DNA from: Gammaproteobacteria bacterium | Lineage (GTDB): Bacteria; Pseudomonadota; Gammaproteobacteria; Natronospirales; JAJUFS01 | Length of the DNA: 35,145 nucleotides | NCBI GenBank assembly: GCA_033720895.1 | Contig: JAWWBS010000014.1 | Location: 1-35,145, forward strand | Direction of reading: 5' to 3' | Part shown: in pieces, positions 1-35,145 of the stretch | How the letters are laid out: the number at the start of each line of letters is the position of its first letter | Numbering within the stretch: position 1 is the stretch's first letter | The notes under the pieces: generated by a model | The model's input: only the letters and a program-made list of their open reading frames with translations | Database searches by the model: none | Told to the model about the DNA's origin: nothing | Translations under genes and position numbers: made by a program

Positions 1-1293
1 CTTCTTGGTTGCGCCCATTTTCAGGGCCACGGCAAAACCCTGCAACAGCTCGTCTGAGCCCGCGCCGATGCTGTGCAGGCCGACGATACGCTCCTCGGGA
101 CCGACACAGACCAGCTTCATCGAGGCCTTCACCTTTTCTTTAGACAGGGCATATTCCATCGGATTGAACGTCGAGGTGTAGCACTTCACGTCACCCGGGT
201 ACTTCTCCAGTGCCTCGTCTTCCGTAAGGCCGATGGTGCCGACAGGCGGATGCGAGAAGACCACGGTAGGAATCATGTCGTAATCCAGCTTGCGGTCTTT
301 CATGCCGCCATACAGTCGGTCGGCCAGCCGCCTGCCAGCGGCAATCGCCACGGGTGTCAGCTCGATCCTGCCCGCCACATCGCCGATCGCAAACACGTTC
401 TCGAGCGAACTTTGCTGGTAGTCATCGACTGTCACGTGCCCGCGCTCGGCCAGCTCGACGCCGAGCGCGTCCAGCCCGATATCGGTATTGGGCTGCCGGC
501 CGATCGCCCAGAGAACGGCATCGTAGCCACCATGCTTTTCGCCGCTCTCGGTCGCCAGGCAAAGGCCATCGTCATCTTTCTCCAGCGCGACCGGCACGCA
601 ACCGGTCATCACGCGTATGCCGTCCTGGTTCATGGCTTCCATCAGGCGCTCGCGCAGCATGGGATCGAAACGGCGCAGCACGCTGTCCCGGCGAACCATG
701 ACCGTGACCTTCGCGCCCAGGGCGCTCAGCACGCCCGCCAGCTCGACAGCAATGTAGCCGCTGCCCACTACCAGCACCTGCTGCGGGCAGGCCTCCAGTT
801 CGAAGAAACCATCGGAGGTGATGCCAAGCTCGGCCCCGGGAATGTCCGGCAGGGACGGGCGCCCACCTGTGGCAATCAGCAGGCGTTCGGCAGTGAGCTC
901 CGTGTCGCCGACCTTGACCGTATGCGCATCGAGGCAGCGCGCCTCGCCCTCGATGACCTCGATCTCCCGCCGTTCCAGGTTGCTGGCATAAATGCCGTTC
1001 AGGCGCTGGATGTAGGCCTCGCGGTTCTCGACCAGCGTTTTCCAGTCCAGGTCGGCATTGGCAGGCGAAAAGCCGAAATCCGGGGCGCGGTGCAGGCGGT
1101 GGCGGAAATCCGCGGCGAGCCACATGACTTTTTTCGGCACGCAGCCGACATTCACGCAGGTACCGCCCAGCTTGCCCTTTTCGATGACGGCAACGCTTGC
1201 GCCGTACTCGGCCGCGCGCTGCGCCGCGGCCAGCCCGCCACTGCCGCCGCCGATCACCAGCAGGTCGTAGTCATATTCAGCTTTTTCGTGCAT
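1..1293 (-). CDS. gor: Glutathione-disulfide reductase (partial, C-terminus off the left edge)
   Basis: This flavoprotein reduces glutathione disulfide with NADPH in the cytoplasm. The 431 codons in the window start at the ATG complementary to 1291-1293, with a GAGG ribosome site 8 nt upstream. Visible are the FAD dinucleotide-binding motif (IGGGSGG, residues 14-20) and the redox-active disulfide GGTCVNVGC (Cys46/Cys51). A second nucleotide-binding motif ([12 protein letters not shown]) is followed by the arginines VRRDSVLRR expected for NADPH rather than NADH preference. The FAD-domain signature AIGRQPNT and the interface segment near [13 protein letters not shown] are also present. The window ends inside the dimerisation domain, about 20 residues before the usual C-terminus, which would contain the HPTxxEE catalytic His-Glu pair. 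The gene diverges from lemA. GGxCVNVGC and the arginines argue for glutathione reductase over dihydrolipoamide dehydrogenase. Confidence 0.93.
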
Positions 1294-1312
1294 CAGCAAG
1301 GCCTCGGAACGC

Positions 1313-1340
1313 TTGGGATAAGTGACTCATGCGGTATAGT
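1313..1340 (+). promoter_or_regulatory. Candidate sigma70 promoter for the lemA operon
   Basis: TTGGGA (1313-1318) and TATAGT (1335-1340) are separated by 16 nt and lie 36 nt upstream of the lemA start. The -10 box matches the consensus in 5 of 6 positions; the -35 box is weaker. The same 82-nt gap must also hold the gor promoter on the other strand, but I see no clear second promoter. Inference from sequence only. Confidence 0.4.
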
Positions 1341-1375
1341 AACCAAGAGGGGCAAACAACACGAAGGACAGCACC

Positions 1376-1948
1376 ATGGATGTCAGTACGTTCATTTTTC
1401 TCGGCCTGCTCGTCGTAGCGGTCGTCTATTTCATCACCATCTACAACAACCTCGTGCAGCTGAAGCACAACGTCTCCAAGGCATGGGCCAATATCGATGT
1501 CCTGCTGAAGCAGCGCCATGACGAGCTGCCCAAGCTGGTCGAGACCTGCAAGCAGTACATGGGTTACGAGCAGGAAACCCTGGAGAAGGTGATGAAGGCT
1601 CGCGCTGCCGTGTTCGCCGCGCGCGAGGAAGGTGACGTCAAGGGCGTGGGCCAGGCCGAGGGCATGCTGCGCATGGGGCTTGGCAACCTGTTTGCGGTCG
1701 CCGAGCAGTATCCCGACCTGAAGGCCAACGATTCCTTCCAGCACCTGCAGGCCCGCATCTCCGGCCTGGAGAATGCCATCGCCGACCGTCGCGAGTTCTA
1801 CAACGAGTCGGTCAACAACCTCAACGTGCGCATCGAGCAGTTCCCCGATGTCATCGTGGCCCGCAATCTCGGCTTCAAGGAAGCCGATCTCCTCGAATTC
1901 TCCGAGGAGGAAAAGAAGGACGTGGACATCAAGCAACTGTTCGGTTGA
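1376..1948 (+). CDS. lemA: LemA family membrane protein
   Basis: A 190-residue protein of normal LemA length. One N-terminal membrane segment (about residues 5-22) is followed by the family's conserved start of the helical domain (YNNLVQLKHNVSKAWANIDV), in which a long helical bundle faces away from the membrane. The biochemical function of LemA proteins is not settled; they are commonly encoded beside membrane proteins, HtpX-like proteases or TPM-domain proteins. The ATG follows an AAGGA site (about 1363). Its stop codon overlaps the start of the next gene (TGATG), so this is the first gene of a translationally coupled operon with three GIDE-type membrane proteins. Family assignment is secure; the role here is unknown. 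Confidence 0.92.
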   Translation: MDVSTFIFLGLLVVAVVYFITIYNNLVQLKHNVSKAWANIDVLLKQRHDELPKLVETCKQYMGYEQETLEKVMKARAAVFAAREEGDVKGVGQAEGMLRMGLGNLFAVAEQYPDLKANDSFQHLQARISGLENAIADRREFYNESVNNLNVRIEQFPDVIVARNLGFKEADLLEFSEEEKKDVDIKQLFG

Positions 1949-2982
1949 TGGTCGACTTCTTCCGGGAGCTGGTCCAGGAATCAGCCGTACATGATTTCTG
2001 GCTGATCTGGCTGGCAGGCGTCGCCGTGGCGCTGCGGGGCATCTACCTGGCGCGTGAATACTGGCAGACCTCGCGCCTGGTCGAGGACCTGCCGCCTTCC
2101 CGCACGCGCTCGGCAGCGCAAGGTTACGTGCAGCTGGTCGGTGTCATCCAGGACGATGGAAACCTGGTCACTTCGCCGCTGAACGGCGACAAGGTCGCCT
2201 GGTGGTCCTTTACCGAGCAGGAACTTCTACAGGGGTCGGGTCGCAATATGCCGGTCGGCGTAATGATTGCCTACCTGGCGGCCATGTTCTTTTTTCCGCG
2301 GGCAAGAATCTTTTCCTCGAAGCAGAGCAACAGTCCCTTCGTCGTTAAAGACGACACCGGCATGTGCGCGGTCTACCCGGAGGACGCGCGGGTCATTGCA
2401 GCGGACAAGCGGACAGGAGAGGGCTGGTCCAGCCCGGAGATCAAGCCGGAGGATCGCGTCCTGCAAGGCGAAAAGGCACAAGTGACACGACGGCGCGGAT
2501 CGAGACGCAGCTGGGACGATGGTCGGAAACGAATTGTCGAATACCGCCTCAGCCCTGGCGAGCGTATTTATGCGATCGGCCGGTTTGAATCTTTCAACTA
2601 TCAGGTCGAAGTCAACGAACTGCATGCTGAAAGCATCGACGTGCTGGCCGAGATGCAACAGGACAAAGCATCGATACTGGAGCGCTTCGACAGCAACCAG
2701 GATGGCAAACTGGATGCCGCCGAATGGGCGCGGCTGCGACGTGCGGCCAATGTCGAAGCCTCGATGCGATTGCGTGGTCGCGTCCGCCGCGAAACGCGGC
2801 ACCGGATCCGCAAGCCCGATGCCGACAACCGCTTTGTCATCATAAGCCTGGATGACCCCGCGCTCGGCCCCGCGCTGCGCCGCCGCGCCATGCTCTGGCT
2901 GCTGGCCTTCTTCAGCCTGGGCACTGCCTGCCTGCTCGCGTTCAACCTGCGCGTCGCGCTGTCGCCCTTGCTGGGCAGCTGA
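1948..2982 (+). CDS. GIDE/BAM-domain membrane protein with an EF-hand, paralogue 1
   Basis: Unnamed 344-residue protein of the 'E3 ubiquitin ligase family' (GIDE/BAM domain, related to the inter-membrane domain of eukaryotic MUL1) but without a RING finger. The layout is an N-terminal TM (about residues 17-36) and the family signature SRTRSAAQGYVQLVG. Next come the conserved core VVKDDTG and the segment LSPGERIYAIGRF. An EF-hand loop DSNQDGKLDAAE (residues 248-259) precedes a C-terminal TM (about 313-335). A further hydrophobic stretch, MPVGVMIAYLAAMFFF, sits inside the GIDE domain and is missing from the two paralogues. Start chosen at ATG 1948, overlapping the lemA stop by one base; a TTG one codon upstream is possible. 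Enzymatic ubiquitin ligase activity is not implied, since no RING is present. A role linked to LemA in the envelope is an inference. Confidence 0.85.
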   Translation: MVDFFRELVQESAVHDFWLIWLAGVAVALRGIYLAREYWQTSRLVEDLPPSRTRSAAQGYVQLVGVIQDDGNLVTSPLNGDKVAWWSFTEQELLQGSGRNMPVGVMIAYLAAMFFFPRARIFSSKQSNSPFVVKDDTGMCAVYPEDARVIAADKRTGEGWSSPEIKPEDRVLQGEKAQVTRRRGSRRSWDDGRKRIVEYRLSPGERIYAIGRFESFNYQVEVNELHAESIDVLAEMQQDKASILERFDSNQDGKLDAAEWARLRRAANVEASMRLRGRVRRETRHRIRKPDADNRFVIISLDDPALGPALRRRAMLWLLAFFSLGTACLLAFNLRVALSPLLGS

Positions 2983-2989
2983 GGCCAGC

Positions 2990-3916
2990 GTGTTCGCGCC
3001 GGTCGAATCATTCCTGCTTGATGCCAACAGCACGCTTGTCGTGGTTCTGTCGTTGCTGTGGGCACTGTTTTCGCTGGTACTGCTGTCGCTGTCGCTACGG
3101 GACGGGCGCCTGCTGAGGATCATCGCGGGCACGATGACAGAACGGGTCGCCAGCGCGACCCAGGGCTATACCGAGCTACATGGCAAGGCCGTGCTGCTGA
3201 AGGGTCCGGTCATTCGTTCGCCGGGTGGCCGTGCCTGTGCCTGGTATCGAACCTGGCATACCGAACCACCGGTAACGGCGGAAGACGAGCGCAGCGTCTT
3301 CATGACAACCTATAAGCACACGCCGGGACAACTTCAGAATTACAAGAACACGATGTTCGGAGAAAGCAGCGACGAGTTGTTCGGTATTGATGACGGTACG
3401 GGAATCTGCATCATCGATCCGGAAGACGCAGGCGTGCTGCCCAGCGCGCGGGCCTGGCGTATCACCAACGGTGCTAGAAGGTTCCGTGAACACTACATCC
3501 TGGAAGGCGACGACCTCTACGTCTGCGGCTGGTTCCGGACCCTCAACCACGAAGGCATCGAGCACGAGCGCGGTGCGGAAGTCGCGGCACGCATCGGCCT
3601 GTGGAAGCGAACAGGCATGCCGGAGCTGCTGGCCGAGTTCGACCGCAATGGCGACGGCGAGCTGGACCCGGATGAATGGCAGGCCGTGCGCGACAAGGCC
3701 ATCAAGGAAATCGAGCGCGAGTACCGTCAACGGGTGCTGGACCGGACACCGCACCTGATACATGCACCCGCGGACGGGCGGCCGTTCATCATTGGCGCCG
3801 CGACGGAGCCTGATTTGCTGGACCAGCTGAAAAAACGGATCATCGTACGCAGCTTGTTGGCAAGCGGCATTCTCGCTGTCATCTTCTACGTACTCGACCT
3901 GAGAGGAATGCTTTGA
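2990..3916 (+). CDS. GIDE/BAM-domain membrane protein with an EF-hand, paralogue 2
   Basis: A 309-residue paralogue of its two neighbours. The start is GTG 2990, 7 nt after the preceding stop, with GAGG (2981-2984) five nt upstream; longer readings would overlap the previous gene. It has an N-terminal TM (about residues 14-33) and a GIDE-type domain with degenerate signature SATQGYTELHG. The conserved IDDGTGICIIDPEDA follows, then LEGDDLYVCGWF. A complete EF-hand loop DRNGDGELDPDE (residues 218-229) is followed by Trp. The segment HAPADGRPFIIG matches the PPDGRPFILS of paralogue 3, and a C-terminal TM closes the protein. This is the most diverged of the three copies in the N-terminal half. 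No RING finger or protease motif is visible. Function unknown. Confidence 0.85.
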   Translation: MFAPVESFLLDANSTLVVVLSLLWALFSLVLLSLSLRDGRLLRIIAGTMTERVASATQGYTELHGKAVLLKGPVIRSPGGRACAWYRTWHTEPPVTAEDERSVFMTTYKHTPGQLQNYKNTMFGESSDELFGIDDGTGICIIDPEDAGVLPSARAWRITNGARRFREHYILEGDDLYVCGWFRTLNHEGIEHERGAEVAARIGLWKRTGMPELLAEFDRNGDGELDPDEWQAVRDKAIKEIEREYRQRVLDRTPHLIHAPADGRPFIIGAATEPDLLDQLKKRIIVRSLLASGILAVIFYVLDLRGML

Positions 3917-4848
3917 TGGGATCCGGACTGGCTGCTCAAATCCAGGTCATGCAGACCGATGACTATGTCATTGCCTGTGTCTTTGCCGCCGCGGCCTGCC
4001 TGGGTGGCTTCTGGTGGTGGTTTCGCTCGATGAAGCGGGCGCGCCTGATCGAAGACACGCCGACCTCGAAATGCCGTTCGGCAGCGCAAGGTTACGTCGA
4101 GCTGATCGGCATGCAGGAGATGATGCCGGGCGAACCGATCAAGGCACCGCTGACCGGCAAGAATGCCACCTGGTGGGCCTACGATATCGAGGAAAAGCGC
4201 ACGACCTATTCCAAGGGCAAGCGGGAGACGCGCTGGGTGTCGATCGAGTCCGACACCTCGGGCGAGATTTTCCTAGTCAAGGACGATACGGGCGAGTGCA
4301 TCATCGACCCGGACCATGCCGAAGTGCACGAAAGCGAAAAGGATGTCTGGTACGGCAGTTCGCGCCGACCGACCAACACGCCCAAGACCAGCTCCATGTT
4401 CGGGGGCCGCTACCGCTACACCGAGCGCCGGATGCGGGTGGGTGATCCGATCTATGCAATCGGTTTCTACGAAACCCGTGGGCGGCAGCAGGACCCCATG
4501 CACAAGCGCAACGAAGTCGCCGAGCTGCTGGGCGAATGGAAGAAAGACCAGCGCAGCCTGCTGAACAAGTTCGATACCGACAAGGACGGCCAGATCGACC
4601 TGCAGGAGTGGGAATCGGTGCGCGCCGAGGCGGAGCGCATGATCGAAGCGCGTGCTCGCGAGGCCGCACTGGCACCAGACATCAATTTGTTGCTGTGCCC
4701 GCCGGACGGGCGGCCCTTCATTCTCTCGACCGTCCCTGAGAAGCAGCTGACCCGGAAGTTCCGTATCCGCGCGGTTTTCGGGCTGGTCGGCTTTCTTGGC
4801 GGCGGCGCAAGTGGTACCTTTTTGCTCCTCGCGCGAAACCTGATCTGA
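3916..4848 (+). CDS. GIDE/BAM-domain membrane protein with an EF-hand, paralogue 3
   Basis: A 310-residue paralogue whose ATG shares one base with the previous stop codon; a purine-rich GAGAGGA lies at 3901-3907. The N-terminal TM is at about residues 15-36. The best match to the family signature in the set follows (DTPTSKCRSAAQGYVELIG), then KNATWWAYDIEEK, VKDDTGECIIDPDHA and MRVGDPIYAIGFYE. An EF-hand loop DTDKDGQIDLQE (residues 220-231) comes next, then PPDGRPFIL and a C-terminal TM ending just before the stop. Last gene of the lemA operon. Two outer TM segments around a soluble domain match the MUL1-like topology known for GIDE proteins, but bacterial members lack the RING module. Calcium binding is predicted from the loop, not shown. 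Confidence 0.87.
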   Translation: MGSGLAAQIQVMQTDDYVIACVFAAAACLGGFWWWFRSMKRARLIEDTPTSKCRSAAQGYVELIGMQEMMPGEPIKAPLTGKNATWWAYDIEEKRTTYSKGKRETRWVSIESDTSGEIFLVKDDTGECIIDPDHAEVHESEKDVWYGSSRRPTNTPKTSSMFGGRYRYTERRMRVGDPIYAIGFYETRGRQQDPMHKRNEVAELLGEWKKDQRSLLNKFDTDKDGQIDLQEWESVRAEAERMIEARAREAALAPDINLLLCPPDGRPFILSTVPEKQLTRKFRIRAVFGLVGFLGGGASGTFLLLARNLI

Positions 4849-4872
4849 GCAGGATCAGGCCTTGTCGCAGCC

Positions 4873-4888
4873 GCCTCGATCGTGAGGC
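4873..4888 (+). terminator. Hairpin after the lemA operon (weak terminator candidate)
   Basis: GCCTC-GATCGT-GAGGC forms a 5-bp stem 25 nt after the stop of paralogue 3. No U-tract follows immediately, so it may be a weak or Rho-assisted end, or only a structure in the prlC leader. Confidence 0.25.
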
Positions 4889-4894
4889 AACCGA

Positions 4895-4909
4895 TTGATT
4901 TCAAATCAA
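4895..4909. promoter_or_regulatory. Perfect palindrome TTGATTTCAAATCAA upstream of prlC
   Basis: Two 7-base arms around a single C form an exact inverted repeat 18 nt before the prlC ATG, in an AT-rich island inside GC-rich DNA. It could be an operator or a small mRNA hairpin. No known regulator can be assigned. Confidence 0.35.
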
Positions 4910-4927
4910 AAAGGCTTTCCTATCACC

Positions 4928-6979
4928 ATGAGCAATACCCGCAAGCAACAGCCAGCCAATCCGCTGCTGGCTGACAGCGACCTGCCGCTGTTCGACGCCA
5001 TCCAGGCAGAGCATGTCAGTCCTGCGATCGACCAGCTGCTGGCCGATAATCGGGCCCGGCTGTCCGAACTGCTGACGCAGGAAAACCTCGACTGGGACGG
5101 GCTGATGCAGCCACTCGAGGCGATGGATGACCAACTCAACCAGGCCTGGTCGCCGGTGGTGCACCTGAACGCCGTGGTCAATTCACCGGCGCTGCGCGAC
5201 GCCTATAACGAGAACATTCCCAAGCTTTCGGACTACGAGACGGAAATGGGCCAGAACCGGCAGCTGTTCGACGCCTTCAGGTCGCTGGCTGACCGGCAGG
5301 ACGAACTCGGCCTGGATGCCGCCCAACGCAAGGTGCTGGCCGACGAGCTGCGTGACTTCCGGCTTTCCGGCGTGGACCTTCCCGAGGACAAGCAGGCGCG
5401 CTTCAAGGAAATCCAGCAACAGCTTTCCAGCCTGCAGGCAAAATTCGAGGAGAACCTGATCGATGCGGCAGCGGCCTGGCACCTGAAGGTGACCGAAGAA
5501 AGGCAACTGGCCGGCATACCGGATGATGCCATTGCGCGGGCGCGCGGCATCGCCCAGGAAGGCGGGCATGACGGCTGGTGGTTCGCACTCGACTTTCCGC
5601 ATTACCACGCCATAGCGACGCATGCCGAAAACGAGGAGCTGCGTCGCGCCATGTACGAGGCATGGGTCACCCGTGGCTCGGACCAGGGCCCGACGGCCGG
5701 CACCTACGACAACAGCGACATCATGCGCGAGATACTCGCACTCCGTCAGGAAGAAGCCGGACTGCTTGGCTACGACAATTTTGCCGAGGTCTCGCTGGCC
5801 AGCAAGATGGCGGACTCCACGGAAGAAGTGGAAACCTTCCTGCTTCGCCTGCTCGAGCGCGTCAAACCCCGGGCCGAGCAGGAGTTTGCTGCGCTGTGCG
5901 ATTTTGCGCGCGATGAGCTTGGCATGAAGACGGTCAATGCCTGGGATACCGGCTTTGCCAGCGAGCGACTGCGCAAGGCGCGCTACGATCTGTCGCAGCA
6001 GGAGCTGAAGCCTTACTTCCCGCTGCAGAAAGCCATTGACGGGCTGTTCTGGCTGGTCGGCGAGCTTTACGGCTTCAGCGTGAAGGAAACCGCCGCCAGC
6101 CACACCTGGCACCCGGATGTGCGCTTGTTCGAGATCACCGATGCCAATGGCGAGCACCGCGGCCGGCTATACATGGACCTGTTCGCCCGGCCGCAGAAAC
6201 GCAGCGGCGCGTGGATGGACGAGGTCAAGAACCGCTTCCGCAAGTCCTCCGGCCTGCAGCACCCGGTGGCCCACCTGGTCTGCAATTTCTCCCCGCCGGG
6301 GAAAGATGGCAAACCGGCGACATTGACGCATGACGACGTGCAGACCCTGTTCCACGAGTTCGGTCACTGCCTGCATCACCTGTCGACGCAGGTTGACTAC
6401 CCGAGCGTGGCCGGCATCAATGGCGTGGCCTGGGATGCGGTCGAGCTGCCAAGCCAGTTCCACGAGAATTTCTGCTGGGATCGCGACATTCTCAAGCGCC
6501 TCACGGCGCACGTCGACAGCGGCGAGTCGCTGCCCGATGTACTGATCGACCGCATGCTGGCGGCGCGGCATTTCAATGCCGGCCTGTTCCTGGTGCGCCA
6601 GCTGGAATTTGCGCTGTTCGATCTCCGGCTGCACCGCCAGCCGGGCGCGGACGTGGGAGCAACCCTGGCAGCCACCCGCCAGGAAGTGGCGGTGGTTCCG
6701 GCGCCGGCATTCAATCGCTTTGCGCATGGTTTTTCGCATATCTTTGCAGGTGGCTATGCCGCCGGGTATTACAGTTATCTGTGGGCCGAGGTGATGTCTT
6801 CGGATGCCTTTGGTGCCTTCGAAGAAGCCGGTCTGCTGGACAAGGCGACCGGGCGACGCTTCCTGAACTGCATCCTTGAAAAGGGGGGCAGTGCGGAGCC
6901 GGGCGAACTGTTTGTCGCCTTCCGCGGCCGCGCCGCCAATGAGGATGCTTTTCTCCGCCATCACGGCATGGACAAGTAA
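4928..6979 (+). CDS. prlC: Oligopeptidase A (M3 family zinc metallopeptidase)
   Basis: Cytoplasmic zinc peptidase that degrades short peptides, including cleaved signal peptides. At 683 residues it is the size of E. coli PrlC (680). The catalytic zinc motif HEFGH lies at residues 476-480, and the third ligand is probably Glu506 in VELPSQ, matching M3 spacing. The N-terminal NPLL..DLPLFDAIQAEHVSPAI is typical of the family. I chose ATG 4928 because it fits the family N-terminus, although its ribosome site is poor. A TTG at 4895 with GAGG 7 nt upstream would add 11 residues and starts inside the palindrome. The gene follows the GIDE operon by 79 nt and is followed closely by an SH3-domain protein gene. 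Confidence 0.95.
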   Translation: MSNTRKQQPANPLLADSDLPLFDAIQAEHVSPAIDQLLADNRARLSELLTQENLDWDGLMQPLEAMDDQLNQAWSPVVHLNAVVNSPALRDAYNENIPKLSDYETEMGQNRQLFDAFRSLADRQDELGLDAAQRKVLADELRDFRLSGVDLPEDKQARFKEIQQQLSSLQAKFEENLIDAAAAWHLKVTEERQLAGIPDDAIARARGIAQEGGHDGWWFALDFPHYHAIATHAENEELRRAMYEAWVTRGSDQGPTAGTYDNSDIMREILALRQEEAGLLGYDNFAEVSLASKMADSTEEVETFLLRLLERVKPRAEQEFAALCDFARDELGMKTVNAWDTGFASERLRKARYDLSQQELKPYFPLQKAIDGLFWLVGELYGFSVKETAASHTWHPDVRLFEITDANGEHRGRLYMDLFARPQKRSGAWMDEVKNRFRKSSGLQHPVAHLVCNFSPPGKDGKPATLTHDDVQTLFHEFGHCLHHLSTQVDYPSVAGINGVAWDAVELPSQFHENFCWDRDILKRLTAHVDSGESLPDVLIDRMLAARHFNAGLFLVRQLEFALFDLRLHRQPGADVGATLAATRQEVAVVPAPAFNRFAHGFSHIFAGGYAAGYYSYLWAEVMSSDAFGAFEEAGLLDKATGRRFLNCILEKGGSAEPGELFVAFRGRAANEDAFLRHHGMDK

Positions 6980-7004
6980 CTAGCAAGGGAAACGGGGCGA
7001 CACA

Positions 7005-7751
7005 ATGAATAGAGCATTCCGGGGAATGCTGCTGCTTGTCGGGATGGGCTGCATGCCCTTGCTGGCAGGCGAGCCGGCGAACAGCGAGCCACTGTACGTA
7101 TCGCATGGCGAGCGCGTGCCGTTGCGGGCGCAACCCGACCCGTCGGCCGCCATTACCGCTTACCTTGCAGCGGGCGACGCGGTGACCGTAACGGGCAGGC
7201 AGGCCGGCTTTGCCAGCGTGGCGGCCGGCAGCAAGACCGGCTGGATTCTCACCACCGACCTCGGCTCCACACCACCGCCACGCCTGCAGGTCAGCCAGCT
7301 GGAGTCGCAGCTGGATCGCCAGCAGCGGGATTCGTCTGCCCGCATCAGCGAACTCGAGGCCAACGTTGCCACGCTGCAACAGCAATTGCGCAGCGCGCAG
7401 GCCAGTGCGCGGAATGCACGCAGCAACCTGGAGGAGAACTCGTCGGAGCAGACGGCCGAGCTCAACGACGCCAGGGTTCGCATCGACACACTGGAAGACG
7501 ACAACGAGCGGCTGCGGCAGGCGCTGGCTGCAGCCGAGGAGCAGATCGACACGCTCAAGCTGGCCAACGAGGCCAACGCCATGTTGCAGCGAGTTCCCAC
7601 GCGCAAGCGCGAGCAGGAAGAGCGCTGGGTCAGCAAGGACCTGGGCTGGTTGCTGGGAGGTGGACTCGGCGTATTGCTGCTTGGCCTGCTGCTCGGCATC
7701 ACCTGGCGCAACCGGCAATTGCGCAAGCGCTACCACGGCATGGAACTCTGA
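7005..7751 (+). CDS. SH3-domain/coiled-coil membrane-anchored protein (TIGR04211, YgiM-like)
   Basis: A 248-residue envelope protein. An N-terminal signal peptide (about residues 1-21, ending LLAG) is followed by a bacterial SH3 domain (about 28-85, with YVSHGERVPLRAQPD and GWILTTDLG). A long coiled coil rich in Leu, Glu, Gln and Arg (about 93-195) leads to one TM segment (about 210-230) and a short basic cytoplasmic tail (WRNRQLRKRYHGMEL). This order is that of E. coli YgiM and the TIGR04211 family. The SH3 domain therefore lies in the periplasm. Function is not established in the family; peptidoglycan binding is a common suggestion. The stop is one base before the xthA start, so the two genes are probably co-transcribed. 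Confidence 0.85.
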   Translation: MNRAFRGMLLLVGMGCMPLLAGEPANSEPLYVSHGERVPLRAQPDPSAAITAYLAAGDAVTVTGRQAGFASVAAGSKTGWILTTDLGSTPPPRLQVSQLESQLDRQQRDSSARISELEANVATLQQQLRSAQASARNARSNLEENSSEQTAELNDARVRIDTLEDDNERLRQALAAAEEQIDTLKLANEANAMLQRVPTRKREQEERWVSKDLGWLLGGGLGVLLLGLLLGITWRNRQLRKRYHGMEL

Positions 7752-7752
7752 A

Positions 7753-8517
7753 ATGAAGATCGCTAGCTGGAACGTCAATTCGCTGAGAGTGCGCCTGCCC
7801 CAGGTGCTGGACTGGCTGGAGACGGCGCAACCCGATGTGGTCGGCCTGCAGGAAACCAAGCTCACCGACGACAAGTTCCCGGTCGAGGAACTGCGGGAAG
7901 CGGGTTACCACGCCAGCTTCCACGGCCAGAAGACCTATAACGGCGTTGCCCTGTTGAGTCGCCAACCCGCGGCTGGGGTTCGCACCGGTATCGAGGGATT
8001 CGAGGACAGCCAGGCACGGGTCATTGCCGGCAGCTTCGATGGGGTGCGAGTACTGAACCTCTACGTGCCCAACGGCTCGGAAGTCGGTTCGGACAAGTAC
8101 GCCTACAAGCTGGACTGGCTGTCCCACATGACGGCCATGGTGGAAAAGGACCTGCAGGTGCACGACAGGATGGTCGTGCTCGGGGACTTCAACATCGCCC
8201 CCGCCGATGCGGACGTCCACGATCCGGACGCGTGGCGCGACAAGATCCTCTGCAGCAAGCCCGAGAGAGAGGCCCTGCAGAAGCTGCTCGAGCTCGGTTT
8301 TGTCGACAGCTTTCGCTTGTTCGACCAGCCTGCGGAGATCTTCAGCTGGTGGGACTACCGGGCAGCGGGTTTCCGCCGTAATCGCGGCCTGCGAATCGAC
8401 CTGTTGCTGGCCAGCAAGGCCCTGCAGGACAAGGTGACGGCGTCTGATATCGATCGGGAGCCACGGACCTGGGAGCGGCCGTCAGACCATGCTCCGGCCT
8501 GGTTGACGCTCGACTGA
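7753..8517 (+). CDS. xthA: Exodeoxyribonuclease III (AP endonuclease)
   Basis: A 254-residue EEP-fold nuclease for base-excision repair that cuts 5' of abasic sites and has 3'-5' exonuclease activity. All motifs are present: Asn7 in SWNVNS, the metal ligand Glu34 in LQETK, Asp145/Asn147 in GDFN, and the catalytic pair Asp245-His246 in PSDHAP. RGLRIDLLLAS is the usual C-terminal core. Length is close to other XthA proteins. The ATG begins one base after the stop of the SH3 protein gene, indicating coupling. The more typical partners of xthA (pyrE, rph) are not in this window. Confidence 0.95.
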   Translation: MKIASWNVNSLRVRLPQVLDWLETAQPDVVGLQETKLTDDKFPVEELREAGYHASFHGQKTYNGVALLSRQPAAGVRTGIEGFEDSQARVIAGSFDGVRVLNLYVPNGSEVGSDKYAYKLDWLSHMTAMVEKDLQVHDRMVVLGDFNIAPADADVHDPDAWRDKILCSKPEREALQKLLELGFVDSFRLFDQPAEIFSWWDYRAAGFRRNRGLRIDLLLASKALQDKVTASDIDREPRTWERPSDHAPAWLTLD

Positions 8518-8518
8518 G

Positions 8519-8570
8519 CCCAGGCGGCCTGGAGCCCCAGGGGCGCCCCACGGGCGTTCTCGGGGCTGAT
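8519..8570 (+). terminator. GC-rich hairpins after xthA (weak terminator candidate)
   Basis: CCAGG-CGG-CCTGG (8520-8532) lies two nt past the xthA stop. AGCCCC...GGGGCT frames a larger GC-rich fold, followed by a T-rich stretch (TGATTTCTTGCCTTTTT). This is not a textbook intrinsic terminator. Confidence 0.35.
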
Positions 8571-8615
8571 TTCTTGCCTTTTTCGCCCAAACCCTGCCAT
8601 TTCAGCCATTTTGAG

Positions 8616-8631
8616 TGTGATATTGCTCACA
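8616..8631 (+). promoter_or_regulatory. CRP/Vfr-type binding site upstream of the HD-domain gene
   Basis: TGTGATATTGCTCACA has both perfect half sites TGTGA and TCACA with the correct 6-nt spacing, plus a TTT flank on the right. A -10-like CATAAC (8670-8675) with no recognisable -35 would place the site centre near -58, close to class I CRP geometry. The gene it would control starts at 8733 and resembles a cyclic-nucleotide phosphodiesterase. Whether this organism has a CRP cannot be seen from the window. Confidence 0.7.
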
Positions 8632-8732
8632 TTTTGCCCAAGGCAGGGAGGACGAAGCTTTCTATTTCACATAACCTTGGTTGTCTGAAGTGGAATTTGC
8701 TTCGCTGGCTAGACGCAGGAGGGGGGGAAAAG

Positions 8733-9689
8733 ATGCGTGACCGCCGCAGCGACTTCGATGTCACCAACACCGTGCAGGTGAGCAGCCCGTCAGAGGTCTG
8801 CGCCGCGGTGAAAGGCATCTGGTCACATCATTTCGACGCCCCGGCCTATGCGCCGGTGGCCGCTGCATTCCACAAGCTGGAAGCGGCGTTTGTCGGTCGC
8901 GCGCCCGGCCTGCATGGCATCGAAACCACCTACCATGACCTGCAGCACACCCTGGACGTGACCCTGGCAATGGCACGCCTGCTGGACGGTCATGCGCGCG
9001 AGCATGGCGCCAGCGAGCTGGGGCAGGAGCGCTGGGCCGTGGGGCTGATCACTGCACTCTTCCATGATGCCGGCTACCTCAGGAAACTGCGGGATACGCA
9101 GCACCAGCATGGTGCCGAGTACACGCGGGTGCACGTTTCCCGTTCCGCCGACATGCTGGTGGAACTGCTGCCTGAACTTGGCTATGGCGATGCCAGCGAC
9201 ATTGCCGCGGAGATGGTGCATTTCACCGGCTACGAGCGTCCCTTTGACCAAATCGACATCGAAGATCCGAAGTGGATCAAGACCGGTCACCTGCTGGGCA
9301 CCGCCGACATGCTGGCGCAGATGGCAGACCGCTGCTACCTGGAGAAGTGCCGTGACCGTTTGTATGCGGAATTCGAGATGGGCGGCATGGCCAGGATGCG
9401 TGCGCCCGATGGCCGCATCATCGTGAACTACTCCTCGCCGAAGGACCTGTTGAAGAAGACGCCGGGCTTCTGCACCACCACCCTGGAGAAGCGACTGGGT
9501 GGCCAGTTCGACAAGGCACATCGCTACCTGGACGTGCACTTCGGCGGTCCGAACCTCTACCTTCAGGAAATTCGCGCCAACCTGGCCCACCTGTCGCGGG
9601 TGATCGAAGAGGGGCGCTGGGACCTGCTGCGCCGCAAGCCGCCCTGTTTCAACATCGACCATTTCAGTCGCAACGAAACACGCCACTGA
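8733..9689 (+). CDS. HD-fold protein resembling class I cyclic-nucleotide phosphodiesterases
   Basis: A 318-residue cytoplasmic protein with no TM segment. The start is ATG 8733, 10 nt after AGGAGG; upstream in-frame codons run back through the CRP site and are unlikely to be coding. The motif TTYHDLQHTLDVT is close to the YHNxxHxxDV signature of class I phosphodiesterases. It is followed by the metal-binding His-Asp of ALFHDAGY and a later Asp in LLGTADMLAQMADR, together giving the H...HD...D ligand set of the HD superfamily. The substrate is not determined by sequence; cAMP hydrolysis is an inference strengthened by the CRP-type site in front. It is separated from xthA by 215 nt and followed by a strong terminator, so it is probably monocistronic. 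Confidence 0.78.
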   Translation: MRDRRSDFDVTNTVQVSSPSEVCAAVKGIWSHHFDAPAYAPVAAAFHKLEAAFVGRAPGLHGIETTYHDLQHTLDVTLAMARLLDGHAREHGASELGQERWAVGLITALFHDAGYLRKLRDTQHQHGAEYTRVHVSRSADMLVELLPELGYGDASDIAAEMVHFTGYERPFDQIDIEDPKWIKTGHLLGTADMLAQMADRCYLEKCRDRLYAEFEMGGMARMRAPDGRIIVNYSSPKDLLKKTPGFCTTTLEKRLGGQFDKAHRYLDVHFGGPNLYLQEIRANLAHLSRVIEEGRWDLLRRKPPCFNIDHFSRNETRH

Positions 9690-9709
9690 TCAATCGACAC
9701 GCAAACAAG

Positions 9710-9733
9710 AAGGCCGCGAACGCGGCCTTTTTC
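9710..9733. terminator. Intrinsic terminator between the HD-domain gene and the convergent lipoprotein gene
   Basis: AAGGCCGC-GAAC-GCGGCCTT is a perfect 8-bp stem with a 4-nt loop, continued by a T-run on the plus strand. On the minus strand the A-run before the stem (about 9703-9711) serves as a U-tract, so it can act for both converging units. Confidence 0.88.
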
Positions 9734-10097
9734 ATTGCCCTTCGGGATGCGCACTTCGGAACAGCAGATACGTTTCCGACCAGAGGCTGCGAAAGTAAGC
9801 CGCGCGCTCCTCGCTCACGTTGCTGCCATCCCGGTTCCAGAGTCGCATCTGCACGGCATGCCCGGGAGCGCAGGCCGGGTGGTGATCGTTGATCAACAGG
9901 CCGAACCCGGTAGTTCTGCTTTCCAGCGCCTGGCCATCTTCGCTTGCCCGCGCCTGGATATAGGCAAATCCTTCATGAGCAAGCTGTACCGCGATGTCGC
10001 GGTCGGCGAAGCAGGCATGCCCAAGCGTTTCGGGAGTGGCCGCGCAGCCTGACAACAGCGCGGCTGCGCATGCGGGAACCAAGCGGCGAAGTGCCAT
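9732..10097 (-). CDS. Hypothetical small lipoprotein downstream of glmS
   Basis: A 121-residue protein with a lipoprotein signal (basic MALRR, hydrophobic stretch, lipobox LSGC with Cys18 as lipidation site). It would be anchored in a membrane facing the periplasm. The mature part has four further features such as ADRDIAVQLAHEG, HHPACAPGHAVQM and a C-terminal RSLWSETYLLF, but I recognise no domain. Two cysteines (in GHACF and PACAP) could form a disulfide. Its ATG lies 5 nt after the glmS stop on the same strand, so it is probably the last gene of the glmU-glmS unit. It ends at the bidirectional terminator. A role linked to cell-wall precursor supply is only suggested by position. Confidence 0.7.
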   Translation of the reverse strand: MALRRLVPACAAALLSGCAATPETLGHACFADRDIAVQLAHEGFAYIQARASEDGQALESRTTGFGLLINDHHPACAPGHAVQMRLWNRDGSNVSEERAAYFRSLWSETYLLFRSAHPEGQ

Positions 10098-10102
10098 TCC
10101 GC

Positions 10103-11941
10103 TTACTCGACCGTGACGGATTTTGCCAGGTTGCGCGGCTTGTCGACATCCGTGCCCTTGAGCACGGCAACATGGTACGACAGCAGCTGCAAGGGGATGG
10201 TATAGACAATCGGCTCGGTCAGCGGGCCGTAATGCTTCGGCATGTGGATGACCTCGATGCCTTCACCGGATTCGATACCTGCCTCAGGGTCGGCAAAGAT
10301 GTAAAGCTGCCCGCCCCGGGCGCGCACTTCCTGCAGGTTGGCTTTCAGTTTTTCTACGAGCTCGTCATTCGGTGCGACCGCAATTACCGGCATGTCGGCA
10401 TCGACCAGCGCCAGCGGACCATGCTTGAGCTCGCCCGACGGATAGGCCTCGGCGTGGATGTAGGAAATTTCCTTCAGCTTCAACGCACCTTCCAGGGCGA
10501 TCGGGTAGTGCACGCCACGGCCGAGGAACAGTGCGTGATGCTTTTCCACGAACTGCTCGGACAGCTCGGCAATCTTGTCATCGAGCTGCAAGGCTTCTTC
10601 CACCGAACTGGCGATAGCGCGCAGGCCGCCGACGATCTTCTTCTCTGCAGCCTTGTCGAGATTGCCCTTGATGCGAGCGAGCACGACGGTCAGCAACACC
10701 AGGGCAACCAGCTGGGTGGTAAAGGCCTTGGTCGACGCCACGCCGATTTCCGGACCGGCACGAGTCATCAGCACGAGGTCGGATTCGCGAACGAGCGAGG
10801 ATTCCGGCACGTTGCAGATGGCCAGCGAGGCCAGGTAACCGCTGTCCTTGGCCATGCGCAGCGCGGCAAGCGTATCGGCAGTCTCGCCGGACTGGGAGAT
10901 GGTCACGAACAAGGTATTGTCGGTGACCACGGGATCGCGGTAACGATATTCGCTGGCCACCTCGATCTGGCAGGGCACCTTGGCAAATTTCTCGATGTAA
11001 TAACGCGCGACCATGCCGGCGTGGTAACTGGTACCGCACGCGATGATCTGGACCTGCTCGACCTTCTTAAGGAGCTCGCCTGCCTGCACGCCAAACGCGG
11101 CTTCCAGGACATGATCGTCTGTCAGGCGCTCTTCCAGCGTCTCGGCAATCGCGCGCGGCTGTTCGTAGATTTCCTTCAGCATGTAGTGACGATATTCGCC
11201 ACGTTCGACGGCGTCGGCCGACAGCTCGCTGTCACGCTGCGGACGTTCGGCCGACTTGCCGTCCTTGTCGATGACTTCGACCTTGTGCTTGCGAACGCAG
11301 GCGACGTCTCCCTCTTCGAGGAAGGAGAAACGGCGTGTCACCGGCAACAGTGCCGACACATCGGAGGCGACGAAATTCTCGCCTATGCCGTGGCCGATAA
11401 CGACCGGGCAGCCCATTCTTGCAGTCACCAGCACGTCCCTGTCCTTCGGGCTGGTGACAACCAGGGCATAGGCACCGTGAAGCTTTTTGACCGCACGCTG
11501 GACAGCCGCAAAGAGATCCTGGTCCTGCTGGAATTGCTGGTGCACGAGATGTGCGACAACTTCGGAATCGGTTTCCGAAGTGAATTCGTAGCCAGCGCTC
11601 TTCAGCTCCGTGCGAAGCTTTTCGTAGTTTTCGATGATGCCGTTGTGCACCAGCGCGATATCGTCACCGGAGAAATGCGGGTGCGCATTGCTTTCCGAAG
11701 GAGCGCCATGGGTTGCCCAGCGCGTATGCGCGATACCGCTGTGGCCTTTCAGGCTGTGTTCCTGCAGGCGATCTGCGAGACCCTGCACCTTGCCTTCGAC
11801 GCGTTCGCGATCCAGCTTGCCATCGACATCGACCACAGCGATGCCGGCAGAGTCATAGCCACGGTATTCAAGTCGGCGGAGTCCCTCGAGCAGGATGGGC
11901 ACGACATCACGTTCTGCATTGGCTCCGACAATTCCGCACAT
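10103..11941 (-). CDS. glmS: Glutamine--fructose-6-phosphate aminotransferase (isomerising)
   Basis: Makes glucosamine-6-phosphate from fructose-6-phosphate and glutamine, the first committed step to UDP-GlcNAc. At 612 residues it is close to E. coli GlmS (609). The N-terminal glutaminase domain begins MCGIVGA, with Cys2 as nucleophile after Met removal, and contains RGYDSAG and HTRWATHG. Two SIS sugar-isomerase domains follow ([10 protein letters not shown] and SQSGETADT in the first; [19 protein letters not shown] in the second). The C-terminus ends KSVTVE, as in the family. It starts 15 nt after the glmU stop, which leaves no room for a glmS ribozyme or a long leader. Confidence 0.97.
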
Positions 11942-11956
11942 GGTCTTTCTTCCTGG

Positions 11957-13318
11957 TTATTTCTTGGTAGGACGCTGCCAATCGGCGATTTCCGATTGTC
12001 GCGCCCGCGTTACAGCGAGGGCGTCGTCGCCAACATCCTTGCTGATGACAGAACCCGCACCAACGGTGGCATTCCGACCGACTCGGACCGGCGCCACCAG
12101 CGAGGCATTTGAGCCAATGAAGGCACCATCCTCGATGACGGTACGATGCTTGTTCACCCCGTCGTAATTGCAGGTGATGGTACCAGCGCCGATGTTCACG
12201 ACTTCGCCGATACTGGCATCGCCGATATAGGTCAGGTGGTTGACCTTCGCACCCCTGGCCAGCTCGGACTTCTTTATCTCGACGAAATTGCCCACCTTGA
12301 CGTCATCTTTCAGCAGGCTTCCCGGGCGCAACCGAGCGTAGGGGCCGATACTGCAGGACTTGCCGATATCGGCAGATTCGATGTGGGAAAAAGCATCGAT
12401 GACGGTGTTCTTGCCGACCGTGACATCGCGCAACACGCAATTCGGTCCGATGCGTACGCCGTCAGCCAGCGTCACCTTGCCTTCGAAGACCACGTTGACG
12501 TCCACCTGGACATCAAGGCCGCAGCTCAGTTCGCCGCGGATGTCGATGCGCGCAGGATCGAGGAGATGCACGCCTTGCTGCATCAATGCCTGCGCCTGGC
12601 GCTCGCGGTACATGGCTTCTGCCGCAGCGAGCTGGGAGCGATCGTTGATGCCATGAACTTCGGCAGCAGACTGGGCGGCGACGCCGACCACTTCCATGCC
12701 TTCGGCAACGGACATGGCGATGATGTCGGTCAGGTAGTACTCGCCCTGGGCATTGCGGTTGTCCAGCGACCGCAACCAGCGTTTCATTTTCTCCGCCGGT
12801 GCCGCCAGCAGGCCCGTGTTGATTTCCCGGATGTCGCGTTCCTTGTCGGTGGCATCCTTGTGCTCGACAATGCGCTCGATCCGGCCCTGGGTGTTGCGCA
12901 GGATACGGCCGTAACCCGCCGGATCATCCAGCTCGATCGTCAGGAGCCCGAGGGTCGAATCACTGGTCGCCGCCAGCAGGGCGTCGAGCGACGTTCGGGT
13001 GATCAGCGGCACATCGCCATACAGCACGAGCACGATGTCCTCGTCGGACACTTCCGGCATGGCCTGGTCCACGGCATGGCCCGTGCCGAGTTGCTCGGCC
13101 TGGAGGACCCAGTCGACGCCGTCACGGTCGCAGGTCTCTCGAACCGCGTCCGCGCCATGGCCGTGCACGACCAGCAGGCGCCGCGGGTCGAGCGCCTGCG
13201 CAGTGTCCAGCACATGATCCAGCAAGGGCCTGCCTGCCAATGGCTGCAGCACCTTCGGCAACTGCGAGCGCATGCGGGTTCCCTGGCCGGCGGCAAGTAC
13301 GATGATGCTGACAGTCAT
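11957..13318 (-). CDS. glmU: Bifunctional GlmU: N-acetylglucosamine-1-P uridyltransferase / glucosamine-1-P acetyltransferase
   Basis: Cytoplasmic enzyme making UDP-GlcNAc for peptidoglycan and LPS. It has 453 residues (E. coli 456). The N-terminal nucleotidyltransferase has LAAGQGTRM (8-16) with Lys22 in LPKVL, then LYGDVPL and YYLTDII. The C-terminal half is a left-handed beta helix of hexapeptide repeats with the acetyl-CoA/active-site region NFVEIKKSELARGAKVNHLTYIGDA and GTITCNYDG. It is followed by glmS on the same strand, so two steps of one pathway are co-expressed. It lies downstream of the atp operon but is separated from it by a terminator. Confidence 0.97.
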   Translation of the reverse strand: MTVSIIVLAAGQGTRMRSQLPKVLQPLAGRPLLDHVLDTAQALDPRRLLVVHGHGADAVRETCDRDGVDWVLQAEQLGTGHAVDQAMPEVSDEDIVLVLYGDVPLITRTSLDALLAATSDSTLGLLTIELDDPAGYGRILRNTQGRIERIVEHKDATDKERDIREINTGLLAAPAEKMKRWLRSLDNRNAQGEYYLTDIIAMSVAEGMEVVGVAAQSAAEVHGINDRSQLAAAEAMYRERQAQALMQQGVHLLDPARIDIRGELSCGLDVQVDVNVVFEGKVTLADGVRIGPNCVLRDVTVGKNTVIDAFSHIESADIGKSCSIGPYARLRPGSLLKDDVKVGNFVEIKKSELARGAKVNHLTYIGDASIGEVVNIGAGTITCNYDGVNKHRTVIEDGAFIGSNASLVAPVRVGRNATVGAGSVISKDVGDDALAVTRARQSEIADWQRPTKK

Positions 13319-13372
13319 GATGAAATCTCCATCCGCGGATTCTACCGGATGGCCCGGCCACTAAAAAGAATC

Positions 13373-13404
13373 CCAAAACGAAGAAACGCAGCAAATGCTG
13401 CGTC
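13373..13404 (-). terminator. Intrinsic terminator of the atp operon
   Basis: On the minus strand, 33 nt after the atpC stop, ACGCAGCA-TT-TGCTGCGT forms an 8-bp stem followed by TTCTTCGTTTT. It separates the ATP synthase operon from glmU. Confidence 0.8.
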
Positions 13405-13437
13405 TCCCCGTGGTCCTGCTTGTCCGAAAATGCTGTT

Positions 13438-13854
13438 TTAACGCTTGCTCTTGATCTTCTGGACAAACTTGAGGCGGGCAGCGGCCTCGGCCAGCTCGGC
13501 CTGGGCACGGGCCATGTCGATTTCGCCGGCATTGTCCTTGAGGGCCTCTTCGGCTTCCTGCTTGGCCTTCAACGCCGCGGCTTCGTCCATGTCATGGGCG
13601 CGCAGGGCGGTATCCGCCAGCACGGTCACGAGATGTGGCTGGACTTCCAGCATGCCGCCGGAGACGAAGAACTCCTGCTCGTTGCCGTCAGCGTCCTGTA
13701 CCCGCACTTCACCCGCCTTCAGGCGTGTCAGCATCGGGGAGTGACGCGGGGCAATGCCCACTTCGCCCATTTCCGCCGGTGCATAGACCATCTTCGCGGC
13801 ACCCGAGAAGATGGACTGCTCTGCACTGACAATGTCTACATGAATGGTCGACAT
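13438..13854 (-). CDS. atpC: F1Fo ATP synthase subunit epsilon
   Basis: A 138-residue central-stalk subunit that couples rotation to catalysis and can inhibit ATP hydrolysis. The N-terminal beta-sandwich (MSTIHVDIVSAEQSIFSG, APAEMGEVGIAPRHSPMLT) is followed by a C-terminal helical hairpin (DMDEAAALKAKQEAEEAL to KFVQKIKSKR). Length is normal for the proteobacterial subunit. It is the last gene of the operon, 24 nt after atpD, and is followed by an intrinsic terminator. Confidence 0.97.
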   Translation of the reverse strand: MSTIHVDIVSAEQSIFSGAAKMVYAPAEMGEVGIAPRHSPMLTRLKAGEVRVQDADGNEQEFFVSGGMLEVQPHLVTVLADTALRAHDMDEAAALKAKQEAEEALKDNAGEIDMARAQAELAEAAARLKFVQKIKSKR

Positions 13855-13878
13855 TCGCTTTATCCCGTTGCTCGTCTG

Positions 13879-15312
<1,434 letters not shown>

Positions 15313-15337
15313 TCAGTATTCGTACTTGCTGTCGGTC

Positions 15338-16204
15338 TTAACTGACCGCTGCAGCACCGCCGACGATTTCCGCCAGCTCCTGCGTAATTGCTGCCTGGCG
15401 GGCCTTGTTGTAGGCCAGCTGCAGGTCGCCGATCAGTTCGCCGGCGTTGTCGGACGCGGCCTTCATGGCAACCATGCGGGCGGCCATTTCACAGGCCACG
15501 TTCTCGACCACGCCCTGGTAGGCCTGCGACTCCACGTAGCGCATCAGGAAGCTGTCCAGCAGCTCGCCCGAGCTCGGCTCGTAGATGTAATCCCAGTAAT
15601 CCTGGAGATCTTCTTCGTCGGCCATCTGCACCGGCAGCAGCTGCAGGCATTCCGGCTGCTGCGTCATGGTGTTGACGAATTCGTTGTTCGCCAGCACCAG
15701 CTTGTCGATGCCGCCATCCTTGTAGGCGTCCAGCATGATCTTGACCGTGCCGATCAGGTCGTCCACGTGCGGCGTGTCGCCGAGGTGGCTGGTCGAGGCC
15801 ACGATGTTCAGGTCCGACAGGCGCTTGAAGAAGCCCATCGCCTTGGCACCGATGACGATCAGGTCGACCTCGACACCCTGGTCCTTGTAGCCCTTGATCT
15901 CGCGCAGCACGCGCTTGAACAGGTTGATGTTCAGGCCGCCACACAGGCCACGGTCGGTGGAGATCACGATCATTCCGACGCGCTTCACTTCGCGCTCGAC
16001 CAGGAACGGATGCCGGTAGTCCGGGTTCGCCTGGGCCAGGTGACCGATGACGCGACGGATCTTCTCCGCATACGGACGCGACGCGGCCATGCGATCCTGG
16101 GCCTTGCGCATCTTGGACGCCGCGACCATTTCCATGGCCTTGGTGATCTTCTGAGTACTCTGGATACTCTTGATCTGTGTCCGGATTTCCTTTGCGTTTG
16201 CCAT
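15338..16204 (-). CDS. atpG: F1Fo ATP synthase subunit gamma
   Basis: A 288-residue rotor shaft with the two terminal helices forming the coiled coil. The N-terminus [36 protein letters not shown] is diagnostic in its first segment, and the C-terminus has [18 protein letters not shown] and [20 protein letters not shown]. Length equals E. coli AtpG (287) to within one residue. It starts 12 nt after atpA and is followed by a 61-nt gap before atpD. Confidence 0.98.
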
Positions 16205-16216
16205 CAGGAGCTCCGC

Positions 16217-17758
16217 TTAGTAAGCGTGGTTCGCCTTGAAGTCTTCAAGAGCGGACTTGAACTTGGCTTCGATGTCGCCATTCCAGTCACCGCTCTCGTT
16301 GATCTGCTTCATCAGGTCGCCGTGCGAGGAATTCATGTAGTCGTGCAGCGCGCTTTCGAAGTCCTTGATCTTGTCGTCAGCGACATCGTCAAGGTGGCCT
16401 TCGTTGGCGGCGTACAGCGACACGCCCATTTCGGCAACCGAGAACGGTGCGTACTGGGCCTGCTTCATCAGCTCGGTGACCTTGCGGCCGTGATCCAGCT
16501 GCTTGCGGGTCGCGGCGTCGAGATCGGAAGCGAACTGCGCGAAGGCAGCCAGCTCGCGATACTGCGCCAGCGCGAGACGCACACCACCGCCAAGCTTCTT
16601 GACGATCTTGGTCTGGGCCGCACCACCGACTCGGGATACCGAGATACCGGCGTTCATTGCCGGGCGGATGCCGGAGTTGAACAGGTCGGACTCCAGGAAG
16701 ATCTGGCCGTCGGTGATGGAGATGACGTTGGTCGGGACGAAGGCCGAGACGTCACCCGCCTGGGTTTCGATGATCGGCAGGGCGGTCAGCGAACCGGTCT
16801 TGCCCTTCACCTTGCCACCGGTCATCTGCTCGACGTACTCCTCGTTCACACGAGCAGCGCGCTCCAGCAGGCGGGAGTGCAGGTAGAAGACGTCACCCGG
16901 GTAGGCTTCACGGCCCGGCGGACGACGCAGCAGCAGGGAAACCTGGCGGTAAGCCACGGCCTGCTTGGACAGGTCGTCGTAGATGATCAGGGCGTCTTCG
17001 CCACGATCACGGAAGAATTCACCCATCGAGCAACCGGAGTAGGGAGCGATGTACTGCAGCGCTGCGGACTCGGAGGCGGAGGCCGCGACGATGATGGTGT
17101 GATCCATCGCGCCGTGCTCTTCCAGCTTGCGAACCACGTTGGCGATCGTCGAGGCCTTCTGGCCGATCGCGACGTAGATGCACTTAATGCCGGAGCTCTT
17201 CTGGTTGATGATGGTGTCGATCGCCATCGCGGTCTTGCCGGTCTGGCGGTCGCCAATGATCAGCTCGCGCTGGCCACGGCCGATCGGCACCATGGAGTCG
17301 ACCGCGGTGTAACCGGTCTGGACCGGCTGGTCGACGGACTTGCGGGTGATCACGCCCGGCGCGACCTTCTCGATCGGAGAAGTGGCCTTGGCCTTGATCT
17401 CGCCCTTGCCGTCGATCGGACGACCGAGGGAATCCACGACGCGACCCAGCAGTTCGTCACCGACCGGCACTTCGAGAATGCGGCCCGTGGTCTTTACCGT
17501 GTCGCCTTCGGAGATGTGCTTGTAGTCACCCAGCACGACTGCGCCGACGGAATCACGCTCGAGGTTGAGCGCCATGCCGAAGGAGTCGCCCGGGAACTCG
17601 AGCATTTCACCGTACTGCGCGGCGGTCAGGCCATGAATGCGGACAATACCGTCGGTCACGGAGACCACGGTACCGACATTCGCTTCGGCTGCGCCGGCTT
17701 CGAAGTTCTCGATCTTGTCTTTGATGATCGAGCTGATTTCCGAAGGATTGAGTTGCAT
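16217..17758 (-). CDS. atpA: F1Fo ATP synthase subunit alpha
   Basis: The regulatory nucleotide-binding subunit of F1, 513 residues when started at the ATG complementary to 17756-17758. This gives [10 protein letters not shown], as in E. coli (513 aa), and has GAGGA upstream; a TTG two codons earlier is less likely. The P-loop GDRQTGKT is at 169-176 with Lys175. The signature [17 protein letters not shown] and the conserved arginine in that segment complete a competent alpha/beta interface. Same-strand position between atpH and atpG. Confidence 0.98.
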
Positions 17759-17802
17759 CGTCAATTCCTCAACTTTTCAATTTCTGTAGTGTGTCCGCGG
17801 CC

Positions 17803-18339
17803 TTAACTGGCAATGCGAACAGCGAGACGTTCCAGCTTTCCTTGAACCGAATCATCGATGACGAAGTCACCGGCGCGAACGATCGCACCGCCGACAATGC
17901 TGGCATCGACCGAAGTCTTCAGTTCGACATCACGGCCCAGTCGCTTGGCCAGGGCAGCCTTGATGGCGGCCACCTGGGCATCCGACGCTTCGACTGCCGT
18001 GCGCAGTTCTGCCTGCACGGAGTTTTCCGCATCGGCGCGCAGCGCCGTGTAATCCTCGGCAATCGCCGGCAGCACGGCAAGGCGACGGTACTTTGCCAGC
18101 ACGCGAACGAAGTTCGCGCCCTTGGCGTCCAGCACGTCACCGGCCGCCTTCAGGAACACCTCGGCCTGCACTTCCGTGCTGACCCGCGGGTCCTTCAGCA
18201 TGAACTGGATGTCTTCGTTGGCGGCAACTGCAGCCAGCGTATCCAGCATCTTCTGCCAGTCTTCAAAGCGACCTTCAGCCTGGGCGAGTTCGAAAACCGC
18301 CTTGGCGTAGGGCCGTGCCAATGTCGAAATATCTGCCAT
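17803..18339 (-). CDS. atpH: F1Fo ATP synthase subunit delta
   Basis: A 178-residue peripheral-stalk subunit linking the b dimer to the top of F1. The N-terminal helical bundle begins ADISTLARPYAKAVFELAQ. The C-terminal domain has KTSVDASIVGGAIVRAGDFVIDDSV, matching the family signature for this region. The gene lies between atpF (32-nt gap) and atpA (44-nt gap). Normal length. Confidence 0.97.
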   Translation of the reverse strand: MADISTLARPYAKAVFELAQAEGRFEDWQKMLDTLAAVAANEDIQFMLKDPRVSTEVQAEVFLKAAGDVLDAKGANFVRVLAKYRRLAVLPAIAEDYTALRADAENSVQAELRTAVEASDAQVAAIKAALAKRLGRDVELKTSVDASIVGGAIVRAGDFVIDDSVQGKLERLAVRIAS

Positions 18340-18371
18340 GTCGTTCTCTGATCCGTTTTCCGTACGAGCCC

Positions 18372-18842
18372 TTACAGCTCGTTCGCGACCTTGTCGAGCA
18401 GGTCACCGTGGGCCTTGGCGTCGATCTCCCTGGAGAGAATCTTGCCGGCACCCATGACCGCGAGCGAAGCCACTTCCTTGCGCAGGTCTTCGCGAGCTCG
18501 CGAAACTTCCTGCTCGATCTGCGCCTTGGCGGCAGCGACCAGCCGGTCGCCTTCCTTGCGCGCATCGTTCTTGGCTTCTTCGACCATCTCGGAACTGCGC
18601 TTGTTGGCCTGGTTCAGGATGTCTGCCGCCTGGTCCTTCGCCTTGGCGAGGACGGCATTGGCTTCTTCCGTTGCCTTTTCCAGATCACGACTGGCCTTCT
18701 CGGCAGCAGCAAGACCGTCAGCAATCTGCTGGCGGCGCTCGGCCATGGCCTGCGTGATCGTCGGCCAAACAAATCGCTTGGTCGCGAGGATGAACAGAAA
18801 GAACGTAATGCCCTGAGCAATCAGGGTTGCATTCATGTTCAC
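18372..18842 (-). CDS. atpF: F1Fo ATP synthase subunit b
   Basis: A 156-residue stator subunit, the same length as E. coli b. A single N-terminal TM ([20 protein letters not shown]) is followed by a long charged helix with many Ala, Glu and Lys residues for right-handed coiled-coil dimerisation. The delta-binding C-terminal region is intact. A 65-nt gap separates it from atpE. Confidence 0.97.
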
Positions 18843-18907
18843 GTCGGAACTCCCGTTCTCGTAAAAACTTTACACGTCTCGATGCCGCCGAAGCGGCACA
18901 CGAGTGC

Positions 18908-19243
<336 letters not shown>

Positions 19244-20086
19244 TCAGTGATTCTCGTACGCCATGCTGAGATACACGATGGCAAGCGTCATGAAAATGAA
19301 CGCCTGCAGCGGAATCACCAGCAGGTGGAACAAGGTCCAGGCCAGGCCCATCACGATCGCACCAATGAAGCCGCCAAAGCTCGCGGCATCGAAGCCGGTC
19401 GCGGTGGCTGCCAGCAGGGCGATCAGCATGAAGATCAGCTCGGCAGCGTACAGGTTGCCGAACAGTCGGAGCGCCAGCGAGATCGGCTTGGCCAGCAGCT
19501 CGACGATGTTCAGCACGATGTTCGGGATGATCAGGAACGGGTTCGAGCCGAAGGGATGCGTCAGCAATTCCTTGGCGAAGCCACCGGCACCCTTGCCCTT
19601 GAAGCTGTAATAAATGATCAGCAGCAGGATCGAAATCGACAGGCCGAACGTGGCGTTCATGTCGGCCGACGGCACGATGCGCATGTAGACGTGATGCGGA
19701 TCGTAACCCAGCTGGCCGCCCACCCACATCGCGAAACTCGGCACCCAGTCCACCGGCACGATGTCCAGGAAGTTCCAGAACAGCACCCAGATGAAGATGG
19801 TCAGCGCCATCGGGCCGATGAAGCCCCGCGGGCCGTGGAAGGATTCCTTGACCGAGTTGTCGGCCCAGTCCACCAGGGTTTCGACCAGGTTCTGCATGGT
19901 GCCCGGCACACCCGCGGTAGCGCGCTTGGCGCCGGCACGCAGGATCAGCAGCATCAGGATGCCCGTCAGCCATGAAAACAGCAGGGTGTCGATATGCAAG
20001 GCCCAGAAACCCTCGCCCACGGTCCAGTGGGTAAGGTGGTGTTGCACATAGGATGTAGGCGTGGTCGCTGCTGCTTCGCCGGACAT
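19244..20086 (-). CDS. atpB: F1Fo ATP synthase subunit a
   Basis: A 280-residue membrane stator subunit that forms the proton half-channels against the c ring. The essential arginine is Arg207 in ISLALRLFGNLYAAELIF, matching E. coli Arg210. Several TM segments are visible (for example about 35-52, 92-112, 148-161, 184-200, 212-230, 240-275). The TVGEGFWALHIDTLLFSW start is typical of gammaproteobacteria. It starts 1 nt after the atpI stop, so translation is coupled. Confidence 0.97.
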   Translation of the reverse strand: MSGEAAATTPTSYVQHHLTHWTVGEGFWALHIDTLLFSWLTGILMLLILRAGAKRATAGVPGTMQNLVETLVDWADNSVKESFHGPRGFIGPMALTIFIWVLFWNFLDIVPVDWVPSFAMWVGGQLGYDPHHVYMRIVPSADMNATFGLSISILLLIIYYSFKGKGAGGFAKELLTHPFGSNPFLIIPNIVLNIVELLAKPISLALRLFGNLYAAELIFMLIALLAATATGFDAASFGGFIGAIVMGLAWTLFHLLVIPLQAFIFMTLAIVYLSMAYENH

Positions 20087-20087
20087 G

Positions 20088-20456
20088 TCAGTACCCGTCT
20101 CCAGATTTCCAGGTTAAGGCCAGGCCATATACGGCCAGGCTCGCCACGAATGTCGTCATCAGCGGAATCCAGACATCCGCCAGGTATATCGCCACCAGCG
20201 AAAACAGCGCGGCGGCCATTACGAACTTCAGCATTTCGGCACGCTGGAAAGCTCGCAACATCGCCCGCGGTGACTCCGCGTCGCGACGCATGAAAACCCT
20301 TATCGCGAAATACAGGGAGAGTAGAGCCCCGATTGCGCCACCCAGGAATGCCCCCAGGGCTGCTTTTGCCCCGGCCAGCGGCCAGGTGATGGCTGCGCCC
20401 GCGATCCCGACGAGGAGCTGTCCTGTAACGATTTTTGCCGGTATGGATTTCAGCAC
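20088..20456 (-). CDS. atpI: ATP synthase protein I
   Basis: A 122-residue protein with four predicted TM segments. In the family it assists c-ring assembly and magnesium supply and is not part of the finished enzyme. First gene of the atp operon. The start is GTG (complement of 20454-20456) with GAGG 8 nt upstream, giving MLKSIPAKIVTGQLLVGI. Sequence conservation of AtpI is low; the call rests on size, TM pattern, the internal ERAEMLKF-like segment (QRAEMLKFVMAAALF) and position directly before atpB. Confidence 0.92.
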   Translation of the reverse strand: MLKSIPAKIVTGQLLVGIAGAAITWPLAGAKAALGAFLGGAIGALLSLYFAIRVFMRRDAESPRAMLRAFQRAEMLKFVMAAALFSLVAIYLADVWIPLMTTFVASLAVYGLALTWKSGDGY

Positions 20457-20494
20457 GCGGCAAACCTCGACAGCCCCCTCGGTTGAGCCGCGGA

Positions 20495-20533
20495 AGTATA
20501 AAGATATCTGAATTCCGGTTCAATCCCGGATTG
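20495..20533 (-). promoter_or_regulatory. Promoter of the atp operon, with overlapping palindrome
   Basis: On the minus strand TTGAAC (20518-20523) and TATACT (20495-20500) are spaced by exactly 17 nt, giving a start of transcription near 20488 and a leader of about 32 nt before atpI. The -35 box lies inside the inverted repeat CAATCC-C-GGATTG (20521-20533, overlapping the box by three bases), a possible operator. It separates atp expression from parB upstream. Confidence 0.75.
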
Positions 20534-20600
20534 GCGATTTTTCAGGGGTTTTCGCCGCTTTTTGCCGAGGTTTCGGCAGCGCGTCAGTCGCTTAGGCGGC

Positions 20601-21494
20601 TTACTTGATGTGGCCGATAATGCCGTCCAGCTCGTCCAGGGAGTTGTAGCTGATGACCAGCTTGCCCTTGCCCTTGCCGGACTGCTGCAGCTTGACCGCC
20701 GCACCCAGCTTTTCGGTCAGCTCGCTTTCGAGATGGCGGATGTTCGGATCGTCCGTCTTCTTTGCCGCTTTCTTCGGCGTATCACTGCCGGACAGCAGCT
20801 TGCGCACCAGCTTCTCGGTCTCGCGCACCGACATGCCGCGGTCCACGACCTGGCGGCCCGCTGTCACCTGGCCGGCGCCCTTGATGCCCAGCAGGGCACG
20901 GGCGTGGCCCATTTCCAGCTGGCGCGCCTCGACCATCTGCTTCACGCCTTCCTCGAGTTCCAGCAGGCGCAACAGGTTGGATACCGCGGCGCGAGAGCGG
21001 CCCACGGCCTCGGCGGCGGTCTGGTGGGTCATGTCGAATTCGGAAATCAGGCGATTCAGCGCCATCGCCTCTTCCAGCGGATTGAGGTTCTCGCGCTGGA
21101 TGTTCTCGATGAGGGCCATCGCAATGGCAGCGGAATCCGGCACATTGCGAACCACGGCGGGAATGCTGTGGAGGCCGGCCAGCTGCGCAGCGCGCCAGCG
21201 ACGTTCACCGGCGACGATCTCGTAGCGACCACCGTCGATCGGGCGGATGACGATCGGCTGGACCACGCCCTGGGCCTTGATGGAGTCAGCCAGCTCCTGC
21301 AGTGCTTCCTGCTGGAAATCGTGGCGCGGCTGGTACTTGCCGGACTGCAGCAAGTCGACGGCAACGTCCTTCAGCTCGGCGTCGGGGGCGCGCTCCTTGT
21401 CGATCGGCGCATCGCTGCCACTGGACTGCGTCGGCGCACTGCCGGAAATCAGCCCGCTGAGATTGCGTCCCAAACCACGTCTTTTCGCTGCCAT
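20601..21494 (-). CDS. parB: Chromosome-partitioning protein ParB
   Basis: A 297-residue CTP-dependent DNA clamp that loads at parS and works with ParA in origin segregation. The start MAAKRRGLGRNLSGLI is the usual ParB beginning; a GTG four codons upstream is possible. The ParB N-terminal domain contains KYQPRHDF, the box GERRWRAAQLAG and ENIQRENLNPLEEA. A helix-turn-helix follows (MTHQTAAEAVGRSRAAVSNLLRL, with the parS-contact region after it), and a C-terminal dimerisation domain ends the protein. It is 59 nt downstream of parA. No parS-like site (TGTTTCACGTGAAACA) was found by eye in the window. Confidence 0.96.
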   Translation of the reverse strand: MAAKRRGLGRNLSGLISGSAPTQSSGSDAPIDKERAPDAELKDVAVDLLQSGKYQPRHDFQQEALQELADSIKAQGVVQPIVIRPIDGGRYEIVAGERRWRAAQLAGLHSIPAVVRNVPDSAAIAMALIENIQRENLNPLEEAMALNRLISEFDMTHQTAAEAVGRSRAAVSNLLRLLELEEGVKQMVEARQLEMGHARALLGIKGAGQVTAGRQVVDRGMSVRETEKLVRKLLSGSDTPKKAAKKTDDPNIRHLESELTEKLGAAVKLQQSGKGKGKLVISYNSLDELDGIIGHIK

Positions 21495-21553
21495 TGCCTT
21501 GTCCACTTCCCTGGCAGGCCCCGTGGGGCTGCCGAATCAATCAAAACCCGTCG

Positions 21554-22414
21554 TCAGGCCGACAGGCGTTCCTTCTCTTCGCGGCGAATCATCTCCCCGG
21601 CCAGCGCCAGGTAGGAGAGCGCGCCACGGGAGGTCTTGTCATACACCAGTGCCGGAATGCCGTAGCTCGGGGCTTCGGCGAGTCGCACGTTGCGCGGGAT
21701 CATGGTCCGGTAGACCTTGTCGCCGAAATGCTCGACCAGCTCGGCCGACACGTCGCCAGCCAGGTTGTTGCGCGGATCGTACATGGTGCGCAGCACGCCG
21801 ACGATCTCCAGCTTCGGGTTCACCGCTTCCTTGATCTGGTCGATGGTATCCATCAGCGCGGCCAGGCCTTCGAGGGCGTAGTACTCGCACTGCATCGGAA
21901 TCAGCACGCCATCGGCGGCCGTCAGCGAATTCACGGTCAGCATGTTCAGCGACGGCGGGCCGTCGATCAGGATGTAGTCGTAGCGATCCTTGACCGTTTC
22001 CAGGGCCTTGCGCAGCCGCGTCTCGCGACCGAATTCATTAATAAGAGTGACTTCGGCATGCGTCAGGTCCGAATTGGCCGGCAGCACGTCGATGTTGGCC
22101 TTGTCGGCCGTGACGATGGCTTCGGCAGCGGTCGCCTCGTTCAGCAGCACGTCACAGGCTGTCTTGTCGATGGCATGCTTGTCGATGCCGGCGCCCATGG
22201 TGGCATTGCCCTGCGGGTCCAGGTCCACCAGCAGCACCCGGCGCTTGGTAGCCGCCAGCGACGCCGCAAGGTTGATCGCAGTGGTCGTCTTGCCGACGCC
22301 ACCTTTCTGGTTGGTAATTGCGTAAATCTTGCCCATAGGAGGCTGTGTTCCTGTCTGTCCCGCCTGCAGCTGTGCGGCGGCCCCTGCCCCGGGGAATTCA
22401 CCTGTCTCGCTCAT
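21554..22414 (-). CDS. parA: Chromosome-partitioning ATPase ParA (Soj)
   Basis: A P-loop ATPase of the ParA/MinD class that moves ParB-bound origins over the nucleoid. It carries the deviant Walker A KGGVGKTTT, the Walker A' VDLDPQGNAT, the Walker B ILIDGPPSL and the C-terminal RNVRLAEAPSYGIP. Started at the ATG complementary to 22412-22414 it has 286 residues, with a 26-residue Gly/Ala/Gln-rich N-terminal extension. That ATG overlaps the rsmG stop (ATGA), which favours it through translational coupling. The alternative ATG at 22336 would give the usual short form (260 aa) but has no visible ribosome site. Confidence 0.95.
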   Translation of the reverse strand: MSETGEFPGAGAAAQLQAGQTGTQPPMGKIYAITNQKGGVGKTTTAINLAASLAATKRRVLLVDLDPQGNATMGAGIDKHAIDKTACDVLLNEATAAEAIVTADKANIDVLPANSDLTHAEVTLINEFGRETRLRKALETVKDRYDYILIDGPPSLNMLTVNSLTAADGVLIPMQCEYYALEGLAALMDTIDQIKEAVNPKLEIVGVLRTMYDPRNNLAGDVSAELVEHFGDKVYRTMIPRNVRLAEAPSYGIPALVYDKTSRGALSYLALAGEMIRREEKERLSA

Positions 22415-23040
22415 GGCGAGCCGGTCAATCGGATGTCCAACAAATGTCTTTCGGCGTCCAGTCCCGGTACTACCAGGGGGTGACTGGCCTGCACGCGGGC
22501 CCTCGCGGGCAGCGCCTTGACCTCGTCTTCCGGGTAAGCCCCTTTCATCGCCAGCAAGCTTCCCCCATCGGCGACCAGGTGCTCTGTGCCGGCCACGAAA
22601 TCGGCCAGCGATGCGAACGCACGGGAGATTACGTTAGCAAAGGGCCGGTCCGGGTGGTAGTCCGAATCCCGGCAATGCACCACTGTCACGTTCTTCAATC
22701 CCAGTTCCAGCACGGCCTGCTGACAGAAGCGCGTTTTCTTGATATTCGAGTCCAGCAGGGTAATTTCCCGCTCGGGCTGCAACATGGCCAGCGGAATGCC
22801 CGGCAGGCCGGCCCCGGTGCCGACATCGGCCAGCGACCCGGCCGGCAGCAATGGCGCCACCACCAGGCTGTCCAGCAGGTGCAGCGTGACCATCTCGCCA
22901 GCATCCCTGATCGCCGTCAGGTTGTAAGCCTTGTTCCACTTTTCCAGCAGGCCGATGTAGCGCTCCAGCCCGGCCTGCAAGGCCGGCTCGGTCAGCGCCA
23001 GCGCTGCCAGGCCTTCTTCAAGCTTCTGTTGCCACTCCAT
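22411..23040 (-). CDS. rsmG: 16S rRNA (guanine527-N7)-methyltransferase RsmG (GidB)
   Basis: A SAM-dependent methyltransferase for G527 of 16S rRNA. From the ATG complementary to 23038-23040 it has 209 residues (E. coli 207); an ATG two codons upstream (23046) is equally possible. The motifs KWNKAYNLTAIRD, HLLDSLVVAP, the SAM-binding DVGTGAGLPGIPLAM and LLDSNIKKTRF are all present. The stop overlaps the parA start. In many gammaproteobacteria mnmG (gidA) precedes it; here an unrelated ATPase gene does. Confidence 0.96.
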   Translation of the reverse strand: MEWQQKLEEGLAALALTEPALQAGLERYIGLLEKWNKAYNLTAIRDAGEMVTLHLLDSLVVAPLLPAGSLADVGTGAGLPGIPLAMLQPEREITLLDSNIKKTRFCQQAVLELGLKNVTVVHCRDSDYHPDRPFANVISRAFASLADFVAGTEHLVADGGSLLAMKGAYPEDEVKALPARARVQASHPLVVPGLDAERHLLDIRLTGSP

Positions 23041-23080
23041 TGCCATCTCGAATGCTGTCAGCCGCCTCGAAAGGGCGGCA

Positions 23081-23108
23081 AGTATACCTGAGTAAATCTT
23101 GCTCAGGT
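23081..23108 (-). promoter_or_regulatory. Candidate -10 box and operator-like palindrome for rsmG-parAB
   Basis: TATACT on the minus strand (23081-23086) is a good -10 box about 40 nt upstream of rsmG. Directly upstream is ACCTGAG-N9-CTCAGGT (23086-23108), a perfect 7-bp-arm inverted repeat that fills the position of the -35 box. This is consistent with a regulated promoter. The regulator is unknown. Confidence 0.45.
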
Positions 23109-23153
23109 GTAGGAATTCACTGGCAAATGCCGTCACGGCGAGGACAACGGGGA

Positions 23154-23174
23154 GCCCCGCCAGTACAGCGGGGC
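23154..23174. terminator. Hairpin after the GspE-like gene
   Basis: GCCCCGC-CAGTACA-GCGGGGC is a perfect 7-bp GC stem 24 nt after the stop of the ATPase gene (minus strand). No U-tract follows, so termination efficiency is uncertain. Confidence 0.4.
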
Positions 23175-23197
23175 ACGGCAGGGGTCGCGAGCGCCGA

Positions 23198-24955
23198 TCA
23201 GGCGCCGGGATCGGGCGGCGGTACGACCCGCAGGACTTCCTCGGCCGTGGTCAGGCCGGCGGCAACCTTCTGCGCACCGCGCAGGCGAAGTGGGCGCATG
23301 CCCGCTTTCTGGGCCGTCTTGCGAACGGTCTCCAGCGGCGCATCGGCACCGATCAGCTCCTTCACCTCGGGCGTGACCTGCAGCATCTCGTAGATGCCCA
23401 CGCGCCCCCGGAAACCGGTGTTGCGGCACTCCAGGCAGCCAACGGGCTCGTTGACCTGTGCCGGCTTCTTGATCTTCCAGCCGCGGGTCAGCGCTTCCCA
23501 TTCCGGATCGCCGATCTCGGCCGGCCGCTTGCAGTTCGGGCACAGCGTGCGAATCAACCGCTGCGCAATGATCCCCAGCAGCGAGGAGTGCAGCATGTAG
23601 CCCGGGACGCCCAGGTCGCGCAGGCGGGTCAGCGACGAGGGTGCATCGTTGGTATGCAGGGTGGACAGCACCAGGTGGCCGGTCAGCGCCGCCTGCACCG
23701 CCATTTCGGCCGTATGGCCGTCACGAATCTCGCCGATCATGATGATGTCGGGGTCCTGCCGGAGCAGGGTGCGAATGCCATCGGCAAAACCCAGCTCGAG
23801 CGCGTCATTGGCCTGCATCTGGTTGAAGCTGGGCTCGATCAGTTCGATCGGGTCTTCGACCGTGCAGACATTCACTTCCGGCCTGGCCAGGCGCTTCAGC
23901 GTCGAATACAGCGTCGTGGTCTTGCCGGAGCCGGTCGGCCCGGTCACCAGCACGATGCCGTTCGGCTGTTTCGTCATGTGCTCCCAGGTAGCCTCGTCCT
24001 GCGGATCGAAACCGAGCTGGGTGAAATCCTTCAGCAACACCTCGGGATCGAAAATGCGCATCACCAGCTTCTCACCGAAGGCTGTCGGCATGGTCGACAT
24101 GCGCAACTCTATTTCGCCACCGTCGGGGTCGCGGGTCTTGATGCGACCGTCCTGCGGCCGGCGCTTCTCGGCGATGTCCATGCGCGCCAGGATCTTGAGG
24201 CGGCTGGTGACCGGCGTCAGGACCGCAGTCGGCAACTGGTAAACGTCGTGCAGCACGCCATCGATGCGGAAACGGATGTTGCCGAACTCGCGGCGCGGTT
24301 CGATATGGATGTCCGAGGCGCGTTGCTCGAAGGCGTATTGCAGCAACCAGTCGACGATGGAAACGATGTGCTGGTCGTTCGCTTCCAGCTTGCCGGAGCG
24401 GGACAGCTCCATGAGCTGCTCCAGCGATTGTGCTCCACCACGCTTGTTGCCGGAATCCTTCTCGGCGCCAAACACGGACTTGGCCATGTTGTAGAACTCG
24501 ATCCGGAAGCGTCCGATGTCCTCGGGGTTTGCCAGCACACAGCGAATCGGCTTGCCCTGCAGCTGAGACAGTTCCTTGTTCCAGCTCTGCAGGAAGGGCT
24601 CGGCAGTGGCGACCAGGATTTCCTTGTCGCGCACTTCCACCGGCAGGGCATTGAATCGCTCGGCATAGGCGTAAGGCATGACTTCGCAGGCGCGAGCCAC
24701 GTCGAGGCGCAACGGATCGACGTGATAGCACTCGAGATCCAGCCTGTTCGCAAGCCATTCGGTCAGTGCATCGAGGGTCAGGCGCTTGCCCGATTCAGGA
24801 TGCTGCCAGTTGCGCTCGGCAATCACCGTCAGCGGGTGGCGGCCGGGAAAGCGGTGCGCCAGGTCGCGCATGATGTCCAGTTGCTCTTGGCTGGCCATGC
24901 GGTCCTCCGCGAGCCAGTCCAGGATCTCGGTCATTTCCAGCTTGCGGTCTTTCAA
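23198..24955 (-). CDS. GspE/PulE/PilB-family secretion-type ATPase with MshEN-like N-terminus
   Basis: A 585-residue cytoplasmic ATPase of the type II secretion/type IV pilus class. The N-terminal ~170 residues resemble the MshEN/T2SSE-N fold (for example VMPYAYAERFNALPVEV). The ATPase core has Walker A GPTGSGKTTT with Lys345, the Asp box TVEDPIELIEPSFNQMQAN, Walker B IIMIGEIRDG and the His box STLHTNDAPSSLTRL. Four cysteines in CPNC...CLEC form the zinc-binding CM domain seen in GspE/PilB. I chose TTG 24955 because AAAGGTG lies upstream; ATG 24934 is the alternative. No pilus or secretin genes are nearby, so it is an orphan. It diverges from an XRE regulator. Confidence 0.9.
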   Translation of the reverse strand: MKDRKLEMTEILDWLAEDRMASQEQLDIMRDLAHRFPGRHPLTVIAERNWQHPESGKRLTLDALTEWLANRLDLECYHVDPLRLDVARACEVMPYAYAERFNALPVEVRDKEILVATAEPFLQSWNKELSQLQGKPIRCVLANPEDIGRFRIEFYNMAKSVFGAEKDSGNKRGGAQSLEQLMELSRSGKLEANDQHIVSIVDWLLQYAFEQRASDIHIEPRREFGNIRFRIDGVLHDVYQLPTAVLTPVTSRLKILARMDIAEKRRPQDGRIKTRDPDGGEIELRMSTMPTAFGEKLVMRIFDPEVLLKDFTQLGFDPQDEATWEHMTKQPNGIVLVTGPTGSGKTTTLYSTLKRLARPEVNVCTVEDPIELIEPSFNQMQANDALELGFADGIRTLLRQDPDIIMIGEIRDGHTAEMAVQAALTGHLVLSTLHTNDAPSSLTRLRDLGVPGYMLHSSLLGIIAQRLIRTLCPNCKRPAEIGDPEWEALTRGWKIKKPAQVNEPVGCLECRNTGFRGRVGIYEMLQVTPEVKELIGADAPLETVRKTAQKAGMRPLRLRGAQKVAAGLTTAEEVLRVVPPPDPGA

Positions 24956-24983
24956 GGCAACACCTTTGATAATGCGGCAGTCA

Positions 24984-25002
24984 AGAATGACCCGTTCATT
25001 CT
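24984..25002. promoter_or_regulatory. Inverted repeat AGAATGA-N5-TCATTCT in the ATPase/XRE divergent region
   Basis: An exact 7-bp-arm inverted repeat lies 29 nt upstream of the ATPase gene start. On the minus strand it overlaps TAGAAT, a good -10 box, with a poor -35 (TTCGGA) 17 nt upstream. It is placed as an operator would be, and the adjacent XRE protein is the obvious candidate ligand (inference). Confidence 0.5.
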
Positions 25003-25077
25003 ACGCAGCCCAGGGAAGATTCCGAAAACTCTTTGCTTTTCTCCCCGGGAATCCGCTCTATTCCTGAGGATTCATCG

Positions 25078-25116
25078 TTATTCTTGCATTATTCACGCCC
25101 GAGATGATTCTTATTC
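25078..25116 (+). repeat. Phased TTATTC direct repeats upstream of the XRE gene
   Basis: TTATTC occurs at 25078, 25089 and 25111, that is with 11- and 22-nt spacing, so all copies face the same side of the DNA helix. They lie 53-91 nt before the XRE start codon in an AT-rich promoter region. They resemble one arm of the nearby inverted repeat (TCATTCT). Confidence 0.4.
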
Positions 25117-25168
25117 CAAGGGCAGGCAGGAAAACTTGCAGCCTCTTGAAACCACCAAGGAGATGCAA

Positions 25169-25768
25169 ATGTCACTGGGAACCAATCTCAAGCACTGGCG
25201 ACAGGTTCGCGGCCTGACCCAACCCGAGCTCGCCGAGCGCGCCGAGATCGAGCAATCCTATCTTTCCAAGCTGGAGAACGATCGCTCGCAGGCCTCGGAG
25301 GGGGTGCTCGATCGCCTGGCAACCGCACTGGAAATAGACCTCGACACCCTGCAGCGAGACCCCACCCGCAATGGCCAGTTGAAGAAAGCGGTGATTGCCG
25401 CCGCACTGGTCCTCGGCCTGCTTGGCAGCGGCTTCTACGCCGGCTATTCGCTGTCGGATTACGAGGTCCGCAAGGTCAGCAAGGACGCAGAGCGCGTCGC
25501 GACCGTCTGGTCGCTGGCACCGGATGGCGTTCATGTCATGGGAGTGGGCTCGTACAAGGAAGGCCTGCAACGCGTTCATGGTCGCTTTGCCGAACCCGAG
25601 GACAGCACGCAGGTACAGGTCTATGCGGCGCGCCTGTTGCGCGAAGGCGTTCTCGGCACGGAGCTCGAGGAAATCTTCATCACGCCCGAGAACAAGCACT
25701 TTTCGATAACCATCAAGGGTGATCCCGTGGAGTCGCAGCACGCCACCGCGGCCGAACCTGCCGAGTGA
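25169..25768 (+). CDS. Membrane-anchored XRE-family helix-turn-helix regulator
   Basis: A 199-residue protein starting at ATG 25169, six nt after AAGGAG; the ATG at 25163 touches the ribosome site. An N-terminal HTH of the Cro/C1 type (about residues 5-60: LKHWRQVRGLTQPELAERAEIEQSYLSKLEN) is followed by one TM segment (about 74-94, with GLLGSGFYAGY). A C-terminal domain of about 100 residues would then be periplasmic (ATVWSLAPDGVHVMGVGSYKEGLQRVHGRF). DNA binding from the membrane with an external sensor domain is the simple reading. The C-terminal domain is not one I recognise. It diverges from the GspE-like ATPase gene across a repeat-rich 213-nt region. Confidence 0.82.
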   Translation: MSLGTNLKHWRQVRGLTQPELAERAEIEQSYLSKLENDRSQASEGVLDRLATALEIDLDTLQRDPTRNGQLKKAVIAAALVLGLLGSGFYAGYSLSDYEVRKVSKDAERVATVWSLAPDGVHVMGVGSYKEGLQRVHGRFAEPEDSTQVQVYAARLLREGVLGTELEEIFITPENKHFSITIKGDPVESQHATAAEPAE

Positions 25769-25776
25769 TTCGCAGG

Positions 25777-25800
25777 GCCAGCGGGCGAAGGCCCGCTGGC
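25777..25800. terminator. Strong hairpin between the convergent XRE and thioredoxin/NHL genes
   Basis: GCCAGCGGGC-GAAG-GCCCGCTGGC is a perfect 10-bp stem with a tetraloop, placed between two converging stop codons (25768 and 25808). It lacks a T-tract on both strands, so it is a structural or partial bidirectional terminator. Confidence 0.6.
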
Positions 25801-25807
25801 ACCTCCG

Positions 25808-27355
25808 CTATTCGGCAATCTCCAGCTCTGCCAGCTCGCCCGTTGCAAAGTCATACACCATGATGCGGTGCTGGTTGGTGTCGGCAATGTAGAGCCTGTT
25901 GTTGGCGAAGTGCAGGCCACCAGGTTCGAATAGCTCGCCCTTGCCCCCGATCAAGGTGCGGGAGGTCCGCTCCGCGGGATCGACGACCTTGATCTTGTCG
26001 TTGTAGGTATCCGCGACATACAGCACGCCGTTGGCATAAGTCACGCCGAGCGGATGCTGCAGGCGGACATGATCGCCCTTGCCATCGACATCGCCGAAAT
26101 CGAACAGGCCGGTACCGACAATGGTGTTCATGCGATTGTTGTCGAAGTCGATGTAGCGAATCGCGCTGGCCTCGCTGTCTGCAAAGAACAGCTGCTTGCC
26201 ATCGGTCGCCAGGCCACTCGGCTGGTTCAGGCCACCCTCGAGACGCCGACCATCCTGCAGGGCTTCGCGTCCCGAACCGGCGTAGCGTTCGAGAACATCG
26301 TTCTGTGGATCGAGGCGCCACAACTGATGCTGGCCGGCCATGGCGATGAAAAGATCGCCGTCATGCCAGAGCACGTCCCAGGGTGAATTGAGTGGCGTAC
26401 CGCCGGCGGCATACCGGGCCCTGGTCATGTAAATCTGCTCGCCGGTACCGGCCAGTGTCTCTACCTCGCCGCTGTCGAGATGGATGCGGCGGATGGCACT
26501 GTTCAGGGTGTCGGCGACATAGAGCCGGCCATTGCCATCCAGGGCCAGCCCCTGCGGCTGCCGGAAACGCGCATCGGAAGCGGCGCCATCGGCAAGTCCC
26601 GGTTCGCCGGTGCCGAAAATACGCTTAAGCTTGCCGGCGAGGTCCGTCTCCAGGATGCGATGATTGTTGGAATCGGCGATGTAGATGTGACGCCCATTGG
26701 CGATGACCTTGCCAGGGAAGCGCAGGAACGTATCCGGCTCCGGCGCGGGCCCGAATGGCAGCGGCGTGCGATCGATGGCATCCCGCGCTTCGAAGGTTTC
26801 GAGCAGGCGCGTGATGGCATCGTCCAGCAATTCGTAATGGCCCTCGCCTGCTACCTTGCCGACCACGTTGCCCGCCGGATCGATCAGCACCAGCGTTGGC
26901 CAGGCGCGAGCCCCATACGACGTCCAGATGGCAAAACCTCGGTCATTGACGATCGGTTCGTCGCGCTCGTAGCGTTGCGCGATCATGCGTATCCGGCGCG
27001 TGTCCCCCTCGGAGGCGAACTTGGCCGAATGCACGCCCACCACCACCAACGCGTCGCCATGCTTCGCCATCAGTCGCTTCAGGTCGGGGATGATGTGGTA
27101 GCAATTGATGCAGCCATAGGTCCAGAAATCGAGCAGCACGACCTTGCCGCGCAGGTCCTCCAGGCTGAGGGGCTCACCGTTGGTATTGATCCAGTCGAGC
27201 CCCTCGGGAAAGTCGGGCGCGGCCGCCGTGCCTGCAAGCTCTGGCGCGACCACCGCGGCTCGCAGCGAACCGCCATTGGGCCACCAGGCCGCCAGAATCA
27301 CGGCTGTGGCACAAAGGGCGGCTATCAGGCTGTTGCGGATCCAGGGACTGGCCAT
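25808..27355 (-). CDS. Thioredoxin-like/NHL-repeat protein (NHLRC2-like)
   Basis: A 515-residue protein. An N-terminal signal or anchor segment (about residues 9-25) is followed by a TlpA/thioredoxin-like domain (about 50-190) with active-site Cys82-Ile-Asn-Cys85 in FWTYGCINCYH and the cis-proline region ARAWPTLVLID. The C-terminal half is a beta propeller of NHL repeats, each with a phrase like GRHIYIADSNNHRI, GRLYVADTLNSAIRR, GVLYVADTYNDKIK and NRLYIADTNQHRIM. The order thioredoxin-NHL and the CINC motif are those of NHLRC2. The hydrophobic start suggests a periplasmic location. The role is unknown; oxidoreductase plus protein- or ligand-binding propeller is the structural reading. Start ATG complementary to 27353-27355. 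Confidence 0.85.
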   Translation of the reverse strand: MASPWIRNSLIAALCATAVILAAWWPNGGSLRAAVVAPELAGTAAAPDFPEGLDWINTNGEPLSLEDLRGKVVLLDFWTYGCINCYHIIPDLKRLMAKHGDALVVVGVHSAKFASEGDTRRIRMIAQRYERDEPIVNDRGFAIWTSYGARAWPTLVLIDPAGNVVGKVAGEGHYELLDDAITRLLETFEARDAIDRTPLPFGPAPEPDTFLRFPGKVIANGRHIYIADSNNHRILETDLAGKLKRIFGTGEPGLADGAASDARFRQPQGLALDGNGRLYVADTLNSAIRRIHLDSGEVETLAGTGEQIYMTRARYAAGGTPLNSPWDVLWHDGDLFIAMAGQHQLWRLDPQNDVLERYAGSGREALQDGRRLEGGLNQPSGLATDGKQLFFADSEASAIRYIDFDNNRMNTIVGTGLFDFGDVDGKGDHVRLQHPLGVTYANGVLYVADTYNDKIKVVDPAERTSRTLIGGKGELFEPGGLHFANNRLYIADTNQHRIMVYDFATGELAELEIAE

Positions 27356-27444
27356 GAGGGGCTCCGGGCGCGGAATGACTGGGATTCAGCCTACCAAGAC
27401 CGGCGGTCGGGGCGGCATATTTCAGCCTGGAGGGGGACGGGAGG

Positions 27445-27459
27445 GCAGGCGTCGCCTGC
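27445..27459. repeat. Palindrome GCAGGCGTCGCCTGC in a divergent intergenic region
   Basis: Seven-base GC-rich arms around one T, between the thioredoxin/NHL gene (minus) and the DUF429 gene (plus). It may be an operator or a hairpin; no further copy was noticed. Confidence 0.3.
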
Positions 27460-27514
27460 GATCACAACAGCAGGATGTTAGGGTGGCAGGATAACTTTCT
27501 CCAACGGAGCAATG

Positions 27515-28228
27515 ATGTCCAAAGTATCTGCCATCGGCGTTGATGGCTGTCCGGCCGGCTGGATTGCCGTCCACGAGCACGGCGGTGACTTCGATTTTGT
27601 CGTCGAAGAACATTTCGAAGCCCTTGCGGAACGGTTTCCGACAGCCTTCATCGGTATCGACATTCCCATCGGCCTGCCCGACAAGGACGCTCGCGCCTGT
27701 GACCTCGAAGCACGAAAGCGCCTCAAGCCACGCGGCTCGACCGTGTTTCCGGCGCCCTTGCGTGCTGCAGTAAATGCCAGTAGCTACGAAGAAGCCTGCG
27801 CCATTCGCGAGAAAATCGAGGGCAAGCGCTACAGTCGCCAGGTCTGGAACATCATGCCGAAGATCGCCGAGGTCGATGCCTGCCTCAGGAAGAACGACTC
27901 CGTCCGCGGCCGAACCTACGAGGTGCACCCGGAGCTGTCGTTTGCCCACATGAACCAGGAATCCCCGGTGCTGCACTCAAAACGCACACCGGAAGGCCAG
28001 GAAGAAAGACTCGGGCTGCTGACACTGGCATGGCGCCGCGAATGGCTGGACGCGATGCTGTCGAAGCTCGAAGAGAACTACCATCGGAAGGACGTCAATG
28101 CCGATGACCTGATCGATGCCGTTGCCTGCCTCTGGACGGCGCAGCGCATTCTTTCCTGGCAGTCCGGCTGGGTTGGTGGTCCCGAGCACCGCGATGCCCA
28201 CGACCTGCCGATGGCCATCTATATTTGA
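27515..28228 (+). CDS. DUF429 family protein
   Basis: A 237-residue cytoplasmic protein matching DUF429: N-terminal GVDGCPAGW, the central AFIGIDIPIGLP, VFPAPLRAAV, VWNIMPKIAEVD, YEVHPELSF and the C-terminal DDLIDAVACLWTAQRI. The fold is expected to be RNase H-like with acidic residues (Asp in GVDG, Asp in GIDIP, Asp in DDLIDA), but the reaction is unknown. I chose ATG 27515 because GGAG sits five nt upstream; ATG 27512 is too close to it. Followed after 86 nt by an MltR-family gene on the same strand. Confidence 0.87.
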   Translation: MSKVSAIGVDGCPAGWIAVHEHGGDFDFVVEEHFEALAERFPTAFIGIDIPIGLPDKDARACDLEARKRLKPRGSTVFPAPLRAAVNASSYEEACAIREKIEGKRYSRQVWNIMPKIAEVDACLRKNDSVRGRTYEVHPELSFAHMNQESPVLHSKRTPEGQEERLGLLTLAWRREWLDAMLSKLEENYHRKDVNADDLIDAVACLWTAQRILSWQSGWVGGPEHRDAHDLPMAIYI

Positions 28229-28314
28229 AGCCATCGATATCCAGACACGCTGCGCCGCTCCCTGGAGTGACCCGCAGCCGGGCATGATCGCGGGTCGGCC
28301 ACGGGGGTAAGGGC

Positions 28315-28740
28315 TTGGACAAGCAAGCATTGATCGAACAGTTCAAGGCCGAGTCCGACCGGGCCGCGGCCTTGCTCGCCGCCAGCTACCTGGACGAATG
28401 CCTGAAGCGGCGCCTGCTCGATCACTTCAGCAGTCGCAAGACAGGGCTGGAGCTGCTGGATGGCCCGCTGGCGCCACTGGGCAGCTTTTCAGCCCGCAGC
28501 AAGGCCTGTCACGCACTGGGGCTCATCGATGGCCAGACCTATCGGGACCTCAACAGCCTGCGCAACATCCGCAATGAATTCGGTCACAGCTGGAAAGAGG
28601 GTGATTTCGACATGCCCAGGGTGGCAAAGCTGTGTCGGAAACTGACCTGGCATGGTGATCCGGAGGCACAAGCCTGGGCCACGCCGCGCGAACGCTTCAA
28701 CCAACTGGCATTCCAATTGTTCGATGCGCTCGGCGATTGA
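28315..28740 (+). CDS. MltR/YggD-family protein
   Basis: A 141-residue all-helical protein with the conserved family pattern SDRAAALLAASYLDECLKRRL, LLDGPLAPLGSFSARSK, ACHALGLID, and LNSLRNIRNEFGHSW. In enterobacteria MltR acts on the mannitol operon, but it lacks a classical DNA-binding motif and the paralogue YggD has no known function. No mannitol genes are in this window, so a mannitol role should not be assumed. The start is TTG 28315 with GGGGG seven nt upstream; the reading starts MDKQALIEQFKAE. Confidence 0.8.
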   Translation: MDKQALIEQFKAESDRAAALLAASYLDECLKRRLLDHFSSRKTGLELLDGPLAPLGSFSARSKACHALGLIDGQTYRDLNSLRNIRNEFGHSWKEGDFDMPRVAKLCRKLTWHGDPEAQAWATPRERFNQLAFQLFDALGD

Positions 28741-28746
28741 AACCGC

Positions 28747-28764
28747 CGGCTAATGCCGTTTTTT
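28747..28764 (+). terminator. Short hairpin with T-tract after the MltR-family gene
   Basis: CGGC-TAAT-GCCG followed by TTTTTT, starting six nt after the stop. The stem is only 4 bp, so it is weak. It overlaps the 3' end of the small convergent reading frame. Confidence 0.4.
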
Positions 28765-28923
28765 CTTCGGCGCCGCGGTATCCGGCAGGGAACAGTCGAG
28801 TGACGTGGCGCGCCAGCGACGATAGCTGCACAAGCGCTCCAGCAGGCTGTCCCAATGAGGATGCGGCGAGTCGGCATCAACCGGCTTTTCGATCGGTACT
28901 CGTTTTGGCCGATGTTCACCCAT
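28750..28923 (-). CDS. Small hypothetical protein (57 aa)
   Basis: A short frame starting at the ATG complementary to 28921-28923 with AGAGG six nt upstream. The product begins MGEHRPKRVPIEKPVDADS, contains WDSLLERLCSYRRWRAT and ends KKKRH, so it is basic and has no TM segment. A longer TTG-started form (to 28986) is possible. Support is the ribosome site and the absence of another gene here. The C-terminal lysines are encoded by the T-tract of the neighbouring terminator-like hairpin, which lowers confidence. Confidence 0.42.
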   Translation of the reverse strand: MGEHRPKRVPIEKPVDADSPHPHWDSLLERLCSYRRWRATSLDCSLPDTAAPKKKRH

Positions 28924-29031
28924 GACTGCCTCTGTTATCTCCGGCTCTATATCCTTTGATGCATGAAACCCGGTTTTGGTTTCCAATTCGTGGCAAGAAC
29001 ATGAAACTTCTGCTGCTGCAGGACAGCATGC

Positions 29032-30216
29032 TCAAAGGTAGCTAAGCCACCAGTCCTTGCGACGACGCTTCAGTGCCGCGTACCAGCGGCAGGGAAAATA
29101 CAGGACCACGATGACGCCCACCCAGGCTGCATACACGACCAGCAAGCTCTGGCTGTACTCCGGCGGATAGGCCTGCGGTGGCGCGAACTGCCAGCCAGCG
29201 GACCCGTAACGCAGGACCAGGTAGATGGCGGCCGTCGCATGGATCAGCGGCAGGTGGATGACGTAATAGAAGAACGGCACGCGGCCGAACACGCTGATCA
29301 TGTCGACCGCCTTGCCGCGCAGGCCTTCCATCCACGGCATCAACATCAAGGCCGGGCCGATGGTCATCAGCAGGAAGTGCAGCGAAGGCGGATATTTCTC
29401 GACGTTCAGGAAACTGATCAAAGCGGCCTCGAAACCGCCACTGCTGTCCCAGGCCACCGGGTCGCCATACAGTCCGAACAGGCGCAGCACGATGTACAGC
29501 ATGGTCATCGCCAGGCCGATCTTGAACGTCGGGCCGAACCAGCCACCATTCGGATGGCTGGTGATGAGGCTGCCGAAGGCATAGCCCAGCATGATGACAC
29601 CGATCCACGGCACCAGCGGATAGGCAATGAAAAGGCTCCAGCTGCCGCCAAGAATGGGCAGGAAATTCTGCTCGTGCACCAGCATCCAGAGAATCGCGTA
29701 GTCACCGAACTGCTGTGACGCAATGCCATCGAGCAGGTTGTGACCAAACACCAGCAACAGGCCCAGTACAGCGATGGCGCGTACCCCCAGCGGCAGGACC
29801 AGGCCCAGCACGATCATCGAGCAGCCAATTGCCCAGATCACCTGCAGGAAGGAGAAGGGCATCTGCCAGACGGCGCCCCAGCTCATGTTCACGACAGTCA
29901 CTTCGATGACGACCAGCCACAGGCCGCGGGTGATCAGGAATTTCTGCAACTCGCCCTGCGAGCAGCCCGTGTTGCTGCGGTAGAGCCACGCGCTGGTGCC
30001 GGCAAGGAATACGAAGACGGGTGCGCAGAAGTGGGTGATCCAGCGCGTCAGGAACAAGGCCATGCCCGGCTCGTCCATGTCTTCCGGCTGGGCCGGCAGC
30101 GGCCCCCAGAAATCGCGCACGTGATCGAGCGCCATGATGATCATCACCAGGCCGCGTAACAGGTCGATGGAGTGAATGCGCTCCTTGAGCGGTGGCGCGG
30201 CCATGGTCTGCGACAT
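29032..30216 (-). CDS. HGSNAT-like / DUF1624 multi-pass membrane acyltransferase
   Basis: A 394-residue integral membrane protein with about ten TM segments. The start region RIHSIDLLRGLVMIIMALDH is the signature of the heparan-alpha-glucosaminide N-acetyltransferase catalytic family (DUF1624) and of related acyltransferase-3 folds. The DHVRDFWG and FLAGTSAWL segments follow, as in the family. It would transfer an acyl group across or at the inner membrane to a sugar or glycan; the acceptor is not predictable. It lies downstream of the CNNM-type gene on the same strand with a 78-nt gap. Start ATG complementary to 30214-30216. Confidence 0.85.
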   Translation of the reverse strand: MSQTMAAPPLKERIHSIDLLRGLVMIIMALDHVRDFWGPLPAQPEDMDEPGMALFLTRWITHFCAPVFVFLAGTSAWLYRSNTGCSQGELQKFLITRGLWLVVIEVTVVNMSWGAVWQMPFSFLQVIWAIGCSMIVLGLVLPLGVRAIAVLGLLLVFGHNLLDGIASQQFGDYAILWMLVHEQNFLPILGGSWSLFIAYPLVPWIGVIMLGYAFGSLITSHPNGGWFGPTFKIGLAMTMLYIVLRLFGLYGDPVAWDSSGGFEAALISFLNVEKYPPSLHFLLMTIGPALMLMPWMEGLRGKAVDMISVFGRVPFFYYVIHLPLIHATAAIYLVLRYGSAGWQFAPPQAYPPEYSQSLLVVYAAWVGVIVVLYFPCRWYAALKRRRKDWWLSYL

Positions 30217-30294
30217 GCTGTTGTCCCCGATGCGTGGCCGTTCTCGGCCTTTATTGTTGCATCAAGGATAGAACATCAACGGCTCTGCCGCGGC

Positions 30295-31374
30295 CTAATC
30301 TTCCCTCTCGAGGTCATCCAGCAAGCCGAGTCGCTGCGCGCGTTCTTCCCACTGCTGGCGAGCAAGGTGCTGCATGTCGGCCGCATTGTCGAGTTCGTCG
30401 ACGATCTCCATGCCCAGCAGGGTTTCGATCACGTCCTCCATGGTGACAATGCCCGACATGCCGCCAAATTCGTCGACCACCAGCGCAATGTGCTCGCGCT
30501 GCTCGAGGAAGCGGTTGAACAGGTCCGGAATCGGTGCGCTTTCGTGCACTACCAGCATGTCGCGCTTGATCGAGCCGACAGTGGTATCGCCCTGGTCCTC
30601 GACCAGGTGTCGCAGCAGTTCGTCCTTGCGGACGAAGCCGGTGATGTCCTCCTGGCTTTCACCCTTGTAGACGGGTATGCGCGAAAAACGAAAATCCCGA
30701 TTGCTCTCGTAGAATTCGCGCAGGGTGATTTCTTCCGAAATCACCTTCACTACCGGCCGCGGCGTCATGACATCGCGCGCGCGCACCGAATCGAAGCGCA
30801 GCAGGTTGTTGATGATCTCGGTTTCGCCTCGCTCGAACACGCCCTGCTTGGCACCGATCTCCGCCATTGCGACGAAATCGGAGCGCGAAAAGATGCTGGC
30901 TTCCTTGTCCTTCTTCAGCAGGCGCGTGATCAGCTGGCTGAACCAGACCAGCGGCCAAAGCAGGAAAATGATCACTCGCAGCGATGCCACCGTGAAAGGT
31001 GCCAGCTCCTTCCAGAAGTTCGCGCCTATGGTCTTCGGAATGATTTCGGACAGGATGAGAATGCCCAGGGTCATGGCAACGGGCACGACCAGGCCGGTAA
31101 TCAGGGGATTGGATTCAGCCCATATAAGGGTTGCCTGCTCGCCCACGCCGATCGCGCCGATGGTATGTGCGATCGTGTTCAGGGTCAGTATCGCGGCCAG
31201 CGGCCGGTCGATGTTCTGCTTGAACTTCTTCAAGCGCTTGCCGAGCACAGTGCCTTCTTCCAGCTTGATCTGCGCATAGGATGGCGTGATCGACAGCAGT
31301 ACCGCTTCCCACAAGGAGCACAGGAAGGAGGTGCAGATGGCGATCAGGAAATACGTGATCAACAGGGACATCAT
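30295..31374 (-). CDS. CNNM/CorC-like membrane protein with a CBS pair
   Basis: A 359-residue protein. The N-terminal CNNM (DUF21) membrane domain (about residues 1-175) has LILSEIIPKTIGA. It is followed by a CBS-pair module (about 200-330) with FDSVRARDVMTPRP, FSRIPVYKGESQEDITGFV and VVDEFGGMSGIVTMEDVIETLLG. It ends shortly after the CBS pair and so lacks the C-terminal CorC_HlyC domain of longer homologues. Family members act in magnesium/cobalt efflux or resistance; the CBS pair would sense ATP-Mg. The start is the ATG complementary to 31372-31374 (a second ATG follows immediately), with no strong ribosome site. It may be co-transcribed with the DUF3429 gene 52 nt upstream. Confidence 0.88.
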   Translation of the reverse strand: MMSLLITYFLIAICTSFLCSLWEAVLLSITPSYAQIKLEEGTVLGKRLKKFKQNIDRPLAAILTLNTIAHTIGAIGVGEQATLIWAESNPLITGLVVPVAMTLGILILSEIIPKTIGANFWKELAPFTVASLRVIIFLLWPLVWFSQLITRLLKKDKEASIFSRSDFVAMAEIGAKQGVFERGETEIINNLLRFDSVRARDVMTPRPVVKVISEEITLREFYESNRDFRFSRIPVYKGESQEDITGFVRKDELLRHLVEDQGDTTVGSIKRDMLVVHESAPIPDLFNRFLEQREHIALVVDEFGGMSGIVTMEDVIETLLGMEIVDELDNAADMQHLARQQWEERAQRLGLLDDLERED

Positions 31375-31426
31375 GGCTTGGCATTCACCGCTTGGTAGTA
31401 AAAAGAGAGAGTAACAACGCAGCCGC

Positions 31427-31849
31427 TCAAGCGGCCAGCAAAAACGCCCAGCCCAGCAGGGCGAGTACCACGAAAGCGGTCAGCAGGATGCGCAAGCGCC
31501 AGTACCAGCGCGGCAGGCGACCCGCCTGCACATGCCACCAGTCGCTGGCCAGGATTGCCAGGAAGGCCACCACCAGTACTTCCGATGCCTGGTTGCGCGG
31601 CACGATGAAAGCCAGCACCGCCCATAGCGCGGGCAGCACGGATACGCCGTACACCGCCCAGCCGCGCGGGGTGTTGGTGGCGACGCCCATGCCCCATTGC
31701 ACGCCCGCCATGAAGCCTGCAATCACGACCGCGTAGGCAAGAAATGCATCCAAGGGCAACCAGCCCCTTACAGCAGGCAGCAAGGGCGCATAGAAGGGAA
31801 TCAGCCCGGCGAGGCCAAGCAACAGGGCAGAGCGTGGGATGTCTTTCAT
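31427..31849 (-). CDS. DUF3429 membrane protein
   Basis: A 140-residue protein with about five TM segments and the DUF3429 pattern: PRSALLLGLAGLIPFYAPL, YAVVIAGFMAGVQWG, and PRWYWRLRILLT. Function unknown in the family. Its start overlaps the LysE-family stop (ATGA, 31846-31849), so the two genes are translationally coupled. Confidence 0.82.
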   Translation of the reverse strand: MKDIPRSALLLGLAGLIPFYAPLLPAVRGWLPLDAFLAYAVVIAGFMAGVQWGMGVATNTPRGWAVYGVSVLPALWAVLAFIVPRNQASEVLVVAFLAILASDWWHVQAGRLPRWYWRLRILLTAFVVLALLGWAFLLAA

Positions 31850-32460
31850 GCTTTCAGGATGGGATAAAGCGAGGCGACGAGCAATATCCCCATGCTGATA
31901 TTGAAGACTCGCTGCTGGCGCGGCGTCGACAGCACGTGGCCGATGGCCTGGCCGAACAGTGTCCAGGTGCTCGAGCTCGAGAATCCGATGACGATGGCCG
32001 CGAGCACCATATAAAAGAGCTGCATGGCGTAACCATCAAGGGTGGTGAACGCGGCCACCGCACTGACATTCACGGTCCAGGCCTTGGGGTTCACCCACTG
32101 GAAGGCGGCAGCCTGCAGGAAGGTCAGCGGTTTGCCCTGCTTTTCCTCGGCGGCGTGTTCCTGTTCCTCCAGGTTCTGCGGCGGCGTGCTGCCGATCTTC
32201 CAGGCGAGGAACAGCAGATAGGCGCAGCCGGCTACTTTCAGCGCGGTATGCGCTGCCGGATAGGTCGTGAACAGCTGGCCGAAGCCCAGGCCCACCGATA
32301 CCAGCAGGACGGGAAACCCGAAGGCGATGCCCAGCAGGTGCGGAATGGTGCGGCGATAGCCGAAATTGGCACCGGAGGCAGACACCATCACGTTGTTCGG
32401 CCCCGGCGTGAATGCCGCCACGGAGGCAAAGATGACGTAGGCAATGAAATTCTCGGTCAA
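31846..32460 (-). CDS. LysE/RhtB-family amino-acid exporter
   Basis: A 204-residue inner-membrane exporter with the family length and about six TM segments. The signature is AFTPGPNNVMVSASGANFGYRRTIPHLLG, then AWKIGSTPP and FQWVNPKAWTVNVSAVAAF. Substrates in the family are lysine, homoserine, threonine, cysteine derivatives or other small amines; the specific one is not readable. It overlaps the DUF3429 gene downstream by four bases. Confidence 0.9.
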   Translation of the reverse strand: MTENFIAYVIFASVAAFTPGPNNVMVSASGANFGYRRTIPHLLGIAFGFPVLLVSVGLGFGQLFTTYPAAHTALKVAGCAYLLFLAWKIGSTPPQNLEEQEHAAEEKQGKPLTFLQAAAFQWVNPKAWTVNVSAVAAFTTLDGYAMQLFYMVLAAIVIGFSSSSTWTLFGQAIGHVLSTPRQQRVFNISMGILLVASLYPILKA

Positions 32461-32527
32461 GCCAATGGCTCCCGTAGCAAGGTCCAGCTGGAAACGAGCG
32501 AACGTCCTTTATTAAGGATGGATCGCG

Positions 32528-33070
32528 TCAGGAAAATTCGGCTTTGATGACCGGCGTATTCAGTTTCCAGGCAATCCATGCAAAGAGCCCGCTGAACGCC
32601 AGCGCGATGGCAATGCTGACAAACTTCATCATCTGCTGGACCCGGTGAAAGCTGTCCGTCATGTTGTCGGTGGTTGCGGTTGCATCATCAATGGCGCCCA
32701 TCACGAAGTTCATGCCAAGAATCCCGCCCAGCTGCCAGACAATGGCGAACACCATCAGACCGATGAACAGTAGCCGTGCCCAGTTCTTGCGGAAATAGAG
32801 ATTGATGGCGGCCACGAAGGTCATCGTGAAGACGATCAGCATGAACAGGAAGAAGTACGGCATGAAACGGAGCATCCAGGCCGAACCCTGTTGCGCAGCG
32901 GCGTTTGCCGATGCGGTGACCTGCTCATCGAAGACCGGGAACAGCGTCCACACCATGATGTTCTGGGCAATGCCAATCAGCATGGCCAGGCCTGCCATGA
33001 CAATGAACAGCCAGGCGATGACATCGACAAAGGTGGAGCGTGGCTGGTAGGTGTTTTCAGCGGCGGTCAT
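32528..33070 (-). CDS. Hypothetical four-TM membrane protein
   Basis: A 180-residue protein, start ATG complementary to 33068-33070 with AGGAGA just upstream. Four hydrophobic segments at about residues 15-37, 70-92, 98-122 and 150-170 suggest four TM helices, with both ends in the cytoplasm. A soluble loop of about 30 residues (DEQVTASANAAAQQGSAW) lies between TM1 and TM2. No domain I recognise. It lies on the same strand as the LysE gene, 67 nt upstream, and diverges from the TolB/TPR gene. Confidence 0.7.
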   Translation of the reverse strand: MTAAENTYQPRSTFVDVIAWLFIVMAGLAMLIGIAQNIMVWTLFPVFDEQVTASANAAAQQGSAWMLRFMPYFFLFMLIVFTMTFVAAINLYFRKNWARLLFIGLMVFAIVWQLGGILGMNFVMGAIDDATATTDNMTDSFHRVQQMMKFVSIAIALAFSGLFAWIAWKLNTPVIKAEFS

Positions 33071-33233
33071 CTTGTCTCCTGCTCGTTCGCGATTGCCTGA
33101 AAGCTAACAGATGCGCTGCAGGATATTAAGCATCGCATCAGGCTTTCCTCGGTAAGTGCGGCTCCGGCTCTACTACACTGAGACAAGTGCCGGATCGCAG
33201 GGATGAAGGCACGAATGTCGCTAGGGGGGCTGA

Positions 33234-35145
33234 ATGGGTTTCTGGAAGGAATTGCGCGAACGCAAGGTCGTCAGGGTTGCGGTCATCTATGCCGTCACGG
33301 CGTGGCTGCTCGCGCAGGTCGCCGGCCTGGCCCTGCCCGTCTTCGAAGCCCCCGACTGGGTGCTGAAGACCCTGTTCTTCATCCTGCTAATGGGTTTCCC
33401 GATTTCACTGATTCTCGCCTGGGCGCTCGAATTGACGCCTGACGGCGTCAAGGTCAGCGGGCCGGCTGTCGGCCAAAAGCGCCTCTACACCTTTGCCGCC
33501 CTGGTCATGGCGGGCATTGCCATCGGCTACTTCGGCTCGAACCTCTCTTCTGATTCGCCAGATAACGACGGCAACACCTCGATTGCCGTGCTGCCCTTCC
33601 TCGATCTTTCTGCTGCCGGTGACCAGGCCTACTTTGCCGAAGGGCTTTCCGAGCAACTGCTCGACCTGCTGGCCCGCAACACGCAATTGAAAGTCGCTGC
33701 ACGTACTTCCTCGTTCCAGTTCAAAAGCGAACCCGGCGATGTGAAGCGTATCGGTGAACTGCTTAATGTGAATTACCTGGTCGAGGGCAGCGTGCGTCGC
33801 GACAGCGACCAGGTGCGAATCACGGCGCAGCTGATCGACACGCGCTCTGGTTATCACGAGTGGAGCGAGACCTACACGCGCAGCATGACCGGTATCTTTG
33901 CCTTGCAGGATGAAATCTCCCGCGCTATCGCCGACGAGCTTGAGACCCGCTTTGGCGTCGACGGCCAATCCCCGACGCTGAAGCAGGAAATCTCACCCGC
34001 CGCCTATGATGAATACCTGCTGGGCCGGCACCTGATGGTTCAGCGCACGGGAGAAAGCCTGGAGGCTGCTGTAGATCATTTCGAGCGCGCGGTCGCCATC
34101 GAACCCGAGTACGGCAAGGCCTATGCCCAGCTGACCATCTGCATCTGGTTGCTGTATTCCGGCGGCTACGGGGAATTCGCACCGGATGTTGTCATCGAAC
34201 GCGGTGGCAATTACCTGCGCCTGGCACAACGTTACGCACCCGGCGAACCGGAAACCCTGGCGGCCTCCGCGGCTATCCAGGTGTATGACGGTATCGATGT
34301 GGAAGAAGCCATCAGGGACCTGGAAACGGCCTTGAAGAAAAACCCGTCCTACCTGGAGGCAGCCGTATGGCTGGCGCGTGGGCTGGACGACATCAATCCG
34401 CAACGCGCACTGGTCGTTCTTGAAGAGGCCATCCAGCGCGACCCCTTGAACTTCCTGGTAGCCGCGAACCTGACCGAGGAATTCATAAAGCGGGATCGCT
34501 TCGATGACGCCGAGAAACTTGCGCAGAAATTCCTGGCCATTGGAGACCAGCGCGGCCACCAGCTGCTAGGACGGATTCGCATGGCGCAGCACCGTTATGC
34601 CGATGCGGCGCGCCATACCCTGACGGCCCATGCCAGCGAAAAGGGCACGCTGTGGGATTTGCGCGGTGTCTCCAGCCTGCTTAATCGCGCAGGCCAGCTC
34701 GAGCTCATGGTCAGCCTGCCGCTGCCCGGCCTTTACGTGCCTCGAGCCATGCTGGGAGAACCCGACGTCATTGAAGACTTGAAGAGCCTTCCTGTCAGCC
34801 AGGTGAGAAGCGCAGATATGATGTTGGTGCACGCCATCGAGAAGGATTGGGCTGCTTCCGTCGCTACCGTAGATCAGGCCGGCGAATATGGCCTTGCATC
34901 TATGAGCCCATTCGAAAAGTTCATGTTCGGCGCCGTGTTGAAAAATGCGGGCGAGGATGGCCGCGCCGAAACCGTCTTTGAAAATGCCGTTGCCGGTTTC
35001 GAGCAGGAAAACAAGCGCCTTGTGACTGCCGGCATCAATATCGAGCGCGACCTGTCGCAGGCCGAATACATGGTGGCTTGCGGAAAGCACCAGGTCGACG
35101 CCTGCCTGGATGCGCTGGAGACTGCCGAGGAGAAGGTCCACCTCA
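33234..35145 (+). CDS. TolB/FlgO-like domain and TPR membrane protein (partial, C-terminus off the right edge)
   Basis: At least 637 residues. The start is ATG 33234, five nt after AGGGGG. An N-terminal membrane region MGFWKELRERKVVRVAVIYAV carries three TM segments (about 14-36, 45-66, 84-101). The FlgO/TolB-N-like domain (about 115-240) has SIAVLPFLDLSAAGDQAYFAEGLSEQ, VAARTSSFQFK, NYLVEGSVRR, VRITAQLIDT and FALQDEISRAIADEL. TPR-type helical repeats follow (for example AAVDHFERAVAIEPEYGKAYAQL, AIRDLETALKKNPSYLEAAVWLA, ALVVLEEAIQRDPLNFLVAANL). Homologues with this layout are abundant and expanded in marine gammaproteobacteria; some carry a DNA-binding domain or a cyclase, but here the N-terminus is membrane. 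Function unknown. Confidence 0.82.
   Translation, partial: MGFWKELRERKVVRVAVIYAVTAWLLAQVAGLALPVFEAPDWVLKTLFFILLMGFPISLILAWALELTPDGVKVSGPAVGQKRLYTFAALVMAGIAIGYFGSNLSSDSPDNDGNTSIAVLPFLDLSAAGDQAYFAEGLSEQLLDLLARNTQLKVAARTSSFQFKSEPGDVKRIGELLNVNYLVEGSVRRDSDQVRITAQLIDTRSGYHEWSETYTRSMTGIFALQDEISRAIADELETRFGVDGQSPTLKQEISPAAYDEYLLGRHLMVQRTGESLEAAVDHFERAVAIEPEYGKAYAQLTICIWLLYSGGYGEFAPDVVIERGGNYLRLAQRYAPGEPETLAASAAIQVYDGIDVEEAIRDLETALKKNPSYLEAAVWLARGLDDINPQRALVVLEEAIQRDPLNFLVAANLTEEFIKRDRFDDAEKLAQKFLAIGDQRGHQLLGRIRMAQHRYADAARHTLTAHASEKGTLWDLRGVSSLLNRAGQLELMVSLPLPGLYVPRAMLGEPDVIEDLKSLPVSQVRSADMMLVHAIEKDWAASVATVDQAGEYGLASMSPFEKFMFGAVLKNAGEDGRAETVFENAVAGFEQENKRLVTAGINIERDLSQAEYMVACGKHQVDACLDALETAEEKVHL

Follow-up and report, generated by a model that had tools for sequence, protein, structure and literature searches.

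LemA proteins are widespread and little understood. A 2016 study (PMC4902198) states that, of all members, only the LemA-family magnetosome protein MamQ has been tied to a cellular process, and suggests that it acts as a hub in the membrane that organises other proteins. The BAM domain (GIDE, PF12483) faces the intermembrane space in human MAPL, where its ancestral role has been called an open question, and a RING finger is reported to be absent from every prokaryotic BAM protein (PMC4457424). No published lemA-GIDE-EF-hand module was found in the literature searched, which takes in few of the subscription journals.

In the window (the whole stretch of DNA analysed, 35,145 nt) lemA is followed by three genes, A, B and C, each encoding a BAM protein with an EF-hand (BAM-EF protein; Table 1). 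The reading that we favour, to which we give about an even chance of being right, is a complex of LemA and BAM proteins in the inner membrane whose calcium site would lie on the cytoplasmic side, and which here would have gained two extra, diverged subunits.

Table 1. Features of the lemA locus, with positions in the window and the basis for each assignment.
Feature	Position	Strand	Basis
gor-like flavoprotein disulphide reductase gene	1..1293	-	sequence motif; tblastn to L047, L078, L075, L115
lemA	1376..1948	+	PF04011 E 1e-47; 83% identity to nearest relative's LemA
Copy A, BAM-EF protein, 344 aa, diverged	1948..2982	+	PF12483 E 6.5e-5; EF-hand match
DNA island of A, 89% identical to 4075-4109	2107..2141	+	DNA comparison
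Hydrophobic insert, A only (residues 101-119)	2248..2304	+	hydropathy peak 1.51 and alignment; low-confidence helix in model
EF-hand loop of A, DSNQDGKLDAAE	2689..2724	+	every ligand position canonical
Copy B, BAM-EF protein, 308 aa, GTG start, diverged	2990..3916	+	paralogy to C, E 1e-29
EF-hand loop of B, DRNGDGELDPDE	3641..3676	+	every ligand position canonical
Copy C, BAM-EF protein, 310 aa	3916..4848	+	PF12483 E 3.8e-9; orthologue of relatives' single-copy gene
DNA island of C, matching A	4075..4109	+	DNA comparison
Helical segment of C (residues 194-251) with EF-hand, between two BAM strands	4495..4668	+	predicted secondary structure; flanking GIDE positions
EF-hand loop of C, DTDKDGQIDLQE	4573..4608	+	every ligand position canonical
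prlC-like oligopeptidase A gene	4928..6979	+	PF01432 E 6e-140

Gene layout and family membership

The preliminary description placed four coupled genes, lemA and three paralogues, at 1376-4848, and the reading frames, the overlaps and the 7-nt gap are as it gave them. The lemA/A and B/C junctions are both TGATG, with a 1-nt overlap and the ATG at 1948 and 3916, respectively, as start of the downstream gene. Between A, which ends at 2982, and the GTG start of B at 2990 there is a gap of 7 nt, and GAGG lies 5 nt upstream of the GTG. The four genes are translationally coupled. A promoter scan gave one promoter-like site 5' of lemA (1313-1340), which is at chance level. Both flanking genes are conserved neighbours: the gor-like gene, which runs past the start of the window, is divergent from lemA, and the prlC-like gene follows, with the same orientation, in 30 of the 74 named loci with enough sequence.

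The lemA product scored 162 bits against PF04011 in the Pfam profile search (gathering cut-off 26.2). It has one membrane helix, at the N-terminus, is related to the solved structure 2etd, and is encoded by the sole LemA gene in the genome (single genome match). The GIDE/BAM identity that had been proposed for the three other proteins is upheld in Pfam by C (36.6 bits, above the gathering score of 23.6), while A scores slightly below the gathering score (22.9 bits) and B is a weak match, below it and in the C-terminal part only (16.8 bits, E 0.0048). Against a homologue profile, which itself contains A and B, these two score 314 and 287 bits, and GIDE is matched at E<=0.01 by all 77 aligned members, so that the weak Pfam scores of A and B are not due to chance. 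Pairwise, the three proteins share 25-30% identity across most of their length (E 1e-17 to 3e-32), which identifies them by sequence as paralogues. The same low identity, with all three copies lying between conserved flanks within one 35-kb contig, led us to reject an assembly artefact. No further BAM-EF copy besides A, B and C was found in a search of the genome.

In the Pfam search, none of A, B and C matched a RING model at E<=1. The earlier statement that none of them has a RING is therefore correct as far as it goes, and the absence is the prokaryotic norm (PMC4457424), not something special to the triplet. This also bears on the Pfam description, by which A, B and C would be ubiquitin-ligase-like proteins. 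We regard that as extremely improbable, as it draws only on a family name that comes from eukaryotic members, and no RING was found in these three proteins or, as published, in any prokaryotic BAM protein (PMC4457424).

Copy number in relatives and origin of the triplet

Relatives were surveyed by profile in overlapping sets of genomes: nearest kin (56 genomes), order (19), class (369) and phylum (398). A match is carried by 97 of the 369 genomes of the class, and full-length matches in the phylum set are confined to that class. An alignment scan of the species-genome collection gave 378 matches, of which 80 were kept as named loci; a contig scan of that collection with the single sequence C gave no match, and the plasmids searched carry no relative. 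At the 80 named loci the gene is single in every case, the EF loop is intact in 79, and lemA lies directly upstream in 79, the contig starting at that point in the remaining one. The preliminary description called one such gene beside lemA a known association. The pair is carried by the Pseudomonas mendocina/oleovorans group, Nitrosomonas, Ectothiorhodospira, Solimonas, Methylocaldum and many metagenome bins. There are a few exceptions, and two kinds of them count against the LemA-BAM calcium model: a BAM-EF gene without adjoining lemA in two genomes (L182, L183), and unlinked second copies in three genomes (L155-L157), with no lemA in the stretch around them. A relative from the same order (L027) has only a remnant, beside prlC, and Ectothiorhodospira magna has a degenerate EF loop.

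Among more than 100 carrier genomes, three tandem copies were found in none besides the source genome, and three such genes scattered and unlinked to lemA were not seen in the genomes surveyed. Two tandem copies are present in one genome only (G256), where lemA is followed by one copy and then by a second that is 49-59% identical to the first; this stretch is split between two contigs, the ends of which have exactly 49 bases in common. A single copy beside lemA is normal in this survey, and the same triplet may occur in unsampled close kin. By sequence comparison, the EF-hand, the missing RING and the linkage to lemA are the ordinary state of the family, and the copy number is the unusual part. 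The preliminary description thus credited the triplet with features of the whole family, and what holds across the family may prove the more valuable finding.

The nearest relative (G001, the same as L047) has the gene order gor - lemA - X - prlC - xthA with a single X, and the same order, with one X, is found in L078 (Natronospirales) and L075 (Steroidobacteraceae). C is 53% identical to the X of G001/L047 and is sister to it in the tree (support 91/93), which identifies C, by sequence, as the orthologue of the single-copy gene of the relatives. The branches of A and B are much longer (2.75 and 3.26, compared with 0.53 for C). Where they attach in the tree is uncertain, and a clade uniting all three copies is compatible with the data (p-AU 0.098).

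A DNA island of 35 nt is common to A and C and includes six identical successive codons (TCG GCA GCG CAA GGT TAC), where L047 has different codons at five of the six positions. Given the amino acids, the product of the codon frequencies puts such a match at about 1.5e-4, a value that makes the case look stronger than it is, since the island was picked for its similarity. The island speaks for a local duplication, or a gene conversion at a later time, rather than for import. A horizontal origin of A or B was considered and is not favoured, as the best outside relative is 32-35% identical and A and C share rare codons.

The working pair may be lemA and C only, with A and B neofunctionalised or drifting copies that no longer belong to it and the triplication without collective meaning, a possibility that we take seriously but consider less probable than not by some distance. 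It would account for branches five to six times as long as that of C, and for the loss from A and B of about one quarter each of the otherwise conserved BAM residues (34 of 45 retained in A and 32 of 45 in B, near the bottom of the family's range), a loss that also counts against the LemA-BAM calcium model; one copy is, moreover, enough in nearly all relatives. On the other hand, A and B are intact coupled reading frames of more than 300 codons with all EF ligands and both membrane helices, and A is still predicted to fold in the same way.

Domain fold, EF-hand loop and membrane orientation

An AlphaFold2 model of C, built with 77 sequences (pLDDT 95.9), runs from a helix at 14-47 through a strand-rich domain, helices within 194-251 and two more strands within 256-271 to a helix at 275-306; the first and last of these helices are the two membrane helices that flank the domain. 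The A model (pLDDT 85.4) has a similar order of elements. GIDE profile positions 6-110 match ahead of the helical insert in C and positions 114-156 match past it in B, and L158, a paralogue in G163 that adjoins a lemA of its own and has no EF-hand, lacks just positions 189-237 of the homologue profile. Since the helices of the C model and the Pfam alignment agree, the EF-hand is predicted to be an insertion inside the GIDE/BAM domain. The preliminary description had all three copies fused to an EF-hand in the same place; each copy does have one there, with all loop ligands intact, and it is probably inserted in the domain, not appended to it.

The BAM core is likely an OB-like barrel. Comparison with solved OB folds gave five matches with Z 8.0-9.3, RPA and E. 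coli ygiW among them, and in four of the five the fit is 2.5-2.6 Å across 76-79 residues; Foldseek alone gave no match at E<=0.001. The best 60 matches in a profile search of solved structures were EF-hand proteins, matched mostly via the EF segment, and no BAM structure was among them.

EF-hand models match A, B and C at the same place (EF-hand_5, E 8e-4, 3.7e-5 and 1e-5, each below the Pfam gathering score), and all three have the canonical ligand at each of loop positions 1, 3, 5, 9 and 12, together with Gly at position 6. Among 74 diverse homologues, position 1 is Asp in 73, position 3 Asn or Asp in 74, position 5 Asp or Asn in 72, position 6 Gly in 74 and position 12 Glu in 73, whereas position 9 is less constant, mostly Asp. 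From these residues we infer that the loop binds calcium. The notion that the EF-hand was built up at this locus is not supported, as conservation of this kind makes it the ancestral state of the single-copy gene. A further idea, that EF residues have been kept better than BAM residues in A and B, was dropped (Fisher p 1.0 for A and 0.051 for B).

EF-hands mostly act in pairs and a lone one is unusual, which counts against the LemA-BAM calcium model. The EF-hand could instead be a constitutive structural metal site, for calcium or magnesium, which stabilises the domain and senses nothing. This is a tenable though not the likelier interpretation: a lone, nearly invariant EF-hand within a folded domain is what would be expected, and rigid structural sites conserve their ligands too, but the EF-less BAM protein beside lemA (L158) indicates that the fold does not need an EF-hand, and low free calcium on the predicted cytoplasmic side would suit a sensor.

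That side is suggested by the membrane helices. Two hydropathy peaks flank the BAM domain in A, B and C, and in 84-92% of 116 proteins, A, B and C among them, positive residues adjoin both helices on the side of the loop; at the termini they are rare. By the positive-inside rule, the loop with the BAM domain and the EF-hand is therefore predicted to face the cytoplasm. An opposite, MAPL-like arrangement, with a periplasmic BAM-EF domain whose site reads or uses external calcium, would follow from homology to MAPL, which has its BAM domain in the intermembrane space (PMC4457424), and is in our opinion distinctly unlikely in view of the loop-side charges at both helices in most of the 116 proteins.

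A putative LemA-BAM complex and its relation to known systems

Two genomes of different families (G089 and G154) encode a single chain of the form GIDE-GIDE-LemA (L159 and L160); the two chains are 33% identical and colinear across 11-749 of 756 residues. The existence of these fusions is good evidence, at the level of sequence, that separate LemA and BAM proteins cooperate. The proposed link between LemA and the BAM proteins is thereby supported, while 'envelope' is better replaced by the predicted cytoplasmic face of the inner membrane. The fusions have no EF-hand, nor have some lemA-linked paralogues such as L158, which counts against the LemA-BAM calcium model; calcium would therefore be an added layer, not a requirement.

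From a reading of their sequences, the fused chains seem to cross the membrane twice, by way of the hydrophobic segments that separate LemA from the last BAM domain. Two passes would set the BAM and LemA domains on the same side.

According to the inner-membrane model that we favour, lemA and the three genes would encode a LemA-BAM module in which two membrane helices anchor each BAM protein, with its BAM domain at the cytoplasmic face and the EF-hand between two strands of an OB-like barrel core. Calcium on the EF-hand would shift the inserted helices against the barrel and thus alter BAM assembly with LemA or with other BAM subunits. In most gammaproteobacterial carriers one BAM-EF protein would do the job; here local duplication would have set two fast-diverging subunits next to the ancestral C, and the outcome would most likely be an oligomer of mixed composition or subunits with specialised roles. 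We infer the LemA contact, the hetero-assembly and the calcium response from several lines of evidence: the near-constant adjacency of the single-copy gene to lemA, the fusions in two genomes of different families, the EF ligands kept in homologues as in A, B and C, the confident C model and Pfam alignment that place the EF helices in the BAM domain, the positive residues next to both helices where they meet the loop, the matching one-copy neighbourhood of the nearest relative, and the translational coupling of all four genes. The most specific form of the model, in which the EF-hand in the barrel controls assembly of a calcium-switched complex at the cytoplasmic face and a homo-oligomer has become a three-subunit hetero-oligomer, is speculative, and we rate it as unlikely in full.

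If true, a calcium-switched complex would give the LemA family a function and the MAPL BAM domain a bacterial setting. A tripled partner is a handle on the role of LemA, and the near-invariant calcium loop of that partner, together with the natural fusions, makes the questions about LemA and BAM directly testable. The triplet can also be regarded as an experiment done by nature, one that may reveal which BAM residues are free to change as long as the EF loop is kept.

Among eukaryotic proteins, MAPL/MULAN/MUL1 have the BAM domain between two membrane helices as in A, B and C, but have a RING finger and no reported EF-hand (PMC4457424), and the BAM orientation in MAPL is opposite to that predicted for A, B and C. 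Wolframin is a membrane protein with an EF-hand and an OB fold (PMC7016017), a combination that is likely here too; in this animal endoplasmic-reticulum protein they are separate domains, and there is no sign of common origin. MamQ has the LemA domain in common with the lemA product, which scores far below the MamQ NCBIfam equivalog cut-off (86.3 bits; cut-off 250), and no BAM partner of MamQ is named in the accessible part of the source (PMC4902198). The GIDE-GIDE-LemA chains bring BAM and LemA together with more than one BAM per LemA, as at this locus, but in one polypeptide and without an EF-hand.

The prokaryotic BAM/GIDE proteins (PF12483, annotated 'E3 Ubiquitin ligase') have the same profile match, the BAM domain between two membrane helices and no RING; A, B and C differ from them in the inserted EF-hand, which is normal in this gammaproteobacterial branch, and in their three tandem copies. 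The single-copy lemA - BAM-EF pair, as in L047, Pseudomonas oleovorans (L074) and Nitrosomonas marina (L093), has the same order, EF loop and two membrane helices, with one copy there and three here, and A and B have diverged far beyond any orthologue in the focused tree.

Gene surroundings and apparent decay of the lemA/BAM-EF pair

Elsewhere in the window, the arrangement of the glmS-like, glmU-like and ATP synthase genes is ordinary. The pair of lemA and the BAM-EF gene (a BAM/GIDE membrane protein with an inserted EF-hand) has apparently been lost in one member of the order, locus L027, where the BAM-EF remnant lies immediately upstream of prlC (oligopeptidase A-like) and lemA is absent within the stretch fetched around it. 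Ectothiorhodospira magna (L077) retains both lemA and the BAM protein despite a degenerate EF loop, FNIDLQGHIDMAAW.

Coordinates of the features at the fetched loci and in the window
Locus	Position	Strand	Feature
Window	10103-18339	-	glmS-like, glmU-like and ATP synthase genes
L027	1453-1797		BAM-EF remnant, C-terminal part only
L077	8001-8930		BAM-EF gene
L158	1916-2860		BAM protein without EF segment
L155	1454-4408	-	Longer frame, 985 aa
L156	1546-2829	-	Longer frame, 428 aa
L159	1743-4019	-	Single chain, 759 aa
L160	2229-4517	+	Single chain, 763 aa

Second copies and a second tandem

The BAM protein of L158, from which nothing but the EF segment is missing, adjoins its own lemA; this is a second set in genome G163, which also has another full-length BAM-EF match. 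At L155 and L156, second BAM-EF copies lie within longer open frames with similar C-terminal extensions, and lemA was not found in the stretches around them.

A second tandem case, lemA with two BAM-EF genes, occurs in genome G256 (L165, L166). One of these genes is split by the break between contigs C46 and C101, whose ends have exactly 49 bases in common, and the other is 49-59% identical to it.

GIDE and LemA domains in one chain

In two genomes from different families (L159, L160), a single open reading frame encodes a protein in which a LemA domain is joined to two GIDE domains; each genome also encodes a separate LemA.
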